From: Candidatus Oscillochloris fontis
GTDB lineage: Bacteria > Chloroflexota > Chloroflexia > Chloroflexales > Chloroflexaceae
DNA: 64,000 nt
NCBI RefSeq assembly: GCF_004138135.1
Contig: NZ_RYFD01000023.1
Span: forward strand, 1 to 64,000
Direction: 5' to 3'
The notes under the pieces were generated by a model that was not told the DNA's origin, ran no database searches, and saw only the letters and a program-made list of their open reading frames with translations. Shown piece after piece: positions 1 through 64,000 of this stretch (position 1 is its first letter; the number at the start of each line of letters is the position of its first letter). Position numbers and translations under genes: made by a program.

Positions 1-79
1 GTGGCTCGTCCATAGCGGTAGTATGCCGGATTCTACTGATTCTCGCAACTCAGGAGTGACCCACCCTGAACGGATACGA

Positions 80-1357
80 CTACACTTCCCCCTGCATCAA
101 CGCGACCAATTCGCGCTGATCATCCACATCGTAGGGGCCAAGGACGGCCACATGGAGCGCCTCAGGCAACAAGAGGCGCTGCGCCACCTGCTGAATCTGC
201 GCCGCCGTCACCGCCTCAACCTCCGCCACCACCTGCTCAACCGGTATCACATGATCATAGCGCAGCATATGGGCACCATTACGCGAGGCAACCGACCATG
301 TATCTTCGAGCGAGAGCAGAATGCCACCCTTCACCTGCTCCTTCACCATCGCCAACTCCTCCGCCGTGACCCCATGACGCACCAGATCGTGCAGCATATC
401 ACGGCAGATCACCAGCCCATCGCGCAGCGACTCCGGCTCAACACTCCCATAGATCACCCACATACCGGTATCCGAGAGTTCGGTATGGTAGGAACCAACG
501 CTATAGGCCATCCCATTCTCTTCGCGCAGCACCTGGAAGAGGCGTGAAGACATCCCACCACCCAAAACTGAATCGAGCACCTGTAATGCCCGCCGTTCCG
601 GGTCGTTATAAGAGAGACCGGGTACACCCAAGCAGAAGTTACCCTGTTCAATATCGCGCACCATGAGCTTCACCTGGGGGCCACGACAGGCTTGTGGGAT
701 CAGCAACGGGGCGGGTGGCAACCCAGGTGGCAGATCAACAAAAGCACGATCCACCGCCTCAACCACCTGATCAACCGTAATATTGCCCGCCACTGAAATG
801 ACCATCGTATTACGATTGTAGTGGCGCTGAAAGAAATCAATCAGGTCACTGCGCGAAGTCGCTGCGACCGTCTCGACACTCCCGGCAATATCGCGCCCCA
901 AGGGCTGTTCGCCCCACATCACCTGTTGAAGCAGTTCATGGATCAGATCGCTCGGCGAATCCTGAATCCCCCGGATCTCCTCAATAATGACGCGGCGCTC
1001 CTTCTCCAGTTCGCGAAGATCAAAGAGCGGGTGGGTGAGCATATCCGCCAACACCGCGAGGGCACGATCAAAATGGATCGTGGCCACCTTCGCCCAATAG
1101 ACGGTTGATTCATACGATGTCGAGGCATTCAGGATGCCCCCCACCCCCTCAACCGCCTCAGAGATCTGGCGTGCGGTGGGGAAGGCGTGGCTACCCTTAA
1201 AACACATATGCTCAATGAAATGGGCCGCACCGGCGTGGACATCCGGTTCATGGCGCGATCCGGCGTGAACAAAGCAGCCAATAGACACCGAGTAGGTGTG
1301 AGGCAACGGCTCAACCAAGATCCGCAATCCGGTGGGGGTCGTAATCAGTTCTGGCAT
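80..1357 (-). CDS. M16 family zinc peptidase
   Basis: A 425-residue protein of the insulinase/mitochondrial-processing-peptidase family. The inverted zinc motif HFIEH is at residues 46-50 (ligands His46 and His50, catalytic Glu49). A glutamate in RRVIIEEI, about 80 residues later, fits the third ligand. The length matches single-unit bacterial M16B proteins, which cleave small peptides and usually act as dimers. The second half has the expected inactive-repeat character. The gene reads leftward and ends near the window edge, so its downstream partner is not visible. No strong ribosome-binding site precedes the ATG; the upstream gap holds a hairpin repeat. The family call is secure; the substrate is unknown. 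Confidence 0.93.
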   Translation of the reverse strand: MPELITTPTGLRILVEPLPHTYSVSIGCFVHAGSRHEPDVHAGAAHFIEHMCFKGSHAFPTARQISEAVEGVGGILNASTSYESTVYWAKVATIHFDRALAVLADMLTHPLFDLRELEKERRVIIEEIRGIQDSPSDLIHELLQQVMWGEQPLGRDIAGSVETVAATSRSDLIDFFQRHYNRNTMVISVAGNITVDQVVEAVDRAFVDLPPGLPPAPLLIPQACRGPQVKLMVRDIEQGNFCLGVPGLSYNDPERRALQVLDSVLGGGMSSRLFQVLREENGMAYSVGSYHTELSDTGMWVIYGSVEPESLRDGLVICRDMLHDLVRHGVTAEELAMVKEQVKGGILLSLEDTWSVASRNGAHMLRYDHVIPVEQVVAEVEAVTAAQIQQVAQRLLLPEALHVAVLGPYDVDDQRELVALMQGEV

Positions 1358-1386
1358 AGGCTATACATCAATATCAATACGGAAGG

Positions 1387-1455
1387 AGGGGCGAAGCATC
1401 GCCCTTTAATATGGTGGGTACATGGTATGGATTAGAGGGCGATGCTTCGCCCCTA
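1387..1455. repeat. GGGGCGAAGCATCGCC hairpin repeat
   Basis: The two ends are inverted copies (GGGGCGAAGCATCGCC and GGCGATGCTTCGCCCC) around a loop of about 35 bp. The same arms bound the repeat at 12852-12990, so this is a dispersed family. No direct repeat flanks it clearly. It lies between the M16 gene and the sensor gene. Confidence 0.75.
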
Positions 1456-1460
1456 CGATT

Positions 1461-2978
1461 TCACACATCATGGAGTTCATGCCAGAACTCCAAATACTGC
1501 TCACTCGTATTTGTCTCAGAATCAATCGTAGTACGTTGCACCGTAAAAGAGCGCTGTTCGGGTAACTTACCAACATGTACCAACAACTCCGGGCGCGCCG
1601 GATCAGGGCCGGGAATCAACTCGATCCGCACATGCGGCTGGGTCTCTAAGAGATGCCAGACGGCACTGTAGGTCAGGCCCACCAACTCACGGGGATGGCG
1701 TCCGATAATTGTATTACAGAAGAGGTGATTAGCGGCAACCAAACGCTCGCCCGCATCAAGCAGAAGCACCCCATACGCGAGGCTATCAAACACCACCCGC
1801 AGCGCATTCCGCGAACGTTGGAGTTGCTGGGTACGCTCCTCAACCAGATCCTCTAAGACATGGGCCTGATCGGTGAGCCGCCCGACCAACTGGACATTCG
1901 CGCAGGCCGCCGCCACCATATGGGTAAAGACCGTCAGTAGTGACCAAATATTAGCCGAGAACCCACCATTCCCCGGATGCAGCAACACAAAACTGCCAAT
2001 CGTCAAGCCATGATGGGTGAGGGGCAACGCCAGACATGTCGTATCAGGAACCGGGGTCGTCGAAACAATCCGTTGGGTAGACCAAGCCAAGTGGGCCGAA
2101 GGGGCGGCCAATTCAGCATAGGACTCCCAGATATTTACTGGGCCAGGGAGCACCGGATGGATGACCGCATTGGAGGGATCATCCTTCTCGTCGCTCAGGA
2201 AGAGCAAGCCCCAACGCGCACCAAAGACTGCCGAACCCTTCTTATTGAGCATCGCCGCCAATTCCGGCAGGCTCCGCTCCGCCGAAAGGAACTGGGTCAT
2301 GTTCAACAGGGTCATCGCTTGGTCGCGGCGCTGACGTTCACTCGCCTGGTAGCGAGCGGCGCTTAACGTCACCCCCAATAATGCCCCTACCCCCTCCAGC
2401 ATCACCAGATCCTGGCTATTAAAGGCGTTATTCGTGGGGCGATACCCCGTCAGAACGCCAAATGTCTGGTTAGCCTGACGGATCGGAGTCGCAATCGCAC
2501 TCCCCTGTTTCGGTTGTTCTCCATGGTGAAGCCAGCGCTGATCACGCGCAATATCGGGGAGTACCACACTACTCCCATTCCGCATTACCCAGCCAGCTAA
2601 GCCCTTTTCGATCACCATGCGAGCCACATTGGTATCAATATGTTGAATCTTACCTTCAACAACATACAACGCCAACTCTATTTGCACCCCTGGAGCACTC
2701 AAGATGATACCCGCTGCGATCCCCATCGTACTCAAAATCGCCCGCAAGGTCTGTTCAACCAACTGTTCAGCCGCCAACGCCTCACGTGCTTCAATTGCCA
2801 ACTGGGCCAGCAGCGAGGTACGCCGCATCTGTTCATCAATCACTTCCTGAACAACCGAAGGGATCAGTTCCATTTCAGCGCGCAACCGAGCATTCTCTGC
2901 CTGAAGTTCGGCTAACTGTTGGTTCAGATCACTGGCTGGAGAAACCCCATCAGGTGGGACAGATAGCGGCGTCGTCAT
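1461..2978 (-). CDS. GAF-GAF-PAS sensor protein without a kinase domain
   Basis: A 505-residue cytoplasmic protein. A coiled-coil stretch (about residues 15-60) is followed by a GAF-like domain (about 65-215), a second GAF-like domain (about 230-385), a heptad-rich linker containing LEDLVEERTQQLQRSRNALR, and a PAS-like domain (about 400-500). The linker-PAS arrangement is typical of histidine kinases, but the protein stops after the PAS domain with no H-box and no HATPase domain. It probably senses a ligand or redox state and passes the signal to a partner not encoded next to it. The ATG at 2978 gives a plausible start. The domain assignment is by sequence feel only. Confidence 0.72.
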   Translation of the reverse strand: MTTPLSVPPDGVSPASDLNQQLAELQAENARLRAEMELIPSVVQEVIDEQMRRTSLLAQLAIEAREALAAEQLVEQTLRAILSTMGIAAGIILSAPGVQIELALYVVEGKIQHIDTNVARMVIEKGLAGWVMRNGSSVVLPDIARDQRWLHHGEQPKQGSAIATPIRQANQTFGVLTGYRPTNNAFNSQDLVMLEGVGALLGVTLSAARYQASERQRRDQAMTLLNMTQFLSAERSLPELAAMLNKKGSAVFGARWGLLFLSDEKDDPSNAVIHPVLPGPVNIWESYAELAAPSAHLAWSTQRIVSTTPVPDTTCLALPLTHHGLTIGSFVLLHPGNGGFSANIWSLLTVFTHMVAAACANVQLVGRLTDQAHVLEDLVEERTQQLQRSRNALRVVFDSLAYGVLLLDAGERLVAANHLFCNTIIGRHPRELVGLTYSAVWHLLETQPHVRIELIPGPDPARPELLVHVGKLPEQRSFTVQRTTIDSETNTSEQYLEFWHELHDV

Positions 2979-3036
2979 GACATCACCTCACTACACATTG
3001 CCGACGCAGAAGGCATTGGCAACAATTCAAAACAGA

Positions 3037-4995
3037 TCACGCTTCCCGCGCTTCCAACCACACAAACTGGTAGGGAGACAATAGCAGTCCCTCATCTGCG
3101 TTCACTGCCGTTCCGCTATGAAGATCTTTAAAGTGGTAACCCATCCCATAGAGGCGCAAGCGGTTGGCACTAAAATCCTGGGGGCACTCGGAGAAATTTG
3201 CCACCACCAACAGACGTTGCCCATGATGCTGCCGAATATAGCCTAGCAGGTGGGAGCTACCAGTATCGATCACGGTCATATCACCTCCTGCCAGAGCCGG
3301 TAGGTGCTTGCGCAGGCCAATCAGCCGGAGTAGTTCACGGTAGATGGTACCTTCGGGGTACTGCGGGTCTTCCCAGCGTGTATGTTTATTCCAATCAAAG
3401 GCAACCCGATGTACCCAGCGACTATCATCGGCCTTAGCCGGGATCGTAACATAGCTATAATCATTGCATGTAGCGACTTCGTCCCCGCTATAGATCAGTG
3501 GAATACCACCAATACTCAGTATAATACTATGTAAAAGCAAGATACGTCGAATAGCCATATCAATCAAGGTCGAATCTTGGGTCTGAATAGCTTGCTCCAA
3601 CCCCGCAAGTGAGGCTAATGTCCCCGAAACCCGCCCATCCCCGGTCTCTGGGTTGACCTGAAACGGAACGCCTCGCGCAAACGAACCCGGAAACTCACCG
3701 GTGTAGAAGGCAGTAAGAAACCGCCGATGGCCACGTGGATCAATTCCAACCTGGCGGGCATCCTGATCATCGAAAGTCCAACCAATATCATCGTGACAAC
3801 GCAGATAATTGACCCACGCACAGCCATCCGCAATCTTCCAACGAGTACGCAGGGCATGGGCCAACAGGCGCACTTCGCGGGTCGCCAAGGCTTCCCAACA
3901 GAGCGACATCAGCAAGGGATTGTACGAGAGTTGGCTCTCACCCGGCCCAATATAGCGTACCACCTCATCAGGATGCACTATCGCCTCCGACTTGAAGCAG
4001 AGTGCTGGGGCAGCAATACGGGCCAGGGCATTGTAGGCTTGTATGATGAGGTGTGCCTCAGGGCGATTCTCACAACTGGTACCGAGTTGCTTCCAAATGA
4101 AAGCCACCGCATCTAGGCGCAAGATCTCAACCCCGGCATTGGCCAGGAAGAGCATCTCGGCGGCCATCGCCCGAAAGACCTCTGGATTCCGGTAGTTAAG
4201 ATCCCACTGGAAGCCATTGAAGGTCGTCCAGATCCAGCGGCGCATGCCTTCGTGCCAGGTAAAACTACCCCGCCGCGACACAGGAAAGATCGGGCGCAGG
4301 GTCGCATCATACTGATCGGGCAGGGTACGATCAGGAAAGAGGAGGTAAAAGTCCTGATACTCATGTTCGCCTGCACGTGCCCGCCTCGCCCACTCGTGTT
4401 CATCAGAAGTATGGTTACAGACAAAGTCGAGTACCAAACTGATCCCATCATTGCGCAGGAGTTTGGCTAATTCGGCCAGTTCACGCAAGGTACCGAGGGC
4501 CGGATTGATCGTGCGATAACTATTGACCGCATAGCCGCCATCATTCTTGTCCGAGGGAACATCAAAGATCGGCATCAGATGAAGGTAGGTGATGCCAAGT
4601 TGTTTGAGGTAGGGCAGACGATCACGCAACCCGGCCAAGCTGCCCGCAAAGAGATCAACATAGAGGACTGCACCAATCATCCGCTGCGACTGGAACCATT
4701 CGGGGTCAGCCTCGCGGCACTCATCAAGATCGCGGAGTGACTGGTGACGGGCGAACCAAGCGCGGGCGGCGAGCACCAGCACCTGTTCGAGTTGGAAGAA
4801 GAAATCGTACTCGTGACCATAAAGTTGGAAGAGTAGGCCAAAAAGCCGCTCCCACTCACGGGTCAGACGGGCTTCAAAGGTACGCCAAGCTCCCGGATCG
4901 GAGTCAGCGTCATTATTGAATGTGCTACGCACCCGTGGTAGAAGCCGATACAGCGATCGCCTGGCACGATCCCGTATCCAGTCTATGTCGTTCAT
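3037..4995 (-). CDS. ams: Amylosucrase / sucrose hydrolase (GH13)
   Basis: A 652-residue glycoside hydrolase of family 13, amylosucrase type. It transfers glucose from sucrose to alpha-glucan and releases fructose, or simply hydrolyses sucrose. The helical N-terminal domain that marks amylosucrases spans about residues 1-105. GH13 motifs follow: DFVCNH (190-195), RLDAVAF with nucleophile Asp295, KSEAI with acid/base Glu337, and RCHDD with His401/Asp402. Spacings are close to those of the Neisseria enzyme. The C-terminal beta domain is complete. No signal peptide is visible, so it should act in the cytoplasm. Separating polymerase from hydrolase needs the acceptor-site residues, which I did not resolve. 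Confidence 0.9.
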
Positions 4996-5096
4996 AGCGC
5001 TCCGCTACAAAAGCCAGAACTGATACGGCTATTATAGCGGTAAACGTCCGCTTCTGGGGCGTAGTATAAAATATCGGGTGTTTTTTGGCGGCGCAT

Positions 5097-5145
5097 GGCT
5101 TCGGCAAGCTCAGCCAGCGGTGCGCTGGCTGAGCTTGTCGAAGCC
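5097..5145. repeat. Long perfect-arm hairpin, possible terminator
   Basis: Arms of about 23 bp (starting GGCTTCGGCAAGCTCAGCC) pair around a 3-bp loop. The sequence class GGCTTCGACAAGCTCAGCCAGC recurs near 60200 and 60610 in this window, so it is a dispersed palindrome. It sits just past the stop of the kinase gene at 5157 and upstream of the amylosucrase start, where it could also terminate transcription. There is no T-tract. Confidence 0.6.
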
Positions 5146-5156
5146 ACCGTATTGAT

Positions 5157-6077
5157 CTATGGCCTCTGAACCAACATGCTGGCCACCAGAATAGGCAGCA
5201 AGGTCAGACCGGGGTTGAAGGCGACCTGGGATGAATCAGTGGCGGGGAGGCTGAAGGGTACATGGGGCTGGCCCAAATGCGCGGGCCAAATCAGATCAAT
5301 CATCTGCTCGCACACCGCCTGATTGACATGCGCATCAATGAACAGGCGATCACTCCTGCGGCCATCAGCATCAATAATCGCCCGATCCAAGTGCATGCCC
5401 GGCACGGTTCGCCGTTCAACCTGATCAAGAAACGGGGCTAAACCAGCAAAGTTGGCTGTCTGACGCAATAAGATCTCCATCCGTTGCGCCGACTCTTTGG
5501 GGAAACGCTCATAGCCATGCGCAATGTGGAAGCGCACCACTAGGTTGCTATGGCGACGTTGCCGCGCCACATAGCGCCGTGCTGCGCGGTCGTTGGCATC
5601 CTGGAACGCCAAAACCTGTGCAGGTGCATAACCACGTTCGGTTGTATCGCGTTGAAACCGCCAGTGTTGATGCAGGGCATCGTCTGGATCGAGGTAAACG
5701 GTCAGATCAAAGAGGTTCGCGAGTGAAGACGGAGTAAGCGTGAGCATCCCATACGCAATGACCAACCCGGTTGCGGCAACTGCCTCAGGATCACGCAGGA
5801 TGCCGGTATCGTGATCATAGACCGGCTTCTGGATTGTGCCCCCCGCCCGCAGAGCCTCCAGATGGGTTGCCATCAGGGTCAAATCATTCGCGTCGGGGTC
5901 CGCCCCGGCCAAACCACGGGCCAGCCGTTCAGCACGGCTAAAGCGCTGGTAATCATCGAGGCAGATGGGAGTAACCCCCTGCTGACCGAGGATGCGCGCC
6001 ACTCCGTGGGTGAGCGTCGTCTTGCCGGTGCCACTATCACCGACAATACCGAGCATACGCGGGCGAGGTGCGTTCAT
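5157..6077 (-). CDS. Phosphoribulokinase / uridine kinase family P-loop kinase
   Basis: A 306-residue P-loop kinase. Walker A GDSGTGKT is at residues 13-20, then LDDYQRF and the KPVYDHDTG motif (84-92) typical of phosphoribulokinase. If it is a phosphoribulokinase, it makes ribulose-1,5-bisphosphate from ribulose-5-phosphate for the Calvin cycle, which some Chloroflexales use. The open frame extends 59 codons further upstream into the transaldolase gene; I use the ATG just before MLGIVGDSG because the extra part is antisense-like low-quality protein. It lies 49 bp downstream of the transaldolase gene, probably in one operon, which fits pentose-phosphate metabolism. No RuBisCO is in the window, so a uridine-kinase-like role remains possible. 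Confidence 0.78.
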   Translation of the reverse strand: MNAPRPRMLGIVGDSGTGKTTLTHGVARILGQQGVTPICLDDYQRFSRAERLARGLAGADPDANDLTLMATHLEALRAGGTIQKPVYDHDTGILRDPEAVAATGLVIAYGMLTLTPSSLANLFDLTVYLDPDDALHQHWRFQRDTTERGYAPAQVLAFQDANDRAARRYVARQRRHSNLVVRFHIAHGYERFPKESAQRMEILLRQTANFAGLAPFLDQVERRTVPGMHLDRAIIDADGRRSDRLFIDAHVNQAVCEQMIDLIWPAHLGQPHVPFSLPATDSSQVAFNPGLTLLPILVASMLVQRP

Positions 6078-6126
6078 GGTAGGAAGGAGCAGCAGGTGGA
6101 GCGCACCTGCTGCCCATTGCGCAATT

Positions 6127-6774
6127 CTAGTTGCGGGCCTTCCAGTCAGCGAGGAACTGCTCAATACCCCGGTCGGTGAGCGGGTGGCGCATCGCTTGCT
6201 GCAACACCTTGAAGGGGCAGGTGGCAATATCGGCACCGGCCAGGGCGCTATCAATCACATGGCGCGGGTGGCGGATGGAGGCCGCTAGAATGCGGGTCGT
6301 GATCTCAGAGTCGCTCTTGTAAATCCGGCTGATTTCGCGGATAAGTTCCATGCCATCCACACCTGTGTCATCAACCCGCCCAATGAAGGGGCTGACCACA
6401 AAGGCTCCCGCACGCGCCGCCATGAGTGCCTGGGCAGCATTGAAGATGAGCGTGACATTGGTGCGAATACCATCACGAGCCAGTTGGTAGACCGCCTTCA
6501 AACCCTCGGTGGTACAGGGAACCTTGACGATCACGTTGGAGTGCCATGTCGCAAATTCGCGGCCCTCCTTGACCATTCCTTCACCATCGAGCGAGATCGC
6601 TTCGGCACTGATCGGGCCATCAACCAACTCGGCGATCTCCGTAATCACGGACTTGAAGTCAACGCCCTTCTCTTTGGCGATCAGGGTCGGATTGGTTGTT
6701 ACGCCACTGAGAATCCCCCACGAAGCCGCTTCGCGGATCTCACTAACATTCGCAGTGTCGAGAAAGAGCTGCAT
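6127..6774 (-). CDS. Transaldolase / fructose-6-phosphate aldolase (TalC type)
   Basis: A 215-residue small transaldolase. It starts with [10 protein letters not shown], has GVTTNPTL at residues 24-31, and has the Schiff-base lysine in VIVKVP (Lys84). The length matches the short TalC/FSA subfamily, which forms decamers or pentamers. It moves three-carbon units between sugar phosphates in the non-oxidative pentose phosphate pathway. GGAAC upstream of the ATG is a modest ribosome-binding site, and a divergent extended -10 lies at 6816-6824. Transaldolase versus aldolase activity cannot be settled by reading. Confidence 0.9.
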
Positions 6775-6815
6775 CTGGTGTTCCTTAATACACTATCACT
6801 GGTCGGAATGGCGCT

Positions 6816-6824
6816 AGTATAGCA
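6816..6824 (-). promoter_or_regulatory. Extended -10 promoter of the transaldolase gene
   Basis: On the minus strand the sequence reads TGCTATACT, an extended -10 box, about 42 bp upstream of the transaldolase ATG. No clear -35 is seen. A nearly identical block (TAGTATAGCATAGTGGAT versus TGGTATAGTATAGTGGAT) recurs at the promoter of the rightward gene at 7153, so the two ends of this gap are direct repeats. Confidence 0.5.
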
Positions 6825-6871
6825 TAGTGGATATGGCACTTATGGGGTATTTCTTTCACCCTTTGGGTAAG

Positions 6872-7065
6872 CCTCCTGGCGGGGGTTCGGGGGAGGCTTC
6901 GCCTCCCCCGAAGAACTTTTTTCTCGTATGGTGGCGGCTTCGCCGCCACCATACGAGAAAAAAGAGGGTCTGGGGCGCAGCCCCAAGCGTGGTTTTTAGG
7001 GCGGTAGCCCTAAAGTTCATGTCAATGGGCGGCGAAGTCGGCCCCACACCCCCACCGGAGGTGAC
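6872..7065. repeat. Hairpin array, degenerate member of the CAGGGCATG repeat family
   Basis: Four consecutive hairpins fill this gene-free gap. They are a 12-bp stem at 6886-6912, a 22-bp stem around TGGCGGC/GCCGCCA at 6917-6963, TGGGGC/GCCCCA at 6971-6985, and AGGGC/GCCCT just after. Order and sequence match the reverse complement of the element at 24155-24307. Its CAGGGCATG ends and target duplication are not recognisable here. No gene is seen in 6825-7105. Confidence 0.65.
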
Positions 7066-7105
7066 GTTGCCCCTACGGCTGTGAACGATCAGGGCAATGG
7101 GCATC

Positions 7106-7133
7106 CTGACAAGGAATTCTGGTATAGTATAGT
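7106..7133 (+). promoter_or_regulatory. Promoter of the agmatine/glycerol gene run
   Basis: CTGACA (7106-7111) and TATAGT (7128-7133) are spaced by 16 bp. A second overlapping TGGTATAGT (7120-7128) would act as an extended -10. The predicted transcription start is about 13 bp before the ATG at 7153, so the leader is very short. This is the only obvious promoter before a run of closely packed rightward genes. Confidence 0.55.
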
Positions 7134-7152
7134 GGATGACCCACATGCATGC

Positions 7153-7617
7153 ATGAAGATCACTATGTACTATCCATTCTTCGTTTATGGCACGCTGAAA
7201 CCGGGCGAGCCAAACTATACCCGTCTCTTAGCAGGTCGAATTGTGGGCGAGGAATCCGCCACGCTCGCCGGTGCAGCGCTCTACACGGCTGGGCCGTTCC
7301 CGTTTATGGTACGCGAACCCGATCTGGTCGTTCCAGGCGATCGCGTCTTCGGCGCGTTGATCACGGTCGCAGCCGAGCAGTATGCGACCATGATGGTTGA
7401 TCTTGACCAGCTCGAAGCCTATACGGAGGGCGGTCGGGCGAATATGTATGAGCGTATCCTGCTCCCCGTCGAGACGACTACCGGCCCCCGTACCGCATGG
7501 GTCTACCTGGCGGGGCGGGAGGCACTGGCCCAGATCCGCGCTGGGCAGATGCGGCGCATTTCGGAGGGTGAGTGGCGTAGTGATGCGGCGGCGTTAGCCT
7601 ATTGGAGAAAGCAGTGA
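7153..7617 (+). CDS. Gamma-glutamylcyclotransferase-like (AIG2/GGCT) protein
   Basis: A protein of about 154 residues with the family signature FVYGTLKPGEPN near the N-terminus and a conserved acidic region (LDQLEAYTEGG) that should hold the general acid/base. Family members release 5-oxoproline from gamma-glutamyl amines or peptides. A GTG-initiated frame opens at 7081, but the first 24 residues overlap the promoter and look non-coding, so I start at MKITMYYPF. Its stop overlaps the GTG of the next gene (GTGA), indicating translational coupling. Next to agmatine genes it might act on gamma-glutamyl-polyamines; that is inference. Confidence 0.8.
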   Translation: MKITMYYPFFVYGTLKPGEPNYTRLLAGRIVGEESATLAGAALYTAGPFPFMVREPDLVVPGDRVFGALITVAAEQYATMMVDLDQLEAYTEGGRANMYERILLPVETTTGPRTAWVYLAGREALAQIRAGQMRRISEGEWRSDAAALAYWRKQ

Positions 7618-8498
7618 ATCGATCCCGAATAGTCCAGATTGGTCTCGTTCAGATGCAAATGATGAACGATCTGGAAGCGAATGCGCAGGCGGCAATCGCC
7701 GGTGTGCGTGAGGCTGCGGCCCAAGGTGCGCAGATTATCTGTCTGCCCGAACTCTTCCGTTCGCTCTATTTCTGTCAGAGTGAGGATCACGCCCACTTCG
7801 CCTTAGCCGAGGCCATCCCCGGCCCAAGTACCGAGCGCTTCGCGGCCCTAGCACGTGAGTTGGGGGTGGTGATCATTGCCAGCCTCTTTGAGAAGCGTGC
7901 CGAGGGGTTGTACCACAATACCGCCGTGGTGCTCGATGCCGATGGTACGCTGGTGGGGAAGTATCGCAAGATGCACATCCCCGATGATCCGCTCTTCTAT
8001 GAGAAGTTCTACTTTACCCCCGGCGATTTGGGCTTCCAGGTCTTTCAGACGCGCTTCGCCCGCGTGGGCGTGTTGGTCTGCTGGGATCAGTGGTACCCCG
8101 AAGCGGCGCGCCTCACCGCGCTGCGCGGGGCCGATCTGCTCTTCTACCCCACCGCGATTGGTTGGCATCCCAGCGAGAAGGCTGAGTATGGCGTCGCCCA
8201 GCATCAGAGTTGGGAGACGATCCAGCGCTCGCACGGGATTGCCAATGGCTGTTATGTGGTCAGTGTCAACCGCACCGGCCACGAGGGCGATCCGGCGGGT
8301 GGGATCGAGTTCTGGGGCCAGAGCTTCCTGAGTGACCCCAGCGGTACGATTCTGACCAAGGCACCTGTTGCAACGCCGGGTACCCTGGTGGCCGAGGTCG
8401 ATCTGGCCCGCCTGGATGTCCAGCGCACCCACTGGCCCTTCCTGCGCGACCGACGGATTGATGCGTATGGCGATATGACCCGCCGCTATATTGATTAG
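7614..8498 (+). CDS. aguB: N-carbamoylputrescine amidase
   Basis: A nitrilase-superfamily enzyme of 294 residues. It hydrolyses N-carbamoylputrescine to putrescine, CO2 and ammonia. The catalytic triad is visible: Glu46 in CLPELFR, Lys119 in KYRKMHIPDD, and Cys156 in LVCWDQWYPE. I choose GTG 7614 over the upstream TTG 7602 because GGAG lies 6 bp before it. The next gene is agmatine deiminase, which makes its substrate, so the specific assignment is well supported. Fold homologues act as homo-octamers. Confidence 0.93.
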   Translation: MNRSRIVQIGLVQMQMMNDLEANAQAAIAGVREAAAQGAQIICLPELFRSLYFCQSEDHAHFALAEAIPGPSTERFAALARELGVVIIASLFEKRAEGLYHNTAVVLDADGTLVGKYRKMHIPDDPLFYEKFYFTPGDLGFQVFQTRFARVGVLVCWDQWYPEAARLTALRGADLLFYPTAIGWHPSEKAEYGVAQHQSWETIQRSHGIANGCYVVSVNRTGHEGDPAGGIEFWGQSFLSDPSGTILTKAPVATPGTLVAEVDLARLDVQRTHWPFLRDRRIDAYGDMTRRYID

Positions 8499-8507
8499 GG
8501 ACTCAGC

Positions 8508-9554
8508 ATGACCACCCCCACCCTATTGGGATACCGCATGCCCGCCGAATGGGAGCCACATCAGGCAACGTGGCTCTCGTGGCCGCATAAGGAGGCGAGT
8601 TGGCCGGGTAAAATTGAGCAGATCCATCCCGTCTATGCGCAGATGGTCGCTGCGCTCGCCACCTCCGAGACGGTGCATATCAATGTGAATGATGAGGAGA
8701 TGGCCGCACAGGTGCGCGGCTATCTGGCGCAAGCCGATGCCAGTGGCAATATTCGCTTGCACTTCTGCCCGACCAATGATGCCTGGTGCCGCGACCATGG
8801 CGCGATCTTTGTGCGGCGTGCTGATGGTCAACTGGCCGCGACTGATTGGGGCTATAACGCCTGGGGCGATAAGTATCCGCCCTATGATCTCGATAACCAG
8901 ATTCCGGCTTCTATGGCCAACTATCTGGGTGTGCCACGCTTTGAGGGTGGTATGATCCTCGAAGGCGGCTCAATTGAGGTCAATGGGGCCGGGTTGCTGC
9001 TCACTTCCGAACAGTGTCTGCTCAACCCCAACCGTAACCCGGATCTGACCCAGGCACAGATCGAGGCCCGGCTGCGCGACTTCCTGGGGGTGCAACAGAT
9101 CCTCTGGTTGGGTGAGGGGATTGTCGGTGATGATACCGACGGTCATGTGGATGACATCAGCCGCTTTGTGGCCCGCGATACCATCCTCACAGCGGTGGAG
9201 GAAGATCCCAGCGACGAGAACTACCCCATTCTGCAAGCGAACCTGCGGCGGCTCGAACTCATGCGCGGGCTGGATGGGCAACCTCTGCGTATCATAACGA
9301 TTCCGATGCCGCCGCCGGTGATCTACGAGGATCAGCGCCTACCCGCCAGTTATGCCAACTTCTATATTGCCAACCGGGTGGTACTGGTTCCGTTCTATCA
9401 TCATCCGAATGATGCGCGAGCCGCAGACATCATTCAGGCATGTTTCCCCGACCGCCGCGTGGTGGGGATTGATTGTCGCGATATTATTTGGGGCTTAGGG
9501 GCATGGCATTGTTTGACCCAGCAGGTGCCGGGAGACTGTTCACACTTGGGGTAA
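8508..9554 (+). CDS. aguA: Agmatine deiminase with a repeat-derived C-terminus
   Basis: A 348-residue member of the guanidino-group-modifying (PPADI) family. It converts agmatine to N-carbamoylputrescine. N-terminal MPAEWEPHQATWLSWPH, the DNDAWCRDHG-like segment (here TNDAWCRDHGAIFV), GDDTDGHVDD and the catalytic Cys335 in WHCLTQQVP are all present. After QQVP, where family members usually end, the frame runs into a miniature element that supplies the last residues (about CSHLG) and the TAA stop. The enzyme core is intact, so activity is probably unaffected. It follows aguB by 9 bp. Confidence 0.94.
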   Translation: MTTPTLLGYRMPAEWEPHQATWLSWPHKEASWPGKIEQIHPVYAQMVAALATSETVHINVNDEEMAAQVRGYLAQADASGNIRLHFCPTNDAWCRDHGAIFVRRADGQLAATDWGYNAWGDKYPPYDLDNQIPASMANYLGVPRFEGGMILEGGSIEVNGAGLLLTSEQCLLNPNRNPDLTQAQIEARLRDFLGVQQILWLGEGIVGDDTDGHVDDISRFVARDTILTAVEEDPSDENYPILQANLRRLELMRGLDGQPLRIITIPMPPPVIYEDQRLPASYANFYIANRVVLVPFYHHPNDARAADIIQACFPDRRVVGIDCRDIIWGLGAWHCLTQQVPGDCSHLG

Positions 9555-9663
9555 TCAAAGCCCCTGATTGACGCCAAGGCGCAAAGACGCAAAGGTTGTA
9601 ATGGGGGCATATCTTGAAGACTTTGCGTCTTAGCGTCTTGGCGTCAAAACCGGGACGCATAGA
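9535..9663. mobile_element. Miniature inverted-repeat element, family A, copy 1
   Basis: Begins ACTGTTCACACTTGGGGTAA and carries the internal inverted block GACGCCAAGGCGCAAAG / CTTTGCGTC...GCGTC. It is flanked by the direct repeat CGGGAG (9529-9534 and 9664-9669). It lacks the outermost GTA of the left end, and the right terminal repeat is worn. It overlaps the aguA stop and ends directly at the dhaK ribosome-binding site. Other copies: 14642-14784 and 55260-55372. Confidence 0.72.
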
Positions 9664-9679
9664 CGGGAGGAGCCGCCGC

Positions 9680-10681
9680 ATGAAGAAACTGATCAATGCG
9701 CCTGAAGATGTCGTATCCGAGGCGTTGGCCGGGATGGCGGCAGCGCATGCCGACCTGATCCGGGTGCATGCTGATCCGTTCTTGATCGTCCGTGCCGATG
9801 CTCCCATTGCGGGGAAGGTGGGCATCATCTCCGGGGGTGGTAGCGGCCACGAGCCGATGCACGGCGGCTTTGTCGGGCGCGGGATGCTCGATGCCGCATG
9901 CCCCGGCCATATCTTCACCTCACCCGTCCCCGACCAGATCCTCGCCGCCATACACGCGGTTGATGCGGGCCGGGGAGTGCTCCAGATCGTCAAAAACTAC
10001 ACTGGCGATGTGATGAACTTCGCGATGGCTGCCGAACTCGCAGCCGCTGAGGGCATCCAGGTGGCCACGGTCGTCACCGATGATGATGTGGCGGTCGAGA
10101 ATAGTACCTGGACCGCCGGGCGGCGCGGGGTGGGGATCACGGTGTTGTTGGAGAAGATCGTGGGCGCGGCGGCGGAGGCCGGGGCGGATCTGGCCACTCT
10201 GACCGCGCTGGCTCAGCACGTAAATGCCGAGGGCCGCAGTATGGGCATGGCGCTCACGGCTTGCACGGTGCCGCATGTGGGGCGACCGGGGTTCGATCTA
10301 CCGGAGGACGAGATCGAACTGGGTATCGGGATTCACGGTGAACCAGGGCGGCATCGGGTCGCTATGGCGCCAGCAGCGCAGATCGCCGCGATGCTCGCCA
10401 CCCCAATCCTGGAGGATCTGCCCTTTCAGCACGGGGATCAGGTGCTCGCCTTTGTGAATGGGATGGGTGGCACGCCACTGATCGAACTCTATGTGATGTA
10501 CCACGAGTTGAATAAACTGCTCACCGCGCAGGGTATTCACATCCGTCGCCGATTGATCGGCAACTATATCACCGCACTCGACATGGCCGGTTGCGCCTTT
10601 ACCCTCCTGCGCCTTGATGATCACCTCACCCAACTCTGGGACGCGCCCGTCCTTACACCCGCACTACGCTGGGGGATTTAG
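9680..10681 (+). CDS. dhaK: Dihydroxyacetone kinase subunit DhaK
   Basis: A 333-residue substrate-binding subunit. [10 protein letters not shown] (51-60), Asp110, and the dihydroxyacetone-binding His219 in IGIHGEPG line up with the E. coli protein (His218). It binds dihydroxyacetone covalently, and DhaL delivers the phosphate. I start at MKKLIN because GGGAGGAG precedes it; the longer frame starts inside the miniature element. With dhaL next and a PTS-type dhaM downstream, this is the PEP-dependent rather than the ATP-dependent kinase. Confidence 0.95.
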
Positions 10682-10716
10682 GCCGTTGCCGCCTTTTTGA
10701 TGATGTGGAGCTATTG

Positions 10717-11349
10717 ATGGAAATTACTGCAGATCAGATTATCGCCTTTGTCGAACGTGTCGCAGCGTCAATCAAAGCAGAACGTGATTATTTAACCCAG
10801 CTTGATGCTGCCATCGGTGATGCCGACCACGGCTTAAATCTTGATCGTGGTTTTAGTGTGGTGATCACCAAACTCCCCGCAGTGGCCGATAAGGATATTG
10901 GCAGTATTCTCAAAACCGTCGGAATGACCCTGGTCTCCACGGTTGGTGGAGCGAGTGGCCCCTTGTATGGCACGGCCTTCTTGCGGGCGGGGATGGTGAT
11001 TGGGGATCGCCAAACAATTGGAACGATTAATCTGATTGGTGCATTTGAGTCGGCCTTGGAGGGTATCCAATCACGCGGGAAATCAACACGCGGCGAGAAG
11101 ACGATGATTGACGCGATTGCGCCAGGGATCGAGGCGTTTAAGGCCGCCCACTTCAATGGGGTTGATCTGCTAGGTGCATTGGAGCAGGGGCTGGTTGCGT
11201 GTGAGGAGGGGATGCAAGCGACCATCCCGATGCTTGCCACTAAGGGCCGCGCCTCCTACCTGGGTGAGCGCTCGATTGGCCACCAGGACCCCGGTGCGAC
11301 ATCGGCCTATCTGATTGCGAAGGCGCTAGTGGAGACGGTGCGTCGGTAG
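10717..11349 (+). CDS. dhaL: Dihydroxyacetone kinase ADP-binding subunit DhaL
   Basis: About 210 residues. The Mg-ADP-binding aspartates Asp30, Asp35 and Asp37 in LDAAIGDADHG match E. coli positions. GGASGPLYGTAF and DPGATSAYL complete the family signature. ATG 10717 has GGAG 7 bp upstream; an upstream in-frame GTG at 10705 is less likely. DhaL carries ADP as a fixed cofactor that DhaM rephosphorylates, then phosphorylates dihydroxyacetone on DhaK. Base composition is a little more AT-rich than its neighbours. Confidence 0.95.
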   Translation: MEITADQIIAFVERVAASIKAERDYLTQLDAAIGDADHGLNLDRGFSVVITKLPAVADKDIGSILKTVGMTLVSTVGGASGPLYGTAFLRAGMVIGDRQTIGTINLIGAFESALEGIQSRGKSTRGEKTMIDAIAPGIEAFKAAHFNGVDLLGALEQGLVACEEGMQATIPMLATKGRASYLGERSIGHQDPGATSAYLIAKALVETVRR

Positions 11350-11364
11350 AACTGATGCGGAACT

Positions 11365-12855
11365 ATGCCATACATCGCAGCCATTGATCAGGGAACCACG
11401 AGCACCCGCTGTATGATCTTCGATCATACGGGAGGGATCGTTGCGTCCGATCAGCACGAGCATGCCCAGATCTACCCCCAGCCGGGTTGGGTCGAGCATC
11501 GCCCAGAGGAGATCTGGGAGCGCACCCAGCAGGTGGTGCGTGGCGCACTCGCGCATGGTGGCCTGAAGGCCCGCGACATCGCCGCCGTCGGGATCACCAA
11601 CCAGCGCGAGACGACCGTGGTGTGGGAGCGCGCCACGGGTCGCCCGATCACCAACGCGGTTGTCTGGCAGGACACCCGCACCGATCAGATCTGCCACGAG
11701 TTGGCCCGCACCGGCGGCCAAGATCGCTTCCGCGCCCAAACCGGCTTGCCACTCGCAACCTACTTCGCTGGCCCCAAGTTGGTCTGGATCTTGGAGCATA
11801 TTCCGGGTGCCCGCACTGCGGCTGCGGCGGGAGATCTGCTCTTTGGCACAGTGGATACCTTCCTGACGTGGTGGCTCACCGGCGGCCCGCAAGGTGGCGT
11901 GCATGTCACCGATGTGACGAATGCCTCGCGCACCATGCTGATGGATCTGGCGACCCTGGATTGGGACGCGGACATTCTGGCGGCGATGGGTATCCCCGCC
12001 CAGATGTTGCCCCAGATTCGTTCTAGTTCCGAGGTCTACGGCCACGCGGTGGGCGATCTGGCTGGCGTGCCGGTGGCGGGTATCCTGGGCGATCAGCAGG
12101 CCGCACTGGTGGGCCAAACCTGCTATGCGCCGGGCGAGGTCAAGAATACCTATGGCACCGGCTGTTTTATGCTGCTCAACACCGGAACCCAGATCGTCGC
12201 CTCGCAGCATGGCCTGATCACCACCCTGGGCTATAAGTTGGGTACCCAACCCGCCGTCTATGCGCTCGAAGGCTCCATTGCCATCGCGGGTGCACTGGTG
12301 CAGTGGCTGCGCGACAACCTGGGGATCATCAAGAGCGCCAGCGAGATCGAAACGCTCGCCAACGAGGTGGCCGACAATGGTGGGATCTATATTGTGCCCG
12401 CCTTCTCCGGCCTCTTCGCCCCCTACTGGCGCAGTGATGCGCGGGGGGTGATCGTCGGCCTGACTCGGTATGTCACCAAGGCACACCTGGCACGCGCCGT
12501 ACTGGAGGCCACCGCCTACCAGACTCGCGAGGTGCTCGATGCGATGCGTGCCGATGCGGGGATGGCCTTCAGCAGCCTCAAGGTTGATGGCGGAATGGTC
12601 TTTAATCAGACCCTGATGCAGTTTCAAGCCGATATTCTGGGCGTGCCGGTGGTGCGCCCCACGGTTGCCGAGACGACCGCACTCGGTGCGGCCTATGCGG
12701 CGGGCCTCGCGGTGGGCTACTGGCCGAGTAGCGCGGCGTTACGGGCCAATTGGGGTGTGGATCAGACCTGGACACCTCAACTCGATGCGACAACCCGAAC
12801 GAGGTTGTACCAGGGCTGGAAGAAGGCGGTTACGCGGACTTTTGATTGGGAGTAG
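11365..12855 (+). CDS. glpK: Glycerol kinase
   Basis: A 496-residue FGGY-family kinase that phosphorylates glycerol to sn-glycerol-3-phosphate with ATP. The N-terminal phosphate loop [11 protein letters not shown], the substrate motif [25 protein letters not shown] and the C-terminal [10 protein letters not shown] motif are all seen. The length is standard. It sits 15 bp after dhaL and feeds the GlpABC dehydrogenase encoded downstream. The stop codon overlaps the start of a GTAGGGGCG hairpin repeat. Confidence 0.96.
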
Positions 12856-12990
12856 GGGCGAAGCATCGCCTCCCATGTGGATTGGGGAAGACGAACGATA
12901 TTGGTGGGCGATGCGTCGGTGGGCGAAGCATCGCCTCCCATGTGGATTGGGGAAGACGAACGATATTGGTGGGCGATGCTTCGCCCCTAC
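12852..12990. repeat. GTAGGGGCGAAGCATCGCC repeat with internal tandem copy
   Basis: Outer arms GTAGGGGCGAAGCATCGCC and GGCGATGCTTCGCCCCTAC are perfect inverted repeats. Inside, a unit of about 64 bp containing the left arm plus CCCATGTGGATTGGGG is duplicated in tandem. The left arm overlaps the glpK TAG. It fills the gap between glpK and glpA. Related arms occur at 1387-1455 and, less closely, 60454-60545. Confidence 0.8.
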
Positions 12991-13014
12991 ACAACGACCA
13001 GACGGGAAATCGTT

Positions 13015-14640
13015 ATGCAAACCATCTCAACCGACGTTCTCGTCATTGGTGGCGGTGCCACCGGCAGCGGTGTCTTGCGTGATCTGGCAATGCGCGGAAT
13101 GCGTGCCATTCTGGTCGAGAAGGGCGATCTGACTCACGGCACCACCGGGCGCTACCACGGTCTGCTCCACTCCGGTGGGCGCTATGTCACCAAAGATCCC
13201 CAGTCGGCAAATGAGTGTGCGCGTGAGAATGCTATTCTGCGCCGCATTATGCCGCACTGTATCGAGGATACCTCCGGTTTCTTCGTGATCACCCCCTGGG
13301 ACGACCCGGACTATGGCGATCTCTTTATGGCCAATTGCCGCAAAACCGGCGTGCCGGTGGGTGAGTTACCCTTGGCCGAGATGCACCGCCGTGAGCGCGT
13401 CCTCAACCCGCAGATCTCGCGTGCCTTTGAAGTTGCCGATGCCGCCGCCGACTCATTCCTCGCCGCGCATACCAATGTGCTCGCAGCGCGTGAGTATGGG
13501 GCGCAGGTCTTTACGTACCACACCCTGATCGCGTTGCTGCGCGTGGGCGATCAGGTCGTCGGAGCGGTGGTCGAAGATCTGCGCACCGGCGAACGCAAAC
13601 AGATTGACTCTGCCTGCGTGTTGAATGCTACCGGCGCGTGGGCCGGCAAGGTCGCCGCACTCGCGGGTGTGAAGGTGACGGTACTCCCCGGCAAAGGCAC
13701 GCTGGTTGCCATGAACCATCGCATGGTCAACACGGTAATTAACCGCTGCAAAATGCCCGCCGATGGCGATATTATTGTGCCGGTACACTCGGTTGCAGTG
13801 ATCGGCACTACCGACACCTTCGTGCCCGATCCCGACTTTTACGGTATCGAGGCCGAAGAGGTTCAATTCATGCTTGATGAGGGTGAAAAGCTCATCCCCG
13901 GTTTCAAGCAGTACCGCGCCCTGCGCGCGTGGGCGGGGGTGCGCCCCTTGTATAAAGACCAGGATGTGGCCAACGACCGCGATCTGAGCCGTACCTATAA
14001 ACTGCTCGACCATGCCCAGCGCGATGGCGTTGAGGGCATCATCTCGCTCGTGGGCGGCAAGTGGACCACCTACCGGCTGATGGCCGAGGATGCGGCAAAC
14101 CTGATCGCGCAGCGCTTGGGCAACACCCAGCCCTGCCGTACCGCCGAGGAGGTGATGCCTGCCCCGCCCTTTGAGCGCCGTGATACGGGCAATCATGCGG
14201 ATGGCCCATCACTGCACTGGCTCGGCAAGCCACTGGCCGCCATTGAGCAGACGCAAGCCTACAACGATCTGATCTGCGAGTGTGAGTTGGTGACCCGGTC
14301 ACGCCTCCAGACGGCGATGGCGAGTGGAGCGAGCAACCTTGATGATCTGCGGCGCATGGTGCGGGTGGGGATGGGGCCATGTCAGGGTGGGTGGTGCATC
14401 TACCGTTCGAGTGCGCTGCTGTACGAGGAGCATAGCGCCAACGCCGACTTTAGTATCGAATATGCCAACGCCGCGTTGCTCCACTTCTTGCAAGAGCGCT
14501 GGCGCGGACTGACCCCGGTATTGTGGGGCGATCAACTACGTCAAGCACGCTTGGATGAACTCATCTTCGCCGGGTTGCTGGGGATTCATCGCCTGCGCGA
14601 CCATGCACGCCAGGGCGGGGGTCTCGTCACCCCAGAGTAG
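13015..14640 (+). CDS. glpA: Anaerobic glycerol-3-phosphate dehydrogenase subunit A
   Basis: A 541-residue FAD-dependent oxidoreductase that oxidises glycerol-3-phosphate to dihydroxyacetone phosphate. The dinucleotide-binding motif VLVIGGGATGSG is at residues 8-19. The C-terminal BFD-like iron-sulfur region has CECE and CQGGWC cysteines. I start at MQTIST because GGGA precedes it; the longer frame begins inside the repeat. GlpA forms the catalytic dimer with GlpB and is held at the membrane by GlpC, passing electrons to the quinone pool. Confidence 0.94.
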   Translation: MQTISTDVLVIGGGATGSGVLRDLAMRGMRAILVEKGDLTHGTTGRYHGLLHSGGRYVTKDPQSANECARENAILRRIMPHCIEDTSGFFVITPWDDPDYGDLFMANCRKTGVPVGELPLAEMHRRERVLNPQISRAFEVADAAADSFLAAHTNVLAAREYGAQVFTYHTLIALLRVGDQVVGAVVEDLRTGERKQIDSACVLNATGAWAGKVAALAGVKVTVLPGKGTLVAMNHRMVNTVINRCKMPADGDIIVPVHSVAVIGTTDTFVPDPDFYGIEAEEVQFMLDEGEKLIPGFKQYRALRAWAGVRPLYKDQDVANDRDLSRTYKLLDHAQRDGVEGIISLVGGKWTTYRLMAEDAANLIAQRLGNTQPCRTAEEVMPAPPFERRDTGNHADGPSLHWLGKPLAAIEQTQAYNDLICECELVTRSRLQTAMASGASNLDDLRRMVRVGMGPCQGGWCIYRSSALLYEEHSANADFSIEYANAALLHFLQERWRGLTPVLWGDQLRQARLDELIFAGLLGIHRLRDHARQGGGLVTPE

Positions 14641-14641
14641 G

Positions 14642-14784
14642 GTAACTGTTCACACTTGGAGTAAACCGCAGCCACATGTTGACGCAAAGACGCCAAGGCG
14701 CAAAGTATTCAAAATCGAATCCAATCAAACCCTTTGCGTCTTTGCGTCAAAACCGAAATGCGAAGAAAAGTGTGATTAGTGACC
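14642..14784. mobile_element. Miniature inverted-repeat element, family A, copy 2
   Basis: Begins GTAACTGTTCACACTT and ends in a worn complement (AAGTGTGATTAGTGAC). It contains the same GACGCAAAG/CTTTGCGTC internal arms as the other copies. It is flanked by the 7-bp direct repeat GAGTAGG (14635-14641 and 14785-14791). The right-hand duplicate forms the start of the glpB ribosome-binding site TAGGAG. Confidence 0.75.
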
Positions 14785-14798
14785 GAGTAGGAGCGGCC

Positions 14799-16055
14799 AT
14801 GCAGTACGACACCATCGTAATAGGAGCGGGCATCGCGGGCATGTTGGCCGCCATTGGGCGCGCCAAGGCGGGCGAGCGCGTGCTCGTCATCGCCAAGGGG
14901 CATGCGGCGACCCACTGGACGACCGGGTGTATTGATCTGCTCGATGTCGGTGCAGGCGACCCGTTGGCCGGGATTGCCGCGCTGATCGCCGCCCAGCCCG
15001 ATCATCCGTATGCGCTGACGGGCATTCACGCCATCGAATCCGGCCTAGCGCGATTGCAGGAGATCTGCGAAGATGGCGGCTACCCGCTGGTCGGCAGCCC
15101 CCAACAGAACCTGTTGCTCCCCACCGCCGCCGGAGCGCTACGCCCAACATGCCTCGTGCCGGTGACTATGGCGGCGGGAGATGCACGGCAACTCGCACGC
15201 AAAGGGAGCGGCGAGCCACCGCTGTTGGTAGCGGGCTTCCGCGAACTGCGCGACTTCTTCCCACCCATGATCGCAGCCAATCTCCAGATCCAGGGCTTCA
15301 ACGCCGAAGGCGTCTACCTGACACTACCACCGCTCGCGCACGCCGCCGATTTCAGCACCACGGGGTTTGCCCGACTCTTCGAGCAAGTTGCATTCCGCAC
15401 CGACGTGGGCCGGAGCCTGCGCAAACTGGTGGTTGAGGGCGGCTACCAACGCATCGCGCTCCCCGCAGTCTTAGGCATCCACCAAGCGCCGCAGATCGTC
15501 GCCGAACTTCAATCCATCTGCGGAGCCCTCATCTTCGAGATCCCCACCCCACCGCCCTCCGTAGCGGGAATACGGATCTACCACCTGCTGGAACATGCCT
15601 TCCGCGAAGCGGGTGGACGCATCCAGTTGGGAGCCTACGTGCAACGCGGCGAGGCCCACGGCAACCACCTAGAGGCGGTCTTTAGCGAGGCAGCGGCGCG
15701 TGAACAACGCCACCGGGCCAGCCGTTTTATACTCGCCACTGGCGGCATCGTCGGTGGTGGCCTGCGCGCCATTGACGCCCATCACCTGATCGAGACCGCA
15801 TTACGGCTGCCGCTGCGCACCCCAGCCTCGCGAGCCGACTGGTTCTTCCCCGATTTCCTGGCGCAACCCGGCCATCCGATCTTCCGCAGCGGCGTTGCGG
15901 TTGATGCCCAACTGCGCCCGCTTGACGCAAAGAATCAAGTCGTCTATACCAATGTCGTCGTGGTTGGTGCCAGTATCGCCGGGTGCGATCACATCCGCGA
16001 AGGAGCCTACGAGGGTGTAGCGGTGGCAACCGGCTGGGTTGCGGGTGGCATGTAA
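14799..16055 (+). CDS. glpB: Anaerobic glycerol-3-phosphate dehydrogenase subunit B
   Basis: A 418-residue flavoprotein subunit with N-terminal YDTIVIGAGIAGMLAA. AGGAG lies 6 bp before the ATG. The open frame runs 41 codons upstream through the miniature element, but that part encodes repeat sequence. GlpB works with GlpA and GlpC in anaerobic or low-oxygen glycerol-3-phosphate oxidation. The C-terminal VVVGASIAGCDH segment is conserved in the family. It is separated from glpC by 9 bp. Confidence 0.9.
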   Translation: MQYDTIVIGAGIAGMLAAIGRAKAGERVLVIAKGHAATHWTTGCIDLLDVGAGDPLAGIAALIAAQPDHPYALTGIHAIESGLARLQEICEDGGYPLVGSPQQNLLLPTAAGALRPTCLVPVTMAAGDARQLARKGSGEPPLLVAGFRELRDFFPPMIAANLQIQGFNAEGVYLTLPPLAHAADFSTTGFARLFEQVAFRTDVGRSLRKLVVEGGYQRIALPAVLGIHQAPQIVAELQSICGALIFEIPTPPPSVAGIRIYHLLEHAFREAGGRIQLGAYVQRGEAHGNHLEAVFSEAAAREQRHRASRFILATGGIVGGGLRAIDAHHLIETALRLPLRTPASRADWFFPDFLAQPGHPIFRSGVAVDAQLRPLDAKNQVVYTNVVVVGASIAGCDHIREGAYEGVAVATGWVAGGM

Positions 16056-16064
16056 GGGGATATC

Positions 16065-17279
16065 ATGGGACATCTTGAAGATTCGCTCGATCAGTGTATC
16101 AAGTGCAATGTCTGTATGACGGCATGCCCCGTAGCGGCGGTGAGCGAAGACTTCCCTGGCCCCAAGGTAGTCGGCCCGCAGGCGCAACGCTTTCGCCACG
16201 CCGATCAACCCATCCCCGACGCCTCAGTGGACTACTGCTCCGGCTGTCGGGTGTGTAACGAAGTCTGCCCCACCGGAGTACGGATTGCAGAAATCAACGC
16301 CCGTGCGCGTGCGGCATTAGTAGCGGCCCAGGGGCAACCGCTACGCAACCGGATCATCGCGCGCGCCGGGTTGGTGGGGCGGCTAAGTAGTGGCCCGCAC
16401 GCCCCGCTGCTCAACATAGGGTTGGGGTTGCGCCCGGTGCGCTGGGCGATGGAACATGTCATCCAGATCCACCGCGATGCGCCTCTACCGGCGGCGAGTC
16501 GCCACACCTTTCGCCACTGGTTCCACCAGCGAGGCCAACGCCACGGATTGCGCCAGATCGTCTATTATCATGGGTGCAGCACCCAGTATTATGAACCATG
16601 GGTCGGTCAAGCCGCCGTGGCCGTACTTGAGCATAACGGCTTCGAGGTGATTGTGCCCGATCAGAAGTGCTGTGGACTACCGCTACTCTCCAATGGCGAC
16701 TTTGTCAACGCAAAACGATATCACGTGTACAATGTAGCACAGTTGTTACCCTATGTTCGTCAGGGCATCCCGGTGGTAGGCACCAGTACCAGTTGTACCC
16801 TAACCATTAAGGAGGAAGCACCCGAACTGCTCGACCTCGCCAGCCAAGAGGTTGCCGATGTCGCGGCGCACACCTATGACATCTTTGAGTTTCTGCGCAG
16901 CCTCGCCGATCAGGGTGAACTGCGAACCGACTTCCGGGCGATTCGACGCACCCTGCCTTACCACCCACCCTGCCAACTACGTGCTCATCGCATCGGCGTA
17001 CCGGTGCTGGATGTCTTAGGACTCATCCCAGGGTTGCGCATCGTAGAGAGCCAAGCGGCATGCTGTGGAATTGCCGGTACCTACGGCCTGAAGCGCGAGA
17101 AGTACCCGATAGCCATGGCAGTTGGAGAACCCTTGTTCCAGTTTATACGCACATCGGGTTCCGAATTGGCCCTCTGTGATAGCGAAACCTGTCGTTGGCA
17201 GATCAGCCATGCGACCGGTATAAGAACCAAACACCCAATTGAAATTCTGGCCGAAGCCTACGGACTCTACCCATCATGA
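16065..17279 (+). CDS. glpC: Anaerobic glycerol-3-phosphate dehydrogenase subunit C
   Basis: A 404-residue iron-sulfur subunit. Two 4Fe-4S motifs, CIKCNVCMTACP (from residue 11) and CSGCRVCNEVCP, are followed by two CCG domains (KCCGLPLLSNGD and AACCGIAGTYGL). Together these link the GlpAB dimer to membrane quinones. The stop codon overlaps the start of dhaM (ATGA), so the two are translationally coupled. This ties the dehydrogenase and the kinase phosphate-relay into one transcription unit. Confidence 0.94.
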   Translation: MGHLEDSLDQCIKCNVCMTACPVAAVSEDFPGPKVVGPQAQRFRHADQPIPDASVDYCSGCRVCNEVCPTGVRIAEINARARAALVAAQGQPLRNRIIARAGLVGRLSSGPHAPLLNIGLGLRPVRWAMEHVIQIHRDAPLPAASRHTFRHWFHQRGQRHGLRQIVYYHGCSTQYYEPWVGQAAVAVLEHNGFEVIVPDQKCCGLPLLSNGDFVNAKRYHVYNVAQLLPYVRQGIPVVGTSTSCTLTIKEEAPELLDLASQEVADVAAHTYDIFEFLRSLADQGELRTDFRAIRRTLPYHPPCQLRAHRIGVPVLDVLGLIPGLRIVESQAACCGIAGTYGLKREKYPIAMAVGEPLFQFIRTSGSELALCDSETCRWQISHATGIRTKHPIEILAEAYGLYPS

Positions 17280-18010
17280 TTGGCCTACTCATCATTTCCC
17301 ATAGCACCGAGATCGCCAGCGGGGTCAAAGCACTAGTTGAGCAGATGGCACAAGGCCGCCTGCCAATTATTGCTGCCGGGGGCACATTGGAAGGTGATCT
17401 AGGCACAAGCACCGACGTGATCATGGCCGCAATTGAGCAACTAGGCAGCGTAGAAGCTGTGTTGGCGCTCGTTGATATGGGTAGTGCAATTATGAGTGCC
17501 GAGATCGCCCTAGAGATGAGTGGGCTACCCTTCCGGATCAGTCCGGCGCCATTAGTGGAAGGAGCCTTAGTCGCAGCCGTCGAAGCCACCCGCCCCGGTG
17601 TCAGCCTCGCCGAGGTCTCACTGGCCGCCGAACGCGCCCTGGAGGCCAAACATGAAGCGTTGGGGAGCGGAGCACTCCTGGTTCCGATCACCCTCCCCAG
17701 CCAAGTCAGTCGCTCGCATAGCGAGATCGTCTTGACCGTCACCAACAAGGTTGGCCTGCATATGCGCCCAGCCAAAGACTTTGTACAATTAGCCAGCCGC
17801 TTTAAGGCCCAGATCCGTGCGCGTAACCTGGATCGCCCAGATCGTTCCGACGGGAATGCGAAGAGTATTATTGATGTAATGAAACTTGGGGTAACCTGTG
17901 GCCATCAGATCGCCATCTCAGCCGAGGGTGATGATGCCCAAGTGGCACTCAAAGCCCTTGCAGAGTTGATCAGGAACAATTTTGGTGAAGCACCTTCCTT
18001 CTCAGGATAG
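17276..18010 (+). CDS. dhaM: PTS-type phosphate donor DhaM (EIIA-HPr fusion, no EI domain)
   Basis: 244 residues in two domains. An EIIA-mannose-like domain (about 1-130) has its phospho-histidine in LLIISHST (His9). An HPr domain (about 148-235) has its active histidine in GLHMRPA (His162) and the KSIIDVMKLG regulatory-site region. E. coli DhaM adds a third, EI-like domain, which is absent here, so phosphate must come from an Enzyme I encoded elsewhere. Its job is to rephosphorylate ADP bound to DhaL. A methionine replaces the usual alanine in GLHARPA. Confidence 0.92.
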   Translation: MIGLLIISHSTEIASGVKALVEQMAQGRLPIIAAGGTLEGDLGTSTDVIMAAIEQLGSVEAVLALVDMGSAIMSAEIALEMSGLPFRISPAPLVEGALVAAVEATRPGVSLAEVSLAAERALEAKHEALGSGALLVPITLPSQVSRSHSEIVLTVTNKVGLHMRPAKDFVQLASRFKAQIRARNLDRPDRSDGNAKSIIDVMKLGVTCGHQIAISAEGDDAQVALKALAELIRNNFGEAPSFSG

Positions 18011-18089
18011 TTGGTTATGTCACGCTGAGCGGAGTGAAGCGTCCCGGACGAGATTCCTCGCGACGCTCAGAATGACCAGCCATTCGGCC

Positions 18090-18158
18090 CAGGGCATGTG
18101 CAAAGTTCTTGGGACTGCGCCCCGAACCCCCACCGGAGGTAACTTTGCACATGCCCTG
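18090..18158. mobile_element. Miniature element, family B (CAGGGCATG ends), short copy
   Basis: Ends CAGGGCATGTGCAAAGTT and AACTTTGCACATGCCCTG are nearly perfect inverted repeats around a 33-bp centre. It is flanked by the 10-bp direct repeat CCATTCGGCC (18080-18089 and 18159-18168), which is good evidence for insertion by transposition. It appears to be an internally deleted version of the 24155-24307 copy. Confidence 0.82.
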
Positions 18159-18197
18159 CCATTCGGCCCACTACCCTTCTGAGTGCGGTAATGATTT

Positions 18198-18206
18198 TGC
18201 TATAAT
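18198..18206 (+). promoter_or_regulatory. Extended -10 promoter of the kinase-WD40 gene
   Basis: TGCTATAAT is a near-ideal extended -10. A second TATAAT follows at 18213-18218. Transcription would start about 20-30 bp before the GTG at 18242. No convincing -35 is visible, as is common with extended -10 promoters. Confidence 0.6.
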
Positions 18207-18241
18207 ACGCTCTATAATAGCCAAGGATGGTGATAAACCCC

Positions 18242-20269
18242 GTGAATGATCGCCCACGCCCTTCCGATGCGTCCGATGAAAGTAAACTCCCTATGTTAGC
18301 GCCCGGCACGATGCTTCAACAACGTTACCGCATCGTCGAGCAGATCGGCAAGGGTGGAATGGGCGCGGTCTATTTGGCCCGCGATCTTCGGCTATCCCAT
18401 GATGTGGCAATTAAAGAGACCTTCTTTCAAGATGAGACCTACCGGCGCGCTTTTGAGCACGAAGCCAAGTTGTTAGCCCGGTTACGCCACCAAGCATTGC
18501 CCAAGGTGAGCGATCATTTCAGTGAGGGCAATGGCCAATTCCTGGTGATGGAGTATATCTACGGTGAGGATCTGGGCAGCCAGCTTACCCGCTTGGGCAA
18601 GCGCTTCGCCTCGCCCCAAGCGCTCAATATGGTGTTGCGCTGGGCCGATCAGTTACTCGATGTGCTCAACTACCTGCACAATCGGCCCATGCCGATCATC
18701 CACCGTGACCTCAAACCCAAGAATCTCAAACTCACCTCCACCTTCGATATTATTCTGCTTGACTTTGGGTTGGCGCGGGGTGGGGTGACGGTCACGATGG
18801 ATACCACCAATACCGCTGGCCCCGAACAGCGCAAGATCTATGGGTTTACGCCCCCCTATGCACCGATTGAGCAGATGCGCGATGGAGAGCCTGACCCGCG
18901 TAGCGACATCTATTCGCTGGGGGCGACACTCTATCATATGCTGACCGATACGCTGCCACCTGATGCGATGAGCCGCATGGCACGCTTGATCAATGGCAAT
19001 AATGATCCCTTGCGCCCCATCCGTGAGATTTCGCCCCATGTACCTGAACTGGTTGCGAATCTTATCCATCGCTCACTCAGTATCACGATGGATGGCCGCC
19101 CGCAAAATGCCCGCATCATGCGCGAAGAACTCTTCTACGCTCGCCAGGGTGGCATCAGTCCATCCCATATCTCGCAACCACAAACCCCATCGAGTAGTCA
19201 AGCACCGCCAAACTACCCGCCGCAAAACTACCCAGCCCAGAGCTATCCACCTGGCCATGCCTTTCAGCCGGGGATGACCATTCAACCGGGGATGACTGTC
19301 CAGCACGGGAACACCCTCCAAGGCGGACAGACCTATTACGGTGCCAATCCAACCCTCAATCTCGGTTCCCAGCCCAGCAACGAAACACCGCCGGTGGGGA
19401 CGATGTTGCGGATGATCACCACCGGCAGCCCTATCCGTACTCTCACCTTCAGTTCGGATGGCGAATTGCTCGCCGCTGGCCATGATGATAAGACGATTAG
19501 CATCTGGCGGATGGGTGATTATACCCAACTGCATACGCTCCGTGGCCACGGGAGCGGTATTCGCAGTCTCTTCTTCTCGCCCAAGAACGACCTGCTGGCG
19601 AGTGGAAGTGATGACGAGACGGTACGTATTTGGCAGACCAATACCGGTGAATCGCTGCGCATGTTGCGCATGCCCGGCTGTGCCGTCGAGGGAATCGCGT
19701 TTAGTCCGAATGGCAAGCTCTTGGCCGTGGGAGGATGGGGGAGTACGATTACCATCTGTACGGTGGATGGCGATTCGATTCGCATTCTCGATACCCTGCC
19801 CAGCCCGTTTGTGCAGAGTATCTGCTTCAGTGCCGATGGTGAACTCTTGGCCGCCGGTTGCTTCGATGGAATCGTCTATCTCTGGAATACCTCCGACCAC
19901 CAGCCCGCCGGGCAACTGACGGGCTTTGCAAGTTTCATCTATAGCGTGGCCTTTAGCCACAATGGTGAATATATCACTGCGAGTAGCCAGTCGAGTATTC
20001 GTCTCTGGCGTGCCGCTGAACGCAAGGCAGTGGAGATATTTGAGGGTCACCGCAATCCCGTGCGCTCACTCGCATTTAGCCCCGATGACCAGTTCTTGGC
20101 AAGTGCCAGCGAAGATATGACGGTGCGCTTATGGCGGATGAGCGACTCGACCGCCGCATTCACGCCCTTTGAACATCGCGCTGGTGTCACCAGCCTCGCC
20201 TACCGCCCCGATGGTCGTGTGTTGGCCACTGGCACCCACGATGGGCGGATCTATTTCTGGCAGGTCTAA
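18242..20269 (+). CDS. Ser/Thr protein kinase with C-terminal WD40 propeller
   Basis: About 675 residues. A Hanks-type kinase domain (about 25-300) shows the glycine loop GKGGMGAVYLA, lysine in VAIKE, HRDLKPKNLKL and DFGLARG, so it should be active. A proline/glutamine-rich linker with repeated QPGM(T)xQ units (about 310-385) leads into seven WD40 repeats forming a propeller (about 390-675). No transmembrane segment is seen, so it is cytoplasmic, unlike PknB-type receptors. GTG 18242 is preferred to ATG 18227, which has no space for a ribosome-binding site. Such kinase-propeller fusions are common in Chloroflexota. The next gene starts directly at its stop codon. Confidence 0.9.
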   Translation: MNDRPRPSDASDESKLPMLAPGTMLQQRYRIVEQIGKGGMGAVYLARDLRLSHDVAIKETFFQDETYRRAFEHEAKLLARLRHQALPKVSDHFSEGNGQFLVMEYIYGEDLGSQLTRLGKRFASPQALNMVLRWADQLLDVLNYLHNRPMPIIHRDLKPKNLKLTSTFDIILLDFGLARGGVTVTMDTTNTAGPEQRKIYGFTPPYAPIEQMRDGEPDPRSDIYSLGATLYHMLTDTLPPDAMSRMARLINGNNDPLRPIREISPHVPELVANLIHRSLSITMDGRPQNARIMREELFYARQGGISPSHISQPQTPSSSQAPPNYPPQNYPAQSYPPGHAFQPGMTIQPGMTVQHGNTLQGGQTYYGANPTLNLGSQPSNETPPVGTMLRMITTGSPIRTLTFSSDGELLAAGHDDKTISIWRMGDYTQLHTLRGHGSGIRSLFFSPKNDLLASGSDDETVRIWQTNTGESLRMLRMPGCAVEGIAFSPNGKLLAVGGWGSTITICTVDGDSIRILDTLPSPFVQSICFSADGELLAAGCFDGIVYLWNTSDHQPAGQLTGFASFIYSVAFSHNGEYITASSQSSIRLWRAAERKAVEIFEGHRNPVRSLAFSPDDQFLASASEDMTVRLWRMSDSTAAFTPFEHRAGVTSLAYRPDGRVLATGTHDGRIYFWQV

Positions 20270-20662
20270 GTGTTGCGTACACTTCCGCTCCTCCTATTGC
20301 TCGTGCTCCTGAGTGGCTGTCTGCTGCTGAGTGGGGAGGAGACGAGTATTGATCTGCTTGATCAGAGCGGCAATCTGAGTACGACATTTGTCAGTGGCGA
20401 AGGCAGCGAAGAGCGCACCTTGCGGGTGAGTGAGGGCGAAACAACGCTGCACGTCATCGTCATGGTGAGCGTCGAATCGGGTGATCTCCAGATCGAGATG
20501 CTCCAACCCGATGGGGCAGTGGTCTTTGTGCTTGCGGCCCAACCCGACACACAACTCACCCGCAGTGCGTGGGTACGCAGCGATGCGCAGGGCCAAATTC
20601 ACTACCGCGTCGCGGCACGCGGGGCGCGCAACGGGTCATATCAGATCTTTGTGCAGCCCTAG
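20270..20662 (+). CDS. Small lipoprotein
   Basis: 130 residues with a hydrophobic signal (LLLLLVLLSG) and a lipobox LLSGC, so the mature protein should be anchored by a lipidated cysteine outside the cytoplasmic membrane. The rest is a beta-rich domain without a recognised family, reminiscent of pre-peptidase-like sandwich folds (GSYQIFVQP at the end). The GTG start abuts the stop of the kinase-WD40 gene, so the two are probably cotranscribed and may work together. Its TAG overlaps the stop codon of the convergent gene at 20659. Confidence 0.75.
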   Translation: MLRTLPLLLLLVLLSGCLLLSGEETSIDLLDQSGNLSTTFVSGEGSEERTLRVSEGETTLHVIVMVSVESGDLQIEMLQPDGAVVFVLAAQPDTQLTRSAWVRSDAQGQIHYRVAARGARNGSYQIFVQP

Positions 20663-23600
20663 CGCAACATCAACATGCGCCCGGTGCCGATCTGTTCCAA
20701 GCCGCGTGCGATATTGCTGGTATGCGCCAACATCTCGCCGATGACCGCGTGGGGAATAGCGAGCAAGCGGATCGGAGTGATACTAGCGACCGAGGCCATA
20801 GGTGGCCCGCCGCGCAACAGTTCCAACTCGCCAAAAAACTCCTCTGGCCCCACCTGCGCCACCACCTGGGCCTTCGCGTTGGGATCTTCGGCACTGACCC
20901 GCAACACCGCTGCGCGCCCCGAAACAATCAGGTAGAAACGGCCACTCGGCTGGCCTTGGCGCACGATCACCGCCCGCGCCGGATGATCAACCGCAACCGC
21001 GTGGTGTGCCAACTCGCGCAGCGCAGTGCGTGAGGCACCGTGGAAGAGTGGGATACGTTCGAGCAACCGTACTATCTCCAACAGCGCCAAACCGTCGTTG
21101 GCGTGTGGGGCAAGTTCCTTCAACATACGCCCAATCTCGGCCCCTGGCAGGTAGAGTAGGCTGCTTGCAATCGTGGCACGATACGACTGACTCGTCACCG
21201 TCTCAAATTTTTCGCCCACCTCGCCAAAGAAATCGCCGCGATGCAACTCCTGCACCAGCGTCTCACCCTGCATCACTGCCACCTCTCCGGCCTCAACGAT
21301 CCAGAGGCCAGAAGGAGGAACGTGGGCTGCCAATAATACGTCGCCCGCGCCCGCATGACGAGATTCCAACACCGCCGCCAAGTGCTGCAACTCGGCATCA
21401 TTGCAGGGCACAAAGATCTCCACCTGGCGCAGCAACCGCAGGCGTGCTTCGCGCATGTCGCCAAAGGTGCGCGAGATCTCGTTTGCCCAGGGCGTATTGG
21501 GGAAGATATGCCGCCCCGCCGCTTCACGTTCGGGCCACGGCAGCGCATCGTAGGCGGCCCGAATAGCACGGCGGGCAAAACTCGCCCCAGACTGCTCCTC
21601 AATCGTCGCCACGGTGTAGCGCAGCACCTCGGCATAGCGTGCCCCTTGCAGATCGAGCGGCGCAGCGCGCAGAGCCGGGCTAATCCGCACCTGCTCACGA
21701 TCTAGCGTGATGTCCCAGTTGGCGGTTGCGGCCAAAACATCCATACGATCATCGAGTGCCTGGGCGCGCCGGTTGCCGTAGAGCGTGTGCAAGAGCCGGT
21801 AACAGCCCGCGTAACACTGCTGGAAGGCACGCTGGAGGCGTTCAGACTCGCTCAGAGTGGGTTGGAGGGGCCAACTCAGCCCCTGGGTATTGATCTGGCG
21901 CAGGGTTAAGTAGTGGGTACACCACGCCGCCGCCCACAACCCGGACGAAAGGGTCAGTGCGGCGATGGCGGTAGGGGTATTGCGCCATACCGGCAATACC
22001 TCCAATAAGTAGCTCACCGTCTGGGCGGCAATCCCCATCCAGAGCAGCAACCAGCACCAGAGCAAGCGCGAGTCACGCAGGCCGATCAGTTGGGGAAGGA
22101 GGAGCGCCAGCGCCAACAGACTCAGATAGATCGGGGCGGCTTGGATGACCACCCACAGGAATGAGGCGTGGGGTTGGGCGTTCTCGATCAGGCCAATCGC
22201 GAGGCCCGCAACCACAAAGGCGAGGCCGAGCATAATCGCGCTCAGAGTCAGTTCGCTGGGGCGCGAGTGGTGCAGATCCACATCCAGCAGGGTGACAAAC
22301 CCGGCAAACATGAGCAACACAAACCCGGCAATTTCAAACCCGGCCCAGATCGCCGAGAAGCGCGGCAGCAACAAGTAGCCACCCAAGGCCAACAACTCAA
22401 TCAGGCTCACCGCCAGAAAGCTGTTGAGCGCTTGGGCCACCTGCGCCCCTCGGTAATTGGCTTTGAGCACGAACTGCACCCCTAGTGCGATCAGCCAGAG
22501 CAGCGGCGGGATGAAGGCCATCTCGATGCCATACCGCAAGGGCAGGCCGGTGAGTGCAAAGGCTAGGCTGGTCAGCAGCAACGCCGCGATCAGCGGGCTA
22601 CGCCCATACCCGCGCTGCGCGACCCACGTTGCAGCGGCGCGGAGCAAGCCCCAGGCGGCAAAGATCAACCCCAAGCCAAACGGCACCCCAATCACCAAGA
22701 GCAGCACCAGCGCGATCAACCGCCCCAACCAACCCTCACTCCAGAGCGTCGCCAGCACCCCCAGCAGTTGGCGTTGCCAGAAGAGCGCCGTGAGCACCAC
22801 CGCAATCAGTGTGTAGAGTGCTGCAAGCAGGCCGTAGATGCTAAAGAAGCGCTCTTCATGATTGAACGTAGCGCGGCTGCGCAGCTTCTGCCAGAAGGGG
22901 CCACTGATGAAGTCGAGGGCACGCCGACGTAGGTTGGGCAGGCGCAACCAATCCACCAAGATGAAGTAGCCATCCAATTCGAGCAGCGGATTGAAGTTGA
23001 AGAGCGCGGCCAAATAGGATGCAACCGCGAGTTTGTAGGCCGCCCCCGCGAGCAGGCCATCAGTCAGGAAGAAGGCGGCGAGCGCGGCCAGCGAACCGAC
23101 CAAAAGATCACTCAATGGCCCGGCCAGCGAGACCAAGATACGCGCATGACGCCCGGCCAGCCACATATCACTCGTATCCACAAAAGCGGCGGGCATGCCA
23201 TAGTAGATCATCACTCCACCGCGCACCACGCGCCGCCCGCTATGCTTCACCGCCAGGGCGTGGGCCAACTCGTGCAGCACAAAGGAGACCAGCAACGCCG
23301 CCCAGAGGGCGAGCAAGCTGAGCAACACATTATCCGGGTTCAGCACCTGATAGGTGTCACCCGCCCCAGCTTTAAGGGTAAACGCCGTCAAGCCCGCCAT
23401 CGTCAGCAGCGCATGGATGAGCGCAAAGGGGCGCGTAAAGAAGAATTTGCCGCCCATCTGATAGAGGCGAGTGATAAAGTCATCAATCCCGTGTACATCA
23501 AAGGTGCGCTGGCGCAACGTATCGAGCAACCGCTCGCCCTTACCCTCAACACTCTGAGCCGCCTCACGCTGGCGCATCCCACGGTAGATACCCACCGGCG

Positions 23601-24039
23601 CATCAGCCAAAAAGCCTTGCGCACGTAACGACTGCACCAGTTCGGCCACGGGGAGCAACTGCTTAAAGCGCAAAAAGCCCATCGTCGCCAATTGAACCAC
23701 ACTCTGGGTACCATCCATCGCATGCCACAGCGCCCGTTCAGCCGCGTTCAAGCGCAGATAGTTCCCGGTTGGGCTGCGCAGCACCGTCAACGTATGGCCA
23801 TGCTCTTGGATCGTCTCCTCAGCCACCTCGGCAACTCGTTGTGGGCAATACTGGGCAAAATCCACCCGTTGATCTAGGTTTCTCCAGAGATCGAGCGAAC
23901 TACCATCATCATGCGGACGAGTCGCAATACGACGGGCCAGCCCGTGATAGAGCCCGCGCCCAGGCAGCGCAGTCGGTATTGTCTGGAGACGGGTATCCAG
24001 CGCCGACCAGGGCGTTTCGGCTGGTGTGGTAGCAGACAT
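20659..24039 (-). CDS. PqqD-like / M50 metalloprotease / dual cNMP-binding membrane protein
   Basis: A 1126-residue fusion. The N-terminus (about 35-115) resembles PqqD peptide-binding domains. A multi-pass membrane section holds the zinc motif HELAH (near residue 255) and NPLLELDGYF (near 350), which supplies the third ligand, as in site-2-protease-like peptide zinc metalloproteases. More membrane helices follow (about 400-700). After a linker the C-terminus has two cyclic-nucleotide-binding domains (about 865-985 and 995-1115), each with a FGE motif (DFFGEVGEK, EFFGELELL). The layout suggests a membrane protease or peptide exporter gated by a nucleotide signal. The substrate is unknown and no small peptide gene is adjacent. 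Confidence 0.82.
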   Translation of the reverse strand: MSATTPAETPWSALDTRLQTIPTALPGRGLYHGLARRIATRPHDDGSSLDLWRNLDQRVDFAQYCPQRVAEVAEETIQEHGHTLTVLRSPTGNYLRLNAAERALWHAMDGTQSVVQLATMGFLRFKQLLPVAELVQSLRAQGFLADAPVGIYRGMRQREAAQSVEGKGERLLDTLRQRTFDVHGIDDFITRLYQMGGKFFFTRPFALIHALLTMAGLTAFTLKAGAGDTYQVLNPDNVLLSLLALWAALLVSFVLHELAHALAVKHSGRRVVRGGVMIYYGMPAAFVDTSDMWLAGRHARILVSLAGPLSDLLVGSLAALAAFFLTDGLLAGAAYKLAVASYLAALFNFNPLLELDGYFILVDWLRLPNLRRRALDFISGPFWQKLRSRATFNHEERFFSIYGLLAALYTLIAVVLTALFWQRQLLGVLATLWSEGWLGRLIALVLLLVIGVPFGLGLIFAAWGLLRAAATWVAQRGYGRSPLIAALLLTSLAFALTGLPLRYGIEMAFIPPLLWLIALGVQFVLKANYRGAQVAQALNSFLAVSLIELLALGGYLLLPRFSAIWAGFEIAGFVLLMFAGFVTLLDVDLHHSRPSELTLSAIMLGLAFVVAGLAIGLIENAQPHASFLWVVIQAAPIYLSLLALALLLPQLIGLRDSRLLWCWLLLWMGIAAQTVSYLLEVLPVWRNTPTAIAALTLSSGLWAAAWCTHYLTLRQINTQGLSWPLQPTLSESERLQRAFQQCYAGCYRLLHTLYGNRRAQALDDRMDVLAATANWDITLDREQVRISPALRAAPLDLQGARYAEVLRYTVATIEEQSGASFARRAIRAAYDALPWPEREAAGRHIFPNTPWANEISRTFGDMREARLRLLRQVEIFVPCNDAELQHLAAVLESRHAGAGDVLLAAHVPPSGLWIVEAGEVAVMQGETLVQELHRGDFFGEVGEKFETVTSQSYRATIASSLLYLPGAEIGRMLKELAPHANDGLALLEIVRLLERIPLFHGASRTALRELAHHAVAVDHPARAVIVRQGQPSGRFYLIVSGRAAVLRVSAEDPNAKAQVVAQVGPEEFFGELELLRGGPPMASVASITPIRLLAIPHAVIGEMLAHTSNIARGLEQIGTGRMLMLR

Positions 24040-24154
24040 AGGTGATCGTTCTGTATGCGAGAAAAGGCGGTTATGCTCTCATCCTAGCACAATCTGGGCA
24101 TCTTTTAGTATAGCCCGTACCCCCCACATTCCGCCCGATTGAAGCAAGGTACGT

Positions 24155-24307
24155 CAGGGCATGGGCAAAGTCCTTGGGGCTGCGCCCCAAACCCTCATTT
24201 TTGTTGGTTTTTGGCGGCTGCGCCGCCAAAAACCAACAAAAAAAGATCTTCGGGGGCGGCTTCGCCGCCCCCGAACCCCCACCGAAGGTGACTTTGCACA
24301 TGCCCTG
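24155..24307. mobile_element. Miniature element, family B (CAGGGCATG ends), full copy
   Basis: Ends CAGGGCATGGGCAAAGT and ACTTTGCACATGCCCTG are inverted repeats. Inside are three strong hairpins: TTGGGGC/GCCCCAA, a long one around TTGGCGGC/GCCGCCAA, and TTCGGGGGCGGC/GCCGCCCCCGAA. The element is exactly flanked by CAAGGTACGT (24145-24154 and 24308-24317). It encodes no protein. The remaining gap to 24524 holds no gene that I can support. Confidence 0.85.
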
Positions 24308-24524
24308 CAAGGTACGTTGATCGTGGCGAGGCACACTACACACCTAGACCGATGCGCTCAGCCCGCCCTTCTGGTAGCATCATTGGCGATCCGACAATAC
24401 ACGCGGATGCGAAAACACCGTTCCGGTTGGTAGTCCGGACCCACGGAGCCCAAATCGCGCTGTGGCAGTATCCTTCCCCTCCAGGATGTCCAGCACCCGC
24501 AGATAGGCAACTGCGGAGGGACGC

Positions 24525-24938
24525 ATGTCCACATTTACGGTCTACTTTGATGACCCATGGTGGGTCGGTGTGATTGAGCTTGACGAGGATCGGGTATTAC
24601 GGGTGTATCGTCATATCTTTGGGAGTGAACCGAGCAACGAGGAGGTGCTTGACTTTGTGCTCAATCACTTTATCGCACGAACAACCCAACCGATGGTCGG
24701 AGTGCCTATCACACCTCCGCCTCAACGCAAAATCAACCCCAAACGTGCCGCGCGTGAAGCTGCACGTCGCATGCAGGTACGCGGCATAAGTACCAAGGCC
24801 CAGGAAGCGTTGCAGCGAGATCAAGAAGCGCAAAAGCAGGAGCGACAAAGGCGTGAGCGCGAGGAACACCAACAGGTTGCTGCGCATAAACGCCAACAGG
24901 CACGGGAAAAAGCATACGCACGACGACGAGGGCATTAA
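24525..24938 (+). CDS. YjdF family (DUF2992) protein
   Basis: 137 residues. The N-terminal half (FTVYFDDPWWVGVIE ... VYRHIFGSEPSNEEVLDFV) matches the YjdF/DUF2992 family. The C-terminal half is a highly charged Arg/Glu/Gln-rich helix, probably a coiled coil. In other bacteria yjdF genes are often preceded by a riboswitch for azaaromatic compounds. The roughly 200-nt leader here contains short inverted repeats, but I could not match the motif. The function is unknown. Confidence 0.82.
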   Translation: MSTFTVYFDDPWWVGVIELDEDRVLRVYRHIFGSEPSNEEVLDFVLNHFIARTTQPMVGVPITPPPQRKINPKRAAREAARRMQVRGISTKAQEALQRDQEAQKQERQRREREEHQQVAAHKRQQAREKAYARRRGH

Positions 24939-25009
24939 TCGTGTTGTCCGTCATGATGACCTCAGATGGTTCCGTTTAGCCGACCCAAGCGGTCGCGTCG
25001 CATGGTGTC

Positions 25010-25049
25010 GCCTCTTCAACGGGCGTTGGCCAACGCCTGTTGAAGAGGC
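25010..25049. terminator. Palindromic hairpin, possible terminator
   Basis: Two 20-bp arms (GCCTCTTCAACGGGCGTTGG and its complement with one mismatch) abut with no loop. A partial third copy (AACGGGC-like, inverted) follows at 25058-25072. There is no T-tract, so it may be a dispersed palindrome and not a terminator. Confidence 0.45.
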
Positions 25050-25171
25050 GGCTTCGATCAGCGCCCGTTGAAGAATCGGCCATGATCCCAACCGTTGTGG
25101 CGGTTACATATCTGTGCTACGATTAAAGTACGTATGCTATGATCTGAAGCCGTCCGAAGGAGACTCACACC

Positions 25172-27076
25172 ATGGATGCTGTGGATGTCGAGAAGGTCGG
25201 AACCCCGGAAGAAGCTGGTGCGACTCGTGAAGGAAAGTCGGTTGAACTGATTGTTTTGGCCGATACCAGCACTGGCCCAGACGATCTTGCCGAAATGCCC
25301 AATTATCATGTTGATCCGATGGGCACCATTCGTATGCTGGTAGCCGAGGAACGCGCTGGAGATGTACTCGGACTAGCGATCTATAACAAACGCCGTTACA
25401 ACATTGATCGCATTGGAATCAGCATCATGCTCCAATGCTACGAGGCGGGCGACTATAGCGATGAGCAGCGCACCGCCCTGAGTGGGCTGTTGGACGACAT
25501 CAGTGCCCGCCACAAGCTCGACGAAAATGCGATGGTGCGCATCCTGCCCGACACCAAGGGCCGCCCACGTGTAACACCGTCGCTGCCCCCTGCACCATCC
25601 GCCGTGAGTGGCGATATGCTCGGTGCGGCCCCCATGAGCCGCGAGCAGGAGATGTGGCTCTTCCTGTATGGTGAGAGTTACAAACCGCGTGGTGGTGCGC
25701 TGAAGATCGCGCAGGCGCTGCCCCTGCATGCTGCCAAGTTCAAGCTAGGTACACCGCTCGGCCCCAACGATGCCACCACCACCGTCGCCACCGAAGGCCA
25801 CACCTACAGTGTCCAACCCTTCGCCACCGACCTGATCTTCTACGAAGGCACCCAGTATGCCGCCGTCCAGAGCATGAATGCGCTCTTCGACGATGATGCA
25901 GCGGAGATCCCGGCCAAAGGCACATCCCGTGCGCTCCTTGAAGCCTACTACCGCATCTCGATTGCCACCACCGAGAAGCGCACCGGGGCACTCAAGGGCA
26001 CCAAGGTACTGCGCCCAGATTGGCGCTTCCACCTCGTGGCCAAGAATGGCCGCCTTGGTCCCGCTATGAGCGACAACTATGTCTTCAAGGCCGATCAGGA
26101 CTACGCCTTCCAGATCTTCGGTGCCGATGTGCTCTACACCCCGATGAGTGACCAGACCGGCTGTGAACGGCTCAATCTGACCGATCCGGCCCATCCGGCC
26201 TTCAATGCGCTCTGGGGTGAGGTGTACCGCTTCATGGGGGTACCCTTCGATGCCAACTCGCCCTACCACAAGAAGGCGGTTGAATTGCGTATCGGGGTTC
26301 CGCTAACCAACATCTATAGCACCGACTTTGGTGGGGCGACCTACGCGGTGCAGGTCTGGACGCTCGACACGATCTACGCGGGTACCGACGGCCAGATCCG
26401 GCGCATGAGCGACCTACCGATGACCGCCGAGGCCCAAGCGTGGACTCCGGCGGCACCCAAGCCAATCCCGCCCACCCCGCCCAACCCACTGCCCCCCGTA
26501 GTGCCACCCTCGAATGCGGGTGCGCCGCGCCCCAACGACATCAACTGGCCCCCACGCCCCGACTTCTCCTTCCTCACCGACAAGAACGGGGCACGCGAAA
26601 AGGCGTTGGGCAAGATCGAGTGGGTACGCACGAACGGCGATAATATCCGGATCACCAACAGTTTCGCCAGCAACATCATCAAGATCCACGTGCCCCAACT
26701 GGCCAAGATCAAAGGCGGTGGTGACGGCCACATCATGTTCCACAAGGTGGCCGCCGAGCAGATGAAGCGCCTCTGGGCGGCGTGGGAAGCCGCCGGGTTA
26801 CTGAGTAAGGTGTTGATGTTCGCGGGAACCTTCGTTCCACGTACCATCCGCAACAACCCGCGTGTGCTGAGCAACCACGCCTACGGCACGGCCTTCGACA
26901 TCAACGTAGCCTGGAATGGGCTGATGAAGGTCGCGGCGCTCGTTGGGCAACAAGGCTCGGTCCGTGAACTGGTGCCCCTCGCCAATGCCCACGGCTTCTA
27001 TTGGGGTGGCCATTGGAATTATGACGGTAAGGGTGCCTCGGACGGGATGCATTTTGAATGGGCGGTGCCACGGTAG
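25172..27076 (+). CDS. Peptidoglycan peptidase (M15/VanY-like) with N-terminal amidase-like domain, paralogue 1
   Basis: 634 residues. The N-terminus (about 20-125) resembles the N-acetylmuramoyl-alanine amidase/PGRP fold (YHVDPMGTIRMLV), but one zinc histidine position appears lost. Two or three repeats of about 100 residues follow, sharing ESYKPRGGALK, the PFATDLIFY pattern, and LGxPL. A proline-rich hinge (about 430-450) precedes a C-terminal M15-type peptidase: LSNHAYGTAFDIN and GMHFEW carry the His/Asp/His zinc ligands. No signal peptide is seen. GGAG lies upstream of the ATG. It could be a lysin, an autolysin released by another route, or part of a contact-dependent weapon. Confidence 0.78.
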   Translation: MDAVDVEKVGTPEEAGATREGKSVELIVLADTSTGPDDLAEMPNYHVDPMGTIRMLVAEERAGDVLGLAIYNKRRYNIDRIGISIMLQCYEAGDYSDEQRTALSGLLDDISARHKLDENAMVRILPDTKGRPRVTPSLPPAPSAVSGDMLGAAPMSREQEMWLFLYGESYKPRGGALKIAQALPLHAAKFKLGTPLGPNDATTTVATEGHTYSVQPFATDLIFYEGTQYAAVQSMNALFDDDAAEIPAKGTSRALLEAYYRISIATTEKRTGALKGTKVLRPDWRFHLVAKNGRLGPAMSDNYVFKADQDYAFQIFGADVLYTPMSDQTGCERLNLTDPAHPAFNALWGEVYRFMGVPFDANSPYHKKAVELRIGVPLTNIYSTDFGGATYAVQVWTLDTIYAGTDGQIRRMSDLPMTAEAQAWTPAAPKPIPPTPPNPLPPVVPPSNAGAPRPNDINWPPRPDFSFLTDKNGAREKALGKIEWVRTNGDNIRITNSFASNIIKIHVPQLAKIKGGGDGHIMFHKVAAEQMKRLWAAWEAAGLLSKVLMFAGTFVPRTIRNNPRVLSNHAYGTAFDINVAWNGLMKVAALVGQQGSVRELVPLANAHGFYWGGHWNYDGKGASDGMHFEWAVPR

Positions 27077-27088
27077 GTAGAGACGCAA

Positions 27089-27206
27089 GTAGAGACGCAA
27101 GATATTGCGGCGGTGTCGAGGCGCAAAATGTTGCGGCGGCGTCGAGGCGCAAAATGTTGCGGCGGCGTCGAGGCGCAAGTAGAGACGCAATATCTTGCGT
27201 CTCTAC
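27089..27206. repeat. GTAGAGACGCAAGATATTGCG repeat with tandem core
   Basis: Arms begin GTAGAGACGCAAGATATTGC and end in the exact complement. The core has a 24-bp unit (GTCGAGGCGCAAAATGTTGC-type) repeated nearly three times. An extra GTAGAGACGCAA half-unit lies just outside on the left. It separates the two peptidase paralogues. Arms of the GTAGAGACG type are also known as dispersed repeats in filamentous cyanobacteria. Confidence 0.75.
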
Positions 27207-27222
27207 CTGTACGGAGGGCACA

Positions 27223-29289
27223 ATGAGCGATCTGGAGGTTCAGGATGTAGGCCGACCAGAGGGATCGGGCAGTAATCGTGGCCGAGCACAGGTGGAATTG
27301 ATCGTCCTATCTGACGAGACGCGCCCCACCGAAGAAGCTATCGCTGCGTATCTCGCCCCCCGTGCATTGGTGCTTCCCCACTACCATATTGATCGACGGG
27401 GCACCATTCGCCGCCTCGTGGATAGCAGTCGCGCCGGGCGTGGGTTGGGTCAAGCGCATTATCAGGGTTTCTCACAACGTATTGATCCGATTGCGATTAG
27501 TATTCGGCTCCAAAAGCGGATCACCGCAGGCTACGATGGCCCATTGTTACGGGCGCTACAGACCCTCCTCGAATCGCTGTGTGTCCACTACTGGCTTGAT
27601 CATAACACCATTACCCGCATCGTCTACCGCACGCAGGGCCAAGTTGCAGTACCCTATGTACCGCCGCCAGCGCCGACCTACCCGCAATCGGGGTTGGAAG
27701 CGCATGGCAGTATGATCTTAGGATCGGCAGCGGTGAGTGAGGAGTACGGCGAATTCCTGAGCGAAACCTACGAGACGGAATTGCCACTCGGTACGGCTGA
27801 TAACGAAACGCTACCGATCCTTGGCGGCGTGCCCACGCCTTCCAGCCCCTCGCTGCTGTGGGAAATGCTCTACACCGAGACATGTAAGCCGCGTGGTGGA
27901 ACCTTACGCCTCGATTGGGCCTTTACGATCTTCGCTGCCACCAAACACCTGGGTGCCCCCGTAGCCCCCAACCCCAAACAGCCGCTCATCTCCGGTGGAA
28001 TAGGCTACAACTTCCAGCCCTTTGCGCGCGATACGATCTACAACATCGGGATAGATTACAGCGATGTGCGGCGGCTCAGCGATCTGCTCGGCCCCGGCCC
28101 CGCCATCCCGGTTGGCCCCGGCCGCGATCTGCTGGCGGCGAGCTACCGTGCGGCGCTCGATGCGGGGAGTGCGTGTGGCGTGCCCCTCACGGGCAACCAG
28201 AACCTCAATCCAGCCTGGAAGTTCCACCAGATTGCGCACAGTGACGGGCTTGGCCCCGCCCTCAGTGGCAACTATGTCACCACCAGCAAACGCTACATTG
28301 TCCAGGTCTTTGCCGGGGACACCCTCTTCACCCCAGTCAGCCAGCAAAGTGGCTGTCAACGCCTCAGCGAGACCAGCCCCACCAGCCCGGCCTATGCAGC
28401 GATCTGGGCCGAGACCTACAAAGTTGCCCCCGCCCGCTATGATCCAACCTCGCCATTCCAGCAGTTAGCGGCACGTTTGCGGCTAGGTGCCCCGCTCACC
28501 GGAGTGTACGACACCACCTTGGCAGGCGATCTCTACACCATCCAGGTCTTTGCGTTGGATACGCTCTACCGGGGCAAGGATGGAGTGATTCGGCGTATGA
28601 GCGATCTGCCCTTGCCCGACAAGGTGGGCTGGCCAACTGCAACCCAACGGCTCGCGCCTACACCACAACCAGAGCCAGAACCACGCCGCCTTGAGATTGA
28701 TGTTGGGCCAGCGCGGCGCAACGATCCCGCTTGGCCACCTCCACCACCCTTCAACTTCCTCGCGTCGCGTCCAGGAGCCGCTGAAGCGGCTCTAGGGCAG
28801 ATCGAGTGGCAGCGGGTTCCCAGTTCAAGTGATCGTGACGCCATCCAGATTACCAATGACTGGGACGAAGAGCATCTGGTGGTGATCAACATCCCCCAAC
28901 TACGCAAGTTCCGCTTGGCTGGGTATGGCAAACTACGCTTCCACCGCCGCGCCGCCGCCCAACTCATCCAGCTCTTCGCCGATTGGGAAGAGGCCGGGCT
29001 GCTGGGCCTAATCCTCAGTTTTGATGGTGCCTACAACCCACGGACTATCCGCGCCACCCAACCCGGCCAGACCACCAACGTGCTGAGTAATCACGCCTAT
29101 GGTACCGCCTTCGACATCAACGCCGCTCAGAACCCCTTTATGGGCAAACCAGCATTGGTAGGTGAACATGGCTCGGTTCGTGAACTGGTACCCCTCGCCT
29201 ATGCCAACGGCTTCTACTGGGGCGGCCACTTTACCTACCGCAACGGCGGCCATGATGGTATGCACTTCGAGTGGGCGGTTGAGGTATAA
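27223..29289 (+). CDS. Peptidoglycan peptidase (M15/VanY-like) with N-terminal amidase-like domain, paralogue 2
   Basis: 688 residues and the same order as the previous gene: amidase-like N-terminus (HYHIDRRGTIRRLV), three repeats (ETCKPRGGTLRL, LGAPLTGVYDTTLAG, PFARDTIYN), proline-rich hinge, and C-terminal M15 domain with LSNHAYGTAFDIN and GMHFEW. I start at MSDLEVQ because GGAGGG precedes that ATG; the longer frame begins in the repeat. Again no signal peptide. The paralogues probably arose by tandem duplication, and the repeat lies exactly between them. Confidence 0.78.
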   Translation: MSDLEVQDVGRPEGSGSNRGRAQVELIVLSDETRPTEEAIAAYLAPRALVLPHYHIDRRGTIRRLVDSSRAGRGLGQAHYQGFSQRIDPIAISIRLQKRITAGYDGPLLRALQTLLESLCVHYWLDHNTITRIVYRTQGQVAVPYVPPPAPTYPQSGLEAHGSMILGSAAVSEEYGEFLSETYETELPLGTADNETLPILGGVPTPSSPSLLWEMLYTETCKPRGGTLRLDWAFTIFAATKHLGAPVAPNPKQPLISGGIGYNFQPFARDTIYNIGIDYSDVRRLSDLLGPGPAIPVGPGRDLLAASYRAALDAGSACGVPLTGNQNLNPAWKFHQIAHSDGLGPALSGNYVTTSKRYIVQVFAGDTLFTPVSQQSGCQRLSETSPTSPAYAAIWAETYKVAPARYDPTSPFQQLAARLRLGAPLTGVYDTTLAGDLYTIQVFALDTLYRGKDGVIRRMSDLPLPDKVGWPTATQRLAPTPQPEPEPRRLEIDVGPARRNDPAWPPPPPFNFLASRPGAAEAALGQIEWQRVPSSSDRDAIQITNDWDEEHLVVINIPQLRKFRLAGYGKLRFHRRAAAQLIQLFADWEEAGLLGLILSFDGAYNPRTIRATQPGQTTNVLSNHAYGTAFDINAAQNPFMGKPALVGEHGSVRELVPLAYANGFYWGGHFTYRNGGHDGMHFEWAVEV

Positions 29290-29293
29290 ATTA

Positions 29294-29367
29294 TTTTGGT
29301 ATTGTTTGGCGGCTGCGCCGCCAAACAATACCAAAAAAGAGACGACCTGGCGGGTCGTCTCTTTTTT
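29294..29367 (+). terminator. Tandem hairpins with T-tract
   Basis: A first hairpin (29294-29336) pairs TTTTGGTATTGTTTGGCGG with its complement. A second (29336-29364) pairs AAAGAGACGACC with GGTCGTCTCTTT and runs into TTTTTT. The second is a textbook intrinsic terminator ending the peptidase transcript. The first shares its TTTGGCGGC/GCCGCCAAA centre with family B miniature elements. Confidence 0.82.
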
Positions 29368-29418
29368 ATTTATCACACAAATGTTTCAAATAAACTTTCC
29401 GAAAAGAAGCAAGTATGG

Positions 29419-29424
29419 TATAAT
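29419..29424 (+). promoter_or_regulatory. -10 box TATAAT of the membrane protein gene
   Basis: TGGTATAAT gives an extended -10. Transcription would begin about 20 bp before the ribosome-binding site AGGAGG. It lies just after the terminator, so a new transcription unit starts here. Confidence 0.55.
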
Positions 29425-29448
29425 GAAACGGTTGTGGAGGAGGCGATC

Positions 29449-30360
29449 TTGAGCGTTGTGAAGCCCCAAAGCCTGAGTTTAGTTGACACGATCAGTGCCG
29501 GATATCAGGCACTCAATCGGCGGCCTTGGGCGCTCCTGATTCCGGTGGGAGTTAGTACCTACCTCTGGCTGAGCAACCCCCTCACCCTCACCAAAGGAGG
29601 GCGAATTGCCACGGGCATCAACCAAGCCCTCGATCTACTCACCACCAACCCTCAGGCACGCCAGGGGGTCGCCGAACAGATTCTGCACCGTGATCTACGC
29701 ACCTCACTCGCGTGGCTAAATCTGGTACCAGTGCTAGATCCGCTCACTCCTGGGCGCAACGCCATCCATATTGGTGGGCCATACGCCGTGTTCAGTACCC
29801 TCGCCCTGATCAACCTGCTTGCGCTACTCTGGAGTTGCCTCTTCCTCGCGCTGCTCAGTAGCGCGGTACGCTATGAGCCACTCGCCCCCGTACCACTCTT
29901 GCGGCGCACCTTTCAGGTTGCCAGCACGATCATCGTGGCCACCCTCATCATCGTGGGGATCAGCATCATCGTCGGCTTACCGCTATTCGCCATCTCAGCC
30001 CTGATCGTGATCTTTGTCCCCGCCAGCGCACTGCCTATCGCCCTCGCCTGGTACATCGCCTGCTTCTGGGCCTATGTCTATATCAGCTTTACACCCGAAG
30101 CCATTCTGATCAGCCGGGCTGGCCCATTCCGTGCCCTCGGTCATAGCATCCGCGTGGTACGCCATAACATGATCGGGACGGTTGGCTTGCTCATCATCAG
30201 CTTTCTTATTCTCAACGGCCTACGCCTGATCTGGGCGCAGGTGGCCGTCAATCCGCTCGGTATAGCGGCGGCCATCCTCGGTAGTGCCTATGTCGGCAGT
30301 GGCCTCAGTGCGGCGCGCCTCGAATTTTATCGCGATCAAGTAACCCGCTTCCATGCCTGA
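29449..30360 (+). CDS. Polytopic membrane protein of unknown function
   Basis: 303 residues with about six hydrophobic segments (for example ALLIPVGVSTYLWL, LALINLLALLWSCLFLALL, IIVATLIIVGISIIVGLPLF). No charged catalytic motif was recognised. The topology is reminiscent of uncharacterised Chloroflexota membrane proteins. I start at TTG 29449 because GGAGGAGG lies 5-8 bp upstream; an ATG-initiated start is not available nearby. It is followed by gyrB after 39 bp, so it may share that transcript. Confidence 0.65.
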   Translation: MSVVKPQSLSLVDTISAGYQALNRRPWALLIPVGVSTYLWLSNPLTLTKGGRIATGINQALDLLTTNPQARQGVAEQILHRDLRTSLAWLNLVPVLDPLTPGRNAIHIGGPYAVFSTLALINLLALLWSCLFLALLSSAVRYEPLAPVPLLRRTFQVASTIIVATLIIVGISIIVGLPLFAISALIVIFVPASALPIALAWYIACFWAYVYISFTPEAILISRAGPFRALGHSIRVVRHNMIGTVGLLIISFLILNGLRLIWAQVAVNPLGIAAAILGSAYVGSGLSAARLEFYRDQVTRFHA

Positions 30361-30399
30361 TCTTGGGTCGAAGATCACGCACCTACATAAGGAATACCT

Positions 30400-32310
30400 A
30401 TGACTACAGAGCCACAGAGCTACGATGCCAGCCAGATTACGGTGCTTGAGGGCCTTGATGCGGTGCGCAAACGGCCTGGCATGTATATTGGGCCGACCGA
30501 CATTAACGGCCTGCACCATATGATCAAGGAGGTGGTGGATAACTCGGTGGACGAGGCGTTGGCCGGGTATGCCGATACGATCACCATCACCATTTTGGCC
30601 GATAGTTCGGTGAAGGTGACGGATAACGGGCGCGGGATTCCGGTTGATATTCACCCCAAACATCAGGTCTCGGCATTACAACTCGCTGCCACCGAACTCC
30701 ACGCAGGTGGCAAGTTTGGCGATGGCGGCTATAAGGTCTCCTCAGGGCTACATGGCGTGGGCCTCTCGGTAGTCAACGCACTCTCCGAGTGGATGCGCGC
30801 CGAAGTGCGCCGCCACGGCAAGCTCTGGGTGCAAGAGTACCGCACCGGCAAACCGCAAGGGCCGGTGGCCGCCGTGGAAGAAGCTGAAGGCACCGGCACC
30901 GCGATCCACTTCATGCCCGATATAACCATCTTCAAAGACGGGATTGACTACCAGTTCCGGGTGGTGGCGCAGCGCCTACGCGAGATGGCCTACCTCACCA
31001 AAGGGCTACGCTTTAAGTTTGTTGATGAACGCACCCAGAACGAGGTCAACTTCTACTTCGAGGGCGGGATCGTCTCCTATGTGCGCCACCTGAACAAGGC
31101 CAAGGGTGCCCTGCACCGCCTGCCGTTCTATGTCGAGCGCACCGTAGGCGAGGTGGCGGTTGAGGTGGCAATGCAGTATACCGACACCTACGACACCGAC
31201 TCGATCTACGCCTTTGCCAACAACATCAACAACACCGACGGCGGCGCGCATCTGTCGGGCTTCCGCACCGCGCTCACCCGCGTCATCAACACCTACGCCC
31301 GCAACAAAAATCTGCTCAAAGAGAATGATGCCAACCTCACCGGCGATGATGTGCGTGAGGGGCTCACCGCCGTCATCAGCGTCAAGCTGAAGGACCCGCA
31401 GTTCTCCTCGCAGACCAAGGAGAAGTTGGTAAGCCCGGAGGCGGCGAGTGCGGTGGGTACCGTGATGGGTGACGCACTGACCACATGGCTCGACGAGAAC
31501 CCCGGTGAGGCGCGGCGCATCATCGAGAAGGCGGTCTCAGCGGCGCGGACACGCCTCGCCGTACAGAAGGTACGCGACACCGCTCGCAAGAGCGCCATGG
31601 ATGGCTTCTCGCTGCCCGGCAAGCTCGCCGACTGCTCGGACAGCAACCCGGCGCGTAGCGAACTCTACATCGTCGAGGGCGACTCGGCAGGTGGTACCGC
31701 CAAGCAGGGCCGTGACCGGCGCTTCCAGGCGATCCTACCCCTACGCGGCAAGATCCTGAATGTCGAAAAGAGCCGCATTGACAAGATGCTCTCCAACGCC
31801 GAAGTCAAGGCGCTGATCACCGCGATTGGAGCCTCGATTGGGGAACTCTTCAGTGCCGAGAAGCTGCGTTACCACCGCATCATCCTCATGGCCGACGCCG
31901 ACGTGGACGGCAGCCACATCCGCACCCTGCTGCTCACCTTCTTCTTCCGCCACATGCGCCAACTGATCACCAGCGGCCATCTCTACATCGCCCAACCGCC
32001 GCTCTACCGCATCAAGCACGGGCGCGAGCAGGTCTACACCTACTCCGACGCCGAGCGTGACAACTACCTGGCCAAACTGCCCGCCGGCACCAAATCCGAG
32101 ATCCAGCGCTACAAGGGGCTAGGCGAGATGAACGCCGAGCAACTCTGGGAGACGACGCTCAACCCGGCCAACCGCATCATCCTCCAGGTGACAGTCGAGG
32201 ACGCTCAACTAGCCGACGAGACCTTCACAATGCTGATGGGCGATCTGGTACCGCCACGCCGCCGCTTCATCCAGACGCATGCGAGTGAGGTGCGGGATTT
32301 GGATATTTAG
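30400..32310 (+). CDS. gyrB: DNA gyrase subunit B
   Basis: 636 residues, the size of GyrB without the E. coli insertion. GHKL ATPase motifs [10 protein letters not shown] and [10 protein letters not shown] are near the start. The TOPRIM domain shows [21 protein letters not shown] and [10 protein letters not shown]. The C-terminal [10 protein letters not shown] motif is intact. It forms the A2B2 gyrase that supercoils DNA; gyrA is not in the window. AAGGA precedes the ATG. A Tn7-like transposon begins 11 bp beyond the stop, so the 3' end of this gene is a likely attachment signal. ParE of topoisomerase IV cannot be fully excluded. Confidence 0.95.
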
Positions 32311-32321
32311 GAGTGCATGTG

Positions 32322-32390
32322 TGTCAGATTTCACACGAACTGAGACTGGTTTCACACGAACTGAGACTCTATTTCACGCGAACTGAGACT
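32322..32390 (+). repeat. Left end with three TnsB-like sites
   Basis: Terminus TGTCAGA followed by sites at 32329-32347, 32350-32368 and 32372-32390. The first two are identical (TTTCACACGAACTGAGACT); the third has one change (CACGCG). The spacing is 21-22 bp, so the sites are almost contiguous. Confidence 0.9.
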
Positions 32391-32500
32391 GGCATCTGTT
32401 CGATGATCCAAGAGACGTAAGCTGAACGCTCTGGTCAACCATTGTACGTTATCATGCGGATGGTGAAGGAACAACACCCACCTAGACAACATGGAAAGGT

Positions 32501-32530
32501 CAGAGGGGGAGATCGTGATCACCCCCTCTG
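32501..32530. terminator. Hairpin inside the left end region
   Basis: CAGAGGGGG and CCCCCTCTG pair around AGATCGTGATCA, whose GATC/GATC parts can pair as well. It could terminate gyrB read-through into the transposon, though no T-tract follows. The rest of 32391-32860 contains no gene that I can support. Confidence 0.5.
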
Positions 32531-32597
32531 AGATAAGAGAATCGGCTCATGTAGGAGGTCAGACGAAATGAGCAAAAAATACCATAGCAAATGAGTC

Positions 32598-32629
32598 GCT
32601 TTCAGCCTCAGTTCGTGTAAAATCTTACA
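32598..32629 (-). repeat. Fossil transposon right end
   Basis: CGCTTTCAGCCTCAGTTCGT and the following 12 bases match the true right end at 44467-44499 at about 29 of 33 positions, in the same orientation, and finish in TTACA. With the left terminus at 32322 it would bound a 308-bp mini-element. A 13-bp direct repeat AGACGAAATGAGC (32561-32573 and 32640-32652) brackets it. Confidence 0.75.
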
Positions 32630-32860
32630 GTATGTGTATAGACGAAATGAGCGTCGGTATCACACCAAACGAATTGCTATACTAGATGAGACGAGCCAAT
32701 CGCCCCGGCACTACCGAAGCAATCAGGAAATCTCATTGACTAGGCTCCATTCTTTCCTAGCTATTGCGATGACGTGTATCCATAGATTGCGGCGTGTGGA
32801 ATATGATGATGTCACGCAGTCGCCGAATCTCACCACTATTCTACCTTTTGGAGTGTCACT

Positions 32861-34033
32861 ATGACTATAACATTCCTCGACTCATCAAACCAGTGGATTG
32901 ATCATCTTGTTGAACTATGTACACCGGTTCCTGCTCAGACCACACAGGGTCTTTTGATTACGCCACCTCTCGTAGACCTTAAAGCCTCTGTGTCTGATGA
33001 TCTTGCCGAGGATGTTCCTATCTTCCCCGATACACCTGCTACTCCAATAGGTGAGACGTATCGGCAGATTCCTATTGAGGCATTCGTCTTCACCCCTCCT
33101 ACTCGTGTTGTCAGGGGATTGATGGTAGCAGTAGATAGTGGTGTTATTACTCTAGGCAACCTTGTCGGTGGCGGTGTGGCCTTTGCTATACGCGGTTCAG
33201 CGGTTTGCTTTGCGGATAAGAATCTGTTGATTCTTCGCTATAAAACTGGCCCGTTGCTCATCACCCAGAAGAACATTTTATCAGTATTTCGCTACATCGG
33301 AACTCGACTTGGTAATCCTGACCTCTATGTGAAAGAGGAGAACAACCAACTTATTCCTCAGCCATCCGTCATTGAAAGCACCAATCAGATCACAGACCGA
33401 TGCCGTAACTTTATCGAGCGCATGATCCAGGAAGAAGCTCTAGGTATTCTCGCCGGGAATGGTGGAGGAACACTACTCGTTGATGGTGCGCTAACTGTAA
33501 GCTACGATACGCCGAAGATCTATCTTGAGATGATGCTGCGAACTGCAAGCAGACGTTCGATTGGTGTGTGTGCTATCAGCAAGCGCTCTCGTATTTCAAT
33601 TGGCGGCGTCCCAGTTGATTCACTTTTTGACGCCTATCCTACCTTTGTCGGCTATGCTCCATTGCTTCAGGCTATTGACCTTGAGCGGCAAGCATATTCT
33701 GACCTTAAACTTCGATCTGCCAATGACATCACGGAGGCAGAAGAGGTTTATGCTGTTCGCTTTGGTTTTGGGCCACCCGGTCTTACTTTCCGTGTTGATG
33801 TCACAGGCAGTCCAGCCGCATCTAAAGTTGATGTATTAAATGATGTATACTTCAATGCACAGATGGTTGGCGGCTATCCAAAGCCGCTTATTGATGCTCA
33901 CCAGTACAGTTCATTCCTGCCTGGTGAGGCCATGAGTTTACTGGCAGACCTAGTTGCGCGTACTGGTATCCGAACGAAAGAGGAACCTTCAATGGGCATT
34001 CTCTTTCAGCCATTTGGCGCTTTTGGAAAGTGA
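32861..34033 (+). CDS. nurA: NurA-domain nuclease
   Basis: 390 residues. The NurA pattern is visible: a metal-binding aspartate in VAVDSGVITLG (about residue 92), a second in LLVDGAL (about 208), a basic ISKRSR stretch (about 240) and a late DAHQYS segment (about 345). NurA cuts DNA ends and works inside a HerA hexamer in archaeal repair; similar pairs occur in bacterial defence. GGAG lies 7 bp before the ATG. Its stop overlaps the herA GTG (GTGA), a coupled pair. The region is more AT-rich than the chromosomal genes, fitting transferred cargo. Assignment rests on motif spacing and the HerA neighbour. Confidence 0.8.
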   Translation: MTITFLDSSNQWIDHLVELCTPVPAQTTQGLLITPPLVDLKASVSDDLAEDVPIFPDTPATPIGETYRQIPIEAFVFTPPTRVVRGLMVAVDSGVITLGNLVGGGVAFAIRGSAVCFADKNLLILRYKTGPLLITQKNILSVFRYIGTRLGNPDLYVKEENNQLIPQPSVIESTNQITDRCRNFIERMIQEEALGILAGNGGGTLLVDGALTVSYDTPKIYLEMMLRTASRRSIGVCAISKRSRISIGGVPVDSLFDAYPTFVGYAPLLQAIDLERQAYSDLKLRSANDITEAEEVYAVRFGFGPPGLTFRVDVTGSPAASKVDVLNDVYFNAQMVGGYPKPLIDAHQYSSFLPGEAMSLLADLVARTGIRTKEEPSMGILFQPFGAFGK

Positions 34034-35796
34034 ACACACCAATGACTCAGAACGATCCGACAAATACTTCCCATCCCGCTCCTGGACAACCTCCGGCTGG
34101 TGGTATTCCTATGGAGAGTCCCCTGGTACCTCAAGGATTCTCGCTACCCGTGATCACCTTTCCTCAACAAGGTGATGGTTCTTCTCTAGCTCCTACGCCA
34201 CCAACACCACCTCGATCTCCCCTCGCTACAGGTGATGCACTATCCGTAGCTGAATTGGTTGAACTAGCGGCGGGGACTGGCACTCTCTTATACTATCCTG
34301 TCGCAGTTCCAGTTACGATTGGCGATGTATTCTACTTACGGGAGCGCCAACAGCCGCAAACAGAGAACGGACTCATCATCCAAGTAATCCGCATTGAGAC
34401 TGCTGCCTATGCTCAAGTTGACCAGAAGGTACTTTGGCGACTACTCACCTCCGTTCGTGCCCAGGAACTTCATCGTGTGCATCATGAGCCACCAGAAGTC
34501 ATTGACCAATTTCTTGTGGCAACGATCAAGGTGCGTGCGGCTATTGTCAATGGTGTCTGGACGCCCTTTGGTGGTCAGGCTGTGACACGCAACGTAGACA
34601 TTTTCCTCATTGACCCACAGCGCCTCACTGACAATATTCTCCGCACAAATCCTCGCGCCAATCTGTTCCTTGGCACTTTCAAGCAGCAACCCGTAACATT
34701 TTCGGGACGCGGACTAGATAAGGTGAATCTCATCACTGGAATGAAGGGAAGCGGTAAGAGTCATTTGGCAAAGGCTATTATTGACGGCCAGCGGCAGTGT
34801 CGGATGAGTACAGTCGTTATCGACATCAACCAAGAGTACCGAGGCTTACCAAACACAACCGTGTTTCGTGTCGGTGACAATTTGCGTTTCCGCCTAGATC
34901 GCGTCGAGCCAGGCACATTTGCCAAGATCATTCGTCACCTAGCTCCCTTCGCCGAACGGACAGACACTGTTGCTATTCCTGCGATCTACCGCTTTTTCCG
35001 TGAACGGCTCCGAGCCGGAACTGCCAACCAGCTCGACATTGACTCAATGATTCAGCAGGACACACAGGTCTTCCCAGGCTCAGAGGCATACCTCAAAAAC
35101 ATGCGAGCATCATATCGCCAGTCACTGGAAACGCTCGCTACCTATAACTTGTTCTCTACCGGGAATGAGAATATCGCGGAGGATCAGCGTCTTCGTCAGC
35201 CTAATGCTCCCGCTACACTCACCTCAACGTTCTACGAACTTGACCAGTTAGGTCAAGCTGGAGTCGTTGTATTCGAAATTGGCGGTCAGCCACGCGAGGT
35301 TCAAGAAGTGGTTGTCGATCTGGTTATCGATGGCCTCAAGGCTCTGTGTCAGCGGCAGTACGATAAGTACCGGAAAGACAAAACAATCGTACCTGTCTAT
35401 CCGACGGTCATGTTTGAAGAAGCCCATATGTATATGGATGATCAGACTATCAACGACTTGATTCCGGTCATCCGACATTTGGGAATGAATCTCTTCTTTG
35501 TCACCAATACACCTGGCGAGCTACCGGACTCAGTCTTCCGCCTTCTCGATAACCTCTTCCTGACTAGGATGGTGAACGAGGATGATATTGGGCATATTGC
35601 GGGATGCGGACTGACAGATAAAGATACCATCAAGGATTTCGCGCCACAAATCCCGAAATATCATGCGCTTGCGCTCAGTTCAACAAGCGGGGTGACAAGT
35701 AACTTCCCTTTCTTATTCGAGGTCGATCCATTCAAGCATCTGCCGTCATCGGGTGAGACCCGGTCGATGTGGGAGGTACTTGAAGCACAACCGTAA
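34030..35796 (+). CDS. herA: HerA-like FtsK/VirB4-superfamily ATPase
   Basis: 588 residues. After a proline-rich N-terminus and a beta-barrel HAS-like domain (about 70-215), Walker A GMKGSGKS is at 237-244 and Walker B VMFEEAH near 460-466. The late FFVTNTPGELPDSVFRLLDN stretch fits the sensor/arginine region of HerA. It should form a hexameric DNA pump that feeds DNA to NurA. GTG 34030 overlaps the nurA stop; ATG 34042 is an alternative. A terminator follows at 35838. Confidence 0.9.
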   Translation: MNTPMTQNDPTNTSHPAPGQPPAGGIPMESPLVPQGFSLPVITFPQQGDGSSLAPTPPTPPRSPLATGDALSVAELVELAAGTGTLLYYPVAVPVTIGDVFYLRERQQPQTENGLIIQVIRIETAAYAQVDQKVLWRLLTSVRAQELHRVHHEPPEVIDQFLVATIKVRAAIVNGVWTPFGGQAVTRNVDIFLIDPQRLTDNILRTNPRANLFLGTFKQQPVTFSGRGLDKVNLITGMKGSGKSHLAKAIIDGQRQCRMSTVVIDINQEYRGLPNTTVFRVGDNLRFRLDRVEPGTFAKIIRHLAPFAERTDTVAIPAIYRFFRERLRAGTANQLDIDSMIQQDTQVFPGSEAYLKNMRASYRQSLETLATYNLFSTGNENIAEDQRLRQPNAPATLTSTFYELDQLGQAGVVVFEIGGQPREVQEVVVDLVIDGLKALCQRQYDKYRKDKTIVPVYPTVMFEEAHMYMDDQTINDLIPVIRHLGMNLFFVTNTPGELPDSVFRLLDNLFLTRMVNEDDIGHIAGCGLTDKDTIKDFAPQIPKYHALALSSTSGVTSNFPFLFEVDPFKHLPSSGETRSMWEVLEAQP

Positions 35797-35837
35797 CAGG
35801 TACAGGTACAACGTTCCTACGATGCTAAATAATACGC

Positions 35838-35868
35838 ACGGCTCTGCCCAAGTGTCGGACAGAGCCGT
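35838..35868 (+). terminator. Intrinsic terminator after herA
   Basis: ACGGCTCTG and CAGAGCCGT pair around a 13-bp loop. A GTTTTT run follows about 14 bp later. It separates the nurA-herA transcript from the methyltransferase gene. Confidence 0.65.
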
Positions 35869-36009
35869 ATATGTGTACCCCGTTTTTCAGATTGCCACCT
35901 ATACTCCATAGCAACCCACCTAATCTGGTTAAAGGAACTACCGGTGGCATAAATAAGCTGGTAAAATGAGGAAAGACTGTGCCTAGTTGTTGTTTGAGAG
36001 GATGCTCCG

Positions 36010-37392
36010 ATGCCCCATCAGTCTGTTACCGACCAAGAGCGTATTATCGCCGCAGCACCGTTTGAGACTTGGTATGGCTCTCTCCAATCTATGTTTTCAC
36101 AGATGCATCCTACAACACAAGAGACACCACGGCTTGTTACGAATCAAGAGAATAATGATCAGCCAATTCATCGCTGGTATAGTCTAAAAGAGTCATTTGC
36201 TGCTTCTCTACCTACATGGGTTCGCACATGGATGCAGAACCAATACAATCATACAGTACAACAGGTATGTGACCCGTTTTTGGGGAGCGGAACCACTGGT
36301 GTTGCATTAGGAACACTTCCATCTACATCCGTTATTGGGATTGAGTACAATCCTTTTATTCGGTTTGTAGCGGCGACTAAAGCAAGTGTATCATCTGTAT
36401 GCACGCAATCTTTGGCAGAACAAATCTATAAACTCACTCATACACTCCCATCGTACCGTACATTTTCTGTCCCAGATCTAACGACGTTACGTAACGAAAC
36501 CTATAGTCCTCCCGCTAATATTCAATATATTCTTGGTGAAGTACATCGTATTCATAATCTTGTCGTTGATAATTCCATCAAACAAGTATTACTTTTAGGT
36601 GTTGCAGCTATAATTAACGATGCTGTTCATCTCCATAAAGATGGATGCGCATTGCGTTACCACCCAAAGCCCATGGATGTACCCCTTAATCAAAAACTCT
36701 TGTCTCGATGGCAATACATGCTTAGTGATATTTGTCAGTTTCAGTCTCAGCACGGGCAAACGAATACACCCCTCTTCAATGTATATAGTGGAAGTGCTAC
36801 TAATTTAAAACAATTACACACACTAAGTACACAGGAAATCGGAATTAACAACAAAATCGCCGATACAAGTATTTTTTCACCGCCCTATCTCAATAGTTTT
36901 GATTACTCAGAGGTCTACAAACTAGAGCTTTGGCTCCTTGGGTTTATCGAAACATATGATATGTGGCGTGAACTACGACTTGGCACGCTCCGATCTCATC
37001 AAGCGATTGCTTTCCCACCCACAAATCACCTTCGGAGCGATCATCGAATGCAGCACATCGCAGATCAACTTGACCAGATGGTAAAATCTAGCTGCCTTCC
37101 TGACAAACAGCGATCAAAGCTCAGCCGCGAACTACTCGGCTACTTTGACGATATGTATCTTGTTCTCTGTGAACAGTGGCGGATACTCAAGGATGGAGGA
37201 ATACTGGCATATATAGTTGCGAATTCACGTCACTATTTTCTTCCAGTAGCGACGGATGTAATCATTGGTGAGATTGCACGTTGCCTAGGTTTTGAGCCAC
37301 TTGATCTCGCAGTATTACGGAAACGTAACGGACGGACACGCCAGAAGCTATACTTACGCGAGTCTGTCGCCTTCTTTCGCAAACCGGTGTAA
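36010..37392 (+). CDS. Amino-methyltransferase (N6-adenine/N4-cytosine DNA methylase)
   Basis: 460 residues. S-adenosylmethionine motif I CDPFLGSGTTG begins at Cys87, with the catalytic SPPY at 290-293, so motif I precedes motif IV. SPPY is typical of N4-cytosine or some N6-adenine methylases. The region between (about 100-285) may hold the target-recognition part. GAGAGGATG precedes the ATG. It is the last cargo gene, converging with tniQ (5 bp between stops). Next to nurA-herA it could mark self DNA so that the nuclease attacks only unmodified DNA. It is strongly AT-rich compared with the chromosome. Confidence 0.88.
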   Translation: MPHQSVTDQERIIAAAPFETWYGSLQSMFSQMHPTTQETPRLVTNQENNDQPIHRWYSLKESFAASLPTWVRTWMQNQYNHTVQQVCDPFLGSGTTGVALGTLPSTSVIGIEYNPFIRFVAATKASVSSVCTQSLAEQIYKLTHTLPSYRTFSVPDLTTLRNETYSPPANIQYILGEVHRIHNLVVDNSIKQVLLLGVAAIINDAVHLHKDGCALRYHPKPMDVPLNQKLLSRWQYMLSDICQFQSQHGQTNTPLFNVYSGSATNLKQLHTLSTQEIGINNKIADTSIFSPPYLNSFDYSEVYKLELWLLGFIETYDMWRELRLGTLRSHQAIAFPPTNHLRSDHRMQHIADQLDQMVKSSCLPDKQRSKLSRELLGYFDDMYLVLCEQWRILKDGGILAYIVANSRHYFLPVATDVIIGEIARCLGFEPLDLAVLRKRNGRTRQKLYLRESVAFFRKPV

Positions 37393-37397
37393 GTCTG

Positions 37398-39566
37398 TTA
37401 TAAATCTGTACTTAGCCGTTCCACCTCAGCCCGTGCAAACCACCGCTGTTTCTGATCCATGTCGGATAGCGGGGCAAGCCTACCCTGCTTCGCCCAGCGG
37501 TCAAGGGTGGCCTTGCTCACGTTGAGCAAGGCCATCGTCTCCCCAAAGGTGAGCCGCTCGTGCCGCCATTGCGCCAGCGCAGCTTTCTCAAAGCGGTAGG
37601 CGTGGCTCCCGTCGATCTCTGGCCCAGTGACGGCCTGGATGCGGCCAGCCCGCGCCCAGCCCTGTACGGTGAGCCGGGTCACGCCCAGGATAGCGGCAGC
37701 CTCATCAGAGGTGATATAGCGCACCAGGAAGGCCGCTACGTCCTCCTCCGCATACTGATGTCGCACGTCCTTCAGATCGGTGTCGTCGGTAACAGGGATG
37801 AGCAGTCCAGCCCCGTAGAGGCGGCGCAGCGTCGTTGGTTTGCAGCCTAGTCGCTCACAGGTTGCATTGACTGACAGGAAGGCTCCCTGCCCTTGCCGCA
37901 CGTTGGCAAGGTAGCCTAAGAGGGCTACGTCATCGCACCAGAGGACATTCAGGCTCAAACGGTCAAGCAGCCGGGCCGCTGGGAGCGCACCACTCTTGAT
38001 GTCAAGGAGAAGCTGCGGAAGGCGGCGGCGAACGCCCGTCGCCGCTCGCTGTACCGCCGGGAAATAGCGTACTCGTCGGCCCTTGTCCAACGGCACCGGG
38101 CGTATCGGCACATCGCCCAATAGACACTCCAGACCCTTCTCAACGCGGGCTGGCTCAAAGCGCCAGATTGCCCGCTCGTCAACTAACGGGCCGCTCTCCG
38201 CTTCCAGCAAGCCAGCGGCGACCAGCGCGACCACTAACTCCTCGCTCGTCCCGATCCGTTCGGCGGCCTGAGCCAGCGTCAGGTGTGCCTCTCGGTTCTG
38301 CCTGAGCAACCGCACACTCTCAGCCTCGATAAGCTGCCAGGGGCGCTGTGACGGGCGCGGCGGTGGTGCGGTGGCCCGAAGCTGCCCCTTTGCGATAAAC
38401 GCCTGTAGCTGCTCCTCAGAGACGCCTAGTTCACGCGCTGCCTCGCGTTGTGAGAGAACTGGGGGTGCTTGCTCAGGCAGCATCTCGGCACGCATCCCTC
38501 GGTAGTATCGAAGCCAGGGGACGACCGCAGGATTGAGGTGCATCTCCTCGCGCATAAAATCCGCCCAACCCTGGTGAAGCCAGCGCCACTGTCTGCCCCC
38601 AAACTGTTCCGCCAACGCGGCGAGAAAAGGACGGCTCTCCAGAGAGTCTGTTCTATTAGCGGCAATGCGCTCCAGCGTCGTATACCACGGCTCCGGCCAA
38701 TGTAACAGTAGCCGCCACATACCGACAAACGCCCCATGCATCTGAGCGACGGTCGCTGGGCGCAACCCTTTTCGGGGTCGCGTCCACTCCATGCCCGATG
38801 GTAACAGTTCCCGATGAAAGAGCGGGCTGATCGGGTCGTAGATTGCGAGAAGTTGGAAGCCGTGCCAGAGAAACGCTAGGAACGTCGCTGTTGTCATCGA
38901 GCGCAGTGGGTGATCATCGGGCAACGGTAAGGTAGAGGGCGGGAACGGCTCCGGCCAGCCCACAAACGCTGACCAGACAGCCTGAGTTAAGCCGGTACTT
39001 GCATCGTGACCGGCAACAGAAATAGTCGGCAGCTCGGATAGCGGCGTGCCACACCCGCGACAACAACCCTTTACTCGATCCAGACGCAATGGGGCCTGGC
39101 ATACGCCGCACGTATCTACCAGCAAGACCTCGTGGATATGGCAGGTGGTGACGTGACGCATGAGCCATGGTAGCAGTAAGACGCCCTGCTCGGCCCAACA
39201 GCGCGGGCATAGCTTTGCCGAACGGAGACTGTGGAAGTAAAAACCCTTCTGATCGCTGTACCAGAATCGCTGCGAGAAGGTCGGCTCACTGTTTTTCTCC
39301 GCCTCTGTGTCCGATACGGCGAAAGCTGGGAGGAGCCGATGAATTGTGAGGTTGTAGAGCTGTCCCGTCGAGAGGCCGGTCAATTCCGCAAAAGCTGCAT
39401 AGAGATGCACCATGCGAAGTGCATCGAGTTGCGTATCGTTTATCGGCGGCACAAGCGACAAATACCAGCGAGGCTCCTCGTAGTAGTTCGCCCGCCGCAG
39501 CCGCTCCAGGAGGCTCGACAGGCGCTCCAGGGGGTACGGCTCCAGCCGGTTGATCAGGGTCGGCAT
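37398..39566 (-). CDS. tniQ: TniQ/TnsD-type target selector with five helix-turn-helix modules
   Basis: 722 residues, much longer than minimal TniQ (about 350-400). The N-terminal TniQ domain has LSSLLERLRRANYYEE and zinc ligands CPRC (120-123), Cys142/His145, CGVC (153-156) and CCRGC (168-172). Beyond residue 365 there are five MerR/excisionase-like modules at about 371-396, 429-454, 564-589, 618-643 and 672-697, each with the pattern AAxxLGVSxxxLxxxxxxGxL. TnsD of Tn7 uses its C-terminus to read the attachment site, so this array probably recognises a long fixed DNA site, likely in or after gyrB. Its start overlaps the end of the tnsC region by spacing of 2 bp. Confidence 0.9.
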   Translation of the reverse strand: MPTLINRLEPYPLERLSSLLERLRRANYYEEPRWYLSLVPPINDTQLDALRMVHLYAAFAELTGLSTGQLYNLTIHRLLPAFAVSDTEAEKNSEPTFSQRFWYSDQKGFYFHSLRSAKLCPRCWAEQGVLLLPWLMRHVTTCHIHEVLLVDTCGVCQAPLRLDRVKGCCRGCGTPLSELPTISVAGHDASTGLTQAVWSAFVGWPEPFPPSTLPLPDDHPLRSMTTATFLAFLWHGFQLLAIYDPISPLFHRELLPSGMEWTRPRKGLRPATVAQMHGAFVGMWRLLLHWPEPWYTTLERIAANRTDSLESRPFLAALAEQFGGRQWRWLHQGWADFMREEMHLNPAVVPWLRYYRGMRAEMLPEQAPPVLSQREAARELGVSEEQLQAFIAKGQLRATAPPPRPSQRPWQLIEAESVRLLRQNREAHLTLAQAAERIGTSEELVVALVAAGLLEAESGPLVDERAIWRFEPARVEKGLECLLGDVPIRPVPLDKGRRVRYFPAVQRAATGVRRRLPQLLLDIKSGALPAARLLDRLSLNVLWCDDVALLGYLANVRQGQGAFLSVNATCERLGCKPTTLRRLYGAGLLIPVTDDTDLKDVRHQYAEEDVAAFLVRYITSDEAAAILGVTRLTVQGWARAGRIQAVTGPEIDGSHAYRFEKAALAQWRHERLTFGETMALLNVSKATLDRWAKQGRLAPLSDMDQKQRWFARAEVERLSTDL

Positions 39567-39568
39567 GG

Positions 39569-40624
39569 CTACGACCGGATCACGTCGCGCACGGTCAGCT
39601 TACGGGGCTGACGAGTGCGGCCACGCCGCCCGGTGGTGGGATGGCTGGACGGCAAGGACGGCGAAGGCACATCAGAGCGTTTCAACAGCGGTAGTTCGCC
39701 CTCAAATGGGTTGGGTATGCCTCGCCGCTCACCCGCCAACCGTTTGCGAAACGCCTGAGCCAACAACACATCATCCAGACTCTCCCGACCTGATAACAAG
39801 GCATCCTCAGTCGCTTGCCGGATAAGTGCCATCAGGTACGCGGTGACACCATTGCAGGCAACAAAGCAGCGCCAAGCCCGCTCACGGGTAGCAAGCTGTG
39901 ACGGCCCACGGAGCGGTAGCAAGGCTTCAAGCTGGGCGAGAAATGTGCGAAACTCCTTGACGGTATCAGGCTGGGACTCATCCCAAGTGAAGGGCGTAAG
40001 AATGTGGGGATCAGGAAAGAGCCGAGCAAGCTGCGGGTTGGCATTGACCACCTGTTCTGCCTCGCCACTCAGTCCAACAAGGACGCAAGCCACCTTGGTT
40101 TCTTTGATCAGTCGCTTCAGCCAGTTGCTCACGTTGAGAAGGATCTTCTGGCTCTCCTGGTCAACAAAGTGCTGAAGTTCATCAAGAATGAACACCTGCA
40201 CACCGCAATCTTTAATAAAACCTTTGAGCCGCAGAGTCATGCCGTCAATGGTGCCACTAGCAGCACGAGGATCGCCCAGACTGTCAAGCAGTTCCGTGAG
40301 CAGGCTCTTGATCGTTGCTTTCGCCGGAATAGTGGCACACAGAATAGGGATGTTCATGCTCCGCATGCTGATCGTGCGTGGGTATCGCTGCGCGTAAGAT
40401 GCAAGCAGTGTACTCTTCCCCGCGCCAGTCGGGCCAATCAGCAGGAGGCAAGGCGGCTCGGCAGCGTAGGGCTGGCGTTCGTGACAGCGAGCAATTTCGT
40501 CAAGGATGGCGTTCCATCGTGGGTAGATAACACGGATCTGCTCCACATAAGGAAGCCGCTGGCGACCAGGGAGAGCAAGGATCTCCTCGCGGCTCAGAGG
40601 TGGGGTCTGGGCGTGGTCGCTCAT
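39569..40624 (-). CDS. tnsC: TnsC/TniB-type AAA+ regulator
   Basis: 351 residues. Walker A GPTGAGKS (64-71) and Walker B VFILDE (144-149) followed by LQHF fit TniB/TnsC ATPases, which form filaments on target DNA and link the target selector to the transposase. The N-terminal PYVEQIRVIYPRW segment is typical of TniB. The ATG overlaps the tnsB stop by 4 bp. The C-terminus is rich in proline and arginine and may contact TniQ or TnsA/B. Confidence 0.93.
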   Translation of the reverse strand: MSDHAQTPPLSREEILALPGRQRLPYVEQIRVIYPRWNAILDEIARCHERQPYAAEPPCLLLIGPTGAGKSTLLASYAQRYPRTISMRSMNIPILCATIPAKATIKSLLTELLDSLGDPRAASGTIDGMTLRLKGFIKDCGVQVFILDELQHFVDQESQKILLNVSNWLKRLIKETKVACVLVGLSGEAEQVVNANPQLARLFPDPHILTPFTWDESQPDTVKEFRTFLAQLEALLPLRGPSQLATRERAWRCFVACNGVTAYLMALIRQATEDALLSGRESLDDVLLAQAFRKRLAGERRGIPNPFEGELPLLKRSDVPSPSLPSSHPTTGRRGRTRQPRKLTVRDVIRS

Positions 40625-42783
40625 CGCGTATCTCCAGACGAGGGCGGAAGTTGATAGTCACCGCCCCATCCACTCAGGTCAAGGTCATCCAGATTATCGG
40701 TTAGGTTCGCCGGAGGTGGTGTGGGATCAGAAGTTGGATCGGGTGATGGTGCCGTTGACTTCGCCTGCCGTGGCTTGCGGACAGGCTTCGTGGGAGGAGC
40801 AGGCGTGGTCTGATCCGGCTGCGGCTCTGGTTGTGGCGCAGGGAGGGCTGGAGCGGGGGCTGGGAGTGTTGGGGGAGCAGCAGGCGCATGAGGTTCCGGC
40901 ACGCCTACGCCCAGAAAGCGGGCTGCCGTCTTGCGGCCCCGACTCGTGCGGGTTAGCGTGTACTCTTCTGCGACAATCTGCTGGATATGAGCCTTGGCGG
41001 CGGCCAGCGCCTCAATGTCTACGTCACGCTTCCCGGCCTGCACGAAGCGATTGATGATTCGGTGCTTCCAGAGCGAGAGTCCCTGTGCATAGCTCTGATC
41101 TGCCGCCATGACCGGCAACCAGCGATGATGCAGCGGGTCTGCAACGTAGATGCGGCTGATGTCGGTAGGGTCGTACTTGAAACGCACTTCTGTCCCATCA
41201 GGTAGCAGTGAGCGCAGCCGCATCAGGTCAGGGCTGCGGTAGAACAGCCACTCGAACTGAATCCCGGCCCGTTGGATGACACGCTCCTCGGTTCGCATCA
41301 GCAGGATGCGCGTCTCCTCAGCACTTGTATGGAGGACGGGGAGGAAGCCCATCTGGATACTCTCGTTCCAGCGTTTGTAGGGGATAGCCTTCTTCCCGGT
41401 ATGCCAATCCTGAGCGTAGACATCAAGCAGAAAGATGTGGAGGAGCTTCCAGAAGGCAGTCAGGGAGATACAGGCGTGCTGCATCGCCTCATAGTCGCCA
41501 CGCTCCAACACATTTGAGAACGAGGTGCCAGGAAGTCCGTGGATGAGGCCGGTGTTGTTCGTGCGAAAAAACCGCTCCACGCCACCCTTGAACCAGGGTG
41601 TTCGGACAGGCATCTGCTCCAAAATGATTCCAAGCTGGCCGCAGGCAGCGCGAAGGTCGGCATTGACAAAATCCTTACCATTGTCAACCACCAGAGTTTC
41701 CATCAGCCCAAACACCGGCCACGGGTGCTGTGTCTCGTAGAGATGCTGCACATCCGGCTTGGGCATGATGCTGTGATAGGTACAGGCTGAGGCAGTAAAC
41801 GCGCTGGCTGGCTCAAAGCCCACGTAGACACCACAGGGCAAGCCACTATGCACATCCAGCGCGTAGGTGAGCAGTGGACGACCGATAGGCAGCCGATCTT
41901 CCTCATCCACCACGAACAGGTCGAGCAGAGTGTTATCCATCTCCACCCGCTCCAATACTCGTGTGGTGGTAGGGCCGTCATCTACCGGGGCATCAGCCTG
42001 CTCCTCCAGACGGCTCTTACGTCGACTCAAAATAGCCGCATGACTGGACTTAATACGACGGTATACGGTGGTATTCCCTGGAGTAGTGATGCGGTCGTTG
42101 TCTGGGCGAGTGCGATTCTCTTGTGCGATACGGTTGACTACCATCAGGTAGACATCGTTCACACTTCGTTTCATTGGATGCGCAGCACACTCCGCCAGCA
42201 CGGCGGTCACAATAGCCTCAACTTCTCGATCCAGCCGTGTTTCACCTTTTCGGGCGCGTGCTTCAAGATTTGGGGCAAGTGAGCGAATGTCATGCCCACT
42301 CGTAACAAATGACGAGAGCCACCGCCAGATACTAGGGCGGCTTAATGCATGCCCGATAGGGACACGTTTACTTGCCTCCTGTTGCATGTGTTCAGAGAAT
42401 TGCCCTCGCAGTGCCTCAACGTAGGCATTGATAGCGTGTAAGCTGCGTTCAGCGGACTTCTGGCGAAGCAGTGGCAGAATGATCTGATAGCGCCGCCATG
42501 CTTCGGCCTGCACCCGAAGCGGGAGTCCCTGGAAGTCGGTGTAGGTATAATCTGTCCCCAGTGGGTCGTTGGTGTCCTTCCGTGCTAACGGTGGAGGCAC
42601 AGCAAAGACGAGATCTCCCCTGGCCCAAGCGGTGACCAGATCGTTCACTGCCACGGTGAACATACCCCCGAAGCTCTGATTTTCCACCTGCACCATGCCA
42701 CCGACGAGGATCTGCGTGACGGCAAATACCTCACCTCGGAGTTTGTAGCGCACACCAATCGTGAAAAGGATGCGGGCCATCAT
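40621..42783 (-). CDS. tnsB: TnsB DDE transposase
   Basis: 720 residues. The catalytic triad is Asp283 (VEMDNTLLDL), Asp367 (VVDNGKDF) and Glu403 (KGGVERFF) in a retroviral-integrase-like domain. N-terminal helix-turn-helix regions (about 110-260) should bind the end repeats, and a Mu-type beta barrel (about 500-590) follows. The last 90 residues are proline-rich and could contact TnsC. It joins transposon 3' ends to target DNA; TnsA cuts the other strand. Two consecutive ATGs open the gene, preceded by GGAGGGC. Confidence 0.95.
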   Translation of the reverse strand: MMARILFTIGVRYKLRGEVFAVTQILVGGMVQVENQSFGGMFTVAVNDLVTAWARGDLVFAVPPPLARKDTNDPLGTDYTYTDFQGLPLRVQAEAWRRYQIILPLLRQKSAERSLHAINAYVEALRGQFSEHMQQEASKRVPIGHALSRPSIWRWLSSFVTSGHDIRSLAPNLEARARKGETRLDREVEAIVTAVLAECAAHPMKRSVNDVYLMVVNRIAQENRTRPDNDRITTPGNTTVYRRIKSSHAAILSRRKSRLEEQADAPVDDGPTTTRVLERVEMDNTLLDLFVVDEEDRLPIGRPLLTYALDVHSGLPCGVYVGFEPASAFTASACTYHSIMPKPDVQHLYETQHPWPVFGLMETLVVDNGKDFVNADLRAACGQLGIILEQMPVRTPWFKGGVERFFRTNNTGLIHGLPGTSFSNVLERGDYEAMQHACISLTAFWKLLHIFLLDVYAQDWHTGKKAIPYKRWNESIQMGFLPVLHTSAEETRILLMRTEERVIQRAGIQFEWLFYRSPDLMRLRSLLPDGTEVRFKYDPTDISRIYVADPLHHRWLPVMAADQSYAQGLSLWKHRIINRFVQAGKRDVDIEALAAAKAHIQQIVAEEYTLTRTSRGRKTAARFLGVGVPEPHAPAAPPTLPAPAPALPAPQPEPQPDQTTPAPPTKPVRKPRQAKSTAPSPDPTSDPTPPPANLTDNLDDLDLSGWGGDYQLPPSSGDTR

Positions 42784-42789
42784 GCCCTC

Positions 42790-43437
42790 CTATGCCCGGA
42801 GTGGGGCACCAATGTGAGTAAGAAGGCTCGTAGAGGTAAGCGGGTGATCGAGATCAGTCTTGAGAACATGCTGAAACAGCAGTGCGTAGAGGCACGGGGC
42901 GAGATTCAGCGACGGAGCCACCCCATCAAGGGCAGAGATGAGAGCGTGGAAGGGTATCCCCGCTGGTTCCCTAGTCAGTACTCGGAGACATCGATCAGTG
43001 ACGGCCTGCGGCACGGCAAGGCGAGCATAGCGCCAGAGCAATTTGAGATTGGCAAGCCGATGGCCGGTGCGGAGATCGGCGTCAGTGATCAGCACGAAGT
43101 CACAGCCGTTCGCGTCAGCCCACGCCTGTCCCAACGCCACCTGCTGCTGGGTATGGGGGTGATCTCGCTTCGCGGCGGGTTTGCACTCCACTACGGTACG
43201 CCTGGTGGTACGTTCCACAAGAATATCGGGCGTGTACGTGTGGGGCACGCCTTCAGCATCGGTTCCCTTGATGACGAAGGGCTGCATGGTATAGCAGCAT
43301 ACCGTGGTGTCATATTCGAGGAAGTAGAGCAGATCCCGCTCAATGGTAGACTGGTAGGAGACGGGTTGACCGTTCTTTAGGGAGGGAAAAGAGCCGATGA
43401 TACTCCGGCTCGATGTAGTGACGCGCCTAACTGCCAT
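42790..43437 (-). CDS. tnsA: TnsA endonuclease
   Basis: 215 residues. The restriction-enzyme-like site is visible: Glu33 in STIERDLLYFLEYD, Asp71 in YTPDILVE, and Glu84/Lys86 in VVECKP. It cuts the 5' ends of the transposon so that transposition is cut-and-paste. I start at MAVRRV because GGGAGG lies 6 bp upstream; the frame extends 14 codons further without a site. It is the first gene of the tnsABC-tniQ operon and lies next to a shared-type promoter. Confidence 0.92.
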   Translation of the reverse strand: MAVRRVTTSSRSIIGSFPSLKNGQPVSYQSTIERDLLYFLEYDTTVCCYTMQPFVIKGTDAEGVPHTYTPDILVERTTRRTVVECKPAAKRDHPHTQQQVALGQAWADANGCDFVLITDADLRTGHRLANLKLLWRYARLAVPQAVTDRCLRVLTREPAGIPFHALISALDGVAPSLNLAPCLYALLFQHVLKTDLDHPLTSTSLLTHIGAPLRA

Positions 43438-43563
43438 AGCAAACCTCCCTGTATCTGGCATTGACCAGGCAGGCTCCACGATGTATCATTTCGACACAGG
43501 GAAGGAGCCGATAACAGAGCGTGGTTGCGCGATAATGAAGCAGAAAACGCGCTGTTATAGCTC

Positions 43564-43592
43564 ATTATAGAACGAGTGTTTGTGTTCGTCAA
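43564..43592 (-). promoter_or_regulatory. Promoter with GAAC-N4-GTTT box upstream of tnsA
   Basis: On the minus strand: -35 TTGACG, a 17-bp spacer, -10 TATAAT. The spacer (plus strand GAACGAGTGTTT at 43570-43581) holds an inverted GAAC/GTTT box placed where a repressor would block RNA polymerase. The same design occurs at 48356-48384 and 55218-55246, and in degraded form at 59248-59276. The predicted leader to tnsA is about 120 nt. Confidence 0.75.
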
Positions 43593-43633
43593 CCCTGAAT
43601 TTTGGGCACCAGGATGCGCTAGGAGGCATGCCA

Positions 43634-43963
43634 ATGCCACGACAGAGCGGAGTTGATATGCCATCGAACTTTGCGGAGCGGCACCGGCAGATTGGGGCGA
43701 TATTGGCACAGGCGCGGCAGCGGGAGCAACGCACCATAACCGAGTGTGCGGAAATCGCCGCGACCACACGCCGTCGCTATACCCTGATCGAGCGAGGTGA
43801 GGCCGTCGTCGGGGCAGCGGAACTAGAGGCACTGATGCGCTTTCTCAATGTCCCGGCCCACCACATTTGGCCAGATCTGGCTCTGCCTACGGCACCACGC
43901 CAGGTCATTGTCCAGGCTCAGCCCGGTGAGTGTGTACAGTTTGTCGTGCAGGTGCAGGGATAA
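43634..43963 (+). CDS. XRE-type helix-turn-helix regulator
   Basis: 109 residues. A lambda-repressor-like HTH spans about 18-75 (IGAILAQARQREQRTITECA, then ATTRRRYTLIERGE). The C-terminal tail is short. I start at the ATG 7 bp after AGGAGG; an upstream ATG lies too close to it. It is divergent from tnsA with the shared promoter between them, so it may repress the transposition operon. This is inferred from position. Confidence 0.82.
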   Translation: MPRQSGVDMPSNFAERHRQIGAILAQARQREQRTITECAEIAATTRRRYTLIERGEAVVGAAELEALMRFLNVPAHHIWPDLALPTAPRQVIVQAQPGECVQFVVQVQG

Positions 43964-43974
43964 CAGGAGCAACA

Positions 43975-44274
43975 ATGACAACCGAGACACCACCCAGGCG
44001 TCGGCAGCCGCGAGCCGTCAATCCAGAAACAGCCAATCCACCCCAACGGCTCACCCGTGAGTTCTCAACTTACGATGCCAGCACAATCACCGATCTGCTC
44101 AGTATCCTCATGGCAAACATTGAGGACGGCCTCCTCCAATCTGGAGCAACACCGGGCGTAGATTATACCTTCCGCGATCTCGCGACATGGGCGATGCCGA
44201 TGGTCTATACCGGATGGAAGAAGAACAACCTAAAATGGATGGCTCCCCCGGAAGACCGCCCGATTGATGATTGA
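43975..44274 (+). CDS. Small transposon-encoded protein of unknown function
   Basis: 99 residues. A basic, proline-rich N-terminus (PPRRRQPRAVNPET) precedes a compact region ending in WMAPPEDRPIDD. AGGAG lies 6 bp before the ATG and the gene follows the XRE gene by 11 bp, so the two are probably cotranscribed. No family is recognised. It is the last gene before the right transposon end. Confidence 0.6.
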   Translation: MTTETPPRRRQPRAVNPETANPPQRLTREFSTYDASTITDLLSILMANIEDGLLQSGATPGVDYTFRDLATWAMPMVYTGWKKNNLKWMAPPEDRPIDD

Positions 44275-44377
44275 GCAACGACGAGGGGAGACTAGCGGAT
44301 TCACCGTTCCGTCTCCGCATCACCATTTGTTGAGCAAATGGCAGAACTCACCGAGAATGAGCAGCAGCAAGTCGGAC

Positions 44378-44499
44378 AGTCTCACTTCGTATGGAGATAA
44401 GTACGGACAGTCTCAGTTTGTGTGAAATAGTTTGTTCAGTTCGTGTGAAATAAGGCCGATTGGAGCCGCTTCCAGTCTCAGTTCGTGTGAAATCTGACA
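44378..44499 (-). repeat. Right end with four TnsB-like sites
   Basis: Sites lie at 44474-44492 (perfect), 44432-44450 (CAGTTCGTGTGAAA core), 44409-44427 (one change) and 44378-44396 (degraded). The terminus at 44499 is ...CTGACA. Three left and four right sites matches the count in Tn7. The 44275-44377 stretch holds nothing else I can identify. Confidence 0.88.
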
Positions 44500-44536
44500 G
44501 TACAAAACGTAGCCACACATAGACGAGGTCGAAGTA

Positions 44537-47500
44537 TTAGCGATGGCGGCGTGCCCACGGAAGCATAGCCGTAATCGCGTCACACATCGGCGGTGTACAT
44601 TGATACCACGTCATCACCACCGTATCAATTTGCTGCTGGAGCGTTACGCACTGATCCCACTGCGCCTGTGCATCGTGACACACACCTTCAAAGACCGGAA
44701 GCCATGTTCCAGCGGTGGCGGGGTCAGGCACGCGGATTGTGCGAGCCACTGCCCACTTTAGCCCTTGGACAGTTGGATCATCAAAAAAACGATTCAACAT
44801 CGTATGCACCGCAGCATGTGGATGCACGATACTGATTCGGTTGTTCTGGTGCAGCCAAGCAACGCGCCGTGATATTGGCCCAGTGATGGTAATAATACCC
44901 TGCTGCTCTAACGCATCCAGAGTGATTGTGCCCCCCCCCACCCGTCGTACATACGCGGTAGGCAGAACCGTGATAGTTTCGGGACTCAGTGTTGGAAACG
45001 AATCTGTAGGTATCGCAAAGGGTTGCGCATACCGTACCTCGAATACCCGGCGTGCATCGAGCAAGCTATCAGCAAGACTCGTGAGTTGCGCTTCAGGAAA
45101 GGTAGATGGGTCAGGGATAGGGAGACGCTCCAACTCATCCTTACTGATGTGACTATTGGTAGAAAAGAGATTGAGGAGGTAGGCAACAGTCGTGCTGCTC
45201 AACAACGCTAACAATGCTTTTCCCCGTGCCTCCGTATGTCCTGGCAGCAGCACCATACGCCACACGACATGGGTAAACGCCACCGGATGTGTGCTATCCC
45301 GTGTAAACCATGTTGGGGTAAGCCGTTCACGGGTGTTGAGTCTCGCTGTTTCTCGGAGTACAATGCCCATTTGTGGTGATGAGAGGGTTGCAATCTCCGT
45401 GAGGATCGTTGCAGCACGCGATTGATTACCCGTTGCGCCTGTTGTTGGAATAGCCCAATCAGACGGCTCATCAGGAAGAGGGGCAAAGGGGCGTACATTC
45501 TCTCCCTTGTAGATCGCTACGGCCCCTCGCTGTCCCCGGCCTGCGCTTCCTCGCCGGAATGGATTTGTATAGGTTGCATTGACATCGCCTTGCCGCACCT
45601 CGCACGCAGCTAACAGGGTTCGCATCTGATACGCAAACGTATCACTGATCATGCGAACATACTGCCAAATGTCGTACTGTTCTGGACTCGTTCCAACCAG
45701 CCATGCACGATGCCATATATCGTCTTCTGGCACGGCCTCAGTGACGTTATTGGCTGAAACGGTGATCATGTTCGACGGCACATCCGCTAATTGCGCTCCA
45801 CCTCCTACGGTGATGGTAGTCGGCGCAGGTTGGCGATGGATGCACAGAATACCAACGGCCTGATCCACATCACCAAAGAGAATGTCACCGCGAAAAAACC
45901 GTATCACCCGATGGAGGCTGAATGGCGTGGTAGTAGAACGGAGCCGCATGGCTGCGGCGCTTGCGTCACCAATAATCGTCAACGGAACGATGTATGCCAT
46001 CTGCCCGCCATCTGCAAGATAGTACAGCCCAAGTTGGAGAAACAGTAGGTAGAGGTTGGTGTCGCCAGAGAGCGCACTTGCCCAAAATGGACTCCCACGA
46101 AATCGGGTTGCAGCCACATCTTCCTGTTTACTGGTTACATAGGGTGGGTTTGCAATGATATACATGAAGCCTTGCTGATAGTCACCCTGGCGGGCTTTGA
46201 TCACAAAGGCATCATCAAGCAACTGATCACTCAGCCGTTTAGGAATGGTTAGCGGGCCAAAGGAACCGGGCGACCCTGCAAACAACACTTCTAGCGGGAG
46301 ATCAAGACTATCGGTATTGAAGATAGCGAACCGTTCAATCGGTTTCGGTTCAATGCCGTGCAGAATGCTGAAATCATCGAGTGCCTGGATGAGCAGATTC
46401 ATTTCAGCCAAGTAACACGCAAATGGATTTCGTTCCATACCGACAAATGCCGTTGTCAACGCATCAAGATAGCGTTGGGCTAACTCGTGCCGTAATATCG
46501 CATTCCCCTCAATACTCTCGATTCCCACGGGGAGACTATTGCGTTGACACAGGGATTCGATGAGTGCAGTGCGATACCGACGTGCGGCACGGAGCAGGAA
46601 ACTTCCACTGCCACACGCGGGATCGAGGAGATTTCGCCCAATCATGACCCGCCCAGTGTAGCCAAGCGCATCTAACATCGAATCCACTACGGAAGCAGGG
46701 GTTAAAAAGTGCCCTTTGCGTTTACGGGCCGTCCGGTCGATGTATCGCTCATAGGTGAACCCAATGACATCGCTCGTGACGTGCTGGAAGGAGTAATGGC
46801 AAAGGAAATAGAGCGTTTCCAACAAGAGGAAGTCATCAGGAACAAACCAATCAAATACCGCCTGTTGAAAAAAGTGCAAATAGTAGCGACTCGCTTTTCG
46901 CACCAGCAGACTGTAAAAGTTGTCTGTAAGAATACTGACGCCTGCAACTTCCTTAAAGTGTAACTGCACATAGGTTTGCCAGTTCTGAAAGCCGCCGTCA
47001 CTCGCTAGTCGCGGAGAAATGATACCTTTGTCTTCGAGGACACGTACCAGCAAGAGGCGCACAAATAGGACGTAGGCAACCTGTTCTGCATAGATCGTCG
47101 GTGTCTTGTCGGCTTCGTCATTTTGGCGCTCACACCAGAGGTAATACGCATCTGCAATGGTAAACGCAGTGCTTTGGTAGCGGATGGCTCGCATTGCCCC
47201 GTTGATACGAACGGCACGATCTTGCCAGGTCATAACCGCAGCGCGACTCGATGCCGTCAATCGCCCACCATAGGCGGTTTCGACAATGCGGGCCAATGCC
47301 GCAATGTCGGTAGCATTCAGTGTACCTAAGCGTTCAGTAATGCTTGCTGCAGCATTTTGAATGGGTGCCTGTAACGACGGGTAGGCCATCGTTGTAAGAA
47401 ACAGGGCGGTTGCTGTTTCCCATTCTGCAATCAACCGCTGTTCTTCTTCCGCTTGGCGAGAGCGCCCAACGAGTGCCTCTTGAATCCGTGCCAGAGCCGC

Positions 47501-48253
47501 AAGCCGGAGGTGTTCGAGTGATTGACGGCTTCCGGCAATAAATTGCTCCAGTGCTGCATCACCTTCCAATGGGATAGCACGGGCAAGAAAGTGTTTTTCG
47601 TCAACGGCAATCGCATCAATCAGTGATGAAAAGCGGGTAAAGCGTTCTTTGCGAAATAAGAGATAAAACACTGAGAGTTGATTGCGTTCCGCCTCGAAAA
47701 CCGGAGGGAGCAGTGTGGTTCCTGCACCAAACAGATTCGCAACATTGATCGTAGCGATGTGTTCATAGTCAAGCGGATCACTTGAACGAAAGCGAACAGC
47801 AATGATTCGACGCATATTGCACCAGACCGCGTACCCTGCGGTGCCACCACTGTAGCGACGCATTTGCGGAAGATCGCCAACAAAGTCATCGTGCGAACTG
47901 TTTTTATCTTCCCAAATAAAGGCAATACCAATCGTTCCTTGTACGACATAATCGGGTCGGCTTGCGCCTCCACCTGGAAGGGTACGATTATAGATGACGT
48001 CTCCACCTTGGGTGAAACCAAGCCATTCGAGGACGTAGCGTGTAAATTGCACATCAACCACCGCTGCTTCGTCGTTATCACGCTCCGAAGCCGGACGTGC
48101 AAGGTAGGTTACGTAGCTTTCAGGAGTAGGGGAATGGGTCATACGAACCTGGACTCGGTCAATGACCTGTGTACGGAATGCATCGAAGATGTCGATGGGA
48201 ACAATGGGTGTTTGTGCGGGAGGTGGCGTTACCGCAGAATGCGAAGTAGTCAT
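44537..48253 (-). CDS. Type IIG-like restriction-methylase fusion, copy 1
   Basis: 1238 residues. A PD-(D/E)XK-type nuclease site is near the N-terminus: Asp101 in ASRPDYVV and Glu115/Lys117 in FIWEDKNSS. The amino-methyltransferase core has motif I LLDPACGSGSF (near 545) and catalytic NPPY (near 700). The C-terminal third should carry target recognition. Such single-chain enzymes both cut and methylate an adenine. I start at MTTSHS because AGGAG lies 7 bp upstream. The overall layout also resembles BREX PglX, but the nuclease motif and missing BREX genes argue against it. A promoter with the shared box lies upstream. Confidence 0.88.
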   Translation of the reverse strand: MTTSHSAVTPPPAQTPIVPIDIFDAFRTQVIDRVQVRMTHSPTPESYVTYLARPASERDNDEAAVVDVQFTRYVLEWLGFTQGGDVIYNRTLPGGGASRPDYVVQGTIGIAFIWEDKNSSHDDFVGDLPQMRRYSGGTAGYAVWCNMRRIIAVRFRSSDPLDYEHIATINVANLFGAGTTLLPPVFEAERNQLSVFYLLFRKERFTRFSSLIDAIAVDEKHFLARAIPLEGDAALEQFIAGSRQSLEHLRLAALARIQEALVGRSRQAEEEQRLIAEWETATALFLTTMAYPSLQAPIQNAAASITERLGTLNATDIAALARIVETAYGGRLTASSRAAVMTWQDRAVRINGAMRAIRYQSTAFTIADAYYLWCERQNDEADKTPTIYAEQVAYVLFVRLLLVRVLEDKGIISPRLASDGGFQNWQTYVQLHFKEVAGVSILTDNFYSLLVRKASRYYLHFFQQAVFDWFVPDDFLLLETLYFLCHYSFQHVTSDVIGFTYERYIDRTARKRKGHFLTPASVVDSMLDALGYTGRVMIGRNLLDPACGSGSFLLRAARRYRTALIESLCQRNSLPVGIESIEGNAILRHELAQRYLDALTTAFVGMERNPFACYLAEMNLLIQALDDFSILHGIEPKPIERFAIFNTDSLDLPLEVLFAGSPGSFGPLTIPKRLSDQLLDDAFVIKARQGDYQQGFMYIIANPPYVTSKQEDVAATRFRGSPFWASALSGDTNLYLLFLQLGLYYLADGGQMAYIVPLTIIGDASAAAMRLRSTTTPFSLHRVIRFFRGDILFGDVDQAVGILCIHRQPAPTTITVGGGAQLADVPSNMITVSANNVTEAVPEDDIWHRAWLVGTSPEQYDIWQYVRMISDTFAYQMRTLLAACEVRQGDVNATYTNPFRRGSAGRGQRGAVAIYKGENVRPFAPLPDEPSDWAIPTTGATGNQSRAATILTEIATLSSPQMGIVLRETARLNTRERLTPTWFTRDSTHPVAFTHVVWRMVLLPGHTEARGKALLALLSSTTVAYLLNLFSTNSHISKDELERLPIPDPSTFPEAQLTSLADSLLDARRVFEVRYAQPFAIPTDSFPTLSPETITVLPTAYVRRVGGGTITLDALEQQGIITITGPISRRVAWLHQNNRISIVHPHAAVHTMLNRFFDDPTVQGLKWAVARTIRVPDPATAGTWLPVFEGVCHDAQAQWDQCVTLQQQIDTVVMTWYQCTPPMCDAITAMLPWARRHR

Positions 48254-48355
48254 AGACACACTCCTGAAACCGGCTTGCTCAAAGTGACGGGATGGATACT
48301 CTGTGATTGATATTCTCACCCAATTGTATCATAATACAACTGCATTCTTGGTAAA

Positions 48356-48384
48356 ATTTCAGAACACATGTTGGTATTTGTCAA
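48356..48384 (-). promoter_or_regulatory. Promoter with GAAC-N4-GTTG box upstream of the Type IIG gene
   Basis: Minus strand: -35 TTGACA, 17-bp spacer, -10 TGAAAT. The plus-strand spacer begins GAACACATGTTG. It reads toward the restriction-methylase gene, with a leader of about 95 nt. Compare 43564-43592 and 55218-55246. Confidence 0.7.
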
Positions 48385-48443
48385 TCTCAATCCTGCGCTT
48401 ACTGTCACCTGGGCGCAAATTAGAGTTGGCTCGCGACATGAAC
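48385..48443 (+). pseudogene. N-terminal fragment of a nucleotidyltransferase-like gene
   Basis: Encodes ILRLLSPGRKLELARDMN, nearly identical to ILRSLSPGRKLALARDMN at the start of the gene at 59260. The nucleotide match includes the neighbouring promoter box. After the fragment the frame loses similarity. This is debris of a second copy of that gene. The rest of 48444-48519 shows nothing. Confidence 0.7.
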
Positions 48444-48519
48444 CACCCCATCGCAATCATAGCTTGCGATGGAATGGTAGAATGGCCTACACTATCGCCT
48501 GTCTACACAAGAGCATGCT

Positions 48520-51500
48520 ATGACGATTATCCTGCATGGGACATGGCTACCGCAGGTGAAGCGCTTGTTCATCTGGGGCGAGGATTCGCAGCTACTGGGG
48601 CGTGGTGTTCGGAAGGCGAAGACTCCGATCCACCCCTTCCACGCGGCAATCGCCGATCTCCAGCGCATGATCGTACACCTCGTAGGGCAGGCCGAGTCGG
48701 CAGAGCAGATCATCTGGCTGCCGTCGGTCGCGGGGCGCCCTGCACCACTGCGTGAGCTGCGTAACACTGGCATTGAGGCAGCGGAAGGCGACGCCAGCCT
48801 AGCCGCATGGCGGGTGCGCGGCCTGATATTCGATACCCAGACAGCAACCGATCTGCTGCTCAAGCTGGAAGAGTCCGATATTCTCGGTAGTGATCTGCTG
48901 GCATGGCGGGTGGCGGCGCGCCTCGTAGCCGAGTTGGTTGTCGGCGAACAGTTCCTGCCGACCCTTGAGCGCGATGGTTCGCTTCTGCGAGCGCACTGGA
49001 GACCACGCCCGCTGGCGACGACTGCCCGCTCGCTCACACGTCTGGCCAGTTCACTGCCGCCACTCTGCCGCGCCATCGTCACCGACCACGCTCAGGCGAT
49101 GTCGGCGCATGCCCTTCTCGACGATTTTGTCAGTGTGTGTGTGGATCGGCTCGTTCGTGACCTAGCCCGTGAGCAGGATGCGACGGTGGCCACCATTGGA
49201 CGCTGGCAGCGCCAGATCGGCGCGGCTGGTGCTGCGTGGCTGGCCGCACTCTTCAGCGACGAGCAGATGGTTCATCTCAAACACCACGAGGCCGATGAAC
49301 TCTTCCGAGCCTGGCGGATCTGGTATGAGCAGGATCATGCCGCTGGTGACGATCAGTTTCGGATCACCTTTCGGCTGGAGGAACCCAACACCACGCAGCC
49401 GAATCAGACGGATTGGACGCTGCGTTTTCTGCTCCAGGCAACCGATGACCCCAGCCTATTGGTGCCGGTTGGTCAGCTCTGGCAGGAACGCGGTGTCATG
49501 TTTCAGTACCTTGACCGGCGCTTTGCCCACCCGCAAGAGCGGCTCCTGCGCGGCCTTGGGTTTGCGGCGCGTCTGGTTGGCGCAATCGAGCGCAGCTTAC
49601 GCACAAAGACCCCCGAATATGCCACGCTTTCAGCCGAAGAAGCCTTCGGGTTTCTGAGTGAAGCGGGGCCACTGCTTGAACAGAGTGGCTTTGGCGTACT
49701 CGTTCCGGCGTTCTGGGGCGGAGCACGCCGTCTGCGGGTACGCGCCAACGCCACCAAACGAACATCGAAGCGCGCTGATCACGCAGGCCGTCTGAGCTTC
49801 GCCAACATGATTGACTTCAAATGGCAACTCAGCATTGGCGATCAGCAGATTGAACTGGCTGAATTTGAACGCTTGGTGGCGCTCAAACAACCATTGGTGC
49901 AGATTCGCGGCGAATGGGTGGCGCTCGACCCAGAACACGCACGGCAGACACTCGCGCTCTTGAAGAAGGGCAGCCGCATGAACCTGGGCGAAGCCCTGCG
50001 TCTGGGTCTGACTGGCACCGCACCGCAACTTCCCGCCGGACTGGCGTTCGATGGCTTCGATACTGATGGCGACATCGGTGCCCTCCTCGACGATCTCGGC
50101 CGCATCCAGCAACTCACCGAGTTACCCCAGCCGACCAACTTCCATGGCACGTTACGCCCCTATCAGGTGCGCGGGTTCTCCTGGCTTGTGTTTCTGCGCC
50201 GCTTTGGACTAGGAGCATGCCTAGCAGACGATATGGGTCTGGGCAAAAGCCCTCAGACGATTGCATTACTGCTGCACGAAAAAGCTCAAATGCCGAGCGG
50301 CCCGCCAAGCCTGCTGGTCTGCCCAACCTCGGTGGTAGGCAACTGGGAACGTGAACTCTTGCGCTTCGCGCCGAGCCTGCGTATCCTTGTTCACCAGGGT
50401 TCCGACCGTAAACGTGGCACGGAATTATCCCAGAACCTCAGCCAGTGCGACGTGGTTATCACCAGTTTTCCGCTACTGGCACGGGATCGCGACGATTTGA
50501 CGTTGATCGAATGGCGTCTTGCTATTCTCGATGAGGCCCAAAATATCAAGAATAGCGATACGCGCCAGGCGCAGGCCGCACGCGCCCTACAAGCCGAGGC
50601 GCGGATTGCACTGACCGGCACACCGGTCGAGAATCGGTTGACCGAACTGTGGAGCATTATGACCTTTCTCAACCCTGGCTATCTTGGCGGCGAGACCGAA
50701 TTCCGGCGCACCTTCGCCAAACCAATTGAGATGACGAATGACCAACAGGCGACCGAGACGCTGCGGCGGCTGACAGCTCCCTTCATCCTGCGACGCCTCA
50801 AGACCGACAAATCAATTATTAGTGATCTTCCCGACAAGATCGAGATGAAGGTCTATGTGCCGCTCAGCCGTGAGCAGGTTACGCTCTACGAGGCAACCGT
50901 GCGCGACGCCCTCGCGCAGATCGAGCAGAGTGCCCTTACGAGTGAGCCAACCAAACGACGCGGTATGGTGCTGTCCATGTTGACGAAACTCAAGCAGATC
51001 TGTAATCATCCGGTCAATTTCCTCAAAGATAGATCGCCAATCAATGATCGATCCGGCAAGCTAGAGCGCATGGGCGAGATGGTAGAGGAGTTGCTCACCG
51101 TTGGCGACCGTGCCCTCATCTTTACCCAGTTCACCGAGATGGGTGACCTACTTGAGCAATACCTTAGCGAGCGCTTCGCCACCCGGCCACTCTTTCTGCA
51201 CGGCAGCACGCCACCAAAAGAGCGTGACGCTATGGTACGCCGCTTCCAAGCGCCCAAAGGCCCACCGATCTTCATCCTCTCACTCAAAGCTGGTGGCGTC
51301 GGACTGAACCTGACCCACGCCAATCATGTTTTCCACTATGATCGCTGGTGGAATCCGGCAGTCGAGGATCAGGCAACCGACCGCGCCTTTCGGATCGGGC
51401 AGCAGCGCAATGTTCAGGTACACAAGTTCTTGTGTGGCGGAACTCTGGAAGAGAAGATTGATGATATGATCGAATCCAAGCGCGGGCTTTCGAGCCTCGT

Positions 51501-51591
51501 CCTTGGCAGCGGCGAAACATGGCTGACCGAACTAACGACGAATCAACTGCGTGAACTCGTTGCGCTTCGCCGCGACGCCGTCGCCGAATAA
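48520..51591 (+). CDS. SNF2-family helicase
   Basis: 1023 residues. The N-terminal half includes a bacterial SNF2-associated region (about 400-520). The two RecA-like lobes follow: Walker A DDMGLGKS (near 570-577), DEAQ (671-674), then HGSTPPKERDAMV, LKAGGVGLNLTHANHV and DQATDRAFRIGQ. The set is complete, so it should be an active DNA translocase. It is followed after 83 bp by a SWIM zinc-finger gene, a frequent partner. Its place between two restriction-methylases suggests a role in defence or in remodelling DNA-protein complexes; no nuclease domain is fused. Confidence 0.93.
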   Translation: MTIILHGTWLPQVKRLFIWGEDSQLLGRGVRKAKTPIHPFHAAIADLQRMIVHLVGQAESAEQIIWLPSVAGRPAPLRELRNTGIEAAEGDASLAAWRVRGLIFDTQTATDLLLKLEESDILGSDLLAWRVAARLVAELVVGEQFLPTLERDGSLLRAHWRPRPLATTARSLTRLASSLPPLCRAIVTDHAQAMSAHALLDDFVSVCVDRLVRDLAREQDATVATIGRWQRQIGAAGAAWLAALFSDEQMVHLKHHEADELFRAWRIWYEQDHAAGDDQFRITFRLEEPNTTQPNQTDWTLRFLLQATDDPSLLVPVGQLWQERGVMFQYLDRRFAHPQERLLRGLGFAARLVGAIERSLRTKTPEYATLSAEEAFGFLSEAGPLLEQSGFGVLVPAFWGGARRLRVRANATKRTSKRADHAGRLSFANMIDFKWQLSIGDQQIELAEFERLVALKQPLVQIRGEWVALDPEHARQTLALLKKGSRMNLGEALRLGLTGTAPQLPAGLAFDGFDTDGDIGALLDDLGRIQQLTELPQPTNFHGTLRPYQVRGFSWLVFLRRFGLGACLADDMGLGKSPQTIALLLHEKAQMPSGPPSLLVCPTSVVGNWERELLRFAPSLRILVHQGSDRKRGTELSQNLSQCDVVITSFPLLARDRDDLTLIEWRLAILDEAQNIKNSDTRQAQAARALQAEARIALTGTPVENRLTELWSIMTFLNPGYLGGETEFRRTFAKPIEMTNDQQATETLRRLTAPFILRRLKTDKSIISDLPDKIEMKVYVPLSREQVTLYEATVRDALAQIEQSALTSEPTKRRGMVLSMLTKLKQICNHPVNFLKDRSPINDRSGKLERMGEMVEELLTVGDRALIFTQFTEMGDLLEQYLSERFATRPLFLHGSTPPKERDAMVRRFQAPKGPPIFILSLKAGGVGLNLTHANHVFHYDRWWNPAVEDQATDRAFRIGQQRNVQVHKFLCGGTLEEKIDDMIESKRGLSSLVLGSGETWLTELTTNQLRELVALRRDAVAE

Positions 51592-51674
51592 CGATCTGTG
51601 TGACACGGTACGGCTATGCCGGATGAAGATTCCTGCCAGCCGTTCTCACTGAACAGTTGCTGAAAGAGAAAGCG

Positions 51675-52550
51675 ATGCCTCGTAAACGATCAGGTCATTC
51701 GGATGATTGGGGCTATGGCTATTACGAATCACGCCCGCGCCTACCAGCCGACGGCATCCGCGCCAAAAACAAGAGCGGTGCGTTTGGCACTTCGTGGTGG
51801 GCCAAGCGCTGGATCAGTGTGCTTGAATCATTCAATTTCGGCAGCCGCCTGACACGCGGGCGCACCTATGCGCGCGGCGGGGCGGTGCTGAATATTGATA
51901 TTACCGTTGGTTGGGTGAACTCGCGGGTGCAGGGTTCTAGACCGACCCCATACACCGTTAAGATCGGCATTCAGCCATTGAGCGACACGCAATGGCAGCA
52001 GGCGATTGCGGCGATGTCCGAGCAGGCCATCTTTGCGGCGCAACTGCTGTCTGGCGAGATGCCGCAGGAGATCGAGCAAGCCTTTGAATCCGCCAAGGTC
52101 GCATTGTTCCCCATGAAATCGAGTGAACTGAGTACCAGTTGCTCCTGCCCGGACTACGCTAACCCCTGTAAGCATATCGCAGCAGTCTATTATCTCCTTG
52201 GCGAACGTTTTGATGAAGATCCATTCTTGATCTTCGAGTTGCGCGGACGGAACAAAGACGCGATTATTACCGCCCTACGCGAACTGCGGGCGGGATCATT
52301 ACCGACGCAGCCTGAGATTGCCGTTCCTGTTTGCGAACCAGAGCCAGCCCTGGCCGATCTGTTGTCATGTTATGATGATCCCGGTACAGACTTAGCACAG
52401 ATCAACACTCAAATCGCTGCACCGGACGTCAAAGCAGCAATCCTGAAACGCTACGGCACTGCACCTGCTGGCACGCAAACCCACTTAAGCGCACTCTACC
52501 AGACGATCAGCCAGAGGATGCTGGCGCGCTTGTTCACTGATGCGGGGTAA
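51675..52550 (+). CDS. SWIM zinc-finger protein
   Basis: 291 residues. The SWIM motif CSCPDYANPCKHIAA (about residues 156-170) has the CxC...CxH ligands. The N-terminal GTSWWAKRWISVLE and AQLLSGEMPQEIEQAF regions are typical of the bacterial SNF2-partner family. SWIM fingers bind DNA or protein. I start at MPRKRSG because the preceding six codons lack a site. Its 3' end overlaps the convergent DUF3095 gene by 17 bp. Confidence 0.9.
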   Translation: MPRKRSGHSDDWGYGYYESRPRLPADGIRAKNKSGAFGTSWWAKRWISVLESFNFGSRLTRGRTYARGGAVLNIDITVGWVNSRVQGSRPTPYTVKIGIQPLSDTQWQQAIAAMSEQAIFAAQLLSGEMPQEIEQAFESAKVALFPMKSSELSTSCSCPDYANPCKHIAAVYYLLGERFDEDPFLIFELRGRNKDAIITALRELRAGSLPTQPEIAVPVCEPEPALADLLSCYDDPGTDLAQINTQIAAPDVKAAILKRYGTAPAGTQTHLSALYQTISQRMLARLFTDAG

Positions 52551-53721
52551 ACCTTTTCAAGCGATCCTTCAACTCTATCGCTGCCCGTGAATAACCGCCA
52601 TCAGCTCCATCAACAAAATGCACCTGACGCCCCATACGCTCAAAGACGAGGCAAGTCATGAGGGCACGGTCGGTGACATGCAGGCCATACACAAGTTGAC
52701 CCTGTTGGTAGGCATGTTCAAGAAAGGCGCTGAGTTGCTGCCGTTGTTCTGGGCGTCCGGCGATGATCATGCGGAGGGTATCATCATACTTCTTATAGTC
52801 GGCAGTACGAAAGACCTGCTCACGGTAATCCTGCCACCAAGGGCGTTTGCCGCGTAGCACCTCACCCATAGTGTAGAGCCGTACCCCCAGATTCAGCCCC
52901 CAGATCTGAGCCATGTAGATCCAGCGTGCTATCATACGCGGTGGAGTACGGAACTTCGTCTCACCCAGCAGATCCTGGAGTTTAAAGCTGAGGTGGAGAT
53001 TGGGTACCGCCAGCGGATGATAATCCTGCTCTTGGCCATAGGCAGCCTCGATCTCGGTGATAACCTGGCGATAGATCGCACTCGCAGCATCAGGGGGCAT
53101 GCCTGGTACAGCCATGACCAACAGGCTCACCGTCTCCCCGTGTGGGCTAGGGATGTCCTGCCAGCGACACTCCAAACCCGTCATATCAGCCTCACGGAGC
53201 GGTGCATCAGCAGGCAACAGGTAGCGCAATGCTGTGGTGGGATCTTTGATCAGCCGTTCGGCTAAAGCAGTGCCACCGCCACTCAAGAGTGCCTGGTCGT
53301 AGTGTGGAGAGATACGAAGGCGAGCGACTCCAACCTCGACCCCGTGCGCTCGCACCTCAGCCAGTGGCACAAAACCCACTCGGAGATCAAGCTGCATTTC
53401 GCGCTGCACCATCGCCCGTACTCCTGCCAGCGTTGCGCGGGCAACCTCCAGCAGATCGGGCGGGATCAGCAATGTTGCTCCATCACCACCAAAGACAAAG
53501 GGGATACTATCAGCCGGAGCGCAGTTGAGCAACGCAACAATCGAAGCTGCCCCAGCCATATTCACCGCCTTGTAGTGGCCCGCGTTGATCGCCTGGGTTG
53601 AGTTGCGCACATCACTCAGCGCTACCCACCAATCAGCAGGAGCCGGGTGAAAATTGCTGGGTTTAACGATCTGGCTCAACTCGGTGAGAATCGGCAAGTG
53701 GGTATAGAAGGTATCGCTCAT
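52534..53721 (-). CDS. DUF3095 family protein (class III cyclase-like)
   Basis: 395 residues. WWVALSDVRNSTQAINAG, AVNMAGAASIVALLN and FVFGGDGATLLIPP are the DUF3095 hallmarks. The pattern resembles class III nucleotide cyclases: an early Asp pair region (SDV) and a GGDG turn. Whether it makes a cyclic nucleotide is unknown. I start at MSDTFYTH, which has GGAAG-like sequence upstream; the longer frame adds unlike sequence. In a defence island a signal-producing enzyme would be notable, but DUF3095 also occurs outside such islands. Confidence 0.85.
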   Translation of the reverse strand: MSDTFYTHLPILTELSQIVKPSNFHPAPADWWVALSDVRNSTQAINAGHYKAVNMAGAASIVALLNCAPADSIPFVFGGDGATLLIPPDLLEVARATLAGVRAMVQREMQLDLRVGFVPLAEVRAHGVEVGVARLRISPHYDQALLSGGGTALAERLIKDPTTALRYLLPADAPLREADMTGLECRWQDIPSPHGETVSLLVMAVPGMPPDAASAIYRQVITEIEAAYGQEQDYHPLAVPNLHLSFKLQDLLGETKFRTPPRMIARWIYMAQIWGLNLGVRLYTMGEVLRGKRPWWQDYREQVFRTADYKKYDDTLRMIIAGRPEQRQQLSAFLEHAYQQGQLVYGLHVTDRALMTCLVFERMGRQVHFVDGADGGYSRAAIELKDRLKRFTPHQ

Positions 53722-53803
53722 CCACCACTTCCACAAACTATTCCAAAGGGCGTATATCTCAGGGCTAAAGCTCCTGGGGTTCACGCCCTCTTTTTCTAAA
53801 AAC

Positions 53804-54182
53804 TCACACCATCTCCAAAAAATTGGGCGGCGCAAAGATATTGCGCCGCTTCAACGGCTCCGGCGACTCGTTGAGGCAGAGATCGCGGGTGAAACCGGGG
53901 CGTTCGGCCCAGGGCAATGCAAAAAATTGGTTCACCGAGCGATCCGCTGCTGGTCGTCCAAGTGGGTGGTAGTTGATTGAATCTTCCAGCCAACAACTCA
54001 ACCAATGCAGCGGCAGCCACAAGGATGCGCGGATCATCGGTTTCTGGCTTGGGCATCAGTGCGAAACGTGGTCGTTCCCGTAGCCACGCTTGGACATAGA
54101 GACGGAGAAGAAGCGCATCATACCCCAAAAGCGCTACCGCCATCTCACCTAAGTGACTTGATGTGGTCAGCGTACTAGTCAT
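53804..54182 (-). pseudogene. Frameshifted small protein next to the nucleotidyltransferase
   Basis: The frame from ATG 54182 reads well for about 60 residues (GYDALLLRLYVQAWLRERPR ... LVELLAGRFNQLPPTW). After that a different frame continues naturally (FFALPWAERPGFTRDLCLNE ... APPNFLEMV, ending at 53804). A single-base indel near 53985-54000 would join them into about 125 residues. It starts 8 bp inside the end of the upstream gene. Function unknown. A degraded copy of its last codons lies at 60228-60260. A sequencing error is an alternative. Confidence 0.6.
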
Positions 54183-54675
54183 TTCGATCCTCCCAGAGCA
54201 TATCGAACGCATACTGCGCTTTCAGATGCGTGACATAGGGCTGAACTGCATCCCACAACGCTTCTTTCGAGGGATAGTGTGCGGCGAGATCATTCAACAC
54301 AACCAGTGCATCAGCCTCATCCTGCTCATCGCGCCACGCCGAAAGCTTCATTGCGAGTAACTGCTCCGCGCTGATCTGATAGACCTTGATCCCTGGTGCA
54401 TCAATCAACAGCGGGCCGTAGCTCATGTCCTGCATAAAGCCCTTCGCCCCATCATTCAGCCAATCGGCGGGCAACCCCAACTCACGGGCGACAATCGTGG
54501 CCCAAGCGCGTGTCTCACGGCGCTCCGGCGGGGTGACGAAAAAGGCATCCACATCCTGGGTCGAAAGACGAGCTTGGTAGCGCAATACTAACGCCGCACC
54601 TCCAACCACCACCAGCGTGAGGGTGTGTCCCTGCTCGGCGGCCAGCGCCCCTAGACGTGTCAGCGCCTGAGTCAT
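54175..54675 (-). CDS. Nucleotidyltransferase-like protein (DUF6036/AbiEii-like)
   Basis: 166 residues. LVVVGGAALVLRYQARLSTQ followed by DVDAFF gives the GG...DxD pattern of polymerase-beta-type nucleotidyltransferases, as in many toxin or DUF6036 proteins. QLLAMKLSAWRDEQDEADAL is the conserved downstream region with a helical end. The gene overlaps the start of the frameshifted gene by 8 bp, forming a two-gene module like many toxin-antitoxin pairs. A partial copy lies at 60262-60388. A palindromic element directly precedes the ATG. Confidence 0.78.
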   Translation of the reverse strand: MTQALTRLGALAAEQGHTLTLVVVGGAALVLRYQARLSTQDVDAFFVTPPERRETRAWATIVARELGLPADWLNDGAKGFMQDMSYGPLLIDAPGIKVYQISAEQLLAMKLSAWRDEQDEADALVVLNDLAAHYPSKEALWDAVQPYVTHLKAQYAFDMLWEDRND

Positions 54676-54681
54676 AGAATT

Positions 54682-55047
54682 AGCCTCATTCCTCCCGCCC
54701 GTTTACGGGCGGGAGGAATGAGGCTTGTGCGGCCTCACTCCTTGGTAGGTGCTTACCACCGCACCGCGTTCAGCGGTGTGGGGCAACCACGTGGGTATGC
54801 TATACTGTCCATGTGCGAAGGCACAATTCGGGGCACTGCACCCGTGGACCCGGTTTGCAGCACGTGACCAACTGAACCTTGCTGGTTCTGTCGAGGAATC
54901 CTTCGGCAGGTAAAACGTTCAGGGTCAGATGCCCGTGCATCTCCCATCGCTGTCGGGTTCGCCCGACAGGGCACCCGTAAACGTGCCGTACTGCTCGGAT
55001 GCCGATTCGTCGGTAGCGCCAGAGCAAAGCCCCCGCCTTGAGGCGGG
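54682..55047. ncRNA. Palindrome-bounded element with a strongly folded candidate RNA
   Basis: A perfect 21-bp-arm hairpin (54682-54725, AGCCTCATTCCTCCCGCCCG arm) bounds one side and CCCGCC-TTGA-GGCGGG (55032-55047) the other. Between them lie hairpins TGTGC/GCACA (54812-54825), CTGCA/TGCAG (54836-54860), CTGTCGAGGA/TCCTTCGGCAG (54888-54909), AGATGC/GCATCT (54927-54942) and CTGTCGGG-TTCG-CCCGACAG (54950-54969). No convincing protein is present. The layout recalls IS200/IS605-related elements that carry omega/HEARO-type RNA without a nuclease gene. Strand is undecided: a -10 (TGCTATACT, 54798-54806) reads right, while the promoter at 55218-55246 reads left. No gene is seen in 55048-55217. Confidence 0.5.
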
Positions 55048-55217
55048 TGGTGGTTTACTATAGCGCGATCCAGCCCACGGCGAGCGTCACCCGCGCTAAG
55101 CAAAAAACGCGACGCGACAAGAACGACGGTTAGTGTAGCGAAAAGAGCCGCAACAAGTAATGAGGGTAGCATCAGGGTTTCCTCTGGCGCTATAATTCAT
55201 ATACCTTGCTCGACTTG

Positions 55218-55246
55218 ATTATAGAACATATGTTTGTATTTGTCAA
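55218..55246 (-). promoter_or_regulatory. Consensus promoter with GAACATATGTTT box
   Basis: Minus strand: TTGACA, 17 bp, TATAAT, a perfect sigma-70 consensus. The spacer (plus strand 55224-55235) is GAACATATGTTT, close to the GAAC-N4-GTTC box bound by LexA in many non-proteobacteria. It points left toward the structured element and the nucleotidyltransferase at 54675. Confidence 0.8.
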
Positions 55247-55259
55247 TCATCATAAAGGC

Positions 55260-55372
55260 AGTAACTGTTCACACTTGGGGTAAAAGAAACCTCGTGTTGA
55301 CGCAAAGGGTTGTTGCAGGCTTTGCGCCTTTGCGTCAAAACCTGGAGGCTAGGAGAAGTGTGAACAGTTACT
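55260..55372. mobile_element. Miniature inverted-repeat element, family A, copy 3 (intact ends)
   Basis: Perfect 17-bp terminal inverted repeats (AGTAACTGTTCACACTT and complement) enclose the GACGCAAAGG...CCTTTGCGTC inner arms. It is flanked by AAAGGC (55254-55259 and 55373-55378). The right duplicate runs into the ribosome-binding site (GCGGAG) of the next gene. This is the best-preserved copy in the window. Confidence 0.85.
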
Positions 55373-55389
55373 AAAGGCGGAGATTCCCT

Positions 55390-58300
55390 ATGGCTGCGCT
55401 GACCCTCGGTGTATTTGCCTTGCGCCTTATCAATGCCTTTCGCTCATGGAACGATCCCACCCACGGGTCAGCCAATACCTATTTTTCCGGCAATCTCGCC
55501 CGCCATGGTGGCGATGAACTGCGTCTGCGGGCTTCATTGATTAAAGATCATCTGCTCACCCAGGGTTTCGGCTATGATCCGGCTGCGATTGAGATCGAAG
55601 CCGCTGATCGTTCCGATGTTGTCCTCTATGCTGGAAGTAGGAGTGACCGCCGCCCAGTAGCCATTGTTGAAACTAAGAAGTCGGGATTTGGGCATTTGCT
55701 TGCCACGCGCCTTGCGACAGGCGAAACTCCACCCCAGCAGTTGGCGCGTTATGTGCGCTTACGTGGTCTCTATCTTGGTGTCCTCACCAATGGCAATATC
55801 TGGCACTTTTTCGATCTTGGGGTGAGTTTACAACCGCGTGCCACGATCACCCTGACCGAACTTGATGCACTGTTGGCGGGAAGTACGACTCCGGCGCAGG
55901 CAGATGCGGCCCTTGCAGCGCATCCTTCGCTCGCCAATGCACTGCTCATTGCCCAGGATATGCTGGATGCCACGAAGTGGACAACCGTTGATGGGTATTT
56001 AGCCGAACTCAATGATGTAGGCCAGTTTCATAGCATTGCCTTAACAACGCCTGAGGCACGTAGCGGGTTGGTCCAGCAGATTGCACAGCGACTTGGCCTA
56101 CTGCGTGAAACCATTAGTGCCCAGTTTGCCCTTTTGTACCAGGATTTGACTACCTATACCCAGCTTTGTAGCCAGATCAGCGCAACCGATCCACGGCTCT
56201 ATGCGGATCGCGTCGTGGATGAGATTGCGCTCCTGGTTGGGCAGGTGACTGAACCGGATCTGCGTGACGCATTGCTTACATTGGTACACGACCTCGTGGC
56301 TGAATTTGAAGCTACCGGCGATGCTGATTGGTTCTATGCGACCTATATCGTACGCGCCCAGTCCGTCTTAGCCTATCAACAATCAGTGTTACCCGGTATG
56401 GCTGTTCCTGTTAGCAGTAGCCCAGTTGCAATACCGAAGCCTGATACGCTCCTAGCGCTGCTTTCTACCCATTTCACCTATATCACTGCCCTCGGCGAGT
56501 CCTATGCAGCATCGGTGCGATTACAACGCGCCTATAGCGAATGGCAACGCCGTGTACGCGGTGTCTATGCCGATCCCGCCCGTGAGTTTTGCCTCCAAAC
56601 CGGCTATATTCACTTTGTGCGCCTCTTCTTCGTGCGCGTGTGTGAAGACTATGGGCTGATTCAGCGCCGTATCTCCGATGGCCCTTTTAGCCAGTTCGAT
56701 GCCTACCGCCGTGCCTTGCTCGCTGGTGTGCGTGATGTCTATCAACGCCTCTTGCACGAGACCTTTGAGCGTGCCGCGAATGTCTACCACAACTTCTTCA
56801 GTCGCGCCGATCTCTATGATTGGTTCCAACTTGATGAGCGTAGCATCTTGGGGATTCTTGCGGCTCTCAATCGCTACAACTTCCAGCAACTTGATTTTGA
56901 CCTGCTAGGGCATATCTATAACGAGGGCTACATCGAGGAACAACGCCGCAGTGAGCACGGCCAATTCTATACCCCGCATGCGGTTGTGACGTACATGGTA
57001 GATAGCCTGAATCTCTTTCCGGTACGCCATGCTTCCGATACCCACCCCCTAACCACTGAGGAACGGGCGGCGATCAACCTCTCGGTCATTGATGTCTCGT
57101 GTGGGAGCGGTTCGTTTCTTGTCGAGATCGCAGCACGCAAAGCGGCCATTCTGCATGTGATGGTGCAACAGGCGCTCCTCCAACCGAGCGAGGCGATAGA
57201 ATACCTCGTTGATACGCTCGCTGGGATTGATATTAGTCCCTTTGCCTGCTATCTGGCCGAGATCAACCTGATGATGCGCTGTATGCCGTTCCTGCGCGAT
57301 ACCACGAGCGGTAGCCTGATTGCCGCCCATAGTATCAGTCGGATTCATATCTACTGCGGGGATACGTTGGAGCCAACCCGGCGTGAGTTGGTCGAGTATC
57401 ACCTGGGCCATAATGCCTCGGCACTTGGGGCGAGTGTGCCGATTGTTGAGCCGGTGCGCCTCTCTGATGAGGAGCGCCGCTTACAATCAATGAAAGATCG
57501 CAAGGCGACTCCAGGGCGGCTCATGCAGGGCAAACAGGGCTTCGATGTGGTGATCGGCAATCCACCCTACGTGAAGGCGAACGAGAGCCAGGAGACAAGC
57601 ACCTATCGCCATCAGATTCGTAGTTGGGGCATCTACCCGGTGCGCGATAAATGGGATCTGTTTGTCCCCTTTGTGTATCGCAATCTTGGGTTTTTGGCCG
57701 AAAACGGCTGGATGATCCTGATTACTACGAATGCTATCGAAACCGAAGGCTATGCCAAGCCGTTACGTGCCGATCTGAGCCGGTATTGGCTCGAACAGAT
57801 TGATTTCTTTCCCCGCCTAAAGTTGTTTGGCAACGATGTGGGTGTGATGAGTACGATCTTCAAACTCCAAAAGCGGGCGGCACTCAATCCAAGCCTGCGC
57901 CGCCGTACCCATACCGCCATCACCTGTACGAGCTATACCGAGGCTCCCATCAATCAGGCACTCGGCCCGGAAGTTCTCTTCCGCGCCAACTATATGGCTC
58001 CGCCACCAGAACTGCATACCTGCTGCGTGCCGCTCTGTGCGATTGCGTATATTGGGACGGGTCTTGAAGCGCATAGTCATGAACGTGAAGATACGATTAT
58101 CCATGGACAGCGGGTAAAAGCCTTTGATCTGGATGACAGTTTTCGGATAAGTATTGATGGGCTTTCATCTGGCGAAGCAACATATTTCACAGATCGCGGC
58201 GTGTTGGGTGCTGAAGTGCAAGCCTACTATCTGACCCGGCAGCGCTATGTCGCTTATGATTATATGAAAGCGAAGATGCGCCGCCCCCGCATCCCCGAAC

Positions 58301-59205
58301 TCTTCCGCACCCCCAAGAAGTTGCTGTTGGGTGAAACATCGGGCGGCTACTACGACACCGACCAACTCTTTGCCAACCACAGTGTGCAGGTGGTTGTACC
58401 GTGGCACGCCCTGAACGTAGATGAACGTGGGGTCAAGAAGGTACGCAACAACTCAATGGCCATATCCGGCTACACCGATCTGGAGACCATCGCCAAACTC
58501 TTTGATCTACGCTACATTCTGGCCGTGATCAATAGCGACTATATGCGGCGCTACCTGCTGTCCAACCAAGCCCAGGGTACTCGTGAAGGCCGCATCTACC
58601 CGGATGTGTGGAAACAAATGCCGGTCAAAGTGATAGACCCTAGCCAACAAGCACGCATCGGAGCACTGGTAGAGCATATCCAGGCGCTTCAGCACACCCT
58701 TCAATCTGCACCCAACGCCCAGGATGTCTACGCAACATGGCAACAAGATGGCAAACTGACTGGCAAGATCAGCGACTTCATCATTGATGGCAGCCTCAAC
58801 ACCTTTGGCGCATTGAACGAAACCCGCAAGAGTCGCTACCTCCGTGACGCTCAACAGGTCACACTCTTCAACCAGACCGGCATCAGCGTCAATGATTCCG
58901 CCAATATCCCCATCCTGGACTACTTCTGCTGGTATTGCAATGAGATTGATCCGGGCATACGTGGATACCCCTGGTCACACCTACGCAGCAGCATCCCTGT
59001 ACCACGCAACCTGAGCGAGATTGAAGCCCTGTTGAGCGCCATTGAGGCCATAGGGAGTACGCGAGAAGGGATCATCGCTGCAATAGGCACCCAGCGCAAT
59101 GAGATCGAAACAGCGGTGGTAGAAGCCTATACCAACGAATGCGCCGAAACCCTCTGGCTGACGATCCAGAGACTGGAAGCCACTCGTGCAGATGATGAGG
59201 ATTAA
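55390..59205 (+). CDS. Type IIG-like restriction-methylase fusion, copy 2
   Basis: 1271 residues. Nuclease motif: Asp76 in RSDVVLY and Glu94/Lys96 in VAIVETKKSG. Methyltransferase motif I VIDVSCGSGSF (near 568) and catalytic NPPY (near 724) follow. The C-terminal part (about 850-1130) contains a TaqI-like target-recognition segment (EGRIYPDVWKQMPV). It differs widely from the copy at 44537, so it should recognise another sequence. GGAG lies 8 bp before the ATG, contributed by the flank of the miniature element. No separate specificity subunit is nearby. Confidence 0.9.
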   Translation: MAALTLGVFALRLINAFRSWNDPTHGSANTYFSGNLARHGGDELRLRASLIKDHLLTQGFGYDPAAIEIEAADRSDVVLYAGSRSDRRPVAIVETKKSGFGHLLATRLATGETPPQQLARYVRLRGLYLGVLTNGNIWHFFDLGVSLQPRATITLTELDALLAGSTTPAQADAALAAHPSLANALLIAQDMLDATKWTTVDGYLAELNDVGQFHSIALTTPEARSGLVQQIAQRLGLLRETISAQFALLYQDLTTYTQLCSQISATDPRLYADRVVDEIALLVGQVTEPDLRDALLTLVHDLVAEFEATGDADWFYATYIVRAQSVLAYQQSVLPGMAVPVSSSPVAIPKPDTLLALLSTHFTYITALGESYAASVRLQRAYSEWQRRVRGVYADPAREFCLQTGYIHFVRLFFVRVCEDYGLIQRRISDGPFSQFDAYRRALLAGVRDVYQRLLHETFERAANVYHNFFSRADLYDWFQLDERSILGILAALNRYNFQQLDFDLLGHIYNEGYIEEQRRSEHGQFYTPHAVVTYMVDSLNLFPVRHASDTHPLTTEERAAINLSVIDVSCGSGSFLVEIAARKAAILHVMVQQALLQPSEAIEYLVDTLAGIDISPFACYLAEINLMMRCMPFLRDTTSGSLIAAHSISRIHIYCGDTLEPTRRELVEYHLGHNASALGASVPIVEPVRLSDEERRLQSMKDRKATPGRLMQGKQGFDVVIGNPPYVKANESQETSTYRHQIRSWGIYPVRDKWDLFVPFVYRNLGFLAENGWMILITTNAIETEGYAKPLRADLSRYWLEQIDFFPRLKLFGNDVGVMSTIFKLQKRAALNPSLRRRTHTAITCTSYTEAPINQALGPEVLFRANYMAPPPELHTCCVPLCAIAYIGTGLEAHSHEREDTIIHGQRVKAFDLDDSFRISIDGLSSGEATYFTDRGVLGAEVQAYYLTRQRYVAYDYMKAKMRRPRIPELFRTPKKLLLGETSGGYYDTDQLFANHSVQVVVPWHALNVDERGVKKVRNNSMAISGYTDLETIAKLFDLRYILAVINSDYMRRYLLSNQAQGTREGRIYPDVWKQMPVKVIDPSQQARIGALVEHIQALQHTLQSAPNAQDVYATWQQDGKLTGKISDFIIDGSLNTFGALNETRKSRYLRDAQQVTLFNQTGISVNDSANIPILDYFCWYCNEIDPGIRGYPWSHLRSSIPVPRNLSEIEALLSAIEAIGSTREGIIAAIGTQRNEIETAVVEAYTNECAETLWLTIQRLEATRADDED

Positions 59206-59247
59206 GAGGGGTTCTGGCGCTATAATGCACCTACCTTGACCAATTTT

Positions 59248-59276
59248 ATTGTGGAACTTATGATGGTATTTGTCGA
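59248..59276 (-). promoter_or_regulatory. Degraded copy of the shared promoter box
   Basis: Minus strand TCGACA, 17 bp, CACAAT, with GAACTTATGATG in the spacer on the plus strand. The key positions have decayed, and it lies over the start of the nucleotidyltransferase gene. It is probably a relic carried along when this block was duplicated. A rightward TATAAT sits at 59221-59226. Confidence 0.5.
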
Positions 59277-60147
59277 TCATGATCCCCATATCATCACAAT
59301 CCTGCGCTCACTATCACCTGGGCGCAAATTAGCGTTGGCCCGCGACATGAACCGCATGGCCGACCGACTGGCCCTAGCCGGTATTCAGCGGCGTAAGCCA
59401 GACACAACACCACACGAGTTAGGCTATGCCCTTGCTCTCCAACGCCTAGCACCTGAACACTATGCGCACGGGGAAGCCATACTGAAGGGATTAGCACTAA
59501 TGCCCACCCCAGTAGATCCGTTGGCCCTCGCACTACGCATCGGAGCCATGCTTGATACCCAAGCCATCCCCTATCTCGTGGTTGGTTCGGTGGCTGCGGT
59601 GGTTCACGGCGAGTACCGCATGACCCGCGATCTCGATCTCGTACTGAATCTGGCTCCTGGGTCGGTGGGAAGGTTGGAGCAGGCACTCCACACGGAGTTC
59701 AGCTTTCTGCCCAGCGACATCACCGATGCTATGCGGCGGCTCCCCACGGCCCGATCTGATTGGCAGCAGCGGGCGGGGTTTTGCGCTTATGACAACACAA
59801 CCGGCTTCCAGATTGACATCTACCTCGCCTCAGGTCGCCCCTTCGAGGTAGCCCAGTTCCAGCGGGCGCAGATCGTCAATCTTCCCGGCGAGCCAGGTGG
59901 GATACTGCGCGTCGCCAGCGCCGAAGACACCGTCTTGGCCAAATTAGAGTGGTACGCCCTCGCCCCCTCCGACCGCCAGTGGCGTGATGTGCAGGCCATT
60001 CTGCGGGTGCAGGAGGATACGCTCGACCGGGGCTACCTAGACCAATGGGCAGACGAACTCAACCTCGCCGATCTGCTGGCGTGGGCACTGCGCGGCCAAC
60101 AACCTCCCCAACCCGGCGCGGAGCCGCGTCAGCAGCGGTTGTTCTGA
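59260..60147 (+). CDS. Nucleotidyltransferase-domain protein
   Basis: About 295 residues. An N-terminal helical domain (about 1-85, with SPGRKLALARDMNRMADRLA) precedes a nucleotidyltransferase fold: PYLVVGSVAAVVHGEYRMTR, then DLDLVL with the metal-binding DxD. The C-terminus has SAEDTVLAKLEWY, typical of AbiEii-like/DUF6036 nucleotidyltransferases. The frame can start at TTG 59236, but ATG 59260 or 59263 is more likely. It is 54 bp after the Type IIG gene. A role as toxin or defence effector is possible. A fragment of its 5' end lies at 48385. Confidence 0.78.
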   Translation: MMVFVDHDPHIITILRSLSPGRKLALARDMNRMADRLALAGIQRRKPDTTPHELGYALALQRLAPEHYAHGEAILKGLALMPTPVDPLALALRIGAMLDTQAIPYLVVGSVAAVVHGEYRMTRDLDLVLNLAPGSVGRLEQALHTEFSFLPSDITDAMRRLPTARSDWQQRAGFCAYDNTTGFQIDIYLASGRPFEVAQFQRAQIVNLPGEPGGILRVASAEDTVLAKLEWYALAPSDRQWRDVQAILRVQEDTLDRGYLDQWADELNLADLLAWALRGQQPPQPGAEPRQQRLF

Positions 60148-60227
60148 GCACCCAATGGTCTGGGCGGTCAGTGATGCCGAGGGAAACACTGGCGTTGGCT
60201 GAGCTTGCCGAAGCCAACGCGCCGGTA

Positions 60228-60388
60228 TCACACCATCTCCAGAAAATTGGGCGGCGCAAAGATATTACGCCGCAATATCTTGCTGGCTTCGCCACGCCGA
60301 AAGCTTCATCGCGAGTAACTGCTGCGCGCTGATCTGATAGACCTTGATCCATGGTACATCAAGCAACAGCGAGCCGTAGCTCATGCCC
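60228..60388 (-). pseudogene. Remnant of the nucleotidyltransferase / small-gene module
   Basis: Minus-strand translation gives MSYGSLLLDVPWIKVYQISA then QQLLAMKLSAW, matching MSYGPLLIDAPGIKVYQIS in the gene at 54175. It then jumps directly to the last codons of the small frameshifted gene (NIFAPPNFLEMV region). An internal deletion has fused both genes, so this is a dead copy. A GCGTTGGCT hairpin (60192-60220) precedes it. Confidence 0.82.
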
Positions 60389-60453
60389 TATCAACCAAAA
60401 ATGGGGTATCACGAAACGTTGCAGCAGTAGCACGTTGCTCCGTTAAGGAACAT

Positions 60454-60545
60454 GTAGGGGCGTATCGTGATGCGCCCCATGGCGTCTCCACGCCATATGT
60501 CGCCGCGATCATCGCGCCAGAGGGCGCGTCGTGACGCGCCCCTAC
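60454..60545. repeat. GTAGGGGCG hairpin repeat
   Basis: Starts GTAGGGGCGTATCGTGATGC and ends with ...GACGCGCCCCTAC as an imperfect inverted repeat, with a TGGCGTCTCCACGCCA hairpin inside. The tips match the repeats at 1387 and 12852. Between 60546 and 60650 only a GGCTTCGACAGGCTCAGCC palindrome piece is seen, no gene. Confidence 0.65.
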
Positions 60546-60650
60546 AGCCGCCCAGGGTAGCACCGGCTTCCAGCCGGTTACGATGCACCACCGCCCTAGG
60601 CTCAGCCAGCGGGCTTCGACAGGCTCAGCCAGCGCCAGCGGCGACCCGTA

Positions 60651-60911
60651 TCACTCAACATCATCTTCCTCAAACGCTAAACTGCCCCCACCACAGCGCT
60701 TGATCGCCTTCACCAGACCCGCATAAGCCCACGTCTGCTGGCTGCGTGTATCCTCAGCAGGTGGCTCGGAAGCAGCCAACACATCCTGAACCTTCCAGTG
60801 CAGAACAGCAACATCAACCTCGTTGGTTGCCAACGGCATATTGCCACCGCGCAACAACCCAACGGCACGCCGGAGCCAATCGCGGGTGGTTTCGTGTTTG
60901 TCGTGGTGCAT
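60651..60911 (-). CDS. Small hypothetical protein
   Basis: 86 residues, mixed charge, ending in an acidic tail (FEEDDVE). No recognised domain and no signal peptide. Composition (WLRRAVGLLRGGNMPLATNE) looks like a folded helical protein, so it is kept as a likely gene. The stretch 60912-61020 holds no clear terminator or promoter. Confidence 0.5.
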   Translation of the reverse strand: MHHDKHETTRDWLRRAVGLLRGGNMPLATNEVDVAVLHWKVQDVLAASEPPAEDTRSQQTWAYAGLVKAIKRCGGGSLAFEEDDVE

Positions 60912-61020
60912 GGGAGAGCCTCGCTGGGTGGGGTTGGGGGTGGTAAGATTTTTGTAAGATGTCGAAAACCGAACGCCCCCACAAGTTTCTTATGCAGGGG
61001 CACTCGATCATTTATTTATT

Positions 61021-63363
61021 TTACCGCACGACGAGAGGGAGGTATACCCCATTAAGTACTTGTAGATCTGTCGTTACCGCATCCGACCAACCACCCTCAT
61101 CATCCTGCACCGATAGGGTCACTTGGTATGTGCCTGCGGTGAGTAGATCTCCAGGAATAACCGCCGTCTCTCCACCATCGAACTCGATAGCCGAGGCACC
61201 TGTTTCACCAAGTGTGGTCGGGACAAGAGCCCAACGGTAGGCGCTGATTCCACTGCCAATCTGATTTGAGTCCGTGTCGTGAGCATCCACTGCGGTGACT
61301 GTTACCGATCCCCCTTCCCTGATGGTTGCAGTCGAGATGGTTATGCTCGTTGTTGGAGAACCAAAGGTCTCACTCAATTGGGTAGTTGGAGCATCTACCG
61401 TCGCATTATCCGCTGCTAATGGTTGAGTCTCCTGATCTGTGAAGAGTGCAAGTATCGGCATCTCTTTCCCATCCGGGTACGGTGCCAGTGGCGCAAGTGG
61501 GGTATACCCAACCTCAGGAGCCTTATTCCCATCTTCAGGGGGAACGAGTGGTGCAAGCACCGTTGCGGTGTTATATGCCTCTAGCTCCCAGAGTGAGTAG
61601 TTCCGCCAGATGCCGCTCCGCCCTGTCATTTCTAGATAGATATAGCGCGTACGGAATGAGACATTGATGGCATCAATATCCCCATCACCTGATGTGGTCG
61701 TGTACGCGGTCTGCCAACGATTGTTCGTTGCGGAGTAGTAGTACAGACTATATTTAGTTGCGTAAGCGGTCTCCCAGCGCAGAACAACTTGATTGATAGT
61801 ACGTTCCTGACCTAAGTCCACATACACAAACTGAGAAGCACTGCTTCCTGATGACCAACGTGTCCCTCGGTTACCATCAGTAGCATGTGAACCTCGGTAG
61901 GATGAATTTGATGAGTTTTCGGTGCTTGAAACAATAACTGGACGATTAAGGGCATAATTCTCACCACGGATACTTTCACTACTAACGGTGTAGGCCCCTC
62001 CAGAACTACCATTATAACTGCGTGCGACCAATCGGTATGTCCCCGTACTCGTGAATCGATAGACGATCCACGAATTCATATTCTCCCCACCATCATCGTT
62101 AGATGCGACGAGTACGCCATTAGGACTGTAGAGCTCTAGGTAACTATCAAGTGAACCTGCATTACGGTTCATTCGTAGGCTCACATATGCGCCACTGGTT
62201 CCATTGATGAAATAGCTGTCGCGATCAGCGTTTGGACTAATCGTACCTTGGAGCAAGCTACCAAAAGATATCCAGCGATTATCGTCGCCGTCGGTAGGGC
62301 CAGAGGTCAGCGCAATCTGGTATGTTCCCCCCGAGTTATGGTTGTAGCTATGGGCCATAACGCGGTAGGTACCATTTGTAGGAGCCCGAAATTCGATCTT
62401 GCTATTCTGTGAGTTGTCAGAATCATCATTGACCGTCACCAAGCTACCATCTGGCGCATACAGTTTAAGGTAACTATCAAGACTACCCCCTGAGCGTTGC
62501 ATGGTTAGCCGAATCGATGTTCCTGCTGTTATCGTGAAATTGTACAGGTCTTCGTCATTATTTGGTGCTATCGTACCTGTCAAGCTTTGATTGAGCGACA
62601 GGATTCGATTATCATCCGGATCAGCCTGACCTTTGACCACAACCATCCATTTAGCCTTAAATTTACTCCATTCATATTGAACATTACCGCCGTCATATTT
62701 ACCATATCCATTTGGACCATATTTATTTCCGTATGGATCGTTAACGATAATTTTATTATCATTAGTATAACCACGAACCAGAATTATATGACCCGCAGAA
62801 GTCAGATCAGTCGAGAGTACCACGAGGTAGCCCTGATCAAGTTTCGACTTAATCTCATCGAACGTCGGAGTGGAGTCAAACTCATGTTGAAGGCCGTGCC
62901 GCTCTACATAGCCTTGAATACGCCAAGCCCAAGCCATACCGCCATCGGTTGTATGACCATAACCTCCATAGGCTGCTTTACCAGCGGAATCATTTTGCTG
63001 TCGATTAAAGGTGTAATTAAATGCCGTATACACAGATGATACATAGTAGCCATAATCGTTGGTATGAACAGTTGGTTTACTAATGGTTATCGGTTGGGGA
63101 GGGATCTTACGATAATAGGCTAATGCCATGACAGCTGATGTTGGGCCACATGCCCAGCGCCCAGCAAACGAGTCTGCTGTATCCCAAAGCTGATGAATAT
63201 AGGGGACTGGAAGATTAACAACAGCAGTGCCTGCTGGCTCAATCGGATCACTATTCTGATGGGGAGAAGCTGCAACTCTGGGAAGAGTACCAATCCATAG
63301 AACTGAGACACTCAGTAGCAGCATAATAAGGATGATAGGAGACCAACGTCGTGAACGTTCCAT
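61021..63363 (-). CDS. Secreted C39-like cysteine peptidase with PPC and F5/8C domains
   Basis: 780 residues. A signal peptide (IILIMLLLSVSVLWIG, cut after about residue 33) leads to a papain-fold C39-type peptidase: Cys72 in WACGPTSAVM, His192 in GHIILVRGY, and Asp209 in VNDPYG. Two pre-peptidase C-terminal domains (about 250-350 and 352-450) share SGGTYQIALT-type ends. An F5/8C (discoidin) domain spans about 455-595. A cadherin/PKD-like beta domain and the tail NGVYLPLVVR end the protein. I start at MERSRR; the frame upstream is antisense-like to the neighbour. It probably acts outside the cell on peptides or carbohydrate-bound targets. Confidence 0.85.
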   Translation of the reverse strand: MERSRRWSPIILIMLLLSVSVLWIGTLPRVAASPHQNSDPIEPAGTAVVNLPVPYIHQLWDTADSFAGRWACGPTSAVMALAYYRKIPPQPITISKPTVHTNDYGYYVSSVYTAFNYTFNRQQNDSAGKAAYGGYGHTTDGGMAWAWRIQGYVERHGLQHEFDSTPTFDEIKSKLDQGYLVVLSTDLTSAGHIILVRGYTNDNKIIVNDPYGNKYGPNGYGKYDGGNVQYEWSKFKAKWMVVVKGQADPDDNRILSLNQSLTGTIAPNNDEDLYNFTITAGTSIRLTMQRSGGSLDSYLKLYAPDGSLVTVNDDSDNSQNSKIEFRAPTNGTYRVMAHSYNHNSGGTYQIALTSGPTDGDDNRWISFGSLLQGTISPNADRDSYFINGTSGAYVSLRMNRNAGSLDSYLELYSPNGVLVASNDDGGENMNSWIVYRFTSTGTYRLVARSYNGSSGGAYTVSSESIRGENYALNRPVIVSSTENSSNSSYRGSHATDGNRGTRWSSGSSASQFVYVDLGQERTINQVVLRWETAYATKYSLYYYSATNNRWQTAYTTTSGDGDIDAINVSFRTRYIYLEMTGRSGIWRNYSLWELEAYNTATVLAPLVPPEDGNKAPEVGYTPLAPLAPYPDGKEMPILALFTDQETQPLAADNATVDAPTTQLSETFGSPTTSITISTATIREGGSVTVTAVDAHDTDSNQIGSGISAYRWALVPTTLGETGASAIEFDGGETAVIPGDLLTAGTYQVTLSVQDDEGGWSDAVTTDLQVLNGVYLPLVVR

Positions 63364-63410
63364 GAAACACCGTCCCTTCTTTATAGTATCAGGCGCATGA
63401 GGTGTAGAGA

Positions 63411-64000
63411 TTAGCGAACTACTATCGGTAGATATACGTTGTAGGGTGATACCGGAAGCGGAGCGAGTGGCTCGATCTGATCTTCTGGCAAGGGATCGCC
63501 GGGAGCCAGAGGCGGAGCACCAACCATCAGGTAGTTCTTCCATCGGCTGAGGCTTGTAAAGCTGGGAAAGGTTGTTCCGTCAATATAGTCACTGAATTCC
63601 GATCCTGCGCTACGCGGTGGATAGTAGATACTGATCCCATGCGTGCCATCTAAATTCCACTCTCGGCTGAGATAGGAGTCTGGTGCGTAGATTCCACTGC
63701 GGTGCATCTCTGCAATCACAAAGGACTGAATTGCGTCGATTAGTGTGGTGGCTGCTGCAGGAACGTCATGTGTAACTACCTGAGTGCGAGTGCGTGTTGC
63801 AAAGTCTACAAGATCGATATACTTATCATCATTGGTAATTGTGAGGTAGGGTTCTCCACCTGAGTCAAATTTCTGGCTTTGTGTCCGCAGGCTGACTAAT
63901 AGATCTCGATTGGCCTGACTCACATTTGCAAAGGCAGTCAAACGATCAGCGAAAGTATTAAGACGAGATAACACAACCTCAAACTGACTCATATCCAAAG
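63411..64000 (-). CDS. Clostripain-like (C11) peptidase, C-terminal part
   Basis: About 195 residues are inside the window; the gene continues beyond 64000. GISIYYPPRS followed by a Tyr/Ser/Trp-rich segment (SLSRWKNYLM) is typical of the end of C11 cysteine peptidases. The catalytic His/Cys region is expected in the missing part. The protein ends SPYNVYLPIVVR, the same type of tail as the neighbouring peptidase. The two genes run the same way, 47 bp apart, and may be cotranscribed. Confidence 0.75.
   Translation of the reverse strand, partial: LDMSQFEVVLSRLNTFADRLTAFANVSQANRDLLVSLRTQSQKFDSGGEPYLTITNDDKYIDLVDFATRTRTQVVTHDVPAAATTLIDAIQSFVIAEMHRSGIYAPDSYLSREWNLDGTHGISIYYPPRSAGSEFSDYIDGTTFPSFTSLSRWKNYLMVGAPPLAPGDPLPEDQIEPLAPLPVSPYNVYLPIVVR

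Follow-up and report, generated by a model that had tools for sequence, protein, structure and literature searches.

The question raised by this locus is what a short, hairpin-rich segment without a plausible protein represents within a 64-kb window (the whole stretch of DNA analyzed, 64,000 nucleotides) of Candidatus Oscillochloris fontis. The initial annotation proposed an IS200/IS605-mobilized element carrying an omega- or HEARO-like guide RNA. Mobilization of the IS200/IS605 kind and a guide RNA of the omega type were both supported by copies, empty sites, shared ends and covariation. The segment is very probably a non-autonomous, guide-RNA-only IS200/IS605 element of the PATE (palindrome-associated transposable element) type, which comprises two ends and a TnpB-type omegaRNA and would be served in trans by TnpA and TnpB. 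Its parts and surroundings are listed in Table 1.

Table 1. Features of the element and of its surroundings, with positions in the window.
Feature	Position	Strand	Basis or remark
Downstream part of interrupted host gene, DUF6036 nucleotidyltransferase domain	54175-54675	-	Starts at the ATG of TCAT
TCAT, target/transposon-associated motif, left of the element	54672-54675	+	Left ends of copies
Whole tnpB-less IS200/IS605-type element, 383 bp	54676-55058	+	Bounds from 20+ copies and empty sites in relatives
Left end, 82-85% common to tnpB elements L048 and L053; also tnpA element in G004	54676-54792	+	
Left-end palindrome, 21-nt arms, 100% complementary	54682-54725	+	DNA fold z -9.6
Extended -10 (TGCTATACT), likely RNA promoter	54798-54806	+	Sequence and alignment A4
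Predicted omegaRNA scaffold	54812-55058	+	Putative 5' start
5'-domain helices 2 and 3	54875-54909	+	Present in tnpB-less elements, mostly absent from tnpB genes
Helix 4	54927-54942	+	
Helices 5-8	54950-55026	+	Common to tnpB 3' ends
Right-end hairpin and terminus TTTAC (helix 9)	55029-55058	+	Aligned copies, fold
Predicted 16-nt guide, host sequence TATAGCGCGATCCAGC	55059-55074	+	By analogy with ISDra2 reRNA (PMC8612924)
First 38 codons of same host gene (hydrophobic N-terminus), severed by insertion	55059-55172	-	G066 ortholog
Host-gene consensus promoter TTGACA-17-TATAAT, perfect	55218-55246	-	Antisense to the element

Two strong palindromes with small hairpins between them had been described, and all of these were present, but the right hairpin (55029-55051; fold z -2.6) was weaker than the left palindrome. 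The small hairpins comprised a stem GTCGAGG...CCTTCGGC (54888-54909), TGTCGGG-TTCG-CCCGACA (54951-54968), GGCAC/GTGCC (54970-54987), and CCGA-TTCG-TCGG with a nested stem enclosing it (54992-55026); two of them carried TTCG loops. The window contains four further palindromes with arms of at least 15 nt, and a palindrome by itself is therefore nothing unusual in this sequence. No plausible protein was found inside the element, in agreement with the initial annotation. The open reading frames were of 75 and 139 aa, both on the minus strand, the latter being the host gene reading into the element, and no coding frame was conserved in relatives.

The bounds first given, 54682-55047, were corrected by the aligned ends of copies. 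A second full-length copy in the same genome (G000:C37) was 93% identical to the window element, and the copies C92 and C122 of this genome shared only the right half with it (72%). Full-length copies in the sister species were 87, 78, and 76% identical. Of the five other genomes in the genus, four contained further copies, which were numerous in three; they often lay at contig ends, as is expected of a repeat. The left end was also used to scan the GTDB genomes, which yielded 28 stretches; several were the same sister-species contigs, and all belonged to uncultured Oscillochloris or Chloroflexales ZM16-3. With a search pattern that did not require TCAT, this motif preceded all 30 distinct left ends, and TTCAT preceded 27 of them. 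The aligned right ends terminated in TTTAC, or in CTTAC or CTGAC in related subfamilies. A second, more distant tnpB-less group (L145, L146, L148, L150, L151, L152, and L117) was observed in other genera of the order; its members share the 3' scaffold, and their right ends terminate in CTGAC.

Empty sites were found for two copies. Once the element was removed, the flanks of the C37 copy formed an unbroken alignment to the hemW/lipA region in G004 (72%) and in G002; this copy was located exactly at the hemW start codon, and the site was uninterrupted in both genomes. At the window copy, the host gene had an uninterrupted ortholog of 216 aa in genome G066. The comparison with empty sites indicated that the element landed 3' of TCAT and that no target duplication accompanied the insertion. 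Near-terminal palindromes were present and terminal inverted repeats were absent, as in IS200/IS605 (PATE) elements. The copies, the empty sites and the lack of target duplication show that the element is mobile, and it inserts after (T)TCAT.

The left end tied the element to tnpA- and tnpB-bearing siblings. It was 82-85% identical to the left ends of two complete tnpB elements (L048 and L053), and at G004:C409 the same left end directly adjoined the C-terminus (HVH, SPSYDVG) of a Y1 transposase encoded on the opposite strand. The same arrangement was found at C154 in G004. Thus the left end is common to elements bearing a Y1 TnpA, the contigs of G004 ending inside the tnpA element. The genome of the window has full-length tnpB genes, and its assembly yielded no convincing TnpA of the IS605 type. 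It is therefore doubtful that the element can still move in this species, where it may now be stranded. The sole, weak Y1-type match in this genome (L044 1174-1695) resembled, by eye, a REP-associated tyrosine transposase (RAYT), and the repeats next to it were partly masked as N.

The element encodes a conserved folded RNA. The predicted fold of the plus-strand RNA 54812-55058, at -111.2 kcal/mol, was more stable than those of 200 shuffled sequences (z -3.3). The consensus structure from a plain MAFFT alignment (A1), which comprised 17 tnpB-less copies, had 52 pairs, 23 of which showed two-sided compensatory changes; a terminal two-pair helix (columns 1-2 with 208-209) was probably spurious. 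When all 60 matches were aligned (A3), 93% of cells paired against 34-44% with partners slid by 1-3 columns, but this alignment was fitted to the model and its pair counts lean towards the structure, which makes the MAFFT count the safer evidence. The alignment of the 5' domain (A4) gave weak structure only, and it contained a -10-like motif at a like position in other copies; the extended -10 TGCTATACT is likely the promoter of the RNA. No Rfam family covered the RNA, and a low threshold added only spurious microRNA matches on the palindrome and one snoRNA match outside the element. The check that had been suggested for the locus, further copies with covariation, was thus passed with many copies and strong covariation.

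The TnpA of IS200/IS605 elements recognizes palindromes at their ends, and the left and right palindromes are of this type. The folds could accordingly be single-stranded DNA hairpins that serve TnpA only and have no function as RNA. This is very unlikely, for helices 2-8 lie between the ends, contain G-U pairs and covary, and the 3' part is common to RNAs embedded in tnpB genes.

The kind of RNA was identified with a covariance model (R1) that was built solely from tnpB-less copies. R1 had matches in 16 of 60 genomes of the order. The top matches were tnpB-less elements, and the second tier consisted largely of tnpB 3' ends, about 20 in number. E-values were 1e-30 for L056 and ~1e-18 for L014 and L015, which are in the genome of the window, and the matches to L010, L048, and L053 were weak. 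A homologous structure is thus found at the 3' end of tnpB genes. Since a model from tnpB-less copies alone finds these 3' ends, the RNA is a TnpB-type omegaRNA and not HEARO. The tnpB gene usually supplies the guide RNA of TnpB, and no tnpB was found inside this element.

Protein-less HEARO elements exist, and a HEARO-like guide RNA was among the readings put forward in the initial annotation. The element would then be of the IscB/IsrB type, with its guide on the 5' side. A covariance search of the whole genome with RF02033 gave no match at E<=1, an IscB profile search of the genome gave nothing above the cut-off, and the 3' domain is the one seen in tnpB genes. The null result with RF02033 and the 3' domain refute this identity, to which we assign practically no probability.

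The two halves of the RNA had different affinities. The right end of the element was 98% identical over its last 88 nt, and 97% identical over 96 nt, to the 3' end of tnpB L056 in G004, and it was homologous to the 3' ends of L014 and L015. The 3' domains of these two, the closest TnpBs of the genome, were only 66-69% identical to the window element, so their use of its RNA is uncertain. The 3' half of L025 was 86-89% identical to tnpB L014/L015. The 5' half of the window copy was 70% identical to L003, which belongs to another subfamily in the same genome, 73-77% identical to copies in another genus, and 25% identical to tnpB genes, which is the chance level. Helices 5-9 were 92-98% paired in L014-like tnpB rows. 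In tnpB rows, helix 3 was largely missing (7-16% paired) and helix 2 about half missing, so that the RNAs embedded in tnpB have a different 5' half; both helices were present in tnpB-less rows, including rows outside model building (84-88%). In all, the 5' RNA domain was ~70% conserved among tnpB-less elements. A tree of the short RNAs was poorly resolved and did not cleanly separate tnpB-less from tnpB-bearing copies, which is explained when the two halves are compared separately.

These comparisons bear on a simpler explanation, that the element is a dead remnant of a tnpB element after internal deletion, which kept its ends by chance and whose RNA is non-functional. PATEs that formed when IS605-type elements lost their core have been described (PMC3119063, PMC7290912), and no TnpA was found in the genome of the window. 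A remnant would show tnpB sequence and no compensation. However, the 5' domain stands at 25% identity to tnpB coding sequence and at ~70% between tnpB-less copies of different subfamilies and genera, and it contains two-sided compensatory changes, so this explanation is unlikely. Because the 5' domain is their own and the 3' domain matches that of a partner TnpB, the tnpB-less copies are not simple deletions. We infer that their 3' ends were exchanged by recombination.

The perfect promoter reported to face the element does face it, but it lies on the minus strand, is antisense to the RNA and belongs to the interrupted host gene. In the G066 ortholog, a hydrophobic N-terminus is followed by the nucleotidyltransferase part. 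The element interrupts the host gene in frame, directly ahead of an internal ATG (ATA / ATG ACT), and leaves 38 codons upstream of itself and the whole DUF6036 domain downstream. Several other features were observed nearby. The copy at 55183-55253 of a 71-bp direct repeat contains the consensus promoter; with the other copy (59213-59283, ~79% identical) it brackets a large restriction-modification-like gene of 1271 aa (55390-59205). Upstream of this gene there was a 113-bp palindromic repeat (55260-55372) with 17-nt perfect arms, a MITE- or REP-like family with ~50 matches in the genome, some of them as tandem pairs. Elsewhere in the window, an azaaromatic (yjdF) riboswitch was detected at 24399-24509 (Rfam RF01764, 68.5 bits).

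TTCAT is the reverse complement of ATGAA. In the right flanks of 22 subfamily copies, read on the minus strand, a Shine-Dalgarno-like motif was found 3-11 nt from the junction in 10, and in about one copy in other 9-nt bins; among random TTCAT sites, 16 of 250 (~6%) had such a motif (p 4e-7). In many cases, then, the insertion probably came between an ATG and its ribosome-binding site. In 8 of 30 copies a long ORF began at TCAT, and since 20% of random TTCAT sites pass the same test, it was set aside as uninformative on start-codon insertion. Three other copies (L066, L002, and L004) were positioned exactly at start codons, which belong to a P22_AR_N protein gene, hemW, and an alpha/beta hydrolase gene, respectively. 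Read on the minus strand, the left end itself has GAGG, 8 nt and ATG, which lie within its own hairpin. This could possibly act as a replacement Shine-Dalgarno sequence, and rescue, target preference or survivorship might each account for the insertions at start codons. In the part of the literature covered, nothing relevant was found on TTCAT-type TnpB motifs or on start-codon insertion.

The element lies at an ATG within a host gene, and many copies lie at likely start codons, which would also suit a domesticated cis-regulator or sRNA of the adjacent host gene. We regard this as extremely unlikely, because the copies adjoin unrelated genes and relatives have the sites without the insertion, which is the pattern of a mobile element.

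For the guide-RNA-only element, a cycle can be proposed in which mobility at TTCAT, a guide in the flank and TnpB cutting of a restored TCAT are taken by analogy from ISDra2 (PMC8612924). Transcription of the RNA would be driven by the internal extended -10 and would continue past the right end into ~16 nt of the flank (55059-55074), which would serve as the guide. The Y1 TnpA of a sibling would excise the element and insert it as single-stranded DNA at TTCAT. The TnpB of a sibling, together with the RNA of the element, would then cut the site that excision has emptied, recognized by TCAT and a guide match, and repair from the sister copy would restore the element. In such a cycle both TnpA and TnpB must come from other elements. 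We infer both the expression of the RNA and the activity in trans of TnpA and TnpB on the element.

A wider reading is offered tentatively, and we lean somewhat against it: a long-lived lineage of guide-RNA-only transposons may exist in the Chloroflexales, with its own promoter and its own conserved 5' RNA domain. It would swap its 3' end with that of the resident TnpB/TnpA element in order to gain the services of that element, and would land preferentially at start codons with a replacement Shine-Dalgarno sequence from its left end. If mobile protein-less omegaRNAs do track a partner TnpB by their 3' part and keep a separate 5' part, a guide RNA can turn into a parasite of its nuclease. Such a natural two-part RNA lets one ask which half TnpB needs. 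If the preference for start codons is functional, it would allow a transposon to do less damage to its host.

Both protein-less IS605-type elements (PATEs) and TnpB omegaRNAs are already known. The element resembles HEARO/IscB omegaRNA (RF02033) in that protein-less copies of a guide-RNA element exist, and differs from it in sequence and structure, which do not match, and in having the guide at the opposite end. In ISDra2, the structured reRNA/omegaRNA of TnpB ends at the right end, the guide comes from the right flank, and the target motif is the insertion motif (PMC8612924). The window element is predicted to be alike in all three, and differs in motif (TTCAT instead of TTGAT) and in origin: the ISDra2 RNA derives from the tnpB 3' end, whereas the window element has no tnpB and its 5' half is a separate domain. 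PATEs, known from Haloquadratum and Halanaerobium, are likewise short and protein-less, with near-terminal palindromes, no target duplication, and ends related to IS605-type elements, and they are presumed to be mobilized in trans; the available parts of their descriptions include no guide RNA and explain some of them as core deletions (PMC3119063, PMC7290912). In contrast, the window element has a covarying omegaRNA whose 5' domain is not derived from tnpB. Within the part of the literature covered, the combination of a dedicated 5' domain with a protein-less IS605-type element and a TnpB omegaRNA appears to be new.
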